Below the pieces are notes generated by a model. The model worked only from the letters and a program-made list of their open reading frames with translations. It was not told the origin of the DNA and did not search any database. From Buchnera aphidicola (Cinara cuneomaculata) (GTDB lineage: Bacteria > Pseudomonadota > Gammaproteobacteria > Enterobacterales > Enterobacteriaceae): a stretch of 64,000 nt of DNA. The first letter of the stretch is position 1. Each line of letters begins with the position of its first letter. The position numbers were made by a program, and so were the translations under genes. The stretch is taken from assembly GCF_900698865.1 (NCBI RefSeq), contig NZ_LR217695.1, forward strand, positions 1 through 64,000, in the 5' to 3' direction. This document shows, one piece after another, positions 1 through 64,000 of this stretch.

Positions 1-65
1 TATATATTTATATATTTATATATATGTAAATATATGTAAATATAATTATTTTTAGGAAAAAAAAA

Positions 66-1958
66 ATGGTTTTTTATAAAAAATTTGATATCATTGTAAT
101 TGGTGGTGGACACGCTGGTACAGAAGCAGCGTCCGCTTCTTCAAGAATGGGTCAAAAAACTTTATTATTAACACAAAATATTAATACAATTGGAGAATTA
201 TCTTGTAACCCAGCTATTGGAGGAATAGGAAAAAGTCAATTAGTTAAAGAAATTGATGCTATGGATGGTTTAATGGCTCGTGTTACTGATTATGCTGGAA
301 TTCAATTTAGAAAATTAAATTCTAAAAAAGGATCTGCTGTACAGTCTACTCGCGCTCAAACCGATAGATCGTTATATAAAAAAAAGATGCAAGATTTTTT
401 AATAAATCAAGAAAACTTACTAATTTTAGAAAAGGAAGTATCAGATTTAATTATTAAAAATAATCAAGTATATGGAGTTCTTACTGATGATGGTGATTCT
501 TTTATTGGTACTGCAGTGATACTAACAACTGGTACTTTTTTAAATGGTCGCATGTATATTGGATCTAAAATATTATCTGGGGGCAGACGTGATGATGCTA
601 ATTCATCAATATTAGCTAAAAATTTAAAAAAATATCCTTTTAGATTTGGGCGACTGAAAACTGGTACACCTCCACGTTTACACGCTAAGACTATTAATTT
701 TAATGAACTAGAAACTCAATGGGGAGATAATCCTATTCCATGGTTTTCTTTCATTAAAAATAGTTCAAAAAACCCAAAACAAGTACCTTGTTATATTACT
801 TATACTAATGTTAATACTCATGAATTAATTAAAAATAATTTACATAATAGTCCATTATATAATGGAATTATTACAGGCATAGGACCTAGATATTGTCCTT
901 CTATTGAAGATAAAATAGTTCGTTTTTCAAATAAACATCGTCATCAAATTTTTTTAGAACCAGAAGGTATTAATAGTGAAGTTATTTATCCTAATGGAAT
1001 TTCTACTAGTTTATCTTCTAGGGTACAAAAAAAAATGGTACGTTCTATTAAAGGACTAGAAAGTGCAGAAATTATTTATCCAGGATATGCAGTAGAATAT
1101 GATTTTTTTGATCCAAGAGATCTGAAAATGACATTAGAATCTAAAATTATTAAAAATCTATTTTTAGCCGGACAAATTAACGGTACGACTGGTTACGAAG
1201 AAGCAGGTGCGCAAGGTTTATTAGCAGGTATAAATGCTGCTCTATTGGTTCAGAACAAAATTTCTTGGTACCCAAAACGTAATCAAGCGTATATTGGGGT
1301 ATTAATAGACGACTTGTGTAATAAAGGTACTTCTGAACCGTATCGAATGTTTACGGCTCGAGCAGAATATCGATTATTATTACGTGAAAATAATGCTGAT
1401 GATCGTTTAACTGAAATTGGTTACAAGCTTGGAGTAGTTAGTTATAAACGATGGAGTATTTTTTCTAAAAAAAAAAATATAATTTCACAAGAACGTCGAA
1501 GATTAAAAAATATTATTATTACACCTAAATTATTTAATTGTTTTTTTAAAAATAAAAATTTAAATATTAATTTAAAACAAGATTGTACTGCTTTTGAGTT
1601 TTTACGTCGACCAAATATTACTTATACAATTTTAAAAAAATTCATAAATAATTTTATTTCTAATCAGACATTTATAAAAAATAAAGTAATTATTGAAGAA
1701 ATTGAAACTCAAAGTAAATATTATGGTTATATTCAACGACAAAAAAGAGAAATAAAAAAAATTATACATTATGAATATATGAAGTTATCTTCTATTCAAG
1801 ATTATAAATATGTTACCGGTTTATCTAATGAAGCAATAGACAAATTAAATATGTATCGACCTCATTCTATTGGTCAAGCTTCTCGCATCTCAGGTATAAC
1901 TCCTGCAACGATATCTATTTTGCTTATTTTTTTAAAAAAATGTAATTTTAAAAATTAA
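66..1958 (+). CDS. mnmG: tRNA uridine 5-carboxymethylaminomethyl modification enzyme MnmG
   Basis: MnmG is the FAD-dependent partner of MnmE and installs the cmnm5 group on U34 of tRNAs reading split codon boxes. The 630-residue product has the usual family length. The N-terminal dinucleotide-binding loop reads [12 protein letters not shown] (about residues 11-22), followed by the family motif [11 protein letters not shown] near residue 50 and the conserved [10 protein letters not shown] and GYEEAGAQG segments. The start ATG has an AGGA ribosome site about 7 bases upstream. Its partner mnmE lies in the same window at 9286-10641, so the modification complex appears complete. In related Buchnera the atp operon follows on the same strand; here gyrB on the opposite strand follows after 116 bases. 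Confidence 0.97.
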
Positions 1959-1999
1959 GTATTTATTTTTATAAAATTCTTTTTAAAAATATTATTTTT

Positions 2000-2027
2000 G
2001 GCAGGTTTATTAAAATTATGTCCTGCC
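2000..2027. terminator. Hairpin between convergent mnmG and gyrB
   Basis: GGCAGG (2000-2005) and CCTGCC (2022-2027) form a perfect 6-bp GC-rich stem with a 16-base loop, flanked by T-rich sequence on the left and A-rich on the right. It can therefore act in both directions. It is the only GC-rich block in the 116-base gap and lies between two convergent genes, so a shared terminator is the natural reading. Confidence 0.6.
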
Positions 2028-2074
2028 GAAATTAATAAATTTATAAATTTAATTATATAAGATATAAATAATTT

Positions 2075-4489
<2,415 letters not shown>

Positions 4490-4561
4490 TTATCCTATTA
4501 TATTAGTAGTATTTTTTATACAAAAATATATATATTAAAAATTAACTTATTTAAAATAAAC

Positions 4562-5668
4562 TTATATTTTTAATGGCATAATTATAAATTTAATTTCTTT
4601 TTGTATATTTGATTGAATTTGAATACTTGAAATTGGTATATTAAAAACAATATTAATTGTATTATTTTTTAATACATTTAGAACATCAAGTAAATAAAAA
4701 ACATTTATAGAAAATGAAATATTTTCATATTTATAATCAATACGAAAAGAATCACGTGATTCTTCGTCATCTTGATTACTTGATGTAATTGTTAGTAAAT
4801 TTTTCGAAAAATTTAAATAAACACCTTTAAAGGTAGTGTTGCATAAAATTGATGTTTTTAATAATGATTCTTTTAATTGTTCTATTGATATTACTATACA
4901 GCGAGTATACGTATTTAGAATAATATCATGATAATTAGGAAAATGACCATTTATTAATTTAGTAATTAAAATTATATTATTAATTTGAAAAGATACATAA
5001 TGATTATGAATAATAATTTCTATTAAATCAGTTGTATAATTTAATAATCTATATAGTTCTAAAATAGCTTTTTTATTAATAATTATAGAAAATTCGTGTA
5101 TATGCAAATCTACATGAGTTTTATATAAAGACAATCTATGTCCATCCGTAGTTACTCCATATAAATAGTTTCCTTTGTATTCTAGTAACATGCCGTTTAA
5201 GGTATTTCGAATATCGTTATTGGCAATAGAAAAATGTGTTAATAAAATAATTTCTTTTAACATCAATTGAGACATAAAAAATTCTTTATTATTTTTAATA
5301 ATTTTAAATTGAGGAAATTTTTTATATGAAATAGTATTTAATTTAAATATACTATTTAGTATTTTAATAGTTATTTTTTGATTAAATAATTGAAAATGTA
5401 ATTCTACATTACTTTTTATATTACGACAAATATTAAATATTTTTTTTCCAGAAACTGTAATACAACCGGCTGTATAAAAAATATAATTTTTTTTATGTAT
5501 ATATGCATTTAATTCAAGTTCTAATGTAGAACTTGTTAATTTAAGCATATTTTTATTAATTTGTATCATTATATTTTCCAATACTGGAAAAATTGTATTT
5601 TTTGTGATAATTTTATTGATTTTTTTAAAAGAATTTAAAAAATCATTTTTTTTTATTTTGAATTCCAT
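4562..5668 (-). CDS. dnaN: DNA polymerase III beta sliding clamp
   Basis: The beta clamp encircles DNA and tethers polymerase III and other clamp-binding proteins. The 368 residues match the family (366 in E. coli). The N-terminal MEFKIKKNDFLNSFKKIN, the VTTDGHRLSLYKT segment and the C-terminal PLKI ending fit DnaN, although overall conservation is low. It lies 3 bases after dnaA on the minus strand, the usual dnaA-dnaN coupling, and dnaN-gyrB are adjacent because recF is absent. Confidence 0.95.
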   Translation of the reverse strand: MEFKIKKNDFLNSFKKINKIITKNTIFPVLENIMIQINKNMLKLTSSTLELELNAYIHKKNYIFYTAGCITVSGKKIFNICRNIKSNVELHFQLFNQKITIKILNSIFKLNTISYKKFPQFKIIKNNKEFFMSQLMLKEIILLTHFSIANNDIRNTLNGMLLEYKGNYLYGVTTDGHRLSLYKTHVDLHIHEFSIIINKKAILELYRLLNYTTDLIEIIIHNHYVSFQINNIILITKLINGHFPNYHDIILNTYTRCIVISIEQLKESLLKTSILCNTTFKGVYLNFSKNLLTITSSNQDDEESRDSFRIDYKYENISFSINVFYLLDVLNVLKNNTINIVFNIPISSIQIQSNIQKEIKFIIMPLKI

Positions 5669-5671
5669 ATT

Positions 5672-6759
5672 TTATGAATTTAGTTGATTAAATAAATATA
5701 AAAAATCGTAATAGAGTTTATTTTTTTTTTTTAATTGATTAATTTTTTTATATGCATACATGACAGTAGTACGGTGTTTTTTTCCAAAAGCTACACCTAT
5801 ATCAGAAAAGCTATAATTAGTTAATTTTTTTATTAAAGTCATAGCAATTTGTCTTGATCTTACAATAAATTTAGATCTTTTTTTTGAAATCATATCTGAT
5901 ATTTTAATCTTAAAATAAATAGAGACTTTTTTTTGAATTAACTTTATATCTATGTTTTTTTTTTTTTGTATTTTTCTTTTAAATTCCCGTTGAATAAGAT
6001 GTATTTTTATTTTTTTTTTTAAGAATAATGATGTTAAATATATTTTTTTTAAAAAATTTTTTAATTCTCGTATATTAGAATATAAATTTTTTGCAATATA
6101 TTGAGCAGATTTATATGGTAAATAAATTTTATGTTTATATGCTTTTTTTAAAAGAATATATGTTCTAGTAATTAATTCTGGAGATTTAATAGGTATAATT
6201 AATCCTTGCTTAAAATAAAATTGCAAATTTTTATTGATTCCATTAATATAATTTGGATAACGGTCTGAGCTTAATATAATTTTTTGATTTTTTTCAAATA
6301 ATTTTTTAAATATATAAAACAATTCTTTTTGTAAATATTTCTTATAAGAAAATAGTTGAATGTCATCTATAAGTAGTACATTAATAGAACTATAATAATT
6401 TTTAAAATGTTCAATAGAATTATTCTGTATTGAATGTATCATATTTTCAATAAAATTTTTTGAATGTATGTATATTACTTTAATATTATAATTATCTATT
6501 AAAAATTTATTTCCTATGGCATGAAGTAAATGCGTTTTTCCTAAACCTGTATCGCTATATAAAAATAATGAATTATAAATATTTTTTATATTTTCAGTAA
6601 ATTTGTAAGATAAAAAACGAGCCAATTGATTTGATTTACCTTCGATAAAATTATTAAATTGATATTTTGGATTAATGCCAGTATTTGATATTATTTTTAT
6701 TTGTAATTTTTTTTTTTTCTTTTTTTGTGTATATTTTTATTAAAATGTTTATTTAGCAT
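5672..6759 (-). CDS. dnaA: Replication initiator DnaA, degenerate, with poly(A) frameshift
   Basis: Residues from FNNFIEGKSNQLA to the end align with DnaA domains III and IV. Uninterrupted translation from the first usable codon (TTG at 6625) gives 317 residues, but homology continues upstream to about 6690. An ATG at 6759 reads into an A12 tract (window 6707-6718) and then stops; one extra A joins both frames into a 362-residue product. Domain I, the helicase-contact part, is missing. The Walker A loop reads SDTGLGKT instead of GGTGLGKT, the box VII arginine finger (LKSRFG) is LQFYFK, and the DNA-binding signature DHTTV is HRTTV; Walker B (LLIDDIQ) and sensor 2 (NIRELK) remain. The gene is either a dying relic or a strongly altered initiator. 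I place low confidence on the start. Confidence 0.85.
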
Positions 6760-7142
6760 ATATATTAAGATGAATCATAATTTATTTACATATAGTGCTT
6801 ATATAATGATTGTTTATAATTTATCATTTATTTTAAATTTATTTTTTATAAAATATTACATTATTGTGTTATACAAGATATAATATAAAAAATAATTCAA
6901 TATTTATATTGAATAAACTGTTTATATAAATAGTTAATTAGTTGGTTTTTAATAGTATTATTTGACATCAAATTATATTGATATTTTTTGAAAAAAAATA
7001 ATTGTCATTATTATATTTTTTTATTTTAAAAAATAGTCAAATTAAGGATTTTAATTTATAAATATTATGTTATAAATATTTTTTATAAAAATAAAATTTT
7101 ATTAATAAAATATTTATAAAAATATAATAAGGAAAAATTGTT
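6760..7142. other. Gene-free dnaA-rpmH divergent gap, possible relic of DnaA domain I
   Basis: This 383-base A+T-rich gap separates divergent dnaA and rpmH. On the minus strand a short frame starting MSNNTIKNQLINYL (about 6967 downwards) and a later stretch reading YFIKNKFKIND resemble, weakly, the start and end of DnaA domain I, split by stops. No consensus DnaA box (TTATCCACA) is visible by eye. The promoter of rpmH should lie in the right half, but no convincing -35/-10 pair stands out in such A+T-rich DNA. Confidence 0.35.
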
Positions 7143-7277
7143 ATGAAACGTACTTTTCAACCATCTATTCTTAAACGTAATCGAACTCATGGTTTTCGTG
7201 CTCGCATGTCTTCTAAAAGTGGTAGAGCCATACTATCTCATCGACGTTTAAAGTCTCGTTCAGTTTTATGTGTATAG
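7143..7277 (+). CDS. rpmH: 50S ribosomal protein L34
   Basis: A 44-residue basic protein starting MKRTFQPS and containing [11 protein letters not shown] and RAILSHRR, the L34 hallmark. L34 is a small subunit of the large ribosomal subunit. An AAGGA ribosome site precedes the ATG. It is 9 bases before rnpA, the conserved rpmH-rnpA pair. Confidence 0.97.
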
Positions 7278-7286
7278 GGATACTAC

Positions 7287-7664
7287 ATGAAATTATGCAA
7301 TACGCCTCGTTTTTTTTTTAAAAAAAAATTACGTTTATTGTCGAACGATCAATTTAAGTATGTTTATGAACGTAATTTTAGAATTCATGTAAAATCATTT
7401 ATTATATTAAGATGTATAAATAATTTAAATTATCCAAGATTAGGTATGTCTATTGCTAAAAAAAATATTATACGATCACATGATCGTAATAGAATTAAAC
7501 GTTTGATTCGAGAAAGTTTTCGTTTAATTCAACATAATTTATTATTAATGGATTTTATTATTATTGTAAAAAAAAATACACATTTATTGAAAAATAATAG
7601 TATTTTGTTTTTTTTACAAAATATATGGCGTTTTAATAGTAAAAAAAATTTTAAATATAAATAA
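7287..7664 (+). CDS. rnpA: Ribonuclease P protein component
   Basis: RnpA is the protein cofactor of RNase P, which matures tRNA 5' ends together with the rnpB RNA encoded at 61107-61483. The 125 residues carry the signature RNRIKRLIRESFR (about residues 69-81) and the early LRLLSNDQFKYVYE segment. The spacing of 9 bases from rpmH suggests one transcript. The tail is Asn/Phe/Lys-rich and diverged. Confidence 0.95.
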   Translation: MKLCNTPRFFFKKKLRLLSNDQFKYVYERNFRIHVKSFIILRCINNLNYPRLGMSIAKKNIIRSHDRNRIKRLIRESFRLIQHNLLLMDFIIIVKKNTHLLKNNSILFFLQNIWRFNSKKNFKYK

Positions 7665-7736
7665 ATTATAATGTGATTATATATATTATAAATTCATATT
7701 ATTTTATTTTTTAATTTTATTTAATGAGACAATTTT

Positions 7737-9212
7737 ATGATATATTTTAAACGTATTTTTTTTATAGTATCTTGTGTTTTATTCTCTTTCTTGATATGGA
7801 ATTTTTGGAATACACATTTTTCTATAAATCAAAGTAATTTACAGATAAATAATTATTTAAATAAAATAAATGATGTTAATAATGATAATCAAGATCAATT
7901 AGTTAATGTAGAATGTAATGTATTGCCGTTAAATATTAATTCTTTACTTCAAAAAATTGAACACCCTAACTCAGGAGGACATAATTCTAAAATAAATACA
8001 TCATCTATTTTTAATTTTTTATCAAATAAAAAAAAAAATATTTATAGGAATATAATAAAATTTATTTATCGTCAAGTTGATTATATAAAAAGTATCAGAA
8101 ACCCTATATATGTAATTCAATCAAGATTAAATAAATTACCGTTAAATCCTAAATTAGTTAGATTTTTTATAAAATTGAAATCAAAAGGTTATATTTTTTA
8201 TAAAAAAATAGTTTCTTTAATACAAGTATTGTATAAACCTTGCATGAGTTTTATTGATCGGTATATTAGATATTATAGGATATATAATATACTTATGAAT
8301 GAATTACGAGACATTCAAATGTTTTTTAAAAAAAAAAATTTTTTAGAACATCTTTTTATTAATCGAGATTATAAAAAAACTGTTTTTATTGATAAAAAGG
8401 AAAATTCTTTTATTTACCATATTAAAAATAATTATAATATTTTTGTAATGAAATTATTATCTCAAATTAATAATGTTAATTTTAATAATTTTTATAAAGT
8501 ATTTTATACCATTCAAGTAAAACCTAAAATACAAAATAAAACATCTAAAGTTTCTAAAAATTTAGAATCTCACATAAAACACAAATGGTTATATATAATT
8601 ACTTATCCTTTATTAAAATTATTAATTTTTTTTTATAGCATACTAAATAATTGGGGATTGACGATTATTATCGTTACTATTTTGTTAAAAATAATTACAT
8701 ATCCAATAACTAAATTGCAATATATATCTGTTTTAAAAATGAAATTATTACAATCAAAAATACGGGACATAAAAAATCAATTTAAAAATGATTCAGATAT
8801 TATGAACAAAAAAATTTTATCATTATATCAATCTAAAAAAATTAATCCTTTTATGAGTCTTTTTTTTTCTATTTTACAAGCTCCTATATTTCTAGCTTTT
8901 TATTATGTGTTAGTAACTTCTGTTACACTACATCATGCACCTTTTTTATGGATTCATGATTTATCTAGTTATGATCCTTATTATTTTTTACCGATATGCA
9001 TCGGTTTAAGTGTTTTCCTTACACAACTTCATGAATTAAATTTTAATAATATCTTTAAGCAAAAAAATTTTTTACGTATAATTCCAATTTTATTTACTGG
9101 TTTTTTTATTTGGTTACCTTCAGGATTAGCGTTGTATTATCTAACTAGTAATTTAGTAAATTATTTACAACAACGAATAATACGTCATAATTTCATTAAA
9201 AAAAATATTTGA
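7737..9212 (+). CDS. yidC: Membrane protein insertase YidC
   Basis: YidC inserts and folds inner-membrane proteins, alone or with SecYEG. The 491 residues start with a transmembrane segment (about 5-25), followed by a strongly diverged periplasmic domain, then the conserved five-helix core from about residue 285: WGLTIIIVTILLKIITYPIT, QAPIFLAFYYVL, and the final IWLPSGLALYYLTSN. It is shorter than the E. coli protein (548), the deficit lying in the periplasmic domain. yidD, often between rnpA and yidC, is absent from the 72-base gap. An ATGAGACAATTTT leader holds a GAGA ribosome site. Confidence 0.95.
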   Translation: MIYFKRIFFIVSCVLFSFLIWNFWNTHFSINQSNLQINNYLNKINDVNNDNQDQLVNVECNVLPLNINSLLQKIEHPNSGGHNSKINTSSIFNFLSNKKKNIYRNIIKFIYRQVDYIKSIRNPIYVIQSRLNKLPLNPKLVRFFIKLKSKGYIFYKKIVSLIQVLYKPCMSFIDRYIRYYRIYNILMNELRDIQMFFKKKNFLEHLFINRDYKKTVFIDKKENSFIYHIKNNYNIFVMKLLSQINNVNFNNFYKVFYTIQVKPKIQNKTSKVSKNLESHIKHKWLYIITYPLLKLLIFFYSILNNWGLTIIIVTILLKIITYPITKLQYISVLKMKLLQSKIRDIKNQFKNDSDIMNKKILSLYQSKKINPFMSLFFSILQAPIFLAFYYVLVTSVTLHHAPFLWIHDLSSYDPYYFLPICIGLSVFLTQLHELNFNNIFKQKNFLRIIPILFTGFFIWLPSGLALYYLTSNLVNYLQQRIIRHNFIKKNI

Positions 9213-9226
9213 TTGAATCAAATATT
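9204..9226 (+). terminator. Stem-loop over the yidC stop codon
   Basis: AATATTTGA (9204-9212) pairs perfectly with TCAAATATT (9218-9226) across a 5-base loop. The left arm includes the yidC stop TGA. It may end the rpmH-rnpA-yidC transcript, but being A+T-rich and lacking a clear T-run it is a weak candidate. Confidence 0.35.
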
Positions 9227-9285
9227 CTAATATTTAATTAATTTTATTAAACAAAAAATTTATATATTTGGAATGAAAATAGAAT

Positions 9286-10641
9286 ATGATATTTCATGAC
9301 ACTATTGTAGCTCCAGCAACAGCTTTAGGTCAATCAGGTATCGGAATTATAAGAATTTCCGGTTTTTCTGTTTTAAAGATAATAAAAAAATTTTTAAAGC
9401 TTTCTATGAAGGAACGGTTTGCTCATTATACATCTTTCTTAGATATTCACGGTAATATTATTGATCACGGTATTGCTTTATTTTTTTTAGCTCCTCGATC
9501 ATTTACAGGTGAAGATATATTAGAATTTCATGGCCATGGTAACCCTATTATATTAGACTTATTAATAAAAAATATATTATTAATTAAAAATGTTCGTATA
9601 GCTCGTCCCGGTGAATTTACAGAAAGAGCCTTTTTAAATAAAAAAATAGATTTAATTCAAGCAGAAGCTATTAGTGATATAATTAGTGCGCAGTCTGAAG
9701 TTGCAGTAAAATCTGCATTGCGTTCTTTATCAGGTATATTTTCAAAAAAAATATATGTCATTATTAATCTAATAAAAACTTTTTTTTCTAGAATAGAAGC
9801 AGTTATTAATTTTCCTGATGAAATAAATATTTCTTTTAAAATACAAGATAATTTATCAAAAATAATAAAATTACTTAAAGAGTTGATAGATATAGTAAAA
9901 AAAAATAATATATTGCAGAAAGGCATCAAAATAGTTATCGGAGGTCCACCGAATGTTGGTAAATCTAGTTTGTTTAATTGTTTATCTAACAAAAAAATTT
10001 CTATTGTTACTAACATTCCAGGTACTACTCGTGATGTCATGAATAATAATATTTATGTAAATGGAATATCTTGTGAATTATTAGATACTGCCGGGTTGCG
10101 TAAAAGTGATGATATTATCGAAAGAATAGGTATAAAATTAGCAAAACGAAATATTCGTTGTTGTGATCATATTTTCTTTGTTTTAGATGCTACGCATAAT
10201 TATAAAAAAAATAATAAATTTATGTTAAAAAGCATAAATAATTTACAAAAAAATCAAAATATTACGTTTATTTTTAATAAAATAGATCTTATTAATCAAA
10301 TACCTCATGCAGAAATGATATATAAAAAATTTCCAGTTTTTTATATATCAGTTAAAAATAAACAAGGAATTAATTTAATAACTGATAGAATTAAAAATTT
10401 ATCTAAAGTTTTAAATAATGTTGAAAATGTTTTTTTAGCCCGACAGAGACATCTTATAGGATTAGAAGAATCATTAGATTATTTAATAACAGGTCAAATA
10501 GATTGGTTAGATAATCAAAATATTGAATTATTATCAGATAATATTCGCTTATCGCTTCAAAGTTTATTAGGTATCACTGGACATTTTAATAATGAAGATT
10601 TATTAAATAAAATTTTTTCTGAGTTTTGTATTGGTAAATAA
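9286..10641 (+). CDS. mnmE: tRNA modification GTPase MnmE
   Basis: MnmE is the GTPase that works with MnmG on U34 of certain tRNAs. The 451-residue product begins with the tetrahydrofolate-binding domain (TIVAPATALGQSGIGIIRISG), has the central helical domain with GEFTERAFLNKKIDL, and an inserted G domain: G1 GGPPNVGKSSL (about residues 219-229), G3 DTAG, G4 NKID. It ends in FCIGK, the catalytic C-terminal CxGK motif. All family hallmarks are present. Confidence 0.97.
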   Translation: MIFHDTIVAPATALGQSGIGIIRISGFSVLKIIKKFLKLSMKERFAHYTSFLDIHGNIIDHGIALFFLAPRSFTGEDILEFHGHGNPIILDLLIKNILLIKNVRIARPGEFTERAFLNKKIDLIQAEAISDIISAQSEVAVKSALRSLSGIFSKKIYVIINLIKTFFSRIEAVINFPDEINISFKIQDNLSKIIKLLKELIDIVKKNNILQKGIKIVIGGPPNVGKSSLFNCLSNKKISIVTNIPGTTRDVMNNNIYVNGISCELLDTAGLRKSDDIIERIGIKLAKRNIRCCDHIFFVLDATHNYKKNNKFMLKSINNLQKNQNITFIFNKIDLINQIPHAEMIYKKFPVFYISVKNKQGINLITDRIKNLSKVLNNVENVFLARQRHLIGLEESLDYLITGQIDWLDNQNIELLSDNIRLSLQSLLGITGHFNNEDLLNKIFSEFCIGK

Positions 10642-10675
10642 AATATATAAATATTATTTTTATTTAACTAACATA

Positions 10676-10748
10676 TGCCCGGAGGCGGAATTGAACCACC
10701 GACACGGGGATTTTCAGTCCCCTGCTCTACCAACTGAGCTATCCGGGC
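10676..10748 (-). tRNA. tRNA-Phe (GAA)
   Basis: Reading the minus strand gives a full cloverleaf: acceptor GCCCGGA/TCCGGGC, D-stem GCTC/GAGC, anticodon loop CTGAAAA with anticodon GAA, and T-loop TTCAATT. The discriminator is A and CCA is not encoded, so tRNA nucleotidyltransferase (cca in this window) is needed. It stands alone in the gap between mnmE and groES. Confidence 0.97.
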
Positions 10749-10950
10749 ATTAAAGTGATTAAACATTAAAATATTTATCTTGTCAATGATTTTATTAAAA
10801 ATTTTTTAAATTTATGTATAAAAAATAATTTTTTAAAATTAAATAGTATATATGTTTAATTATTTAATTTAATTTTTAATTTCATTCAAATTAATAATTT
10901 ATTAAACAGATCAAAATATTAAAACAATTAAATAAAAAATTTAAATAAAC

Positions 10951-10979
10951 CCCTTGAAATTCTTTATTTAGATCCATAT
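10951..10979 (+). promoter_or_regulatory. Sigma-32 type heat-shock promoter of groESL
   Basis: CCCTTGAAAT (10951-10960) followed 14 bases after CTTGAAA by CCATAT (10974-10979) matches the sigma-32 consensus CTTGAAA-N(11-16)-CCCCATnT reasonably well. It lies about 90 bases before the groES start. The only alternative sigma factor gene seen here is rpoH at 16569-17444, so the heat-shock circuit for groESL looks retained. Confidence 0.75.
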
Positions 10980-11066
10980 ATTCTTAAAATATAAGAGTAC
11001 ATTAAAAATACTAGTAGTCATTTTATTTGTATAAAATGTATTTTATTTATTAAAGAGGATTATAAT

Positions 11067-11360
11067 ATGAAACTTCGTCCATTACATGATAGAGTAATTG
11101 TTAAACGTAATGAAGCAGAATTGAAATCTGCTGGCGGTATTGTATTAACTGGCTCTGCAGCTGGAAAATCTACTCGAGGTGTAGTTTTATCAGTTGGAAA
11201 GGGTCGCGTTTTAGATAATGGCAATATTAAAAAACTAGATGTTAAAGTTGGTGATGTTGTAATTTTCAATGAAGGTTATGGCGCAAAGACTGAAACTATT
11301 GATAATGAAGAAGTTTTGATTTTAACTGAAAGTGATATTTTAGCGATTTTAGAAGAATAA
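11067..11360 (+). CDS. groES: Co-chaperonin GroES
   Basis: GroES forms the heptameric lid of the GroEL folding chamber. The 97 residues match the family exactly: [14 protein letters not shown] start, the mobile loop [15 protein letters not shown], and the [10 protein letters not shown] ending. A clear AGAGGA ribosome site lies 8 bases upstream. Codon use is visibly less A+T-biased than in neighbouring genes, as expected for a highly expressed chaperonin. First gene of the groESL operon behind a heat-shock promoter. Confidence 0.98.
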
Positions 11361-11391
11361 TTAGATTAATTATTAACACTAATAATTTTAA

Positions 11392-13062
<1,671 letters not shown>

Positions 13063-13140
13063 TTTTTATTTTTATGTTACTTAATTTAAGTATTGCTATC
13101 ATAATAATAAAAAATAATTTTTTATATTAATTTTTATAGT

Positions 13141-13169
13141 TTGACGGTCTCCTTGTTCTCGGGAATAAT
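13141..13169 (+). promoter_or_regulatory. Candidate sigma-70 promoter upstream of efp
   Basis: TTGACG (13141-13146) and AATAAT (13164-13169) are separated by 17 bases, each a 5/6 match to the sigma-70 consensus. The pair overlaps the hairpin that follows groEL, so promoter and terminator functions would share the same DNA. efp starts about 48 bases downstream of the -10. Confidence 0.4.
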
Positions 13170-13189
13170 AACTATATGAGAACAAGGGG
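13149..13189 (+). terminator. Terminator-like hairpin after groEL
   Basis: CCTTGTTCTC (13151-13160) pairs perfectly with GAGAACAAGG (13178-13187); a T-G and a C-G pair extend it to 12 bp (13149-13160 with 13178-13189). The loop is 17 bases and the right arm is followed by TTATATTTATAT. It is one of the most G+C-rich intergenic blocks of the window and lies 87 bases after the groEL stop, so it most likely ends the groESL message. Confidence 0.65.
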
Positions 13190-13216
13190 TTATATTTATA
13201 TATTGAGATGTATATT

Positions 13217-13789
13217 ATGACAGCTTATAGCGGTAATTCTTTAAAGTCAGGAATAAAAATTTTAATAGATAATGATCCATATGAAATTCAATATAGTGAA
13301 TTTATTAAACCTGGAAAAGGTCAAGCTTTTGTAAGGATTAAATTAAAGCAACTTATAACAGGAAAATTATTAAATAGAACTGTTAAAGCTACTGATATTT
13401 TTTATTCTATAGATATCAAAGAAATTCATGCAGTATATTTATATACTAATAAATCTATTTGGGTATTTATGAATAAAGAAAATTTTGAACATATTGAAGT
13501 ATTATATAAATTTTTAAATGGTGTTGATAAATGGTTAATAAATACATCAAAATGTAAAATTACTTTATGGAATAATTCCCCTATTGCTGTTAATATTAAT
13601 AATTTTATACATTTACGAGTCAATAATACAGATATTGAAGTACAGGGTGATACCATTAATTCATCCAATAAATTAGTTACAGTAGAAACTGGCGCTATAG
13701 TACGTGTACCTTTGTTTGTTAAAAAAGATGATGTTATTAAGATAGATACACGTAATGGAAAGTATATTTCACGTGTATTTTGTTCATGA
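13217..13789 (+). CDS. efp: Translation elongation factor P
   Basis: EF-P relieves ribosome stalling at polyproline. The ATG at 13217 is chosen because GAG lies 9 bases upstream and the product (190 residues, MTAYSGNSLKSG) then matches the family length of 188; the ATG at 13208 directly abuts that GAG. The modification loop reads FIKPGKGQAF with the modifiable lysine at residue 34, as in E. coli. The C-terminal domain ends DTRNGKYISRVFCS, fitting EF-P. It converges on dnaC with only 36 bases between them. Confidence 0.95.
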   Translation: MTAYSGNSLKSGIKILIDNDPYEIQYSEFIKPGKGQAFVRIKLKQLITGKLLNRTVKATDIFYSIDIKEIHAVYLYTNKSIWVFMNKENFEHIEVLYKFLNGVDKWLINTSKCKITLWNNSPIAVNINNFIHLRVNNTDIEVQGDTINSSNKLVTVETGAIVRVPLFVKKDDVIKIDTRNGKYISRVFCS

Positions 13790-13825
13790 AGAATAGATAT
13801 ATAAATTTATTTATTGATATATAAT

Positions 13826-14569
13826 TTAATATACGTTTTTTCTATAGCTATCCCATTCGAATGTTAACCATAAACTATTACCTAAACTCATTCTATCAAC
13901 TACTCTTTCTCCTAATAAATTTTTTAATTGGTTATAATTCAAATTAGATAACATACCAGTAGATTTTTTTGATGATGATCGTCTATCTATGATTTGATTA
14001 ATAATCATTTTTTCATATCGAGATTCTATTTGCATTCCAACTTCATCAATTATTAGGAGATCTACTGTACTTAAATTTTCTAATAGTCTTTCTTCTGTTA
14101 TACTGGTCAAAGATCTATTGAATGTACTTTTTATGGTAGACATTAAATCTGCGACTGTAATTATTAATATAGTATACCCATTAATAATTAAATAATTACC
14201 AATAGCAGATGCTAAGTGATTTTTTCCGGTTCCAGGGCGACCTGAAAATATAAAGCTTGCAATATTGTTTTTAAAGTTTTCTGCATATTTACGAGCTGCA
14301 TGAAGAACTTTTCTATGTCCTTCATGATGAATATTATAATTTTTGAAGGAACAATTTATATATAATTCTTTTATTCCTGATCTACCTAATGTTCGTTTTA
14401 TTTTCATAGCTTTGTTATGACGTATAATAGATTCAGAACGTTTTTTTCCTTGTTCTTGATTCCATAATAGTAGTTCTTTATCATTATAAAATTTTGGCTG
14501 TATATATGCGGGCATTATTTTTTTTATTTTTTTTAAAAAGTTATTTATTTTATATTTTTTTTTTCTCAT
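13826..14569 (-). CDS. dnaC: DNA replication protein DnaC (helicase loader)
   Basis: DnaC loads the DnaB helicase at origins and forks. The 247 residues match E. coli DnaC (245). An AAA+ core shows Walker A SGRPGTGKNHLASAIGN (about residues 108-124), Walker B LLIDEVG, and the ending VVDRMSLGNSLWLTFEW. dnaT, its usual neighbour, is absent. It is of interest beside the degenerate dnaA, because DnaC would remain the only clearly intact loader in this window. Confidence 0.93.
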   Translation of the reverse strand: MRKKKYKINNFLKKIKKIMPAYIQPKFYNDKELLLWNQEQGKKRSESIIRHNKAMKIKRTLGRSGIKELYINCSFKNYNIHHEGHRKVLHAARKYAENFKNNIASFIFSGRPGTGKNHLASAIGNYLIINGYTILIITVADLMSTIKSTFNRSLTSITEERLLENLSTVDLLIIDEVGMQIESRYEKMIINQIIDRRSSSKKSTGMLSNLNYNQLKNLLGERVVDRMSLGNSLWLTFEWDSYRKNVY

Positions 14570-14820
14570 ATGTAATTTCTATGGTAGAATGCTTATATAA
14601 AAATTATACTAGAATTTTTATATTTTTTTTATATATATTTTTAAAATTTTTTAGTGAATATTTTTATATATATAAAAATATATTCATATATTGTGTTTAA
14701 TAATCATTTGTGTACAATATATTAGTTGTAATTTATTTTCAAAATAAATTTATTTATTTTTATTTTAATATGTATATGGATGTATGATTAAAGTGTATAA
14801 AAAATTTTTTATATTCATTG

Positions 14821-15387
14821 TTATATTATTATGGATTTATAAAATAATGATAACGATACTGTTCCAATATTTTTTTTTTTCATTAATTTCCAATTATCTG
14901 GATAAAAAATATTATCATCGATATGTTCAACATATATAATAGAATTATTATGGGTCCAATTATATTTTTCTAGATACTTAATAGACAAGTTTAATAATTT
15001 TTTATTATTAAACGGTGGATCTAGATAGATAATATCAAATGGTTTACTATATTTTTTTAACCATATTAGCGTATTAACTCGAAAAACAGATATATTGTTA
15101 ATTAAAAAAACTTTGATAGTTTTTTTTAATTTTTTTACTAAAATATAATTTTTTTCTAATGCTGTTACTGATTCAGCTGATCGAGATACTGATTCTATGC
15201 TTAAATTTCCACTACCTGCAAAACAATCTAAACATATAGAATTTTTAATATAATTTTGCAGCCAATTGAATAATACTTGTTTAACAAAATTTCTTGTAGG
15301 TCGTACATTTATTTTGGTTACTGAATGTAATATTCGATTTTTTAAAAATCCACCAGTAACACGAATTTTTTTTTGTTTCATTTTCAT
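14821..15387 (-). CDS. rsmD: 16S rRNA (guanine966-N2)-methyltransferase RsmD
   Basis: RsmD methylates G966 of 16S rRNA. The 188-residue product has the opening IRVTGGFLKNRIL, the RPTRNFVKQVLFNWL block, the S-adenosylmethionine loop DCFAGSGNLSIES (about residues 59-71) and the catalytic YLDPPFNNK motif. Length compares with 198 in E. coli. It is divergent from ftsY, the same neighbour as in enterobacteria; ftsE and ftsX are not found after ftsY. Confidence 0.93.
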   Translation of the reverse strand: MKMKQKKIRVTGGFLKNRILHSVTKINVRPTRNFVKQVLFNWLQNYIKNSICLDCFAGSGNLSIESVSRSAESVTALEKNYILVKKLKKTIKVFLINNISVFRVNTLIWLKKYSKPFDIIYLDPPFNNKKLLNLSIKYLEKYNWTHNNSIIYVEHIDDNIFYPDNWKLMKKKNIGTVSLSLFYKSIII

Positions 15388-15463
15388 ATTTATAAATTTA
15401 CAATAGAATTGTGATTTATTATATATATATAAAATATTTTATATTAAAAATTTGAGGTTTTGT

Positions 15464-16497
15464 ATGTTTAATAAAAAAAAAATTTTTTTTCTGCATTAAA
15501 TATTTTTTCTAAAAATAAAAAGAAAAAATATGATAGTAAAAATGTTTTAATTCAGCCAGAAACACGTACTTCTAAAAAACCAGTTTTTTCTTTTTTAAGT
15601 AATTATATATATAATACGAAAAAATTTTTTATTAATAAAATTAATAGTATTTTTTCTAAACAAACTATAGATAGTCATATTTTTAAAGAATTAAGAAATT
15701 TATTATTGTTATCTGATTTTGGAGTTGTAGCTACTGAAAAAATTTTATATAAATTTAAAAAAAAAATTAATCAGAAAAATATTTTAGATACTAAAATAGC
15801 TATTTCTTATTTTAAGACTCTATTATTAGATATGTTAAAAATTTCTGAAAAATTTGAATATTGTAATTTTAAAACAATGCCGTTCGTTATTTTAATTATC
15901 GGTGTTAATGGGGCTGGTAAAACTACTACTGCTGCTAAACTAGCATATTTTTATAAAAAACTCGGTCATTCTGTCTTATTGGCCGCAGGGGATACTTTTC
16001 GATCCGCTGCTATTGATCAACTAATAGAATTAGGATCAATGTATAATATTCCAGTATTTTCAAAACCAATAGGTTCTGATCCTGCTTCAGTAGCATTTGA
16101 TGCAGTTAAACAGGCTAGAGAACAAAAAAAAAAAATTTTAATTATTGATACAGCAGGTCGGTTACACAATAAAGATCATTTAATTCAAGAATTACAAAAG
16201 ATTAACAGAGTTATTAGAAAATTTTCTTCAACAGCACCTCAAGAAATTTTTTTAGTATTAGATGCTGGAATTGGTCAAAATTCTATTCAGCAAGCTAGAA
16301 TTTTTTCTTCTCATATCAAAATTACAGGATCTATTGTAACTAAATTAGACGGAACAGCTAAAGGTGGTATAATTTTTTCTATTGTTAAGGAGTTAATGAT
16401 TCCTATCCGATACATTGGTATAGGAGAAAAAATAACAGATTTTAAATTGTTTAATCGAAAAGCATTTATTGATAGTTTTTTTGATGCTATTTTATGA
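15464..16497 (+). CDS. ftsY: Signal recognition particle receptor FtsY, frame broken at A10
   Basis: FtsY is the SRP receptor GTPase that docks ribosomes to the Sec translocon. From the ATG at 15464 (after TTGAGG) the frame runs MFNKKK into an A10 tract (15473-15482) and stops at 15497-15499. Reading from the tract onward in the +1 frame gives NFFSALNIFSKNKK and continues without stop to 16497; one extra A fuses both to a 344-residue protein. The NG domain is intact: ELRNLLLLSDFGV, G1 GVNGAGKTTTAAKLA, G3 DTAGRL, G4 TKLDGTAKGG, and the C-terminal FNRKAFIDSFFDAIL. A TTG at 15706 could start only a product lacking most of the N domain. FtsY is generally essential, so slippage rescue is more likely than loss. 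Confidence 0.92.
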
Positions 16498-16568
16498 AAT
16501 AGATTTGTTAATCTTTTAATTAATGAGTTAACAAGAATTTATAGTATATATTTTAATTTTAGGATAAA

Positions 16569-17444
16569 ATGAAAAAAATAAAAAATCAAATTAATTCAGT
16601 GAGTTTTTTTAATATTGGTAGTTTAGATGCATATATTCGTATGGCGAATTCGTTTTCTATTTTATCATCTAAAAAAGAAAAATTTCTTGCAAAAAAAATA
16701 TACTTTTACAGTGATATAGAATCTGCAAAATTATTAATTTTATCGAATTTACGATTTGTTATTCTAGTTGCGAAACATTATTCAGGATATGGTTTACCGC
16801 AAGCAGATTTAATTCAAGAGGGAAATATTGGATTAATGAAGGCAATTAGACGATTTAATCCTAATATTAATGTTCGCTTAGTGTCTTTTGCTGTTCATTG
16901 GATAAAATCGGAAATTCATGAATACGTTTTAAAAAATTGGCGTATAGTAAAAGTAGCAACCACTAAAGCTCAGAGAAAATTATTTTTTAATTTAAGAAAA
17001 TCAAAAAAACGATTAGGATGGTTTAATCGTCATGAGATAAATATTGTAGCACGTGAATTAGGAGTTAGTCAGCAAGAAGTACAAGAAATGGAAGCGCGCA
17101 TGTCTGCTCAAGACATTACATTGGATATTACAGCTCCAGATTCTCAATCTGAGAATCCTATTAATAACACACGATCGTCTTTTTATTTAGAGGATAAGAA
17201 ATCAAATTTTGCAGTTGAAGTAGAACAGGATGATTGGGCTTTACATGCTACTAATAAACTAAGTAATGCTTTATTAGTATTGGATGAAAGGAGTCAACAA
17301 ATTATTAAAAGACGTTGGTTAAATCAAAATAATTCTAAAATTACTTTACAAGCAATTGCTCAAGATTATGGTATTTCAGCAGAGCGAGTAAGACAATTAG
17401 AAAAAAATGCTATGAAAAAATTAAAAATAGCCATTGAAACATAA
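16569..17444 (+). CDS. rpoH: RNA polymerase sigma-32 factor RpoH
   Basis: RpoH directs RNA polymerase to heat-shock promoters. The 291 residues show region 2 ([17 protein letters not shown] and [17 protein letters not shown]), the RpoH box [15 protein letters not shown] (about residues 135-149), and region 4 [20 protein letters not shown]. An AGGATAA ribosome site precedes the ATG. It follows ftsY by 71 bases without ftsE/ftsX. Its retention fits the sigma-32 type promoter in front of groES. Confidence 0.96.
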
Positions 17445-17654
17445 TTATTATTTATAATTTTAATATTTTTTATATATAATTAAATTAATTTTTCTGATAT
17501 ATTACATGTATTTAATAAATTTATCGTATTTATCATATAAATTTATTAAACTATTTTATCAGTAATAAATATAATTTTTTTTAAGTATTGTTATTCTTTT
17601 GTTTGTTAATTTTTAATAATTCAATTATTTTAAATATAATAGGAAAATTTATAT

Positions 17655-19937
17655 ATGGCTATAAAAAATCATATACTAGGATTTCCTAGAATTGGTTTAC
17701 ATCGTGAATTAAAGTTTGCTCTAGAGGATTATTGGAGCAATAAAATTACATTACATGATTTATTAAATATTGGTAAAAAAATTAGATATAGCAACTGGAA
17801 GAGTCAAATTGATAGTGGTTTGGATTGTGTAACAGTAGGTGATTTTGCTTGGTATGATCATGTTTTAAACATTAGTATGATGATTAATAATATTCCTAGC
17901 AGACATCAAATTGACAAAGAAAAACTAAATTTAGATACATTATTTAGGATAGCTCGTGGATCTAAATCAATTAAAAAAAATTGTTCAGCATCTGAAATGA
18001 CAAAATGGTTTAATACAAATTATCATTATATAGTACCTGAATTTGTACATAATCAAGAGTTTTGTTTTTCTTGGAAACAAATCCTCGAAGAAACTGATGA
18101 AGCATTATCTTTAGGTTATACTGTAAAGCCTGTCTTATTAGGTCCCATAACATATCTTTGGTTAGGAAAAGTAAAAGGTATTCATTTTAATAAATTAGAT
18201 CTTTTAGAAAAAATAATACCGATTTATCAAGAAGTATTAGCGGAATTATCTAAAAGACAAGTTAAATGGATTCAAATAGATGAACCTATTTTGGTTTTAG
18301 ATCTTCCAAAAAGATGGAAGCAATCATTTGTTTATACATATAAAAAGATATATACAAATAAAATAAAAATTTTATTAGCTACCTATTTTGGTGATATACA
18401 TCATAATATGGATATAGTAAATATATTGCCAGTTAATGGTTTACATATTGATTTAGTCGCTGGTAAGTATGATCTTATGAAGTTAGACGATGATTTTAAT
18501 AAAAAATTTTTATTATCCTTGGGAGTAATTAATGGTCGTAATATTTGGAAAGCTGATTTATTGAATTGGTTTACTCAATTAAAATTTTTTATGAAATTGA
18601 GAAAAACTTTTTGGATCAGTACATCTTGTTCATTACTACATACTCCGTTGGATTTATCATTGGAAAATAACTTGACAGATTTTGTAAAATCTTGGTTTTC
18701 ATTTAGTATACAAAAATGTTTAGAATTATCTATTTTATCTCGTGTATTAAATAATAAATTACATATTGAAGAAATACATCAGTGGATCAAACCAATTGAT
18801 GCATATAAATCATCTAATATTATTAATAATATTGCTGTGCAAAAACGTATATTACAAATTTCTCCCGATCAAATAAAAAGAAATAGTAATTTTACTATTC
18901 GTTCTAAAATTCAAAAGTTAAATTTAAATTTACCTATATTGCCTACCACTACTATTGGTTCTTTTCCACAGACATCAGATATTAGAAAATTACGTATAGA
19001 TTATAAAAATAAAAAAATTAGTCAGTTAGACTATGACACTTCAATTAAAGAGCATATTAAAAATAATATTCTTCAACAAGAAAAATTAGGTTTAGATGTT
19101 TTAGTGCATGGAGAACCTGAACGAAATGACATGGTCGAATACTTTAGTGAGTATTTGGAAGGTTTTGTTTTCACACAATACGGATGGGTACAAAGTTATG
19201 GATCACGATGCGTTAAACCGCCGATTATTGTAGGTGATATTAGTCGCATTACTCCAATTACAGTCATGTGGTCTAAATTTGCTCAAACATTGACTAATAA
19301 ACCAATTAAGGCGATGTTAACAGGACCGGTAACAATTTTATGTTGGTCGTTTCCGCGAGAAGATATTTCTAAAGAAAATATTGCTAAGCAGATCGCTTTA
19401 GCTTTAAGAGACGAAGTTCTAGATTTAGAGAATGCCGGTATTAATATTATTCAGATTGATGAACCAGCTTTAAGAGAAGGATTGCCTTTAAGAAAATATG
19501 ATTGGAACGATTATTTATCTTGGGCTGTTAAATCTTTTCAATTATGTTCTTCAGTTGTTAAAGATAGTACGCAAATTCATACTCATATGTGTTATTGTGA
19601 ATTCAACGATATTATGTCATCAATCGTCGATTTAGATGTTGATGTTATTACTATCGAAACATCTCGTTCAGATATGGAATTATTAGAATTTTTTAAAACT
19701 TTTAAGTATCCCAATGACATTGGTCCTGGTGTATATGATATTCACTCTCCAAATATCCCGTCAATTAATTGGATTGAACAATTACTAATTAAAGCTTTAA
19801 AATATATTCCGATACAGCAGTTATGGGTAAATCCTGATTGTGGTTTAAAAACACGTACTTGGACGGAAACATCGTTAGCATTACAAAATATGATAACTGC
19901 TACGATGAATATTCGAAAAAAATTTTTTAAAAAGTAA
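17655..19937 (+). CDS. metE: Cobalamin-independent methionine synthase
   Basis: MetE transfers the methyl group of 5-methyltetrahydrofolate polyglutamate to homocysteine, the last step of methionine synthesis. The 760 residues match the family (753 in E. coli). The catalytic half starts near LPTTTIGSFPQTSDIRKLR; zinc ligands are visible as HMCYC (about residue 645), the Glu in VITIETSRSD, and Cys in NPDCGLKTR. An AGGA ribosome site precedes the ATG. Its methyl donor is made by MetF, encoded at 32911-33792. No metR regulator is next to it. Confidence 0.97.
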   Translation: MAIKNHILGFPRIGLHRELKFALEDYWSNKITLHDLLNIGKKIRYSNWKSQIDSGLDCVTVGDFAWYDHVLNISMMINNIPSRHQIDKEKLNLDTLFRIARGSKSIKKNCSASEMTKWFNTNYHYIVPEFVHNQEFCFSWKQILEETDEALSLGYTVKPVLLGPITYLWLGKVKGIHFNKLDLLEKIIPIYQEVLAELSKRQVKWIQIDEPILVLDLPKRWKQSFVYTYKKIYTNKIKILLATYFGDIHHNMDIVNILPVNGLHIDLVAGKYDLMKLDDDFNKKFLLSLGVINGRNIWKADLLNWFTQLKFFMKLRKTFWISTSCSLLHTPLDLSLENNLTDFVKSWFSFSIQKCLELSILSRVLNNKLHIEEIHQWIKPIDAYKSSNIINNIAVQKRILQISPDQIKRNSNFTIRSKIQKLNLNLPILPTTTIGSFPQTSDIRKLRIDYKNKKISQLDYDTSIKEHIKNNILQQEKLGLDVLVHGEPERNDMVEYFSEYLEGFVFTQYGWVQSYGSRCVKPPIIVGDISRITPITVMWSKFAQTLTNKPIKAMLTGPVTILCWSFPREDISKENIAKQIALALRDEVLDLENAGINIIQIDEPALREGLPLRKYDWNDYLSWAVKSFQLCSSVVKDSTQIHTHMCYCEFNDIMSSIVDLDVDVITIETSRSDMELLEFFKTFKYPNDIGPGVYDIHSPNIPSINWIEQLLIKALKYIPIQQLWVNPDCGLKTRTWTETSLALQNMITATMNIRKKFFKK

Positions 19938-20038
19938 TATAATTTTTATTCCACTTCATGCAATCTATTGATTTTTTTTTGATTGTATTTAGTGGTTGAA
20001 ATACATGTATTTTTGTATTTAGGATGTTCGATATATAT

Positions 20039-20062
20039 CGAGCTGTTAACGAAATCAGCTCG
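20039..20062. terminator. Hairpin between convergent metE and rpoC
   Basis: CGAGCTG (20039-20045) and CAGCTCG (20056-20062) form a perfect 7-bp stem with a 10-base loop, in the 134-base gap between the metE and rpoC stops. A T-rich stretch lies to its right on the plus strand (ATTATATTTTAT). Its position fits a terminator serving metE and possibly rpoC. Confidence 0.55.
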
Positions 20063-20071
20063 AATTATATT

Positions 20072-23000
20072 TTATAGATTATTAGAGATATTTTCAGTAG
20101 AGTTTAATAATTCTGATAAATTTGCTGTTGCTTCTTCTACACTAATGGATCGGTTGTTATTTTTTTTGTTTGAAAAATTTTTTGTTTTGTTTATTAATCT
20201 TTGTTTATGATATTTATATCCTGTTCCAGCTGGAATAAGTCTGCCTACAATAACATTTTCTTTCAATCCGCGTAATTTATCTTTTTTTCCTGCTACAGCG
20301 GATTCAGTTAAAACACGAGTAGTTTCTTGAAATGATGCAGCTGAAATAAATGATTCTGTAGCTAAAGAGGCTTTAGTAATTCCTAATAAATCTCGAGAAA
20401 ATTTTGCTATTTTTTTATTATTTTTTTTTAATTTTTTATTTTCTAAAATAATACGTGAATATTCTATTTGTTCTCCTTGTAAAAAATGAGAATCACCAGA
20501 ATTTGTGATTGTAGCTTTTCTTAACATTTGTCTTATTATAACTTCGATATGTTTGTTATTTATTTTTACACCTTGTAATCTATAAACTTCTTGAACTTCA
20601 TTTATTATATAGTCAGTTACTGCTTGTACTCCTCTTAATCTTAAGATATCATGCGGAGATTCTGGACCATCAGATATGATATCTCCTTTTTCTATTCTTT
20701 CTCCTTCAAATACATTAAGTTGTCTCCATTTTGGAATCATTTCTTCGTATGTATTATTTCCATCAGACGGAGTAAGTATTAATCTTCTTTTTCCTTTCGT
20801 TTCTTTTCCAAATGAAATAATGCCATTAATTTCAGCAAGAATAGCTAATTCTTTAGGTTTTCTAGCTTCAAATAAATCTGCGACTCTAGGTAAACCACCT
20901 GTGATATCTTTAGTTCCGACTGATTCTTGAGGTACACGAGCTAATGTATCTCCTGAAGATATTTTCATTCCATTATCTAATTGTACAACAGATTTTCCTG
21001 GCAAAAAATATTGGGCTGGCATATCAGTGCCGGGTATAAATACATCGAAACCATTTTTATTAATAATTTTTAAAGCAGGTTTTAAATCTTTGCCTTGTAC
21101 ATGTCGTTCAGATGTATCAAGAATTATGATAGAAGATAAACCCGTTAATTCATCAGTTTGTTTACTAATACTTTGTCCGTCAATCATATCGATAAATTGA
21201 ATATATCCACTAACTTCAGTGATAACGGGAATAGTATGTGGATCCCATCGAGCAATTATTTCACCAGCTTTAATTTTTGCTCCTTCTCCTTTTTTAAGTA
21301 TAGATCCGTACGGTATTTTATAGCTTTCTTGTGTTTTTCCAGATTTATCTAACATTTTTAATTCTACGTTTCTAGAAATAATAACAATTTTACCTTGCGA
21401 ATTAACAACAGATTTTGCTTGATTTAAGTGAATACGTCCATTTTTACGAACTTGAATGCTAGATTCAGATGCTACTTTAGAGGCTGCGCCTCCAATATGG
21501 AATGTACGCATAGTTAACTGCGTACCGGGTTCACCAATAGATTGAGCGGCGATAACTCCTACTGCTTCTCCTTTATTGACTAACGTACCACGAGCTAAAT
21601 CACGTCCATAACAGTACGCGCATACTCCAAATATTGTTTCACAATGTACAACTGATCTAACTTGAATAGTATCAATGGAATTATCTTCTAAAATACTACA
21701 CCATTTTTCATTTAATAGGGTATTTTTTGGTATCATAATTTTTGTAGAATTGATATATAAAATATTTTCTACAGTTATACGACCTAATACTCTTTCTCTA
21801 AGAGATTCTTTAATATCTCCTCCTTCAATTAAAGCGCTCATAGAGATACCTTTTTTAGTATTACAGTTAGTTTCAGTAATTACTAAATCTTGAGCTACAT
21901 CTACTAATCGTCTAGTTAAATAACCAGAATTGGCTGTTTTTAAAGCAGTATCCGCTAATCCTTTTCTTGCACCGTGCGTGGAAATAAAATATTGTAATAC
22001 ATTTAATCCTTCTCTAAAATTTGCAGTTATTGGTGTTTCTATGATAGAACCATCGGGTTTAGCCATTAACCCACGCATTCCTGCTAGTTGTCTAATTTGA
22101 GCTGCAGAACCTCTCGCACCGGAATCTGCCATCATAAAAATATTATTGAAAGATTTTTGTATTATTTTTTTTTGATTTTTATCATTAAAAATATTACGTG
22201 ATAAATTCTTCATCATAGCATCTGCAATATTTTCGTTAGCTGTCGCCCAAATATCTATTACTTTATTATATCGTTCACTTGCAGTGACTAATCCTGTTTG
22301 AAATTGTTTATGTATTTCAGAAACTTCTTTATCTGCTTGTAATATAATGCTTGTTTTTTCTACGGGAATTATAATATCATTAATTCCTACGGATACACCG
22401 GATTTTGCTGCATATGAAAATCCCATATACATAATTTGATCAGCCAAGATCACAGTTTTTTTTAGACCTAACTTTCTGTAACAAATATTTAAAATTTTCG
22501 AAATATCTGTTTTTTTTAAAGTTTTATTAACTATATTAAATGATAATCCACGAGGAATTATAGTCCATAAAATTGCTCTTCCAATGGTAGTTTTTATAAT
22601 ATTTTTTTGTTTAACAATATGATTGTTATCATCTTTAATATATTCACATATACGAATTTTTACAATAGAATGTAAGTTAACTGCTCCTAATGCATACATA
22701 CGTTCTGCTTCTTTTGGTGAACGTAATAACATATTAGCGCCTTTTCCGTTATGTATTGTTCTCGTCATATAATATATACCTAGAACTACATCTTGCGAAG
22801 GAACAACAATTGGTTCTCCATTAGCAGGAGATAAGATATTTTTAGTCGACATCATTAACGATCGAGCTTCTTGTTGAGCATATTTTGTTAAAGGAATGTG
22901 AATAGCCATTTGATCGCCATCAAAATCAGCATTATATGCCGCGCATACTAGCGGATGTAGTTGTATGGCTTTACCTTCAATTAAAATGGGTTCAAATGCT

Positions 23001-24304
23001 TGTATTCCTAATCGATGTAATGTAGGTGCACGATTTAATAAAATTGGATGTTTATAAATAATTTCAGCGAGTATATCCCAAACAATGGGTTCTTCTTGTT
23101 CTACCATTTTTTTTGCGGACTTAATAGTAGTAGCAAGATTTTTTCGTTCTAATTTACCATATATAAATGGTTTAAATAGTTCTAAAGCCATTTTTTTAGG
23201 TATACCGCATTGGTTTAAATGTAAATATGGTCCGACAGTAATAACGGATCGACCAGAATAATCTACTCGCTTACCTAATAAATTTTGTCGAAATCTACCT
23301 TGCTTACCTTTAATCATATCTGCTAAAGATTTCAATGGTCTTTTATTAGATCCTGTAATAGATCGACCACGTCTTCCGTTATCTAATAAAGCATCGATAG
23401 CTTCTTGTAACATTCTTTTTTCATTTTTAACAATTATATCCGGAGCTGAAAGCTCTAATAAACGTTTTAACCTATTATTACGATTAATAACTCTTCGATA
23501 TAAATCATTTAAATCTGAAGTTGCAAATCTTCCTCCATCTAGCGGAACAAGTGGTCGAAGATCAGGAGGTAATATGGGAAGTACAGTTAAAATCATCCAT
23601 TCTGGTCGATTTTTTGATATTAACAATGATTCGATAAGTTTAATTCTTTTTGTAATTTTTTTTTTCTTTGTTTCTGAATTAGTTTTAAATATTTCGTTTT
23701 TTAATTTTATACATATATTTTTTAGATCCATATTTTTTAAGATTTGTTGTATAGCTTCTCCACCCATTTTTGCTTCAAAATCATCGCCAAATTCTTCAAC
23801 AGATTGCATATATTGGTCTTCTGTTAATATTTGATATTTTTCTAAATTAGTTATTCCAGATTCTATTACGATATATGATTCAAAATATAATACTCGTTCT
23901 ATATCCCGTAATGGAATATCTATTAATAATCCAATTCGTGACGGTAATGATTTTAAAAACCATATATGAGCTATAGGTGACGCTAATTCAATATGACCCA
24001 TTCTTTCTCGACGAACTTTACTATGTGTAACTTCAACACCGCATTTTTCACATATTACTCCTCTATGTTTTAGGCGTTTATATTTTCCGCATAAACATTC
24101 GTAATCTTTTATTGGTCCGAATATACGAGAACAGAATAATCCATCACGCTCAGGTTTAAATGTTCTGTAATTTATGGTCTCGGGTTTTTTTACTTCTCCA
24201 AAGGACCAAGATCGTATTATTTCAGGAGATGCTAACGAGATTTGAATAGAATTAAATTCTTCAATTTTAGATTTTTTTTTAAAAAATTTTAATATATCTT
24301 TCAT
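20072..24304 (-). CDS. rpoC: RNA polymerase beta' subunit
   Basis: Beta' forms the catalytic cleft of RNA polymerase with beta. The 1410 residues equal the enterobacterial length. The N-terminal zinc site reads [19 protein letters not shown], the active-site magnesium motif NADFDGDQM is intact, and the trigger-loop region [11 protein letters not shown] and the second zinc cluster ([15 protein letters not shown]) are present. Last gene of the rplKA-rplJL-rpoBC block, 102 bases after rpoB. purH and hupA, which I recall lying between metE and rpoC in other Buchnera, are missing. Confidence 0.98.
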
Positions 24305-24406
24305 GAATTTTTTCTTATAAAATGTATAGATAATTAGTAAAATAAGATAAAATAATGAGCTTAATATTAATAATTTAGTTTTAATATAGCTAAATATTTG
24401 ATAATA

Positions 24407-27400
24407 TTATTCATTATTTAGGTCAATATTGATACCTAAGGAACGTATTTCTTTGATTAAAACATTAAATGATTCAGGCATACCTGGTTCCATTTTGTAT
24501 TTTCCACTAACTATATTTTTATACATTTTTGTTCTTCCATTAACATCATCTGATTTAACTGTTAACATTTCTTGTAGTATATGTGAAGCTCCGTATGCTT
24601 CTAATGCCCATACTTCCATTTCTCCAAATCTTTGTCCGCCGAATTGTGCTTTTCCTCCTAATGGTTGTTGCGTAATTAAGCTATATGATCCGGTTGATCG
24701 TGCGTGCATTTTATCGTCAACTAAATGATTAAGCTTTAACATATACATATATCCAACTGTGACTTTTCTTTCAAATTTTTTTCCAGTGCGTCCATCAAAT
24801 AAAGTCATTTGTCCGGAAGTAGAAAAATTACCTATTTTTAGTAATTCTTTGATTTCCTGTTCATTAACTCCATCAAATACCGGTGTAGCAATTGGCATGC
24901 CATTTCTTAAATTTTGAGCTAATAGTAAGATTTCTTCGTCAGAAAAATTATTTAAATTAATTTTTTGATATGTTTTGTTTCCGAGATTATATGCTTTTTG
25001 CAAGAATTGACGAATTTTAAATATTTTTTTGTGTGTTTTTAACATTTTATTAATAACATTTCCAATACCTTTTGCAGCTAATCCTAAATGTGTTTCAAGA
25101 ATTTGACCTAAATTCATACGTGATGGTACACCTAATGGATTCAATACAATATCTATTGGTATACCTTCATTATCGTATGGCATATCTTCAACTGGATTTA
25201 TTTTAGATACTACACCTTTATTACCATGTCTTCCTGCCATTTTATCACCAGGTTGTATTTTTCTTTTCACTGCTAAATAAATTTTTACTATTTTTAAAAT
25301 TCCGGGGGACAGTTCATTACCTTGTTTTATTTTTTTAGTTTTTTCTTTAATTTTTTCTATAAATTTATTTTTTAAATTTATATATTGTTTTTTTAACGTA
25401 TTAATTTGATTACCTATTTCTGCTGTATATTGAATATTTTCTTTAAAGTAATGATCTAATGAAGTTATATTGAGATTATATTTTAGTTCTTGAGATTGTA
25501 TGAGTATTTTTTTAACTTGGTAAATAAGATTAATTTCAAAAATTTTTAATTCTTTTGCAAGATCATCTTTAGATTTTTTTAATAGCATTTCTTCTATTTC
25601 TAGAGTACGTTGGTCCTTTTTGATTCCATCACGAGTAAATATTTGTACGTCGATTACAGTACCATGCATACCGTTTGGTACTCGTAATGATGAATCCTTT
25701 ACATCTGATGCTTTTTCACCAAAAATTGCCCTTAATAATTTTTCTTCGGGTGTTAATTGTGTCTCACCTTTAGGAGTAACTTTTCCAACCAGTATGTCTC
25801 CATTTGAAACATCCGCGCCTACATAAATGATACCTGATGCGTCTAATTTTGATAATGCTATTTCTCCTATATTCGGGATATCAGCAGTTATTTCTTCAAT
25901 ACCTAGTTTTGTATCACGACATATGCAAGATAATTCTTGAATGTGAATAGTTGTAAAGCGATCATCTTTTACTACTGCTTCGGAAATAAGAATAGAATCT
26001 TCAAAGTTATACCCATTCCAAGGCATAAAAGCAACACGCATATTTTGTCCTAAAGCTAATTCTCCTAAATCAGTAGCAGGACCATCTGCTAAAACATCAC
26101 CTTTTTTAATATCATCGTTAATGTTGACGCAAGGTACTTGATTGATACAGGTATTTTGATTAGATCTCATATATTTTTTTAATTTATATATATCTACACC
26201 CGGTTCACCTGATGAAAAATTAATGTTATGAACATGTACGACAATTTTGGAGGCGTCCACATACTGTATTTTTCCACTTCTTTTAGCAATAACAGTTACT
26301 CCTGAATCTATTGCTACTATTCTTTCCATTCCAGTTCCTACTAATGGTTTTTCAGATTTAATCATAGGAACGGCTTGTCTTTGCATATTAGCACCCATTA
26401 ATGCGCGGTTAGCATCATTATGTTCTAAAAATGGAATTAAAGATGCTCCAACTGAAACAATTTGTTGGGTTGATACATCCATGTATTGCGCTTGTGTATT
26501 ATTAAATAAACCAAATTCTCCTTTATATCGACATGTGATGAGATCATCTTTAAATTGTCCGTTTTTATTGATTTTTACATTAGCTTGTGCAATAATGTAA
26601 TTACCTTCTTCAATAGCAGATAAATATTTAATATTTGACGTAACAATTCCATTTAATATTTCTCTATAGGGTGTTTCCAAAAATCCATATTGATTAGTTC
26701 TAGCATATATAGATAATGAATTAATTAGACCAATATTTGGTCCTTCTGGTGTTTCTACCGGACATACTCTTCCATAATGTGTTGGATGTACATCTCTTAC
26801 TTCAAAACCTGCTCGTTCTCGTGTTAATCCTCCTATTCCTAATGCTGAAATTCTACGTTTATGTGTAATTTCCGATAATGGATTATTTTGATCCATAAAC
26901 TGAGATAACTGACTAGATCCGAAGAATTCTTTTATTGCTGAAGAGATAGGTTTAGCATTAATAATATCTTGAGGCATTAATGTTTCTAAATCGCTTAGCG
27001 ATAATCTTTCTCGTACTGCTCGTTCTACACGAATTAGACCTATTCTAAATTGATTTTCCACCATTTCACCTACTGATCGTACGCGACGATTACCTAAATG
27101 ATCTATGTCGTCAGTTTCACCTTTCCCGTTACGTATATTGATTAATTTTTTTATTACATCAATAATATCTAGTGCATTTAGTGTTCCTGGGCCGGTTGTT
27201 TCATTACGATTTAATGATGTATTAAATTTCATTCTTCCGACAGGAGATAAATCATATTTTTCTTTGGAAAAAAATAAATTATTAAATAAATTTTCGGCAG
27301 CTTCTTTTGTTGGTGGTTCTCCTGGTCTCATCATTTTATATATTTCAATTAACGCGGCGCATCGATCTTTAGCGGAATCAATTTGTAATGTGTCTGAAAT

Positions 27401-28438
27401 ATATGATCTATGATTTTGATCATTTGTGAATAAAATAGATATTTTCGTGTAATTAAATTTTTTTATTTTTTTAAAGTCTTCTTTTGTTAATTTAGTATTT
27501 GCAGCAATAAATATTGATCCTGTATTCGGATCGATATAATCTTTACTTACTATTTTTCCATAAATATATTCTGATGGAACGTGTATTGATGTAATTTTAT
27601 TTTTTAATAATATATTTATATGTTTTTGTGTTACTCTTTTTCCTTTTTTAATATAGATTTTGTTATTTTTTTTTATATCAAACGACATTATTTCTCCATT
27701 TAGTCGTTGTGGTATTAGATCCATAATAAGATTATTTTTTTTAATATGAAAAATATTATGTTTAAAAAATATTTTAAGAATTTTTTTAGTACTAAAATTT
27801 AAAGCATGTAATATCACAGTAATTGGCATTTTTCTTCGTCGATCTATTCGTGCAAAGATATAATCTTTAGCATCGAATTCAAAATCTAACCAAGATCCAC
27901 GATACGGAATAATTCTTGCGTGATATAATATTTTTCCAGATGAATGAGATTTTCCTTTATCACTATCAAAAAATACACCTGGACTTCTATGTAATTGAGA
28001 TACAACCACTCGTTCCGTACCGTTAATAATAAATGTACCATTATTTGTCATTAATGGTAATTCACCCATATATACTTCTTGTTCCTTAATATACTTAACT
28101 GCAGTATTTTTTGAATCTTTTTCGTATACAATTAATTGTAATTTCACTCTTAACGGAACAGAATAAGTAGCACCGTTTATTTGAGATTCTTGAACATTAA
28201 ATAATTTTTTTCCTAGAGTATATGATACGTATTGTAATTCTGCATATTCGTTGTAACTGCGAATCGGAAAAATAGATTGAAATGCAGATTCTAATCCTTG
28301 GTGTTTATGTGTATTAGATTGAATAAATTTTTTAAATGAATCTATTTGGATAGATAATAGATAAGGAATATCTAAAATTGTTTGTTGTTTACCAAAGTTT
28401 TTTCGAATACGCTGTTTTTCAGTATGAGAGTAAACCAT
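24407..28438 (-). CDS. rpoB: RNA polymerase beta subunit
   Basis: Beta subunit of RNA polymerase, 1343 residues against 1342 in E. coli. The rifampicin region shows [23 protein letters not shown]; the [13 protein letters not shown] and [20 protein letters not shown] blocks near the C-terminus are intact, as is the ending NIDLNNE. The middle, about residues 950-1030, is Lys/Ile-rich and looser. It is preceded by an attenuator-like hairpin after rplL. Confidence 0.98.
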
Positions 28439-28540
28439 TAGCTCCTCAATTTATTTATTATGATAAATAATTTTTGTATATATTTAATATATAAATGTTT
28501 ATAAAATAAAATAAAATATGTAGTATCTATGTATAATAAG

Positions 28541-28568
28541 AAAAACTGGTGACTTAATAATCACCAGT
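28541..28568 (-). terminator. Attenuator-like hairpin between rplL and rpoB
   Basis: On the minus strand ACTGGTGA pairs perfectly with TCACCAGT across an 8-base loop (28545-28552 with 28561-28568), followed directly by TTTT (28541-28544). This is a standard intrinsic terminator shape. It sits where E. coli has the rplL-rpoB attenuator that lowers polymerase expression relative to ribosomal proteins, so the same role is likely. Confidence 0.75.
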
Positions 28569-28615
28569 CACTCCAGTATGTCTATATATTTTTGTGTACA
28601 TTTTAATGTTTGTTG

Positions 28616-28984
28616 TTATATAATTTCTGCTGTAGCACCAGCATCTATCAACATTTTATATAAATTATCTGCGTTTTCTTTTGTTATATTTTCTTTAATA
28701 ATAGCAGGTGCTGATTCAACGAGATCTTTAGATTCTTTTAATCCTAATCCAGTAGTACTACGTATTATTTTAATAATAGAAACCTTATTTGATCCTATCG
28801 TCGTTAATTTTACATTAAACGATACTTTTTCTTCTTTTTTAGATTCAATAGAATCTTGTGGATTATGAGCTAAAACATTAGATGTGATGTCAAATTTCTT
28901 TTCTATCATTGAAACTAATTCCATAATTTCTTTTACTGACATTTCAGAAATAGCATTTAAAATTTCTTCTTTATTTATTAACAT
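28616..28984 (-). CDS. rplL: 50S ribosomal protein L7/L12
   Basis: L7/L12 forms the stalk that recruits translation factors. I start at 28984 (MLINKEEILNAIS), which has TAGGGA upstream; an in-frame upstream ATG would add 8 unrelated residues. The product is 122 residues with the N-terminal dimer domain SVKEIMELVSMIEKKF and the C-terminal factor-binding domain VIKIIRSTTGLGLKESKDLVE. The hinge is shorter and less Ala-rich than usual, and the ending ATAEII replaces the usual VEVK. Confidence 0.95.
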   Translation of the reverse strand: MLINKEEILNAISEMSVKEIMELVSMIEKKFDITSNVLAHNPQDSIESKKEEKVSFNVKLTTIGSNKVSIIKIIRSTTGLGLKESKDLVESAPAIIKENITKENADNLYKMLIDAGATAEII

Positions 28985-29031
28985 AATTATTATCCCTAAA
29001 ATAGTCAAAATATATATAATATAATTATATT

Positions 29032-29523
29032 TTATATAGTTTTATGTCCAATATAATGGAGTAATCGTATCAATTTTCCTAATGATATTTCTTTCAATAA
29101 AAATATAAATTTAGTAACTGCTTCTGCATGTGTAGGCAGTAACGCTAAATTAATTATTTCTTTTTCTTTTAATAATTGATTTTCATAAACGGCATGTTTT
29201 ATCTGAAATTTTTTATTTTTTTTATTAAATTGTATAAATATCCTGCTTGCGCTTCCCGGATGCTTAAAAGAAAATGCTATTAATGTCGGTCCGTTTAATA
29301 CATTAATTATTTTATTAAAATTTGTATTTTTTAAAGATTTTTTTAATAGCGTATTTTTTACTAAATAAATTTTTACATAAGATTTTATAGCATTTTTACG
29401 TAATTGAGTTATTTTATTAACAGCAATTCCTGATGGATCTGCAGTAATAATAGATAATGATGTTTGCGCAATGTCATAAATTTTTTTAATTATATTAATT
29501 TTTTTGTTACGATTTAATGCCAT
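29032..29523 (-). CDS. rplJ: 50S ribosomal protein L10
   Basis: L10 anchors the L7/L12 dimers to the ribosome and autoregulates its operon in enterobacteria. The 163 residues (165 in E. coli) start MALNRNKK and contain VKNTLLKKSL and GPTLIAFS, typical of L10. It lies 47 bases before rplL and after a 172-base leader behind rplA that could hold the L10-binding site. Confidence 0.94.
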   Translation of the reverse strand: MALNRNKKINIIKKIYDIAQTSLSIITADPSGIAVNKITQLRKNAIKSYVKIYLVKNTLLKKSLKNTNFNKIINVLNGPTLIAFSFKHPGSASRIFIQFNKKNKKFQIKHAVYENQLLKEKEIINLALLPTHAEAVTKFIFLLKEISLGKLIRLLHYIGHKTI

Positions 29524-29642
29524 TTTTTTTATCCTATTTGACGATTTATGTTTATAAATAATTATAAATAATTAATATTATAAATTTCAGGATAGAAGGC
29601 GTGTAATAGTTTATTAAATATTTATATACTGAATGTTATTTT

Positions 29643-29696
29643 TTTAAAAAAAATAAATATTTAATATGCTCGATATATTGAGTATATTAAATATTT
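29643..29696 (-). terminator. Long hairpin with T-run between rplA and rplJ
   Basis: Two arms of 17 bases (29655-29671 and 29680-29696) pair throughout, with one G-T wobble and an 8-base loop. On the minus strand the stem is followed by ATTTTTTTT, so it is a proper intrinsic terminator or attenuator. The upstream arm overlaps the rplA stop codon. It would separate rplK-rplA expression from rplJL-rpoBC. Confidence 0.7.
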
Positions 29697-30385
29697 TATA
29701 GGGATAGGTGATCAATGATAATACCCGGACTCATAGTCGTAGATATACTTATTTTTTTATAAAATATTCCTTTTAATTGATTCGGTTTAGATTTCATTAT
29801 ATTTTTATATAATGTTAAAAAATTTTCATATAATTGAATTTGAGAAAAATTTATTTTTCCAAAATTACTGTGTATAATACCATTTTTATCATTTTTATAA
29901 TTTATTTTTCCTTTTCGAGCTTCTAGGATAGATTTTTTTAGATCGGTTGATATTGTACCAAATTTTGGATTAGGCATAATACCCTGAGGTCCTAAAATAG
30001 GACCTAATTTACCAACTAAATCCATAGTTTCTGGAGATGCGATAATTAAATCGAATTTAATAGTTTGTTTTTTAATAATTTCAGCTAAATCTTCCGTACC
30101 TACAAAATCTGCTCCATATTTATTAGCGACATCAATGTTTTTACCAGTCGTAAATACTCCAATTTTAATTTTTTTACCTGTTCCGTGTGGTAATAATATA
30201 GATCCACGAATATTTTGTTCAGATTTTTTAGGATTAATATTTACATGAAATGTTGCATCAACACTTTCTATAAAATTAGCTAGTTTCATAGTTTTTAATA
30301 TTTTTATAGCTTCATGAAGGGAGTATATTTTTTTTTTTTTTATTTTTATGAGATTCACTTGCATTTTTTTTGATATTTTTTTCAT
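29696..30385 (-). CDS. rplA: 50S ribosomal protein L1
   Basis: L1 forms the mobile stalk at the ribosomal E site. The 229 residues compare with 234 in E. coli; the conserved GKLGPILGPQGIMPNPKFGT block is at about 130-149. Near the N-terminus the coding strand has a 14-A tract (window 30328-30341) that keeps frame through KIKKKKIY, so an essential ribosomal protein is exposed to slippage. It starts 2 bases after the rplK stop. Confidence 0.96.
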   Translation of the reverse strand: MKKISKKMQVNLIKIKKKKIYSLHEAIKILKTMKLANFIESVDATFHVNINPKKSEQNIRGSILLPHGTGKKIKIGVFTTGKNIDVANKYGADFVGTEDLAEIIKKQTIKFDLIIASPETMDLVGKLGPILGPQGIMPNPKFGTISTDLKKSILEARKGKINYKNDKNGIIHSNFGKINFSQIQLYENFLTLYKNIMKSKPNQLKGIFYKKISISTTMSPGIIIDHLSL

Positions 30386-30387
30386 AG

Positions 30388-30819
30388 TTATTCCTGTATT
30401 ACTGTAATTCCCATTGATCGAGCTGTACCTTCGATGGTTTTAGCTATTTTATCAATGTTGGATCCAGTCATATCTGTCATTTTTTGTTTTGCAATTTCAT
30501 ATATTTGATTTTTTGTAATTTTTGCAATAATTTCGTGTTTAGGTTTTTTGGATCCACTTTTAATTTGTAAACATTTTTTTAATAAAACTGAAGCAGGTGG
30601 TGTTTTAATAATGAATGTAAAAGTTTTGTCAGAATAAACAGTAATAATAACTGGTGTAGGAATTCCTTTTTCTAAATTAGAAGTTTGTAAGTTAAAATTT
30701 TTACAAAATTCCATGATATTTAATCCTTTTTGTCCTAATGCTGGACCTACAGGTGGACTAGGATTGGCCATACCAGATGGAACTTGTAATTTTATATAAG
30801 AGATAATTTTTTTATTCAT
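30388..30819 (-). CDS. rplK: 50S ribosomal protein L11
   Basis: L11 belongs to the GTPase-associated centre. The 143 residues (142 in E. coli) include the proline-rich [20 protein letters not shown] and the C-terminal rRNA-binding part ending [11 protein letters not shown]. Tightly followed by rplA, preceded by nusG with a 73-base gap. Confidence 0.97.
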
Positions 30820-30892
30820 GATAATGCTCTTTGTTAAGATATATGAATTTTTTATATTTATAAGTTTAATAATATAAAAATATTTTTTATAT

Positions 30893-31435
30893 TTAATATT
30901 TTTCTACTTGATCGAAACTAAGTTCTACGGGAGTAGATCGTCCAAATATAGATACAGAAACTTTTAATCGATTTTTTTCATAGTCAATAGTTTCAACGAT
31001 TCCATTAAAATCTGAAAAAGGACCATCGTTAACACGAATATTTTCACCCGGTTCAAACATTTTTTTTGGTCGCGGTTTATCACCAATTTTTTTTAATTTA
31101 TTTAAAATAATATTTATTTCATGAGTACTTATAGGTGTTGGTTTTTCAGAAGTTCCGCCTATAAATCCTAATACTTTCGGTAAGCTTTTAATTAAATGCC
31201 AACTATCGTTATTCATAATCATTTCAATTAAGATATATCCTGGAAAAAATTTATAATCACTTTTTTTTCTTTTACCTTTCCGAATTTCAATTACTTCTTC
31301 GGAAGGTACAATGACTTTACCAAATATATCTTTCATTTTTTTAATTTTTTCATTATTTATGATTGAAAGTGCTACTCTATTTTCAAAACCAGAAAAAGCT
31401 TGTAAGACATACCATTTTTTTTTATCTATGTGCAA
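30893..31435 (-). CDS. nusG: Transcription antitermination factor NusG
   Basis: NusG links RNA polymerase to Rho and to the ribosome. The 180 residues (181 in E. coli) begin with the NGN domain ([17 protein letters not shown]) and include FPGYILIEM and the KOW motif [14 protein letters not shown]. It starts 3 bases after the secE stop, the conserved secE-nusG pair. Confidence 0.97.
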
Positions 31436-31438
31436 TTT

Positions 31439-31825
31439 TTATAATCTCGGTGTTAGTATTCGAGATATGATACGAAGTATTAATCCGTCAAATATCCATA
31501 AAAATATAGACGTTAATATGATTAATAATAGAACTATCCCGGTTGTTTGTAATGTTTCCGTATAAGTAGGCCATGTGATTTTATAAAATTCTAATTTTAT
31601 ATCTTTTATAAAAATAATTGTTTTTTTTCCAATATTGGTATTGAAAAATATGCTACCTAATAATATACAGAATATATTAAAAAATATTATTTTTATCAGT
31701 TTTGAGGATTGATGGATAAAAAAAATATAGTTAAAAATGATTAAAATAAGGATAACAGTTATACATAACCACTTTATTTTTTCAGCGTGATTCATATATG
31801 TTGTATATATTTTGTGAATATGCAT
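31439..31825 (-). CDS. secE: Protein translocase subunit SecE
   Basis: SecE is the small essential clamp of the SecYEG channel. The 128 residues show the enterobacterial three-helix form: hydrophobic segments at about residues 18-38, 42-60 and 92-118, with the conserved amphipathic EFYKITWPTYTETLQTT before the last helix. First gene of the minus-strand secE-nusG-rplKA block, just downstream of the tRNA cluster, as in E. coli except that tufB is not in between. Confidence 0.95.
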   Translation of the reverse strand: MHIHKIYTTYMNHAEKIKWLCITVILILIIFNYIFFIHQSSKLIKIIFFNIFCILLGSIFFNTNIGKKTIIFIKDIKLEFYKITWPTYTETLQTTGIVLLLIILTSIFLWIFDGLILRIISRILTPRL

Positions 31826-32063
31826 AATTATAGCGCTCTGATAAAATGAATATAGTAATTTTAAAAATTATTCAAATAAAATTATTTATATAAAAAATAT
31901 AACATGAGTATTTTTATTTTTATAAAAAATAAAAAATTATTTTAGTACATTACTATTACAATAATTAATAATAAAAATATATTTTATTTTAAATATAATT
32001 AATAAATAAAGCGCGATTTTTGATTTTTTTGAATATTTAATAGAGTATAAACAGTATGATTTG

Positions 32064-32137
32064 TGCTGACACCTAGATTTGAACTAGGGACCTCATCCAT
32101 ACCAAGGATGTGCTCTATCCGACTAAGCTATATCAGC
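32064..32137 (-). tRNA. tRNA-Thr (GGT)
   Basis: Minus-strand cloverleaf with acceptor GCTGATA/TGTCAGC (one T-G wobble), anticodon loop TTGGTAT carrying GGT, anticodon stem CATCC/GGATG and T-loop TTCAAAT. No encoded CCA. It is the last member of the Thr-Tyr-Gly-Thr cluster, the same order as upstream of tufB in E. coli. Confidence 0.97.
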
Positions 32138-32186
32138 GGTATTCTATTATTTTAATATAATTTTTTATTTTTATTAAAAAATTAAT

Positions 32187-32258
<72 letters not shown>

Positions 32259-32264
32259 TTTTTG

Positions 32265-32346
32265 TGGTGGGAGAAGGATTCGAACCTTCGAAGTCGATGA
32301 CGTCAGATTTACAGTCTGCCCCCTTTAACCACTCGGGAACCCCACC
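32265..32346 (-). tRNA. tRNA-Tyr (GTA)
   Basis: Minus-strand tRNA with a long variable arm (class II), anticodon loop CTGTAAA (GTA) and T-loop TTCGAAT. The acceptor is GGTGGGG/TCCCACC with one G-T wobble. The outer anticodon-stem pair is G-A rather than G-C. No encoded CCA. Only 6 bases separate it from tRNA-Gly. Confidence 0.97.
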
Positions 32347-32353
32347 AATATTT

Positions 32354-32426
<73 letters not shown>

Positions 32427-32910
32427 TTATTTATACACAAATTTCGATGTATAATAAATACATATATTATAAAAATTTTATGTTATTATAATAAGAATTT
32501 ATTTAAATTGTTATTATAATAACATAAAAATATTTTTTTATTTTTAATAATAACATATTTTTTATAAATATAAAACTATTTTTATAATTTTATATATTTG
32601 AATTATTTAAATTATAGTTATTATTTATAATATTTAATTTATTAAATTATTTTAATAAGAAGTCTTATTTATATAGCATATAATATTTGTGTATATAATT
32701 AATATATTCTAGATATATTTATCATTTAAGAATATAAAATAATTAAAATAAAAATTTTTACTAATAATTATTAATATTTACAGGGAGATAGTAGATTATC
32801 TATTTATAAAAAGTTTTTTTATATATTTTTATGTAGCTTGTTATGTTGAAAATGATGTTATTATATATTTATAATAACATTATTTTATTGATTATAATCA
32901 GGATATATAT
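32427..32910. other. Gene-free gap between tRNA-Thr and metF
   Basis: 484 bases of very A+T-rich DNA separate the divergent tRNA cluster and metF. No reading frame with recognisable homology is visible. It must hold the promoters of both units. The one clear structure is the large inverted repeat at 32476-32529, described separately. Confidence 0.6.
32476..32529. repeat. 54-bp near-perfect inverted repeat
   Basis: Arms of 19 bases (32476-32494 and 32511-32529) are perfect reverse complements beginning TTTTATGTTATTATAAT. Inside, AATTTA (32496-32501) and TAAATT (32504-32509) pair again, interrupted only by a G-G mismatch, leaving a 2-base loop. It lies 50 bases upstream of the tRNA cluster start. 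It could form a cruciform or be a relic terminator of a lost gene. Confidence 0.75.
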
Positions 32911-33792
32911 ATGATAAATATCATCAAATGCAATAACGAAAAATATAATTATGAATCTTATCATTTAAAAAATAAAATTAGAATTTCGTTTGAAGTATTT
33001 CCGCCTAAAGATGTTATACTAACAAAACAATTATTTCATTCTGTTCAAAAGTTAAATAAATGTAATCCTGATTTTTTTTCAGTTACAAATAGTATATATT
33101 CTAAAAATCGTGATGAAACATTTCTTATTGTTAAAAAAATACGTTCTTTAACTAATAAAACTGTATTTGCACATTTTACTACAATTGGATATGATGAATC
33201 TGATATTAAAGCTATAGCAATGAAATATTGGAATCATGGTATTAAAAACATCATTGCATTGCGTGGTGATTTACCTGTTCAATATACTAAAAAAATAATA
33301 TATGCAAGTAACTTAATTAAATTGTTAAAATCAATTAATAATTTTGAAATTTTAGTTGCTGCATATCCTGAATTACACCCTGAATCTAATAGTCTAAAAG
33401 ATGATTTAAATAATTTAAAATATAAAGTTGATTTAGGTATTACACAAGCTATTACACAATTTTTTTTTAGCATCGATAAGTTTTTAAAATTTCGTGATAA
33501 TTGTAAAAGTATGGGTTTAGCAATATCTTTAATACCTGGTATATTGCCAATTTTAAATATTAATCAATTACAGAAATTTGCTAATATGACTAATGTTTAT
33601 ATTCCACGATGGATTTTTGATTCTTTTCATGAATATGAAGGTGATTACGATAAATGTACTACCTTGAGCGTTAATATTGCAGTTAATTTAATTGTCCGTT
33701 TATATCACGAAGGTGTTAAAAATTTTCATTTATATACTTTAAATCAATCACATTTAAGTTGGAAAATTTGTTATCAATTAGGTTTAATTTAA
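32911..33792 (+). CDS. metF: 5,10-methylenetetrahydrofolate reductase
   Basis: MetF reduces methylene-THF to methyl-THF using FAD and NADH, supplying MetE. The 293 residues (296 in E. coli) show the active-site entry RISFEVFPPKD with the catalytic Glu, the NIIALRGDLP flavin loop, the AITQFFFSIDKFLKF block and the C-terminal HLYTLNQ. A TCAGGAT ribosome site precedes the ATG. Confidence 0.96.
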   Translation: MINIIKCNNEKYNYESYHLKNKIRISFEVFPPKDVILTKQLFHSVQKLNKCNPDFFSVTNSIYSKNRDETFLIVKKIRSLTNKTVFAHFTTIGYDESDIKAIAMKYWNHGIKNIIALRGDLPVQYTKKIIYASNLIKLLKSINNFEILVAAYPELHPESNSLKDDLNNLKYKVDLGITQAITQFFFSIDKFLKFRDNCKSMGLAISLIPGILPILNINQLQKFANMTNVYIPRWIFDSFHEYEGDYDKCTTLSVNIAVNLIVRLYHEGVKNFHLYTLNQSHLSWKICYQLGLI

Positions 33793-34649
33793 TTAATGAA
33801 TTAATTAAATAAAATGTAAGATAATTTTATTTTAATATTATTATTATTAATAATATTTTATTAAATAAATATTTAATATTTTTGTAGTATATAGCAATTA
33901 TATATATTTTTTAATTCACTGAACAGTAAATTTTTATGTATTAAATGGTATTAATAAATTAATTTTATAATTATTAATATAGAATAATGCTTGTATTCTA
34001 AAATACCATGACTAAAAAATTTATTTAACGTATAAAGACTATTTTTTTTCGATTAAAGATTAATTATTAATTATTTTTAATAATATTCTTAATACATGCA
34101 TATAAAGAATAATAATTATATTGGTTAAAAATAAATATAATATATTTTATATTTTAATATGCTATATATAGCATATTAATTAGATAATAAAAATTATTGG
34201 AATAATAGTTAAAAATTATGTAAAACACGAATATATATGAAAGTTATTCATGGTTTTTGAGTATATATGCCATTTCTTTTTTTTTGTTCAGCTGTTTTGG
34301 TGGTATATAGTTATATTTTAATATTAACTCGATTGAATTAATTAATTTTTTAAATGAGAGTCTATTATTTATAGATAGTTATGTAAAAAATTATTTATTC
34401 ACAGTGAAATAGTATAAAAAACGATATTTAATATATAGTAAATATATGAATTTTTTATTTGTAAATTGAATATTTTAAAAGATTTAATTACTAAATTAAT
34501 ATTTATGTCGATTTTCTGTGATTTTAGTTTTTAAATAAAGTGACTAAAAATAGATAATTTGTATAGTTTAAATGATTTTTTAAATTATGTATAAGAAAAT
34601 TCAATAGATGTTGGGATTATAGAGCGTAATTGATAGGTTTATAAAAAAT
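33793..34649. other. 0.86 kb gene-free gap between metF and argG
   Basis: I find no reading frame with recognisable homology in 857 bases. In well-known Buchnera strains argE, argC and argB lie between metF and argG, as I recall; here they are gone. The base composition is that of eroded DNA. A perfect 26-bp palindrome at 34154-34179 is the only strong structure. The promoter and leader of argGH should lie at the right end. Confidence 0.6.
34154..34179. repeat. Perfect 26-bp palindrome
   Basis: TTAATATGCTATA (34154-34166) and TATAGCATATTAA (34167-34179) are exact reverse complements. It lies 360 bases after metF in gene-free DNA. It may be a relic terminator or operator of a deleted gene; nothing in the sequence decides between these. 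Confidence 0.6.
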
Positions 34650-35870
34650 ATGAAAAATAATAATGCTAATAAAACAATAGTTTTAGCATATTCTGGTGGA
34701 TTAGACACTTCTGCTATTATACCTTGGATTAAAGATCATTATAAATATGATGTTATCGCATTTGTTGCTGATATCGGTCAATCTGAAAAAGATTTGTATA
34801 ATATTAAGAAAAAAGCAATTTTATCTGGAGCATCTGATTGTTATATTGCTAATTTAAAAGATGAATTTGTAACAAAATACATATTTCCTATGTTAAAAAT
34901 TGGTGCTATTTATGAAGGACAGTATTTGCTAGGAACAGCTATTGCTAGACCGTTAATTGCTAAAGCTCAGATAGATTTTGCTAATAGAATTAACGCAATC
35001 GGATTAAGTCACGGAGCTACAGGAAAAGGAAATGATCAAGTTCGTTTTGAGTTAGCGTATGCTGCTCTTAATCCTTCATTAAAAGTTATTGCTCCTTGGA
35101 GAGAATGGGATTTTCAATCTCGAGAAGACTTATTACAGTATTTATGTCATAAAAATATTGCTACTGATGTTACTAAAGAAAAAATTTATAGTCGTGATGA
35201 AAATATATTTCATGTATCAACTGAAGGAGGGATTTTAGAAAATACTTGGAATGCTACTGATAGTACGTGTTGGGTTTGGACAAATAGCCCATATGATGCA
35301 CCAGATAATCCAGTAAAAATTCATTTACGTATTGAAAAAGGCTGTGTAATAGAAGTTAATCATAAATCTTTGAGTCCGTATGAATGTTTAAAAAAATTAA
35401 ATTATATAGGTAGTGAACATGCTATTGGTCGAGTAGATATTGTTGAAAATCGTCTTATTGGTATTAAATCAAGAGGTTGTTATGAAACTCCTGGTGGGAC
35501 AATTATTCACCATGCTTTAAGAAGTTTAGAGCAACTAGTATTAGATAGAGATAGTATGTATTGGAAAAATAAAATCGCACTAGATATGGCGTCGGTAATA
35601 TACGATGGCAAATGGTTTACGCCTGTTAGACAATCTCTTCAAAAATCTTCAGAGATGTTATCTAAGAGTATTTCTGGTGAAGTAGTGGTGGAATTATATA
35701 AGGGTTCGGTACGTATTTTACAGAAAAAATCACCAAATACATTATATTCTGAAGAATACGCTACTTTTAATAAAGATCAGGTATATAGTCAAGTAGATGC
35801 GCAGGGTTTTATTCGTTTATTTTCGTTATCGTCACGTATCCGTGCATTAAATACTAAAAATAGCATTTAA
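34650..35870 (+). CDS. argG: Argininosuccinate synthase
   Basis: ArgG joins citrulline and aspartate in the penultimate arginine step, using ATP. The 406 residues carry the N-type ATP pyrophosphatase P-loop AYSGGLDTS (about residues 13-21), ATGKGNDQVRFE, and GCYETPGGTIIHHA. The start ATG follows GATAGG after a spacer of about 15 bases, a weak ribosome site. argH follows after 30 bases as an operon. Confidence 0.97.
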   Translation: MKNNNANKTIVLAYSGGLDTSAIIPWIKDHYKYDVIAFVADIGQSEKDLYNIKKKAILSGASDCYIANLKDEFVTKYIFPMLKIGAIYEGQYLLGTAIARPLIAKAQIDFANRINAIGLSHGATGKGNDQVRFELAYAALNPSLKVIAPWREWDFQSREDLLQYLCHKNIATDVTKEKIYSRDENIFHVSTEGGILENTWNATDSTCWVWTNSPYDAPDNPVKIHLRIEKGCVIEVNHKSLSPYECLKKLNYIGSEHAIGRVDIVENRLIGIKSRGCYETPGGTIIHHALRSLEQLVLDRDSMYWKNKIALDMASVIYDGKWFTPVRQSLQKSSEMLSKSISGEVVVELYKGSVRILQKKSPNTLYSEEYATFNKDQVYSQVDAQGFIRLFSLSSRIRALNTKNSI

Positions 35871-35900
35871 TACATTGATAGTGTATTTTGAGGTAAATAT

Positions 35901-37286
35901 ATGTCTCTTTGGGGTGGAAGGTTTACTAAGTTATCTCACGTGAAATTTAAAAAATTTAATAATTCTTTAAAGGTAGATTATCGATTAATAAAAGATGATA
36001 TTAAATCTTCTATAGCATGGTCGAAAATATTAATAGATATTCAGATATTAACAAATAAAGAACAAAAATTAATTGAAACAACGTTAAATAGTATTTTAAA
36101 GAAATATAGTAATAATATTACGGATATATTAGAGTCAGATTCTGAAGATATACATAGTTGGCTAGAAACTATGTTAATCAATAAAATTGGTGAATTAGGA
36201 AAAAAATTATATACCGGAAGAAGTCGTAATGAACAAATTGCTACTAATTTAAAATTGTGGTGTAAAAGAAAATCGAATGTTATTTTAAAAAAAATTATTA
36301 AATTACAACGTATTTTTCTAAATCAAGCGTGTTTACATCAAGATACTATTATTCCCGGTTATACACATTTACAACGAGCACAACCTATTACATTTGCATA
36401 TTGGTGTTTAGCTTATATAGAAATGTTGGAAAGAGATCGATTACGAGTTTTAGATGTAATGAAATATTTAAATTTATCGCCATTAGGATGTGGAGCTATT
36501 GCAGGAACATCATGGAATATTGATAGAAAAAAATTAGCATTATTAATGGGTTTTTCAGATAGTACAAATAATGCATTAGATAGTGTATCTGATAGAGATT
36601 TCATTATAGACATGTTGTCAGCAGCATCTATTAGTATGATGCATTTATCTCGTTTTTCGGAAGATTTAATATTTTATAGCTCCGGTGAAGCTTGTTTTAT
36701 TGAATTGTCTGATTCAATCACCTCAGGTTCTTCATTAATGCCTCAAAAAAAAAATCCAGATATTTTAGAGTTAATTCGAGGAAAATGTAGCGGTGTGTAT
36801 GGATCACTACATTCTATTTTAATTTTACTGAAAGGATTACCGTTATCATATAATAAAGATTTACAAGAAGATAAACAACATTTATTTCAAGGTTTAGATA
36901 TTTGGGACGAGTGTTTAGAAATGTGTGGCGTCGTATTAAATAATATTCATATACATAAATTACGAGCGAAAAAACTAGCTCGGGAAGGTTATAGTAATGC
37001 TACAGAATTAGCGGATTATTTAGCAATAAAAGGGGTTTCGTTTAGAGATGCTCATCATGTTGCAGGAAATATAGTAATGAAAGCTATTTCTCAAAATAAA
37101 TATCTTGAAGAGTTAGATTTATTAACTTTTAAAAAATATTGTCCGCTAGTTGAATCCGATATATATCAATATCTAACTTTAGAATCGTGTTTAGAGAAAA
37201 AAGATGCAATTGGGGGAGTTTCTAAAAGACAAGTGCAAAATTCATTAAATTTGATAAAAGAGCGACTATATCATATAGATTCATAA
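35901..37286 (+). CDS. argH: Argininosuccinate lyase
   Basis: ArgH splits argininosuccinate into arginine and fumarate. The 461 residues (457 in E. coli) start SLWGGRFTK and carry the fumarase-superfamily signature GSSLMPQKKNPD with the catalytic serine, and HTH region TGRSRNEQ. A TGAGG ribosome site precedes the ATG. With argG this supports the last two steps of arginine synthesis only; earlier steps must be elsewhere or be supplied. Confidence 0.97.
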   Translation: MSLWGGRFTKLSHVKFKKFNNSLKVDYRLIKDDIKSSIAWSKILIDIQILTNKEQKLIETTLNSILKKYSNNITDILESDSEDIHSWLETMLINKIGELGKKLYTGRSRNEQIATNLKLWCKRKSNVILKKIIKLQRIFLNQACLHQDTIIPGYTHLQRAQPITFAYWCLAYIEMLERDRLRVLDVMKYLNLSPLGCGAIAGTSWNIDRKKLALLMGFSDSTNNALDSVSDRDFIIDMLSAASISMMHLSRFSEDLIFYSSGEACFIELSDSITSGSSLMPQKKNPDILELIRGKCSGVYGSLHSILILLKGLPLSYNKDLQEDKQHLFQGLDIWDECLEMCGVVLNNIHIHKLRAKKLAREGYSNATELADYLAIKGVSFRDAHHVAGNIVMKAISQNKYLEELDLLTFKKYCPLVESDIYQYLTLESCLEKKDAIGGVSKRQVQNSLNLIKERLYHIDS

Positions 37287-37319
37287 AAATATATTTTATA
37301 AAAAATTTTTATAAAAAAT

Positions 37320-37361
37320 TTTATATATCACGCGATGTTTTAATATCGCGTGATATATAAA
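37320..37361. terminator. Perfect hairpin after argH
   Basis: A perfect 17-bp stem (37320-37336 with 37345-37361) with the GC core TCACGCGAT/ATCGCGTGA and an 8-base loop, 33 bases after the argH stop. It is followed by A+T-rich DNA and lies in the gap between convergent argH and rpoD. It is the clear terminator of argGH. Confidence 0.75.
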
Positions 37362-37810
37362 TATATATTTTAATATAATTAAATTATTAAATATATATTT
37401 ATATAAATATTTTTATTATGTTATAATATAAACTATAAATAAAATTTATATAATTTTTTTGGAATGCTATTACATTAATAATAAATATTAGTTATTAACT
37501 AACATAAATCTATTATAGGTATATATGTATTAATTAATTTTATATGTATAAAAATTATGAATTTTTAGTATATATAAGCATTTTAAATATATTACTTAAT
37601 AAATTTTTTATTTTATTAAAGATAATAATAATGTGTCATAAAAAAATTGTTTAATTAGTGTTAATATTTTAATAATTTTAAGAAAATGTATACAAATAAA
37701 TATTTATTTAAATATAAATTTTTGTTTATAGAAGTTGTAGATTTTATATCTATGATTAATATGGTACGATAGTATATATATACTTTTAATATATCAATAC
37801 AAATACAAAA
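37362..37810. other. Gene-free gap between argH and rpoD
   Basis: About 450 bases without a recognisable frame on either strand. In other Buchnera, as I recall, genes including cysE lie between argH and rpoD. Nothing of them can be recognised here. Confidence 0.55.
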
Positions 37811-39652
37811 TTACGAGTTATCTAAAAAACTTTTTAATATTTCTGATCGACTAGGATGTCTTAATTTTCGTAATGCTTTAGCTTCAATTTGACGTATTCT
37901 TTCACGTGTAACATCAAATTGTTTACCTACTTCCTCTAATGTATGATCAGTATTCATGTCAATTCCAAATCTCATTCTTAATACTTTAGCTTCTCTTTCA
38001 GTTAACCCAGATAAAACATCATTAGTAATAGTTTTCAAACTTTCAGATGTAGCGGATTCTAACGGTAATTCTAGATTAGTGTCTTCAATGAAATCACCTA
38101 AATGCGCATCATCGTCTTCTCCGACAGGAGTTTCCATAGAGATCGGTTCTTTTGCAATTTTTAATACTTTTCTAATTTTTTCTTCCGGAATTAACATTTT
38201 TTCTGATAACTCTTCGGGAGTGGGTTCTCGGCCAGTTTCTTGTAACATTTGTCTAGAAATTCTATTTAATTTATTAATTGTTTCAATCATATGTACAGGA
38301 ATTCTAATTGTTCTTGCTTGATCAGCGATAGATCTCGTGATAGCTTGACGTATCCACCATGTTGCGTACGTAGAAAATTTATATCCGCGCCGATATTCAA
38401 ATTTATCAACAGCTTTCATTAATCCAATATTACCTTCTTGAATAAGGTCTAAAAATTGTAACCCTCTGTTTGTATATTTTTTAGCAATAGATATTACTAA
38501 TCTTAAATTAGCTTCAACCATGTCTCTTTTAGCTCTTTTTGCTTTCTCTTCTCCTAATAATATACTTTTATTAATTTTTTTAACTTGTTTAATAGTTAAA
38601 CCTGTTTGCTTTTCAATAGTTAGTAATTTTTGTATACTATTTTGTATATCGGGTTGTATTAAGTTTAGTTTATAAAACCATGATTTTTTTTTATTAATTG
38701 CTATATTATACCATATAGAACGAGTTTCGTATTGACTAAATATTTTTATAAAATGTTTTTTAGGCATATGACATTTTTCAGTGCACAACATCATAATTTT
38801 TTTTTCTTGTAATTTAATTTTTTGAATTATTTTTCTCATATTTTTTACTAAATAATTAAATTGTTTTGGAACCAATCTAAATTGTTTAAATATTTTAGAT
38901 AATTCATGAATAGCTTTTATAGAGTCGTGATGACTTCTATTTTTTTTTATAATAGTGTTATTAGTAATATAATATTGGTTTTTTAATTGTAAGAATTTTT
39001 TTTTTGCTAGTACGGGATCGATATGGTTATAATCATCGACTTGTCCTTCTGTTGGTTTAGTATTTATTTTTTTTTCAGTATTAGAATTAGATGTAAAAGA
39101 TAACGGTTTTTCTGAGGAATTAGGTATTTTAGCTTCTATTTTCGGATCTATAAATCCTGTAATTAATTCTGATAATCTCATATCTCCTGATTTTACTCGA
39201 TCATATTGTTTTAAAAAATATAAAATAGATTTAGGATATTCAGAAATTGAACATTGTACTTGATTAATTCCTTCTTCGATTCTTTTTGCAATTTTTATTT
39301 CACCTGCCCGTGTAAGAAGTTCTACAGAACCCATTTCTCTCATATACATTCTTACGGGATCGGCTGTTCTGCCGATTTCTGTTTCGACATTTGATAATAC
39401 TTGATCAGTAGCTTCTGCTGTATCTTCGTCTGTATCTATGGGTGTTTCTTTAATAATAATTTCTTCTATTTCTCGTGCTTCTTCCACTACATGAATACCT
39501 AAATCTTTTATCATTTGTATAATATTTTTAATTTGATCAGAATCTGTAATTTCATTTGGGAGATGATCATGTACTTCTGAATATGTTAAGTATCCTTGTT
39601 CTTTTCCATGGGAAACTAATAATTTTAGTTGTGATTTTGGTTTTTTTTTCAT
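37811..39652 (-). CDS. rpoD: RNA polymerase sigma-70 (housekeeping) factor
   Basis: RpoD directs transcription of most genes. The 613 residues equal the E. coli protein. Region 1.1 ([20 protein letters not shown]), region 1.2 ([15 protein letters not shown]), region 2 ([19 protein letters not shown]), region 3, and region 4 with [27 protein letters not shown] are all present. The non-conserved region around residues 210-330 is strongly diverged and Lys-rich. It is the third gene of the rpsU-dnaG-rpoD operon. Confidence 0.98.
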
Positions 39653-39830
39653 AAGACGATATCCGTTTATATTGATAAATTTATCTAAAAAGTAAATAAT
39701 ATATGCTTATTGAAATAAATAATTAATATTATTTAATAATATTTTATATATGTTATTAATATCAATACACTGTGATTCACCTTATAATGCAAAATTTTTT
39801 ATAGTATGAATACTAGTAAAAATTTTTATG

Positions 39831-41609
39831 TTATTGATATTTATAATGTTTAATTTTTATTATTTTTTTATTAATTTTCCATAATTCATTTTTTTCTATA
39901 ATACTAAGTCCGTGTTTTCGCTCTAAATTAATTAATTGATTATATTTATATTCTAAATTTTGCATTTTTAAATTATTAAATAATTCCTGAATTATAGAAT
40001 ATATTTTATTTTTTTTAATCATATGGTCCCAAGTACTTAAATGTTTAAAAATTTTTTCCAAAGGTGTATGTCTATAGAATTCTAGTAGGTGTCCTGTTTT
40101 AAATATTTTTTTTTTACGAATTAATTGTATTAATTCTAATAAAATATTTTTTCCGATTATATTAAATGTTTTAATTTTTTCTATAATTTTAATTTTTTTC
40201 ACTATTTGTGGATTTTGAATAATAAGACTAATTAATAGCCTCATGGTAGTTATTTTTATGGATTTTTTTTTGTACCAATGTTCATTGGTATTAGATAGAG
40301 TAATAAATTTATTTAATTGATATGTATCTAATATTCCAGTTTTATTTCCTAAAATTTTTATTAAGTAGATTTTGATTATTTTACTGGGTATTTTATTAAT
40401 TAAAGGAATAGATAAACGACTTAATTTAATACAATCATTAATGCAACTTAAATTCATTTTATCAGCAAGTTTATTAAATAAATATGAATATAATGTTTCA
40501 GAATTTTTAATTCTATTTTCAAAATTTTTTTTTCCTTCTTTAAAAATTAGGCTGTTCGGATCTTCATTGTCCGGTAAGAATAGGAAATTGATTGTGCAAT
40601 TATCTTGCAACAAATTTAATGATATATTTAGTGCCATCCAATTAGCTTGACGTCCGGCATTATCTCCATCAAAACAAAATATTATTTTTTTACTAATTTG
40701 AAATAGTATTTTTATTTGGTGTGTTGTAATATTGGTACCTAATACAGCTACTGAATAATTAATATTAAACTGTGCTAATGAAATAACATCTAAATATCCT
40801 TCTACTACTAATATTTTTGTGGGTTTAGAATTATATAAATATAGTTCATATATTCCATAAAGATTTTTTTTTTTTTGAAACGTTATAGTATCAGGTGAAT
40901 TTAAGTATTTAGGATAATTATATTGATTTAATACTCTACCTCCAAAACCTTGTATTTGACCGTATTTATTTTTTATAGGAAAAATAATTCTTTCTTTAAA
41001 TCGATCATGTTGATGTTTTTTTGTATTTTGAATAATTAACCCGCAATCTATTATAATAGATGAATTAATATATTTTTTTTTAATATAATTTGTAATTTGA
41101 TAATTATTTTTAGTAGCAAAACCTAATGAAAATTTTTTCATTGTATTATAATTAATACCACGTTTTGCAAGATACTCGTAGGCTATATTCGGTAATATAA
41201 ATAAATTTTTTTTATATATTTTTAATATTTTATTTAAAATATAATAAATTTTTTTTTTATAAGAATATTGGTTTATAAAATTACAATTAGTAGTAACTTC
41301 TGAAATATTTATACCATTTAGTGTTGTTAATTCAATAATACTATTTAAAAAATCTAATTTTTCATATTTCATTAAAAAATCTATTACATTGCCATGCACG
41401 CCGCATCCAAAACAATAAAAAAATTGTTTTTGAGGGCTGACGATAAACGAAGGTGTTTTCTCATTATGAAATGGACATAATGTTTTATAGTTATTTCCAG
41501 ATTTTTTTAATGTAACATACTTATTTATTAATTCTATAATATCTGTACGTTCAATTAATTCATAAATAAATTTTTGAGAAATTTTACCTGTTATTTTTTT
41601 TGTTATCAT
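39831..41609 (-). CDS. dnaG: DNA primase
   Basis: DnaG makes RNA primers at the fork. The 592 residues (581 in E. coli) show the CHC2 zinc site CPFHNEKTPSF ... FYCFGCGVHGN (about residues 40-65), the TOPRIM motifs VVEGYLDV and FCFDGDNAGRQA, and a diverged C-terminal helicase-binding domain. It lies between rpsU and rpoD as in enterobacteria. Confidence 0.97.
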   Translation of the reverse strand: MITKKITGKISQKFIYELIERTDIIELINKYVTLKKSGNNYKTLCPFHNEKTPSFIVSPQKQFFYCFGCGVHGNVIDFLMKYEKLDFLNSIIELTTLNGINISEVTTNCNFINQYSYKKKIYYILNKILKIYKKNLFILPNIAYEYLAKRGINYNTMKKFSLGFATKNNYQITNYIKKKYINSSIIIDCGLIIQNTKKHQHDRFKERIIFPIKNKYGQIQGFGGRVLNQYNYPKYLNSPDTITFQKKKNLYGIYELYLYNSKPTKILVVEGYLDVISLAQFNINYSVAVLGTNITTHQIKILFQISKKIIFCFDGDNAGRQANWMALNISLNLLQDNCTINFLFLPDNEDPNSLIFKEGKKNFENRIKNSETLYSYLFNKLADKMNLSCINDCIKLSRLSIPLINKIPSKIIKIYLIKILGNKTGILDTYQLNKFITLSNTNEHWYKKKSIKITTMRLLISLIIQNPQIVKKIKIIEKIKTFNIIGKNILLELIQLIRKKKIFKTGHLLEFYRHTPLEKIFKHLSTWDHMIKKNKIYSIIQELFNNLKMQNLEYKYNQLINLERKHGLSIIEKNELWKINKKIIKIKHYKYQ

Positions 41610-41626
41610 ATAATTTATTAATTTTC

Positions 41627-41653
41627 GACCGTTTTTAGTAAAAATAAACGGTC
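41627..41653 (-). terminator. Internal hairpin between rpsU and dnaG
   Basis: GACCGTTT (41627-41634) and AAACGGTC (41646-41653) pair perfectly around an 11-base loop. It sits between rpsU and dnaG, where the E. coli operon has a partial terminator that keeps primase low relative to S21. The lack of a long T-run suits partial termination. Confidence 0.65.
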
Positions 41654-41687
41654 TAAATATTTGTATAATATGTAAATATTATTTTTA

Positions 41688-41903
41688 TTAATATTTTTTA
41701 ATACGTTTAGCATTGTCGCGTGTTAATTTTTTTGCTAATCGTTTTATGGCTGATGCTTTTGCACGTTTTCTTTCTGTTGTAGGTTTTTCGTAAAATTCTC
41801 TTCGACGTATTTCAGCTAAGATGCCTGCTTTTTCGCAAGATCTTTTAAATCTTCTTAATGCTACATCAAAAGGTTCGTTGTCTCTGATTTTAATTGCCGG
41901 CAT
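41688..41903 (-). CDS. rpsU: 30S ribosomal protein S21
   Basis: S21 is needed for initiation on mRNAs. I start at 41903 ([19 protein letters not shown]), which gives the family's 71 residues and has GGAAA upstream; a longer in-frame start four codons earlier only adds MENF. The sequence is almost unchanged from E. coli. First gene of the rpsU-dnaG-rpoD operon, divergent from tsaD. Confidence 0.97.
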
Positions 41904-42130
41904 AAAATTTTCCATAGAATTGATTTAATATATGTATAATATATAAATATTATTTATTGATGCAGAATATAGTATGCTATTATATAGCTAATTATTTAGC
42001 GTATTAGGTTAATAATAGTACTTATAAATATCATATTAATTATATCATAATACATATAATACATTATTAGTTAGATAATATATTTAATAAATTTTTTAGT
42101 ATTATATGGATCATATTAAATGGAATAAGT

Positions 42131-43162
42131 ATGCGGATATTAGGAATAGAAACATCGTGTGATGATACGTCTGTTGCTGTTTATGATTCAGAATTAGGTT
42201 TGATTTTTCATTCAATATTAAATCAAAATCATATACATGCTGAATTTGACGGTATTGTACCAGAATTAGCTGCCAGATCTCATTTAGATCAATTAATTTT
42301 TTTAATTAAAAAAGTTTGTATTAAATATTTATTTAATAATGAATTAAATATTCAATCAAATGGTTTTAATGCTATTGCATATACAGTTGGTCCCGGTTTA
42401 GCAGGATCGTTATTAGTTGGAGCAACTGTTGCCCGTACTTTATCGATATCTCTAAATATTCCATGTATCTTAGTGAATCATTTAGAAGGGCATTTATTAT
42501 CAGCGATGATCAATCATCAAAAAAATTTATTTCCATTTTTAGCGTTATTAGTTTCTGGAGCAAATACACAATTAATTCAAGCTCATGGTTTTGGAAAATA
42601 TACTATTTTAGGTAAAACAATGGATGATTCAGTTGGCAATGTATTTGATTACATAGCAAAATTATTAGGTTTAGGTTACCCAGGTGGAAAAAAATTATCT
42701 AATTTAGCAAAATTTGGTCAGTCTGGCAGATATTTTTTTCCACGGCCTATGACAAAAAATTATAATTTAAATTTTAGTTTTTCAGGATTAAAAACGCATG
42801 TCAAAAATGTTATCTTGCAGTGTTCTAATATATTTCAAGAGAAAAATAATATTGCATATTCTTTTGAAGAAGCTATAGTAGATACGTTAGTTATAAAATG
42901 TAAATTAGCTATACAAAAAATTAATTTAAAAAATTTTGTAGTATGTGGTGGTTTTAGTGCAAATAATTTATTAAGAAAAAAATTAAAAAATTTATTTATA
43001 ACTAATCAAATAAAATATTTTTTTTCTAAAAAAATTTTTTGTACAGACAATGCAGCTATGATTGCGTATGTTGGTTTCTTAAAATATAAATTAGGTTTAT
43101 ATTCTCAAAACCAGTCTATTATAGTATATCCTGATTTATTAATTCATGAGACAATTGATTAA
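42131..43162 (+). CDS. tsaD: tRNA N6-threonylcarbamoyladenosine transferase TsaD
   Basis: TsaD transfers threonylcarbamoyl to A37 of tRNAs reading ANN codons. The 343 residues (337 in E. coli) start MRILGIETSCDDTSVAVYD; the metal-binding motif is VNHLEGH (about residues 117-123), and GGKKLSNLAK and CTDNAAMIAY fit the ASKHA fold. Divergent from rpsU, the conserved arrangement. Confidence 0.97.
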   Translation: MRILGIETSCDDTSVAVYDSELGLIFHSILNQNHIHAEFDGIVPELAARSHLDQLIFLIKKVCIKYLFNNELNIQSNGFNAIAYTVGPGLAGSLLVGATVARTLSISLNIPCILVNHLEGHLLSAMINHQKNLFPFLALLVSGANTQLIQAHGFGKYTILGKTMDDSVGNVFDYIAKLLGLGYPGGKKLSNLAKFGQSGRYFFPRPMTKNYNLNFSFSGLKTHVKNVILQCSNIFQEKNNIAYSFEEAIVDTLVIKCKLAIQKINLKNFVVCGGFSANNLLRKKLKNLFITNQIKYFFSKKIFCTDNAAMIAYVGFLKYKLGLYSQNQSIIVYPDLLIHETID

Positions 43163-43354
43163 TTCTGAATAAATTTAAGATATTTAATTAGCTAATATTA
43201 TATTATTAGAGGATATTATTATGTATGTTATATATATTCAGATTATTTAGTTTTTTATGATTGTATTTTAAGAATTAATAATATTAATTAATTTAATGAA
43301 ATAATTAAAATATTTTTATATTTTATTTATTGATATTTTTACTTAGGTGATATT

Positions 43355-44575
43355 TTGAAAATTTATTTAGTAGGCGGAGCAATTCGAGATCGTTTATTGG
43401 GTTTTTCAATACATGATCGTGATTGGTTAGTGGTAGGTTCAACGCCACAACAGATGTTAAAAAAAAAATATCAACAAGTAGGTCGAGATTTTCCGGTTTT
43501 TATACATCCAATAACACATGAAGAATATGCATTAGCTAGAACTGAAAAAAAACATGGAGTTGGACATTCTGGATTTTTATTTAATTTTTCCCCTACAATT
43601 ACTCTAAAAGATGATTTAATTAGACGTGATTTAACAATTAATGCACTTGCACAAGATCGTTCTGGTAAGATCATCGATCTTTTTAATGGTCAACAAGATA
43701 TTAAAAAACGGGTTTTACGTCATATTTCATCTTCTTTTACTGATGATCCTTTAAGAGTATTACGCGTTGCTAGATTTGCTGCAACTTTATCACATTTGGG
43801 TTTTTATATTGCAAAAGAAACGTTAATGTTAATGACAGTAATTTGTGAACGTAAAGAATTATTATATTTAACACCCGAAAGAATTTGGAAGGAAACATAT
43901 AAAGGTTTATGTTCTAGAAATCCTCAGGTTTATTTTCAAGTTTTACATCAATGTAACGCATTATTATATGTATTTCCTGAAATTAGATTTTTTTTTAGAG
44001 AAACTAATTTTATTAATGTACAGGATAATTATATTAATGTTTTACAATATAGTTTAATGGAATTATCCAGAATTTCTAAAATTACGAAAGATGTTGACAT
44101 TAGATTTTCTTATTTTTTACAATTTATGAGTTGTATCTTTTTTACATCTATAGTTCAAATTAACAATAATTTTTTTTATAAAGAACCAATTATTTTAATA
44201 AAAAATTTATGTACGAGATTAAAAATTCCTAAAGAAACACAAAATTTTTTAATTTTTTTATGTGGTTTTCATCATTTCTTACAAAATTTGGAATATCAAA
44301 GTTCAGAATTGATAATTAATTTTTTTAATAGTATTGATGTATGGAGAAAACCAAAGAGATTAAAAAAATTAATATATTTACGTCATTATTATTATAATAA
44401 TAATCAAAAAAATAGTTTGCCTGTTTTAGGTAAATTATTACAATCTATGTTTTTATCTATAAAAAATATATCTGTTAATTCTTTTAAAAATAAAAATTTA
44501 TTTCATGGAATTGCTATTAAATATGAGTTATATCGTTTAAGAGTAAATGCATTAAATAAATGGAGATATAAATAA
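43355..44575 (+). CDS. cca: CCA-adding tRNA nucleotidyltransferase, HD motif lost
   Basis: Cca builds or repairs the 3' CCA of tRNAs, needed because none of the seven tRNA genes here encodes CCA. It starts at TTG 43355 after TTAGGTGA, giving MKIYLVGGAIRDRLLG and the 406 residues expected (412 in E. coli). The catalytic HDRDWLVVG, RRDLTINALAQD, DPLRVLRVARFAA and FDSIDAWRKP-type FNSIDVWRKPKR blocks are intact. The phosphohydrolase HD motif (CHDLGKG in E. coli) is replaced by QFMSCIF, so that accessory activity is probably gone. Confidence 0.95.
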   Translation: MKIYLVGGAIRDRLLGFSIHDRDWLVVGSTPQQMLKKKYQQVGRDFPVFIHPITHEEYALARTEKKHGVGHSGFLFNFSPTITLKDDLIRRDLTINALAQDRSGKIIDLFNGQQDIKKRVLRHISSSFTDDPLRVLRVARFAATLSHLGFYIAKETLMLMTVICERKELLYLTPERIWKETYKGLCSRNPQVYFQVLHQCNALLYVFPEIRFFFRETNFINVQDNYINVLQYSLMELSRISKITKDVDIRFSYFLQFMSCIFFTSIVQINNNFFYKEPIILIKNLCTRLKIPKETQNFLIFLCGFHHFLQNLEYQSSELIINFFNSIDVWRKPKRLKKLIYLRHYYYNNNQKNSLPVLGKLLQSMFLSIKNISVNSFKNKNLFHGIAIKYELYRLRVNALNKWRYK

Positions 44576-44736
44576 TTTTAATAATTTATTATATGAATTA
44601 TTAATTCATTTAAATCATTGCATTGTTAATTTTAATTAATTATTATTAATTCGATATTAAGAATAATATTTATATGATTTAAATATATTAGGATATTATT
44701 TTTAATATGTTAAAAACATATTAGCATATTTTTTAT

Positions 44737-45264
44737 TTAAATAGAAGATAATATAGTGGTGCCAGCTTGCACTTGAATTAACGAATTTTTTGTTTTTTTG
44801 ATTTTTTTTGTAGAGTATATTTCTATTATAGTTTGATATTCATAATTATGTTTATTATTATTTAAGTAATTTATCATAAATATAATTTCTCCAGTACATA
44901 TATTATAATTATTAAGGTTAGTAGGAATTATATTAATTTTTTTATATGTATTTTTTTTAAATTTATTTGTTATTAATATATGTATATTAGGATCATATTG
45001 TATTATAAAATTTATTTTTTTTGAAAAATCATTTTTTATTTTTCCGTTACTGGGTGATACAATTATATTTTTTTTTGAATTAATAATAATTTTTTTTTTA
45101 TAAATAAAAAAATTTTTTGTTTCATAGATGGTTTGAATTACCCCGGTTGTAGGGGATACAATATATATTTTTTTTTTCATATTTATGTTTATTTTTAATT
45201 TTATAAAATTATTTATTTTTGTTTTTTTACACCTATATGCAGATAATATATGCATAGAAACCAT
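44737..45264 (-). CDS. crr: Degenerate glucose-specific EIIA (Crr) without catalytic histidines
   Basis: Residues 29-175 align along their whole length with EIIA-Glc: IYIVSPTTGVIQ (for IEIIAPLSGEI), IIVSPSNGKIKN, NICTGEIIFMINYLN and SLIQVQAGTTIL at the end. The normal protein receives phosphate from HPr on His90 and passes it to the sugar transporter. Here the segment ELFVHFGID is IHILITNKF, so His90 aligns with Thr, and the supporting His75 (NHAFSIES) aligns with Ile in KINFIIQY. ptsI, ptsH and cysK, usually upstream, are absent. A 175-codon open frame in such A+T-rich DNA suggests recent decay or a non-catalytic role. The ATG at 45180 is an alternative start. Confidence 0.7.
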   Translation of the reverse strand: MVSMHILSAYRCKKTKINNFIKLKININMKKKIYIVSPTTGVIQTIYETKNFFIYKKKIIINSKKNIIVSPSNGKIKNDFSKKINFIIQYDPNIHILITNKFKKNTYKKINIIPTNLNNYNICTGEIIFMINYLNNNKHNYEYQTIIEIYSTKKIKKTKNSLIQVQAGTTILSSI

Positions 45265-45401
45265 TAAATATTTTAATATAAGTAATTCATATAAATATTA
45301 TTTAGAAGTATATTCTATATTTTATAAATATATTTTAAAAAGAATTTTATTGTATTGAAATTTAATTTTATTGCTTTTAAAATAATGACGATTTTTTATA
45401 A

Positions 45402-47189
<1,788 letters not shown>

Positions 47190-47227
47190 TAAAAATATAA
47201 TTAGTAGTGTTTTATGGTTTAAAAATA

Positions 47228-47300
47228 TGGGTCGTGCAGGATTTGAACCTGCGACCAATTGATTAAAAGTCAACTGCTCTACCGACTGAGCTAACGACCC
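47228..47300 (-). tRNA. tRNA-Lys (TTT)
   Basis: Minus-strand cloverleaf: acceptor GGGTCGT/ACGACCC, D-stem GCTC/GAGC, anticodon loop CTTTTAA (TTT), T-stem GCAGG/CCTGC. Almost identical to E. coli tRNA-Lys. Discriminator A, no CCA. Thirteen bases after tRNA-Val, likely one transcript. Confidence 0.98.
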
Positions 47301-47313
47301 CTTTATTATATAT

Positions 47314-47386
47314 TGGGTGATGACGGTCTCGAACCGCCGACCTTCTCCGTGTAAAGGAGAAGCTCTACCAACTGAGCTAATCACCC
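47314..47386 (-). tRNA. tRNA-Val (TAC)
   Basis: Minus-strand cloverleaf: acceptor GGGTGAT/ATCACCC, anticodon stem TCTCC/GGAGA with loop TTTACAC (TAC), T-stem GGCGG/CCGTC. Discriminator A, no CCA encoded. The pair tRNA-Val/tRNA-Lys near gltX mirrors the enterobacterial valU-lysV cluster. Confidence 0.98.
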
Positions 47387-47536
47387 TGATTACAATACTA
47401 TATTGTAGAACAGATATATTATGAGTCAATATATATTTTACATATATATGTTTATTTGATTAAAAAATATACAATTTGATTGATTTTTTTATGTATAAAT
47501 CTTTTTAATAAACTTAATTTTTAAGTTGAGTATTTT

Positions 47537-48952
47537 ATGAAAGTTAAAACTAGATTTTCTCCTAGCCCTACTGGATATTTACATATAGGCGGTGCGCGAA
47601 CTGCTTTATATTCATGGTTATTTGCTCAAAAATATAATGGATCATTTGTTTTACGTTTTGAAGATACTGATATTAAAAGAGTACGTAAGAATTACGTACA
47701 AGATATTTTATATGGATTGAGTTATTTAGGTTTACACTGGAATGAAGGGCCTTTTTATCAAAGTAATCGATTACAGATATATAAAGATATAATCTTATCT
47801 ATGTTAAAAACAGATATTGCGTATAAATGTTATTGTTCACAAGAACGTTTAGATCAATTAAGAAAAAATCAAATTTTAAAAAAACAAAAACCGCGGTATG
47901 ATAGAAGGTGTCGAAATCATTGTTTTTTCTTAAAAAAATCAAATATACCATTCGTAGTGCGATTTAAAAATCCATTAACAGGTATAGTAAAATTTACTGA
48001 CATGATTCGAGGTCCGATATACGTTTCAAACAATGAATTAGATGATTTAATTATTCAGCGATCAAATGGCATGCCTACATATAATTTTTGTGTTGTTATA
48101 GATGACTGGAAAATGAATATTACTCATATTATTCGAGGAGAAGATCATATTAATAACACTCCTAGACAAATTAATTTGCTACATGCATTAAATGCACCGA
48201 TTCCAAATTATTCTCATGTATCGATGATTTTAGATAATTCAGGTATTAAATTATCTAAACGAAATCAATCTAGAAGTATTACTAGTTATATTAATGAAGG
48301 ATTTCTTCCTGAAGCAATTTTAAATTATATATTACGATTAGGATGGTCTTATAAAGATCAAGAAATTTTTTCTGTAGACGAAATGAAAAATTTATTTAAT
48401 ATATGTAATGTCAGTAAATCATCAAGCAAGGTAAATGATAAAAAACTTTTATGGTTAAATCATTATTATTTAAATAATTTACCGATTAAAAGAGTACATT
48501 CATATTTTTCTATATATTGTAAAAATAAAAAAATTTTTTTAGATAAAAATATTGACGTTCAAGGTTTATTAAAAGAATTTTTACATCATCATAATACGAT
48601 TCAAGAATTTGTATACTCATATCTTTATCTTTATAAAGATATTAATTTATCTAAAATAGATAATATTAAGATTTATTGTAGTATTATGAATATAAAAATA
48701 TTAAAATTTTTATATAAAAATTTTTTTTCATTAACTTGTTGGCATAAATCAGATATTTTATATTTATTAAAAAAATCGACAAAGAAATTTAATCTTTGTT
48801 TTAAAGATATAGCAACTTTAGTTAGAATTGGTATTACAGGAAAAAAAGAAACTCCTAATATTTCTTCTATAATATTTTACATTGGGAAAAATCAGTTTTT
48901 ATTACGAATATACAATTTATTACGATATATACAAATACATACATATATATAA
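47537..48952 (+). CDS. gltX: Glutamyl-tRNA synthetase
   Basis: GltX charges tRNA-Glu. The 471 residues match E. coli exactly in length. The class I signature FSPSPTGYLHIGGARTA is at residues 7-23, RFEDTD and the KLSKR motif are present, and the zinc-binding region retains YKCYCSQ. The anticodon-binding half is diverged. Convergent with fliE across a hairpin. Confidence 0.97.
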   Translation: MKVKTRFSPSPTGYLHIGGARTALYSWLFAQKYNGSFVLRFEDTDIKRVRKNYVQDILYGLSYLGLHWNEGPFYQSNRLQIYKDIILSMLKTDIAYKCYCSQERLDQLRKNQILKKQKPRYDRRCRNHCFFLKKSNIPFVVRFKNPLTGIVKFTDMIRGPIYVSNNELDDLIIQRSNGMPTYNFCVVIDDWKMNITHIIRGEDHINNTPRQINLLHALNAPIPNYSHVSMILDNSGIKLSKRNQSRSITSYINEGFLPEAILNYILRLGWSYKDQEIFSVDEMKNLFNICNVSKSSSKVNDKKLLWLNHYYLNNLPIKRVHSYFSIYCKNKKIFLDKNIDVQGLLKEFLHHHNTIQEFVYSYLYLYKDINLSKIDNIKIYCSIMNIKILKFLYKNFFSLTCWHKSDILYLLKKSTKKFNLCFKDIATLVRIGITGKKETPNISSIIFYIGKNQFLLRIYNLLRYIQIHTYI

Positions 48953-49002
48953 TAAAATTTTTATATAAAAATATTTATCATTAAATTTTATATATATCGA
49001 GT

Positions 49003-49040
49003 ATAATATACAATATTTTATGGAAAATATTGTATATTAT
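49003..49040. terminator. Perfect 17-bp hairpin between gltX and fliE
   Basis: Arms 49003-49019 and 49024-49040 pair perfectly (ATAATATACAATATTTT and its complement) around the 4-base loop ATGG. It lies in the 200-base gap between convergent gltX and fliE and is symmetric, so it can stop transcription from both sides. Confidence 0.6.
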
Positions 49041-49152
49041 TTATATATATAAAATATTTGAATAATGAAATTTTAATATGTATTAATAAAAATATTTATA
49101 TTTTAATTAAATGATATATATTTATATATAAAATAAGTTATTTGGAATATAT

Positions 49153-49431
49153 TTATATTGGCATATTCATAATTTCTTGATATATATTCATTATTTTTTG
49201 ATTTAACAGAATTAACATTTTTATTTTTTTTTTATTGATTTTTTGATTTAGATGAATATCTTTTATAGTTTTTTTTTGATTTATTTTATTATTAGCAATA
49301 TTTGATGTATTGATGGGTGTTTTTAAGGCATGTTTCCACATCGAAAAAAAATTTATATTTTTTTCGTTATTTTTTTGTAATGAAATTGGTGCTAATCTTA
49401 CTTTTTTTCTTGGTATAGAATTTATTTTCAT
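49153..49431 (-). CDS. fliE: Flagellar hook-basal body protein FliE
   Basis: FliE joins the MS ring to the rod at the export gate. The 92-residue product is recognisable mostly at its C-terminus, LNQKIMNIYQEIMNMPI, matching the family's AYQEVMSMQV ending; the FFSMWKHAL block fits the middle. It is shorter than the 104 residues of E. coli, and the N-terminal half is Lys/Asn-rich. Divergent from fliF, as in enterobacteria. Confidence 0.85.
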   Translation of the reverse strand: MKINSIPRKKVRLAPISLQKNNEKNINFFSMWKHALKTPINTSNIANNKINQKKTIKDIHLNQKINKKKIKMLILLNQKIMNIYQEIMNMPI

Positions 49432-49602
49432 AATATTTTTCCTTTTTGAGATATGTATATTTATACTATAATTTTTATATCATTATTTAAGAGTAAGAGA
49501 TTACATCTTAAATGTTTTTAAATAATTAAATATATTGATTGTTATAATATTTGATTATTAGATAATTACATGTTATAACACAATTATTAAGTAGGAAAAG
49601 TT

Positions 49603-51285
49603 ATGGATGTTATAAATAATGTATTGTTAAAAATCAAAAAAAAATGGCATACATTTTTAATGTATGTATCGCATCGATTAAAATTTATCATTTTTATTTT
49701 TTCTATTATCTTTTTTTTTATATCTGCTATTTTTTTTTGGTTTAATAAAATTAATTACGTTGTATTATATGATAATTTATCTGACACAGATGGTCAATGG
49801 ATTACATCACAATTAAAAGATATGAATATATCATATCGATTTCGTAATTCTTATAAAACTTTATTAGTTCCGTCAGATAAAGTTCATGAATTACATTTTT
49901 CTTTAATAAATAACCAAGATATTAAAAAAAAAACTGATGGTTTTAAATTATTAGATAAAGAAAAATTTGGTATTAGTCAATTTCATGAAAATATTAATTA
50001 TCATAGGGGTTTAGAAGGTGAATTATCAAAAACATTAGAACATATTTTTCCTATTAAATATGCTCGAGTACATTTAGTTTGTAAAAAAGATAGTGATTTT
50101 TTTAGAGATAAACAAATTCCATCTGCATCGGTAATTATCACTTTATTTCCTAATACACAATTAAATTCAGAACAAATAGATGCTATTACTTTATTGCTTG
50201 CAGGTAGTGTTCCAGATTTATCAGCTGATCGAATTGTTGTTGTGAATCAATTTGGAAATGTATTGAATAAGTTTACTTTGAATCAAAGTAAGTTTTTTAA
50301 ATTTAATAAATATAAAAAAATTAATACTTTAGAAGAATACTATTCTAGTTGTATTAATAAAATTTTATTTCCTATATACGGATCTAAGAATATTATTGCA
50401 CACGTTACTGCTGATGTAAATTTTAATCATATCAATTCGAGACAGTCTAATTTAGATTATATTCAAAAAAATTCTTCTTTAAAAAAATTACCAGACAATA
50501 TTTCAGATTTGATTTCATGTAAAAATCAACATAATTCTTTAAATAATTCAGTATCACAATTAATTTTAGAATTGTTAAGTATGAAGTTTTTATATAAATT
50601 TTATATAAAAAATTTTTTAATGAATAATTCTTTTTATAATGATAATGTATTAAATAAAAAATTTGTTTATTCAAATAATTTTATTATTCCAAGTAACAGT
50701 AATACTACTAATAAAATTAAAAAAAAAATAATTGATTTTAACTCAGTTAGTGCAAATAATATCGTTTCTTTTCCAGGTTTTAAAAAATCGGATATTCGAC
50801 ATTTAACAATTACTGTATTAATAAATTATAAACAAAATGATATAGGTATTTTTACGCCATTATCTACGAATGAATTACAAGATATAGAAAAATTAGTTAA
50901 GTCAGTAATAGATTTTTCAGATAGTCGTGGTGATTGTATTAATATAATTAATTGTATGTTTTCTACTTCTCAAATTCCTTTAAATCAAAATAATGCATTG
51001 ATAAATATGAATTTTAATTTCAACTATTTATTAGTTATTTTATTAGGAATATTAATTATTATTTTTATTATTTTTTTATTTGTTCAAGAGATTACGGTTA
51101 GTAAGAATCAAAAAAAATATTTAAAACCATTAAGTAACAATAATTTAAATTTAGAAAACAGATCTGATCAAAAATTAAATCAATTGAATTTAAATATAAA
51201 TCGTACAGTTACTAAAGATGATATTTTTAATAAAAATCCAAAAATTATCGAACAGATCATACGTTATTGGATGAATAAGAAATGA
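49603..51285 (+). CDS. fliF: Flagellar MS-ring protein FliF
   Basis: FliF forms the inner-membrane ring on which the export apparatus is built. The 560 residues match the family (552). A transmembrane helix at about residues 27-47 is followed by the ring-building domains (YVVLYDNLSDTDGQWITSQL, FAREKFGISQFHENINYHRGLEGEL-type motif, ARVHLVCKKDSDF) and a second helix near 468-488. The C-terminal FliG-binding tail NPKIIEQIIRYWMNKK is kept. The middle region, about 290-380, is eroded. Overlaps fliG by 4 bases. Confidence 0.94.
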   Translation: MDVINNVLLKIKKKWHTFLMYVSHRLKFIIFIFSIIFFFISAIFFWFNKINYVVLYDNLSDTDGQWITSQLKDMNISYRFRNSYKTLLVPSDKVHELHFSLINNQDIKKKTDGFKLLDKEKFGISQFHENINYHRGLEGELSKTLEHIFPIKYARVHLVCKKDSDFFRDKQIPSASVIITLFPNTQLNSEQIDAITLLLAGSVPDLSADRIVVVNQFGNVLNKFTLNQSKFFKFNKYKKINTLEEYYSSCINKILFPIYGSKNIIAHVTADVNFNHINSRQSNLDYIQKNSSLKKLPDNISDLISCKNQHNSLNNSVSQLILELLSMKFLYKFYIKNFLMNNSFYNDNVLNKKFVYSNNFIIPSNSNTTNKIKKKIIDFNSVSANNIVSFPGFKKSDIRHLTITVLINYKQNDIGIFTPLSTNELQDIEKLVKSVIDFSDSRGDCINIINCMFSTSQIPLNQNNALINMNFNFNYLLVILLGILIIIFIIFLFVQEITVSKNQKKYLKPLSNNNLNLENRSDQKLNQLNLNINRTVTKDDIFNKNPKIIEQIIRYWMNKK

Positions 51286-52262
51286 TACATTTAAATGGTA
51301 TGCAGAAAAGTGCTTTATTATTAATATATCTAGATATACAGCAATCAGCTTCTGTTTTAAAATTTTTTAATAATTCAGAAATTAGTGAATTAGTGGATGT
51401 AATGATTTCATTGGATAGTGAGATAATGAAATATACTAATATGGTGATTTGTGAGTTTTGTAACTTACTAAAAAAAAATAAAGTTTCTAATGTTGATATC
51501 AAAACACGTATATCTCAAATTATAGAAAACACGATTGATACAGAAAAATCACATAAATTATTAAAAAAAAGTTTCATAAAAAATGATTTTTTACATAACA
51601 TTATTATGTTAGAAAAATTAGGTGCAAAAAATATTTTTTTTTTAATTCAAAATGAAAATTTAAATATTATTTCAGCATTGTTGATTTATGTAAATCAAAC
51701 TTTATCCATGAAAATATTAGAATTATTCAACAAAAAAAAAAGGTTAAATATTTTAAAAAAAATGGTAACTTTTAAAAATTTACGTTGTTCAGGGTTTATT
51801 GAATTAAATAAAATTATTAGTTATTTTTTATATATACAACAAGCTTCTTTTTTAGAAGAGAAAAGAATTAATCAAATTGTCAATATGTTATCTTATTTCA
51901 AATATGATAATATTATTCAATTTATTAGTCAAATTAAAACTCCATATATAAATATTTTAAATAAAGTGATTAGCAAGTATTTTACATTTGAAGATATCAT
52001 AATTGTTGATGATATAAGTATAAAATGTATCATTAATAACATAGATTTAGATAGTTTATGTATTGTGTTACGTGATGTACATAATTCTTTAAAAAATAAA
52101 TTTATTTCTAATATGTCCAACGAACAACGTAAATATTTTAAAGAAACTATTTTTTTAAATAAATCAATTACTGATGATATCATTTTTTTAAAAAAAAACT
52201 TATTACTTCAAAAAATCAAGAAATTGATACGAATGAATAAGATTATTATTAAACAAAATTAG
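51282..52262 (+). CDS. fliG: Flagellar C-ring protein FliG, diverged
   Basis: FliG is the C-ring protein touching FliF and, in motile cells, the stator. The 326 residues equal the family length (331), with GMQKSALLLIYLD at the start and FISNMSNEQRKYF near the end. The EHPQ motif of the middle domain aligns with NENLN and the acidic residues of the torque helix (LRDDLANRG in E. coli) align with FKETIFLNK. No stator genes are in the window. The protein probably serves only as a ring scaffold. Confidence 0.88.
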   Translation: MIHLNGMQKSALLLIYLDIQQSASVLKFFNNSEISELVDVMISLDSEIMKYTNMVICEFCNLLKKNKVSNVDIKTRISQIIENTIDTEKSHKLLKKSFIKNDFLHNIIMLEKLGAKNIFFLIQNENLNIISALLIYVNQTLSMKILELFNKKKRLNILKKMVTFKNLRCSGFIELNKIISYFLYIQQASFLEEKRINQIVNMLSYFKYDNIIQFISQIKTPYINILNKVISKYFTFEDIIIVDDISIKCIINNIDLDSLCIVLRDVHNSLKNKFISNMSNEQRKYFKETIFLNKSITDDIIFLKKNLLLQKIKKLIRMNKIIIKQN

Positions 52263-52271
52263 GTATATAAT

Positions 52272-52952
52272 ATGAATCATATTTTAAATAATAATTTATG
52301 GAAGAAATGGAAACCCAAAAAATCATATAAAACTATTAATGTAGTACAAAAATCAGATATTTTTTCACATAAAGCATCGTTGTTTTCTGATGTTTTAAAT
52401 AAAAAAAATACATCTACGTATTCAAAAATTTATAAAAAAGGATATCAGCAAGGTTTAATCGCTGGATATAAAAAAGGATATTTTATTGGATGGATTCAGG
52501 GCTTTAATTGTGCTCGTGATTTTTTATCACAAAATATAACAAGATGTATACAAATACAATATGCGGATTTATTAAAAAAATTTAAAATTGCTATAAATAA
52601 TTTTAACGATAGTTTTTCAGAACGATTAATAAAAATTGTATTACATATTTCAAAAATTTTAGTAGAAGATATTATTGTAGTTAATAAAAATTACTTAATT
52701 AACAGAATTCAAAAATTAACGGAACAATCAAAATTTATATTTAATAGACTTCAATTACATGTACATCCTAATAATTATAATTTAATAATAAAAAAATTTG
52801 GAGTTTTAATGGAAAAATATAGTTGGACTGTTATTAGTAATGAAAAAATAGACGTAAACGGTTATCGTGTTATTACTTCTGATGAAGAAATAGATTCTTC
52901 TATCTCTTCTTTTTGGCATCGAATTAATAATGCAGTAAATTTATCGGATTAA
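52272..52952 (+). CDS. fliH: Flagellar export ATPase regulator FliH
   Basis: FliH dimers hold the FliI ATPase at the C-ring and resemble the peripheral stalk of F-type ATPases. The 226 residues (228 in E. coli) include WKKWKPKK at the N-terminus, the glycine-spaced YKKGYQQGLIAGYKKGYFIGW stretch in two parts, and a C-terminal LQLHVHPNNYNLIIKK. It is 9 bases after fliG and 6 before fliI. Confidence 0.9.
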   Translation: MNHILNNNLWKKWKPKKSYKTINVVQKSDIFSHKASLFSDVLNKKNTSTYSKIYKKGYQQGLIAGYKKGYFIGWIQGFNCARDFLSQNITRCIQIQYADLLKKFKIAINNFNDSFSERLIKIVLHISKILVEDIIVVNKNYLINRIQKLTEQSKFIFNRLQLHVHPNNYNLIIKKFGVLMEKYSWTVISNEKIDVNGYRVITSDEEIDSSISSFWHRINNAVNLSD

Positions 52953-52958
52953 GAGTAT

Positions 52959-54335
52959 ATGAATTATCTACTAAATACTTGGTTTAATAAAGTTGATAAA
53001 TTTGAAAAAAAAATATCGTTTTTTTCCCACAATATTTCATATGGTAGAGTATTAAGTGTAAATAATTTAATTATTGAGGTAACTGGAATATATTTACCTA
53101 TTGGAAATTTTTGTTGGGTAGAACGAATTCATAAAGATATATTATCTGGTATAATATGTAAAATTATAGGGTTTAAAGGAAAAATTACTTTTTTAGCGCC
53201 TATGCAGCATTTAGATGGTGTTTTTCCTGGATCGAAAGTTTTTTCTCAATATAGCATGAATAATACTATTATTGATTTTAATAGCTTTCCATTTGGATAT
53301 CAATTATTAGGGCGGGTATTAGATAGTTATGGCTATCCTTTAGATAATTTAGAAGAAATTAAATCACAAAAAAAACCACTTAATTTCTTTAAAGCATCAA
53401 TTAATCCCTTACAGAGATCTCCAATTACAGAAATTTTAGATACGGGTGTACGAGCTATTAATAGTTTATTAACTGTTGGTAGAGGGCAAAGAATGGGTAT
53501 ATTTTCACAGCCTGGAATTGGAAAAAGTATGTTACTTGGAATGATATCTCGACATACTAATGCTGATATAATTGTTGTATCTTTAGTGGGTGAAAGAGGA
53601 AGAGAAGTAAAAGAATTTGTTGATAATATTTTAGGTGTTCATAGTTTAAAAAAATCAGTGGTTATTGTTTCTCCAGCTGATGTTTCTCCTATTTTAAAAA
53701 TTCAATCTGTTCAATATGCAACTTCTATTGCAGAATATTTTTGTAAAAAAAATAATCATGTTTTATTGATAGTGGACTCATTAACGCGATATGCTATGGC
53801 ATATCGAGAAATATCTAATGCTATGTACGAAGTTCCGGTATTAAAAGGTTATCCTGCTTCTATTTTTTCAAATATTCCGTATTTAATTGAACGTATAGGT
53901 AATATTAATCCGAATGGTTTAGGATCTATTACTGCTTTTTATACTGTATTGACGGAGGGAGATGAATATAATGATCCTATTTTAGATATTGCAAAATCTG
54001 TTTTAGACGGACATATTGTTTTATCAAATTTTTTATCAGAAGCTGGTCATTATCCAGCTATTGATATTGAAAAATCTATTAGTCGATCGATGCATTCTAT
54101 TATAAATCGTGATCATTATAAAAATTCTATATTTTTAAAAAAATTAATATCATGTTATTATCGTCATAATGACTTGATTAATTTAGGGGTATATTCTTCC
54201 GGTTCAAATAAATTATTGGATAATGCAATAAAAATTTGGTCGAATTTAGAAAAATTTTTACAACAAAAATTTTTAGAACGTTGTTCATATACGCAATCTG
54301 TATTAGAATTAATAGCATTATTAAAAAATATTTAG
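52959..54335 (+). CDS. fliI: Flagellum-specific export ATPase FliI
   Basis: FliI is the hexameric ATPase energising flagellar type III export. The 458 residues (457 in E. coli) carry Walker A SQPGIGKSMLLGM (about residues 181-193), SLVGERGREVKEF, Walker B LLIVDSLTRYAMAYREI, and the ATPase alpha/beta signature PAIDIEKSISRSM. Of the cluster it is the best conserved protein with FliP. Confidence 0.96.
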   Translation: MNYLLNTWFNKVDKFEKKISFFSHNISYGRVLSVNNLIIEVTGIYLPIGNFCWVERIHKDILSGIICKIIGFKGKITFLAPMQHLDGVFPGSKVFSQYSMNNTIIDFNSFPFGYQLLGRVLDSYGYPLDNLEEIKSQKKPLNFFKASINPLQRSPITEILDTGVRAINSLLTVGRGQRMGIFSQPGIGKSMLLGMISRHTNADIIVVSLVGERGREVKEFVDNILGVHSLKKSVVIVSPADVSPILKIQSVQYATSIAEYFCKKNNHVLLIVDSLTRYAMAYREISNAMYEVPVLKGYPASIFSNIPYLIERIGNINPNGLGSITAFYTVLTEGDEYNDPILDIAKSVLDGHIVLSNFLSEAGHYPAIDIEKSISRSMHSIINRDHYKNSIFLKKLISCYYRHNDLINLGVYSSGSNKLLDNAIKIWSNLEKFLQQKFLERCSYTQSVLELIALLKNI

Positions 54336-54355
54336 TATATAAATCGGAGATATAT

Positions 54356-54804
54356 ATGATTTTAAACATGTCTAGTATTAATGTATTTAAAAAAAAATAG
54401 AAATAGATATTCATAAGAATATTTTTAATATAACGCGTTATAAAAATAAAAAAACAGAAATACAAAAATATTTATTACAATTAAAAGAATATAAAAATAA
54501 ATATATTTTTTTATTATCAAAAAAATTTTTTTCTGGTGTTACACAACATAGAATTCAATTCTATTTTAATTTTATATTGATGTTACAAAAACTGATTGAT
54601 CAACAAAATATTTGGTTAAATTATTTTAAACAAAAATTAAAAAAAAGATTATTAATTCAATATAAATTGAATTCTACTTTAGAACAATGGAAAAAATTAG
54701 AATTACGTCTTAAAAATCGTATTATAAAAGAAAAAATATTGATAGACCAACGTAATGATAATGCTGTATGTTTGAATTTTTATAGTATTTTGACCTTAAA
54801 ATAA
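54356..54804 (+). CDS. fliJ: Flagellar protein FliJ, frame broken at A9
   Basis: FliJ is the coiled-coil stalk linking FliI to the export gate. From ATG 54356 (after CGGAGA) the frame reads MILNMSSINVFKKK into an A9 tract (54389-54397) and stops at once at TAG. One extra A restores a 149-residue protein that continues IEIDIHKNIFN and ends YSILTLK; its SGVTQHRIQFYFNF matches the SAGITSNRW segment of FliJ, and total length matches E. coli (147). A shorter frame from the ATG at 54577 would keep only the second half. Either a slippage-dependent gene or a very recent pseudogene. Confidence 0.8.
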
Positions 54805-54852
54805 ACAAAATAATTAATAATTTGGTTATTTATAGTATAATTATGATATTAT

Positions 54853-54878
54853 ATATATACGTAATATTACGTATATAT
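54853..54878. repeat. 26-bp palindrome between fliJ and fliM
   Basis: ATATATAC and GTATATAT flank the self-complementary GTAATATTAC, making an exact palindrome from 54853 to 54878 in the 98-base fliJ-fliM gap. fliK, which lies here in other Buchnera, is absent. It may be a terminator or processing site inside the fli operon. Confidence 0.5.
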
Positions 54879-54902
54879 TTATCTTATAAATAAGTTATAA
54901 CT

Positions 54903-55535
54903 ATGTCTCGGAAATTTAATTTTTTATATAAATCAAATAATAATCAAGAATTAAATCATATAAATTTTATGAATTTTTTTTTGAATAAAAAAAAAATATT
55001 TTTTAGAAATTTATTCTCTGATTTTATTTTATTATTTGAAAAAAAATTTAGTAAATTTTTTTATTGTAATGTGAATATACAGTTTATACGCAGTTATATT
55101 AAATATCATCATATATATATGAAGAGTTTATATATAAAATATATCGGTAAACAATTCATGTTAAGAGATTGTACTGATAAATGTTTAATTTTAATTACAC
55201 AAGATTTATTTATTATTTTTATTAATTATTTATTTGGTCATGTTAATGAAAATACAGATGAATATTGTAATTATAAAAATTTAACATTACATGAAATAAA
55301 AATTTTAGATCTTCTATTACAAAAAATTTTTATTATTTGTGATTTAACATTTTTAAGTAATATTTCAACGTCAAGTATTAATAATTGTAAGTATTATTCA
55401 TTAAATGATTTTTTATTTACGCGATTTATTAAATTTCCTTATATATGTTTTGAATTTAATATTTATATTAAAAATCGTATTAATGTATTAAAAATATATA
55501 TTCCGAATTGTATTGTAGAAAAGTTTTACAAATAG
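54903..55535 (+). CDS. fliM: Flagellar C-ring protein FliM, truncated to the middle domain
   Basis: The 210 residues align with the central CheC-like domain of FliM: FRNLFSDFILLFEKKF, ITQDLFIIFINYLFGH (FSPSLVFIAVDNLFGG in E. coli), LTLHEIKILDLLLQKI, and the ending INVLKIYIPNCIVEKF at the border of the next domain. The N-terminal CheY-binding peptide and the whole C-terminal SpoA domain that binds FliN are missing (334 residues in E. coli). The 207 bases downstream show no remnant. Function is probably limited to a scaffold between FliG and the rest of the ring. Confidence 0.78.
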   Translation: MSRKFNFLYKSNNNQELNHINFMNFFLNKKKIFFRNLFSDFILLFEKKFSKFFYCNVNIQFIRSYIKYHHIYMKSLYIKYIGKQFMLRDCTDKCLILITQDLFIIFINYLFGHVNENTDEYCNYKNLTLHEIKILDLLLQKIFIICDLTFLSNISTSSINNCKYYSLNDFLFTRFIKFPYICFEFNIYIKNRINVLKIYIPNCIVEKFYK

Positions 55536-55742
55536 AAATATTATTTTAATATAAGTAATTTTTACTAATTATATAAATATATATTTGATATAAAAGACAA
55601 GATTATATAATTTAATTATATTAAATATAAAAGTTTATTTATTTTATTAAAATATTGTATTTTTAAAATAAACATAATAATTTAAAATTATGATATAATG
55701 TGAAAATTACATAAATATATTTTATAAGGTGATAAAAATTTC

Positions 55743-56051
55743 GTGAGTACAAAAGAATTATTAAATCAAGAAATACAAAGTAAAGATCTCAATAAAAAAA
55801 TAATAGACCAATCTATGATGACAGATTTATCTATTATGTCGATTCCTGTTCTTATTACTATTGAATTAGGAAAAAAAAAAATTACTATTCGTGAATTATT
55901 ACAACTATCATGCGGATCTATATTAGAATTAGAAGAAGCAGTAGATGAACCGTTAAATATTTTTGTTAATAATTTTTTAATTGCATTAGGAGAATTAGTC
56001 ATGCATAAGGAAAAATATGGTATTCGTATAACAAAATTGTTACATAAGTAA
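55743..56051 (+). CDS. fliN: Flagellar C-ring protein FliN
   Basis: FliN forms the base of the C-ring, where it docks FliH for export. It starts at GTG 55743 after AAGGTGAT and has 102 residues (137 in E. coli); the SpoA domain is intact: SIPVLITIELGKKKITIRELL, GSILELEEAVDEPLNIFVNN, ALGELVMHKEKYGIRI. The N-terminal extension is shortened. Confidence 0.94.
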   Translation: MSTKELLNQEIQSKDLNKKIIDQSMMTDLSIMSIPVLITIELGKKKITIRELLQLSCGSILELEEAVDEPLNIFVNNFLIALGELVMHKEKYGIRITKLLHK

Positions 56052-56084
56052 TGATGATATAGACTATTCATCATGTAAAAATTT

Positions 56085-56483
56085 ATGAAATTAAACAGTT
56101 ATATTCAATTAAGTTTAATATATATTATGCCTAATAATAACATGATTCATTATTTTGTTAACCAAAATAATCTAAATATATTTATGTATAGTTTTTTATT
56201 TATTTTTTTTATTTTATTTTTAATAAAAAGATGTAATTTATTTTATTGGAATAAAAATAATGTTAGTTATATAACGGATAAAGTTTATTTAAATCCCGAT
56301 CATTATATTTGTATATTGCATATTGAAAAAACTAGGTTATTACTTGCTGTTACATTAACTAAAATTAATGTGATACACGAATTACCATCTAATTTGAAAA
56401 CGGTTATAAAAAATAAAAATAAATGTTCATTTTACTCTAAACCATTAAAATTATTAAAATCAATAATATTTTGGTTTAAGTGA
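56085..56483 (+). CDS. fliO: Flagellar biosynthesis protein FliO
   Basis: FliO is a small bitopic membrane protein that assists assembly of the FliP ring. The 132 residues have one transmembrane segment (about 34-52, MYSFLFIFFILFLIKR) followed by a cytoplasmic domain in which HIEKTRLLLAVTLTKINVIHEL corresponds to the family's ARLVLGVTAGQINLLHKL. Identity is low; position between fliN and fliP supports the call. The true start could be an internal ATG (codon 15 or 20). Confidence 0.8.
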   Translation: MKLNSYIQLSLIYIMPNNNMIHYFVNQNNLNIFMYSFLFIFFILFLIKRCNLFYWNKNNVSYITDKVYLNPDHYICILHIEKTRLLLAVTLTKINVIHELPSNLKTVIKNKNKCSFYSKPLKLLKSIIFWFK

Positions 56484-56489
56484 GGTAAC

Positions 56490-57224
56490 ATGTTATTTGA
56501 CAATATAATTTTTTATTTATCTATTGTGCCAGTTTTTTTATTAACAAATACTACTAATAGTAATGTAAATAATATCGTGAGTTACGGAACTAATATATTT
56601 AATTATTCTCTTCAATCATCAATGATGTTAACTGTATTGAGTTTAGTACCTGCGTGTTTATTGATGATGACTTGTTTCACTCGTATTATTATTGTGTTTA
56701 GTTTTTTAAGAACAGCATTAGGAACACCTTATTCTCCTCCTAATCAAATATTGATTGGGTTATCATTATTTTTAACAGTGTTTATTATGTCTCCGGTATT
56801 GGATAAAATCTATAATACTGCGATAGTTCCGTTATATAATAATGAAATTCATATAGATACAGCTTTAAAGAATATTATTAAACCATTACATAAATTTATG
56901 TTAAAGCAAACTAGAAAATCTGATATTTCCGTATTTTTACGGTTAGCTAAGATATCTACGAAAAGTAATTATAAGAATATTCCTATTCAAGTATTATTAC
57001 CAGCATTTATGATTAGCGAATTAAAAACGTCTTTTCAGATTGGTTTTACAATTTTTTTACCTTTTTTAATTATTGATTTAGTTGTTGCTAGTATTTTAAT
57101 GTCTTTAGGAATAATGATGGTACCGCCGTCTACAATTGCTTTACCGTTAAAATTAATCTTATTTGTTTTATCAGATGGATGGAGGTTATTAATTTTATCT
57201 CTTTCAAAGAGTTTTTTTATTTAA
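56490..57224 (+). CDS. fliP: Flagellar export gate protein FliP
   Basis: FliP pentamers build most of the export gate. The 244 residues (245 in E. coli) begin with a signal-like hydrophobic segment, then [41 protein letters not shown], and [25 protein letters not shown], all strongly conserved. A GAGGTAAC ribosome site precedes the ATG. Confidence 0.97.
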
Positions 57225-57264
57225 ATTAATTGTTTTAAAATTATTAATTATAATGGATATTATT

Positions 57265-57540
57265 ATGAATCAAGAATTTTTAATGATATTATTTCAAGAT
57301 TCTATTCAATTTGCATTATTGCTATCTGCTCCTTGTTTATTGTCAATATTATTTAGTGGTTTATTAATGAGTATATTTCAAGCATCAACACAAATAACTG
57401 AGCAAACATTATCATTTATACCTAAAATAATATCGGTAGTGTTATCTTGTATTGTTTTTGGACCTTGGATGCTACAAATTACTTTAGAATATATAAACAA
57501 TATTTTTCATATAATATCAATTATTAGTTCATCATCATGA
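57265..57540 (+). CDS. fliQ: Flagellar export gate protein FliQ
   Basis: FliQ is a two-helix hairpin of the export gate. I start at ATG 57265 (MNQEFLMILFQDS), which has GGA 8 bases upstream and yields 91 residues (89 in E. coli); the ATG at 57253 lacks a ribosome site. Conserved: LMSIFQASTQITEQTLSFIPKI in two overlapping parts and GPWMLQI. It overlaps fliR by 4 bases. Confidence 0.95.
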   Translation: MNQEFLMILFQDSIQFALLLSAPCLLSILFSGLLMSIFQASTQITEQTLSFIPKIISVVLSCIVFGPWMLQITLEYINNIFHIISIISSSS

Positions 57541-58328
57541 TAAATCATTTGTTTTATAAACATATATTTGGTATGGATAGTAAAATTCTACTAATAATGT
57601 CACGTATTTATTCAATTTTAATGTATTCCAAAATATTTAGCTATATTAGTGATAATGCATCTATAAAATTTTTCTTTATATATGTAACAAGTCATTTATT
57701 AGCGCCTTTTGTTTCTGATTACAATATTAATCATTATGACATAGAATTTTTGATGATTTTATGTAATCAAATTTTAATAGGAATGGCAATAGGATTATTG
57801 TTTCAATGTTTATTTTCTTGTATAATTTTTATAGGGGAAATTATTAGTTCACAGATTGGTTTATCATTTTCAGTTTTTTTTGATTTAGGTTTTCATGTAT
57901 ATTCTTTAGTTCTTTCAAATTTATTAAATATTTTTTTTTTATTTTCATTTTTCGTATATAATGGTCATTTAAAATTAATTATTTTTTTAATTAAGAGTTT
58001 TCAGGTATTTCCATTATATAATACATCGATAGATCGAAACATTATTTGGTCTATTATTCATTTTTCTAGTCTTATTTTTTTAAATGGAGTATATTGTGTT
58101 TTACCAATTTTGTTTTTTTTTTTGATTTTATTTATAGCATGTATGGTATTAAATCGTATAGTACCTAGTACATCTTTATTTTCTTCTTTTTCAGTTATTA
58201 TTTTTATTGTAGGGATGATTTTATTAAAATATTTTATTTTTAAGTTTTACGGAATTAGTAAAATTTTATTTGATTATTTATTTCATTACTTGAAAATATA
58301 TGGATTTAAATTATTGTGGCATAAATAA
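57537..58328 (+). CDS. fliR: Flagellar export gate protein FliR
   Basis: FliR completes the FliP5-Q4-R1 gate. The 263 residues (261 in E. coli) have about six hydrophobic segments with the family blocks QILIGMAIGLLFQCLF, GEIISSQIGLSFSVFFDLG and LNGVYCVLPILFFFL. Translationally coupled to fliQ. Last gene of the fli operon in this window; flhA and flhB are not here. Confidence 0.94.
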   Translation: MINHLFYKHIFGMDSKILLIMSRIYSILMYSKIFSYISDNASIKFFFIYVTSHLLAPFVSDYNINHYDIEFLMILCNQILIGMAIGLLFQCLFSCIIFIGEIISSQIGLSFSVFFDLGFHVYSLVLSNLLNIFFLFSFFVYNGHLKLIIFLIKSFQVFPLYNTSIDRNIIWSIIHFSSLIFLNGVYCVLPILFFFLILFIACMVLNRIVPSTSLFSSFSVIIFIVGMILLKYFIFKFYGISKILFDYLFHYLKIYGFKLLWHK

Positions 58329-58433
58329 CATTAACCATTCATATATATTATTTTTTTTATTTTTTAATAACAATAATATATCATTACAACTTATATTATT
58401 TTTAATATCAAATATTTACAAATTTCATTTATT

Positions 58434-58455
58434 GGAGATCTTATGGTAGATCTCC
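58434..58455. terminator. Hairpin between fliR and rpmG
   Basis: GGAGATC (58434-58440) and GATCTCC (58449-58455) pair perfectly across an 8-base loop. A second stem, ACGTAAT/ATTACGT (about 58463-58480), follows. They lie between convergent fliR and rpmG, so a two-way terminator is likely. Confidence 0.6.
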
Positions 58456-58501
58456 GGTAATTACGTAATTTATATTACGTATATATTTTTATATATAAAA
58501 A

Positions 58502-58669
58502 CTATTTAATTTTTTTTTCTTCATATACTACATGTTTTCTAATTTTTGGATCATATTTTTTGAGCTTTAATTTATTAGTTTGGTTCCTTTTATTTTTTGT
58601 AGTAGTATAATAATGGTTGCTGCCGCTAGATGACATAAGTTTTATTTTAATACGACTCGTTTTTGCCAT
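58502..58669 (-). CDS. rpmG: 50S ribosomal protein L33
   Basis: A 55-residue basic protein, [20 protein letters not shown], containing [16 protein letters not shown] and [12 protein letters not shown], the L33 hallmarks. It lacks cysteines, as in enterobacteria. An AGAGGAA ribosome site is upstream. It follows rpmB by 12 bases, the conserved rpmB-rpmG pair. Confidence 0.97.
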
Positions 58670-58681
58670 ATTTCCTCTTAT

Positions 58682-58903
58682 TTAAATAATGTATTTTTTA
58701 TATATTTGTTCAATTCCAAATTTGTTAATCATTCTTAATCCTTTAGCAGATATGCGTAGTTTTATTTTTTTATTTTTGTCGGGCAACCAAAATGAATGAT
58801 ATTGTATATTTAAAGAAAATTTTCTTTTAGTAGCATTCATAGCATGTGAACGGTTTTGTCCTAACATTAATTTTTTTTTAGTAATTTGACATATTTTAGG
58901 CAT
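58682..58903 (-). CDS. rpmB: 50S ribosomal protein L28
   Basis: The 73-residue product (78 in E. coli) starts [20 protein letters not shown] and contains [19 protein letters not shown] and [15 protein letters not shown], typical of L28. First gene of the rpmB-rpmG unit. Confidence 0.97.
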
Positions 58904-58995
58904 AATTATTATTTCCTGAATTATACGTGATGATTTTATAAATTTGAAATTCTCAACATATATTGAAATTTATTATAATAAATATATTTATAGAT

Positions 58996-59529
58996 TTATT
59001 TTTCTTGATATCTATGAATAGCATTTATTATTTCTAATTTTGCACATTGAACATCTTTCCATCCATTTATGATGACGGATTTATTTTTTTCTAATTTTTT
59101 ATAATGTTCAAAAAAATAAATAATTTGTTTTTTTAATAATTCAGATAATTGATGAATATCATAAATTTGGGTATATTCTTGTGTAATTTTTGTATGCGGT
59201 ACAGCTATTATCTTTTCATCTTTTCCTGATTCATCTTGCATATCTAATAAACCAATAGGACGGCATCGAATGATAGATTTAGATTGTAGAGGATGTGGAG
59301 TTGGTATTAAAATATCTAATGGATCTCCATCTAAAGATAGAGTATGATTTATAAATCCGTAGTTACAGGGATAAAACATAGTAGTAGGTATAAATCTATC
59401 TACATATAATTCTTGAAAGGATTTGTGTATTTCATATTTTATAGGACTGGAAAATGCAGGAATTTCTATAATTCCGTATATATCATCAGGAATATTTTTT
59501 CCTGCGGGTACTTGAATAAAATTTTTCAT
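58996..59529 (-). CDS. ppa: Inorganic pyrophosphatase
   Basis: Ppa hydrolyses pyrophosphate and so drives biosynthetic reactions. The 177 residues (176 in E. coli) carry the active-site signature DGDPLDILIPTPHP (about residues 66-79), EIPAFSSPIKYE and RFIPTTMFYPCNYGF. Metal-binding aspartates are all present. Confidence 0.97.
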   Translation of the reverse strand: MKNFIQVPAGKNIPDDIYGIIEIPAFSSPIKYEIHKSFQELYVDRFIPTTMFYPCNYGFINHTLSLDGDPLDILIPTPHPLQSKSIIRCRPIGLLDMQDESGKDEKIIAVPHTKITQEYTQIYDIHQLSELLKKQIIYFFEHYKKLEKNKSVIINGWKDVQCAKLEIINAIHRYQEK

Positions 59530-59795
59530 TTTTTTTGTTTTTTATAAATAGTTGTCGTAGTAAATGATTTGTATAAAAATTTATATACAATATTTGTATT
59601 TATTATAGATGTTATCCATTAATAATGTAAATCTACATATTTATATATGTATTACATTAATGAAAATTAGTATAATATAGTATATTATATTTGTTTAAAT
59701 TTGTATCGACTTTAGGTATCTAGAAATGCTACATTTTACATGTAGAAGAAGATTTAAAAATCTTAATATATAATATACAACAAATAATATTTTAT

Positions 59796-61031
59796 ATGAA
59801 TCAAAAAAAATATACTGATATTATTAAAATAAATAAAATATATTTTTTAAGTGCATCAAATCGATACGGAGTTATAGATAATATTGAGTTATTTTAATTA
59901 TGTTACTAGTATGATGACGATATATAATAATTATTGTTGATATGTTATTTCATTGAATGATATATCTATTTTGGGTATGCGTTAATCTGTTGATAGATCA
60001 ATTTATTTATCTCAATATACAACTATTAATCAATTTATTATTTTTTCAGTATAGATCAGTTATATTGCTATAATAAAAAAATTAATTTATTTTTCTCTCA
60101 ATCGTTTAAGTTTAAATGAGATTAATGATTTAGTCAATACTATAGATTCTACTGCTTTAAATTTTGATCCTCGAATTGTTAATACAGATGGTGCTATTTT
60201 TGAACATTTTTATTGATATTAAGGTGATAGGAAATAGTTTAAATTGGGCAGGAAATCAACTATTAATAGATAATTATTTATCTAGCAGTGTTGTAGCTTC
60301 GTGTCATCACCATTCTATAGAAAGAGATTTTATTTATACTGTTACAAGAGATTTTAATAATTTAGAAGATCCAATATTTATTGGATAAAGTAGTGCTAGA
60401 AAAAGTATTACTAAATTAAATTCAAGAAAAATATCCGTACAAATTTCTCCTATTATATTAAGTTCTGATATTTCATATGAATTATTTTTCTTGTTTAATA
60501 TACGCGATAAATGGAGATTCTGTATACAATGAATCAACATTTTTATTAAATTCTTTAAATAAAAATATTTTGCCAAATTAGCTAAATATTTTAGAAAATC
60601 TGTTTTTATGTAAAGGTTTTATCATCCAGTTTATTTGATAATGAAAGTGTAGAAATTGTTACTAGAAAAATTATAAATCAAGGTATTTTGAAGATGTGGT
60701 TATTAGATATGTATTCAACTTGTCGTTTAAATATGTATAATACTAGGTATGTTGGAGCAACGTATAATTGGATAGTATCTACGGATAGTAAATTTATAAA
60801 ATCTTTTAATCAAATTTTATCTTTTATGTCTTGAGGATTTTTAGTCACTGAATTGATAGGTGATGGTTTTGACGTCATTACCGGCGAATATTCTTGTTGC
60901 GAATATGGTTTTTGGATAGAAAGAAGTCGAGTACAATATTCAATTCATGAAGTTACAATTTCGGGTAACTTATTAAGTATTTGGAAGAATATTGTTTTAT
61001 ATATCTGATGATATAAATAAAAAAAAATAAA
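59796..61031 (+). pseudogene. pmbA: Degraded pmbA (tldE), metalloprotease-like modulator of gyrase
   Basis: Stretches matching PmbA run in order through the region but in different frames and with many stops: ASNRYGVIDNIEL (near 59850), RIVNTDGAIFEHFY (60170), then after a frameshift IERDFIYTVTRDFNNLEDP, ARKSITKLNSRK (60400), YNESTFLLNSLNKNILPN followed by TAG at a Trp position, IINQGILKMWLLDMYSTC (60670), and VTELIGDGFDVITGEYS preceded by a TGA (60840). The C-terminal ISGNLLSIWKNIV is still recognisable. PmbA normally pairs with TldD. The whole length of the gene survives, so inactivation is comparatively recent. Confidence 0.9.
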
Positions 61032-61106
61032 ATTCAATATTCATTGTTATCAATAGACAGAATACACATTTCTAGATTTTAATAAGTAGTTGTTTTTTTT
61101 ATATAT

Positions 61107-61483
61107 TATGAAGTTGACTTATAAGCCGGGTTCTGTTTAAAACAGTCATTTATCTAGATTAATAATTACTTATTAATTCATAATAGCAGTCTACCCGGAG
61201 TAACGTGCGGGCCACACTCTCCTACTTGACCTTGCTCCAGGTGGAAGTTTACCGTGCCAAAATTGTTACCAATTTTGCGGTGCGCTTTTACCGCACCGTT
61301 TCACCTTTTCCTATTTAAAATAGCAGGTAATGTATACTTACATATATTATAATAGGTAGTTTATTTTCTGTTGTACTAGTCGTAAGATCACTCTTCCCAG
61401 GTGTTACCTGGCACCATACCCTGTGGAGCCCGGACTTTCCTCTGTGTATAATTATTTTTTACAGTGACTGTTCAATCAACTTC
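61107..61483 (-). ncRNA. rnpB: RNase P RNA
   Basis: On the minus strand the 5' end GAAGTTGATTGAACAGTC is followed by the invariant GAGGAAAGTCCGGGCTCC, a GTGCCAGGTAACACC stem, GGTGAAACGGTGCGGTAA, ACAATTTTGGCACGGTAA, GGAGCAAGGTCAAG, CTACCCGG, and near the 3' end ACAGAACCCGGCTTATAAG. These are the universal bacterial type A blocks; length is about 377 bases as in E. coli. The ends are set by analogy. Its 5' end overlaps the rsmI stop codon. Protein partner rnpA is at 7287. Confidence 0.97.
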
Positions 61484-62338
61484 ATAAAATATTTTTTTTA
61501 ATTATTTCATTATAAAGAATATTTTTATTAAATCTACATATTTTTGCTGTAATTTTTATAGCTGTAGTATTACTAGTATTTTTTTTTAATATTTTAAATA
61601 TTCTAAATACTCGTGAAGGTATTATATTTTTATTTTTTTTTTTAGCTCCGCTAATAATAATAGTTATTTCTCCTTTTTTGCAATAAATATTATCATTAAT
61701 AGTTAGTAATAGCTGTTCAACTGTGCCTCGTTGTATATTTTCCCATTTTTTAGTTATTTCTTTAGCAATTGTAATTTTCCGTTGAACGCCCATAATTTTT
61801 TTTATTAATTTTAATGTATATTCTAATCGTTTTGGAGACTCGTATAAAATTATCGTTCGTGTTTCTTTGCGTAACGAAGATATTTTTGTTTCACATTTTT
61901 TTTTTTTATTTGGTAAAAATCCTTCATAACAAAATCTATTAGTTTTTAATCCTGAAGCGCAAATCGCTGTAATGGCAGCACAAGCTCCGGGTAACGGTAC
62001 AACACGAATATTATTATGATATGCATATTTAATTAATATATATCCTGGGTCGTTGATCGTGGGCGTACCTGCTTTAGATACAATCGCCATATTATTTCCA
62101 CTTTTTAATATATCGATATATTGATTAGTTTTTTTTCTTTCATTAACGATATTTAAAGATAATAACTTATTTTTAATAGAAAATTGATTTAATAAAATTG
62201 ATGTGTATTTAATATTTTCAGTTATAATAAAATCTACTTTTTTAAGAATATTAATAGAGCGATATGTTATATCAAGTAAATTTCCTATGGGTGTCGGAAC
62301 GATATATAATAAACCAATATTATTTTTTTTTTATACAT
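61482..62338 (-). CDS. rsmI: 16S rRNA 2'-O-ribose C1402 methyltransferase RsmI, frame broken at A10
   Basis: The conserved frame holds LLYIVPTPIGNLLDITYRS, then AIVSKAGTPTINDPGY, VVPLPGACAAITA, FCYEGFLPNKKKK and the KGEITIII end. It has no ATG in front: upstream codons run into TAA. The ATG at 62338 reads MYKKK into an A10 tract (window 62323-62332) and then stops in the wrong frame. One extra A gives a continuous 285-residue product (286 in E. coli). Starting at the internal ATG 62090 would drop about 83 residues including the first substrate loop. Slippage rescue is the simplest reading. Confidence 0.9.
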
Positions 62339-62560
62339 AAGAATTAATTATTCCTTATATCGATAATTATAGTTTTTAGTTAATTAATACGAAATTAGTA
62401 TTTTTTCATCAATAAAGTATTATATATTTTTATATATGCTAACTATATATTTTTTTTTAAAATTATATCATACTTTTTAAAAGATAATTTTGTATTAATT
62501 ATTAATAAAATTATTTCTTTATTAAATTCTACAAGTAATTTAATGAATCTAAATTTAGAG

Positions 62561-62606
62561 AATAGATAAAATTATTTTATGTAAACATAAAATAATTTTA
62601 TCTATT
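62561..62606. repeat. Perfect 21-bp hairpin ahead of fabB
   Basis: Arms 62561-62581 and 62586-62606 (AATAGATAAAATTATTTTAT plus one G, and its complement) pair at all 21 positions with a 4-base loop TAAA. It ends 30 bases before the fabB start codon and 16 before the AAGGAT ribosome site, in the divergent rsmI-fabB region where no terminator is expected between the two genes. Confidence 0.8.
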
Positions 62607-62636
62607 ATTGGAATATTTTATTAAGGATAATAATCA

Positions 62637-63854
62637 TTGAAAAGAGTAGTTATTACTGGTTTTGGAATTATTTCAAGTATCGGTGTTACTGAACAAAATA
62701 TTGTAAAATTATTAAAAAAAGGTATTTCAGGAATAGTCTTTTCTAAAAAAATGAAAGAATATGGTTTATATAGCACTGTGTGGGGAAATGTTTCTTCTAA
62801 AAGAAAAAATCAAATACCTAAAAATTTTTTGCGTTTTATGAATTCTGCATCGATATATTCTTATTTATCTTTACAAGATGCCATTAAAGATAGCAACTTA
62901 CATCCTGATGTATATATGGAAAATCCCAGAGTAGGTATTATTATAGGATCTGGTAGTGGAGCTGTTAGTCCGTATACAACTTTATTAATGAATAAAAAAA
63001 ATAATAATAACAAAATTAGTCCATATACAGTTATTAAAAATATGCCTTCTTCTATTTCAGCTTGTTTAGGGGCTTTTTTTAAAATTTATGGTATAAATTA
63101 TTCTATTAGCTCTGCTTGTTCTACTTCTGCACATTGTATTGGAAACGCATACGAACTGATTTCTTTAGGAAAACAAGACATTATTTTTGCAGGCGGCGGA
63201 GAAGAATTAAGTGTAGAATTAGCACATCAATTTGATGTTATGAGGACTTTATCTGTACGATTTAATGAAACTCCTGAACTTTCTTCTCGAGCGTTTGATA
63301 AAAATCGTGATGGATTTGTTATTTCCGGAGGTAGTGGTGTTATTGTTCTAGAAGAATTAAAGTATGCTGTATCTCGAAATGCCAAGATATATGCTGAAAT
63401 AGTTGGTTACGGAACTGCTTGTAATGGTTATGATGTTGTACGTCCAACAAGCGATGGTTGTGTGCGTTGTATGAATAATGCGATTAAAGGTATCAAGAAT
63501 TCTATTAATTATATTAATGCTCATGGCACTTCTACTAAAATTGGCGACATTAAAGAATTAAATGCTATAAAAAAAGTTTTTAATGGTTTTAGTATGCCAT
63601 ATATATCGTCTACTAAATCCATTACAGGTCATTCGTTAGGAGCAGCTGGGGTTCAGGAAATAATTTATACTATGTTAATGATTAAATATAATTTTATTGC
63701 TCCCAGTATTAATATAGAAGATTTAGATCCTATAGCATATAATATGAATATTGTTACAAAACCTATAGATACAATAATAAATTTCGCTATTTCTAATAGT
63801 TTCGGTTTTGGAGGAACAAATGTTAGTTTAGTACTAAAAAATATTATTAAATAA
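62637..63854 (+). CDS. fabB: Beta-ketoacyl-ACP synthase I
   Basis: FabB condenses malonyl-ACP with acyl-ACP in fatty acid elongation. It starts at TTG 62637 after AAGGATAA, giving MKRVVITGFGIISSIG; 405 residues, as in E. coli (406). The catalytic triad is visible: Cys in ISSACSTSAHCIG, His in NAHGTSTKIGD, His in STKSITGHSLGAAG. C-terminal NSFGFGGTNVSLVL is intact. Confidence 0.97.
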   Translation: MKRVVITGFGIISSIGVTEQNIVKLLKKGISGIVFSKKMKEYGLYSTVWGNVSSKRKNQIPKNFLRFMNSASIYSYLSLQDAIKDSNLHPDVYMENPRVGIIIGSGSGAVSPYTTLLMNKKNNNNKISPYTVIKNMPSSISACLGAFFKIYGINYSISSACSTSAHCIGNAYELISLGKQDIIFAGGGEELSVELAHQFDVMRTLSVRFNETPELSSRAFDKNRDGFVISGGSGVIVLEELKYAVSRNAKIYAEIVGYGTACNGYDVVRPTSDGCVRCMNNAIKGIKNSINYINAHGTSTKIGDIKELNAIKKVFNGFSMPYISSTKSITGHSLGAAGVQEIIYTMLMIKYNFIAPSINIEDLDPIAYNMNIVTKPIDTIINFAISNSFGFGGTNVSLVLKNIIK

Positions 63855-64000
63855 ACAATTATTTAAATTTTTATTGGAAGATTTATGTAATTGTTATATA
63901 TTTTAATAAATATATATTTAATAGTTTTATTATTTAATAATAGGTGTAACATTATATGTAGTGGTATGATTAGATTGATTTTGATAATAATAATATACAC

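What the first reader, a model, noticed from the sequence alone, without database searches (positions are those of the whole stretch)
1959..2074. ATP synthase operon absent from the mnmG-gyrB junction
Seen: mnmG and gyrB are separated by 116 bases holding one hairpin. Known: in the well-studied Buchnera gene order, atpBEFHAGDC (eight genes, about 7 kb) fills this place. Inference: the operon was deleted or moved, leaving perhaps its old terminator (2000-2027). If deleted, this cell would depend on substrate-level phosphorylation or host ATP and could not make ATP from proton motive force.
Basis: partly seen in the sequence, partly recalled or inferred. Interest (0 to 1): 0.75.

Follow-up and report, generated by a model that had tools for sequence, protein, structure and literature searches.

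The report
Aphid symbiont lacking ATP synthase genes
This bacterium from a conifer-aphid lineage has lost the genes for the rotary enzyme that makes ATP, a loss already published for its group, yet it still keeps genes for proton-pumping respiration, which must then serve some other purpose.

Summary
mnmG and gyrB face each other across 116 bases with one strong hairpin. In 21 of 22 small-genome relatives that I read, atp genes follow mnmG; in 18 of these gyrB comes next. No a, c or alpha/beta subunit of ATP synthase was found in this genome or in 15 genus-mates; the two alpha/beta-type hits here are flagellar FliI and, by inference, Rho. The deletion is real, shared by the genus sample, and not an assembly fault. 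The hairpin matches one beside gyrB in 13 of 18 atp-bearing relatives and is not found after mnmG (0 of 18), so it is a relic of the old operon end, here without a U-tract.

The loss is already in print (Buchnera of Cinara cedri, 2011; all Lachninae Buchnera, 2024). What adds interest: NuoD and CyoB are intact in 16 of 16 genomes, nuo/cyo genes are under purifying selection, and many recalled proton-pump residues are unchanged, against the 2011 view that BCc no longer respires. Best reading: ATP by substrate-level phosphorylation or host supply; respiration re-oxidises NADH and keeps a membrane potential for protein export and insertion. The consumer of that potential is not shown.

The parts
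66..1958 (+). mnmG (gidA), intact; left neighbour of the lost operon
   Evidence: TIGR00136 863.9 bits; present in 16 of 16 genus genomes
1959..2074 (.). 116-base scar where atpBEFHAGDC lies in atp-bearing relatives
1990..2037 (.). extended hairpin; core stem 2000-2005 with 2022-2027, loop 16 nt; relic of the atpC/gyrB convergent hairpin
   Evidence: z = -5.0; core unique in window; same hairpin at the gyrB 3' flank in 15 of 16 genus genomes and 13 of 18 atp-bearing relatives
2075..4486 (-). gyrB, intact; right neighbour of the lost operon
   Evidence: PRK14939 1153.6 bits
52959..54335 (+). fliI, flagellar export ATPase; one of two F1-alpha/beta-type hits in the genome, not an ATP synthase subunit
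   Evidence: FliI_clade1 515.1 bits against atpD 134.1 and atpA 125.7 bits; PF00006 search
49603..58328 (+). flagellar export cluster fliF-fliG-fliH-fliI-(fliM? below cut-off)-fliN-fliO-fliP-fliQ-fliR; candidate user of proton motive force
   Evidence: window proteins find the cluster in 14 of 15 other genus genomes, with varying completeness, and not in the stretch read of G010

Best explanation
This is a Buchnera of the Lachninae/Cinara group in which the whole atpBEFHAGDC operon was deleted between the end of mnmG and the hairpin that used to follow atpC. Shown: a, c and alpha/beta subunits are absent here and in the 15 genus-mates held; a hairpin matching the one at the old operon end was kept; complex I and bo3 oxidase genes are kept, are under purifying selection, and many recalled pump residues are unchanged. 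Inferred: the loss happened once, in a common ancestor; the cell makes ATP by substrate-level phosphorylation (acetate kinase is present in 16 of 16) and/or takes ATP from the host cell; respiration re-oxidises NADH and holds a membrane potential that is spent on protein export and membrane insertion (Sec/YidC, and in most species the flagellar export gate), not on ATP.
For: PF00119 in 0 of 16 genus genomes (9 of 14 controls ring); PF00137 in 0 of 16 (14 of 14 controls ring). PF00006 gives two places in 15 of 16 and one in G010; in this genome one is FliI and the other, a frame of 431 aa, is taken to be Rho. atp genes between mnmG and gyrB in atp-bearing relatives. Hairpin: 15 of 16 genus, 13 of 18 relatives, 0 of 18 after mnmG, 2 of 3400 shuffled segments. 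nuoA-M and cyoA, B, C, E by family, nuoN by alignment to E. coli; NuoD 16 of 16, CyoB 16 of 16, acetate kinase 16 of 16. Listed pump-type residues of NuoL/M/N invariant at 14 of 24 sites against 10 of 158 other ionisable sites, p = 7e-9; CyoB D135, E286, K362, N124, N142 identical in 16 of 16. dN/dS 0.06-0.35 for nuoL, M, N, H and cyoB in the six closest pairs.
Against: The user of the potential is not identified: G010 has no FliI anywhere, so the flagellar export gate cannot be the general answer. nuoL, M and N evolve somewhat faster relative to dS (0.15-0.35) than mnmG and gyrB (0.08-0.19), and no comparison with atp-bearing branches was made. 10 of the 24 listed NuoL/M/N sites vary; NuoM E407 is K in three genomes. 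G009 (Buchnera BCc) has one in-frame stop in nuoM. No CyoD could be recognised in this genome. Conserved residues in complex I may be needed for redox turnover as well as pumping. b, delta, gamma and epsilon were searched only in the window. Charles et al. 2011 (PMC3246468, passages) hold that BCc lost the respiratory chain and possibly proton impermeability.
Confidence: 0.6

Rival explanations
1. The operon is not lost but lies elsewhere in the genome or on an unassembled piece, or the junction is an assembly collapse.
For: Genome completeness is 98.33%, not 100%; four subunits were not searched genome-wide.
Against: 16 of 16 genus genomes lack atpB and atpE and have mnmG followed by gyrB; papers report the same absence for BCc and for all Lachninae Buchnera (passages).
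Confidence: 0.02
2. Respiration is kept only as an NADH sink that lets glycolysis and acetate formation run; the proton gradient itself has no use and leaks away through a permeable membrane.
For: Acetate kinase in 16 of 16. Charles et al. 2011 (PMC3246468, passages) suggest lost proton impermeability in BCc. The model iBCc98 (PMC5702781, passages) finds NADH regeneration limited by the lack of ATP synthase. nuoL, M and N have a higher dN/dS than mnmG and gyrB.
Against: A non-pumping NADH dehydrogenase would need far less DNA than the nuo cluster of about 15 kb (coordinates, nuoN added; argument is inference); CyoB D135, which by recall can be replaced to give an active, non-pumping oxidase, is unchanged in 16 of 16; many NuoL/M/N pump sites are retained while the rest has drifted to 30-38% mean identity with E. 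coli.
Confidence: 0.3
3. The host cell feeds the symbiont with ATP through an unrecognised carrier, and respiration serves only membrane potential.
For: A published model gives a very low ATP yield for BCc (PMC5702781, passages).
Against: A TLC-type nucleotide carrier matched in 0 of 16 genomes, but no control genome rang, so this is not proof of absence. No carrier candidate was found, and no other carrier family was searched.
Confidence: 0.15

Closest known systems
Buchnera aphidicola BCc (Cinara cedri) without F-ATP synthase (Charles et al. 2011, PMC3246468, passages)
   Same: Same genus group; F-ATP synthase absent; reduced flagellar export system kept. G009 is this strain by its plasmid: 2500 of 2500 bases identical to NC_011878.1.
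   Different: The paper concludes that the respiratory chain, and possibly proton impermeability, are lost; here NuoD and CyoB are intact in 16 of 16, BCc included, with many pump residues unchanged; BCc has one stop in nuoM.
Lachninae-wide loss of atp genes (BMC Biol 2024, PMC11188193, passages)
   Different: The passages I saw do not describe the junction or the retained hairpin; 'nuo' and 'NADH' do not occur in its main text.
E. coli atp deletion mutants (recalled, not read)
   Same: Grow by substrate-level phosphorylation with respiration running without ATP synthase.
   Different: Laboratory deletion in a free-living cell with full transport; here an old natural loss.

Membership tests
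ATP-synthase-less Lachninae Buchnera | No F1Fo ATP synthase genes | tested here: met
   a, c and alpha/beta genome-wide; all eight subunits in the window only
ATP-synthase-less Lachninae Buchnera | Belongs to Buchnera of Lachninae aphids | tested here: met
   leu plasmid stretch nearest to Buchnera of Cinara pseudotaxifoliae, 82.5%, then C. cedri 78.2%; genus-mate G009 is BCc
ATP-synthase-less Lachninae Buchnera | Loss shared by the genus | tested here: met
   0 of 16 genomes with PF00119, 0 of 16 with PF00137
Relic of the atpC/gyrB hairpin | Same hairpin at the 3' flank of gyrB in atp-bearing relatives | tested here: met
   13 of 18; 0 of 18 after mnmG; 2 of 3400 shuffled
Intrinsic transcription terminator | GC-rich stem followed by a U-tract | tested here: not met
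   0 terminator-like sites in 1500-4600; by eye T-runs follow the stem in some relatives, not here
Proton-pumping respiratory chain | Complex I and haem-copper oxidase with pump residues | tested here: met
   10 of 24 listed NuoL/M/N sites vary; CyoD not recognised
Proton-pumping respiratory chain | Generates a membrane potential in the cell | not testable with these tools
   needs measurement on isolated symbionts
ATP/ADP-carrier energy parasite | TLC-type nucleotide carrier | tested here: inconclusive
   no match in 16 genomes, but no control rang

The most novel reading that the evidence does not exclude
Lachninae Buchnera are a natural, long-lived case of proton pumping without ATP synthase: the proton motive force is kept by selection for protein export and insertion or another membrane task alone, which would separate the two roles of respiration in a living lineage.
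Probability: 0.45. Interest if true: 0.6.

Novelty: already known. Interest (0 to 1): 0.35.

Why it matters
The loss itself is published. If pumping is truly under selection, this group makes an open question testable: what a cell needs a membrane potential for when it cannot turn it into ATP. It would also correct a printed statement that BCc no longer respires, and would change how the energy budgets of these symbionts are modelled.

Tried and rejected
A loose hairpin scan (6 of 7 pairs, 4 of 7 matches per arm) was rejected as undiscriminating: 81 of 1020 shuffled and 222 of 1020 real mnmG segments passed; the strict scan replaced it. In one search, 73 of 3400 random real segments of the same loci passed; these can overlap the true site, and I did not separate them. 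The related-loci scan with DnaN gave 34 pattern matches and no relative. A weak atpH hit in G008 (E = 0.003) lies between gyrB and dnaA, where dnaN is expected, and was taken as chance. That fliI is a moved atpD was rejected by family scores. The ORF extractor gave 73 aa for NuoM of G009; one search's alignment looked continuous, and one search showed one in-frame stop, so that row was dropped from the NuoM counts (15 rows instead of 16). In one search I used a pump-site list narrowed after seeing (21 of 23 invariant over NuoL, M, N, K and CyoB); because that choice was made after the fact, repeats the test on the full NuoL/M/N list (14 of 24). The residue numbers are recalled, not from a call. 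E. coli letters were read from MG1655; some recalled numbers did not fit the residue I had in mind (for example CyoB 438 and 439, which are Y and W).

Choice of relatives: they are unnamed same-family genomes. Seven were taken because atpB lies near the start of contig 1 (then), so they had atp by choice; fifteen because mnmG lies near the start of contig 1 (then). Together these are 22 of the 37 genomes. So 21 of 22 with atp genes after mnmG is not a frequency. G077 had none in the 14 kb read; L043, L059 and L060 had no gyrB in the stretch; L058 and L059 gave no atpH hit.

Full report
Observation. mnmG (66-1958, +) and gyrB (2075-4486, -) are convergent and separated by 116 bases. The clear feature in the gap is a hairpin: 1990-2040 folds at -17.2 kcal/mol against a shuffled mean of -5.2 (z = -5.0). 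Its core (2000-2028) occurs once in the window and in 0 of 100 shuffled windows.

What is missing. G000 has 442,546 bases in three contigs and 98.33% completeness; the window is the start of contig 1, 430,940 bases. PF00119 (a subunit) has no match in G000 and matches in 0 of 16 genus genomes (9 of 14 controls ring), while 177 of 198 sampled family members have one. PF00137 (c subunit) matches in 0 of 16 while 14 of 14 controls ring. PF00006 (alpha/beta) gives two places per genome in 15 of 16 and one in G010. In G000 one is FliI by family score; the other, a frame of 431 aa near 417 kb, has the size and lower score expected of Rho, a family check I did not run. In the window, proteins of all eight subunits from a relative hit only FliI. 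The b, delta, gamma and epsilon subunits were not searched beyond the window in G000 and the first 12 kb of its genus-mates.

What used to be there. I read the mnmG region of 22 small-genome family members, seven of them picked because atpB lies near the contig start. In 21, atp genes follow mnmG; in 18 of these, gyrB comes next on the minus strand, with 6.8-7.6 kb between mnmG and gyrB in the six measured. The eight proteins of one of them (L041) were confirmed as subunits a, c, b, delta, alpha, gamma, beta and epsilon. In the 16 genus genomes the gap is 75-253 bases in 15; in G008 it is 917, by eye mostly a tandem array.

The hairpin. A strict scan finds the hairpin within 260 bases of the gyrB stop in 15 of 16 genus genomes (missing: G008) and 13 of 18 atp-bearing relatives, in the 260 bases after mnmG in 0 of 18 relatives, and in 2 of 3400 shuffled segments; 73 of 3400 random real segments passed, which can include the true site. 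A separate search for perfect stems gave 12 of 16, 12 of 18 and 0 of 21 mnmG-atpB spacers. Paired changes such as C-G to T-A (L042) and G-C to A-T (L044) keep the stem, but some rows have a broken pair. So the deletion took everything from just after mnmG up to this hairpin. In G000 the stem is preceded by T and followed by A, so it has no U-tract, and the terminator scan finds nothing; by eye, T-runs follow the stem in some relatives. I therefore call it a relic of the operon end; terminator activity is not shown.

Who it is. The second contig's stretch matches leuC and leuB of the plasmid of Buchnera from Cinara pseudotaxifoliae best (82.5%), then C. cedri (78.2%). Genus-mate G009 is Buchnera BCc by its plasmid, 100% identical over 2500 bases to NC_011878.1.

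What is kept. In G000, nuoA (Pfam), nuoB to nuoM (C and D fused) and an aligned nuoN are present; cyoA, B, C and E are present, while the 118-aa frame in the cyoD place matched nothing and E. coli CyoD found nothing convincing. NuoD, CyoB and acetate kinase matches are free of stops in 16 of 16. At E. coli positions recalled as important for pumping, NuoL E144, K229 and K399, NuoM E144, K234 and K265, NuoN E133, K217 and K395, NuoK E36 and E72, and CyoB D135, E286 and K362 are identical in every row examined (16; 15 for NuoM). Not all listed sites hold: NuoM E407 is K in three genomes, NuoN K247 is R in one, NuoH E216 and E218 are L in one, and several further listed positions vary. On the full NuoL/M/N list 14 of 24 are invariant against 10 of 158 other ionisable positions (p = 7e-9); a list narrowed afterwards, with NuoK and CyoB, gives 21 of 23. 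Such sites are conserved in complex I generally, so this shows retention, not a special pressure. dN/dS in the six closest pairs is 0.15-0.35 for nuoL, M and N, 0.06-0.09 for nuoH and 0.08-0.15 for cyoB, against 0.08-0.19 for mnmG and gyrB. The genes are thus under clear purifying selection, somewhat weaker in nuoL, M and N than in mnmG and gyrB.

How it probably works. Without F1Fo, proton flow cannot make ATP. ATP must come from substrate-level steps, of which only acetate kinase was checked, or from the host. A TLC carrier was not found, but the control was silent. Respiration can re-oxidise NADH and hold a membrane potential. Candidate users are Sec and YidC (listed for BCc in PMC3246468) and the flagellar export gate: fliF to fliR lie at 49603-58328 here and the cluster is found, with varying completeness, in 14 of the 15 other genomes. 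G010 shows none of it in the stretch read and no FliI genome-wide, so the flagellar gate is not the general answer.

Literature. Charles et al. 2011 (PMC3246468; passages) state that F-ATP synthase is absent from BCc, argue from rnf that BCc cannot regenerate ATP by respiration, name the respiratory chain as lost, and suggest a possible loss of proton impermeability. The 2024 study (PMC11188193; passages) lists atp losses for all Lachninae Buchnera. The 2017 model (PMC5702781; passages) gives a low ATP yield and leaves the use of protons open. Eight literature searches (the lists of 51, 68 and 73 are capped) showed no title or abstract start that treats pump-residue conservation in this group. 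That is no proof that it is unpublished: subscription papers, including the 2006 BCc genome and the 2011 C. tujafilina paper, are not held; I recall them and have not read them here.

Verdict. The finding is correct and already known; the retained hairpin and the retained pump genes are the additions.

Noticed in passing
window 5672-6625 (-): dnaA here covers only the ATPase and DNA-binding domains (317 aa). In genus-mates it ranges from open frames of 438-477 aa to two pieces (G001, G004) and only scraps in the stretch read of G015: a replication initiator gene that seems to be decaying.
   Followed up: partly
L030 (G008 contig 1) about 1876-2792: The mnmG-gyrB gap of G008 is 917 bases, by eye mostly a tandem array of a 16-base unit, in place of the hairpin.
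   Followed up: no
L073 (G009, Buchnera BCc) about 5882-7300: nuoM carries one in-frame stop in an otherwise continuous alignment; pseudogene or sequencing error.
   Followed up: partly
L108 (G010 contig 1, 45000-64500): gltX and the whole flagellar export cluster are missing from the stretch where the 14 other genus-mates read have them; no FliI genome-wide. Whether gltX and the rest lie elsewhere was not searched.
   Followed up: partly
L063 2962-3318 (-): The frame in the cyoD position matches no family and E. coli CyoD finds nothing convincing; bo3 oxidase may lack or have a very diverged subunit IV.
   Followed up: partly
family sample, e.g. G022, G047, G063, G097, G103, G137: Several other small genomes of the family, outside this genus, also have no PF00119 match, so atp loss may have happened more than once.
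   Followed up: no
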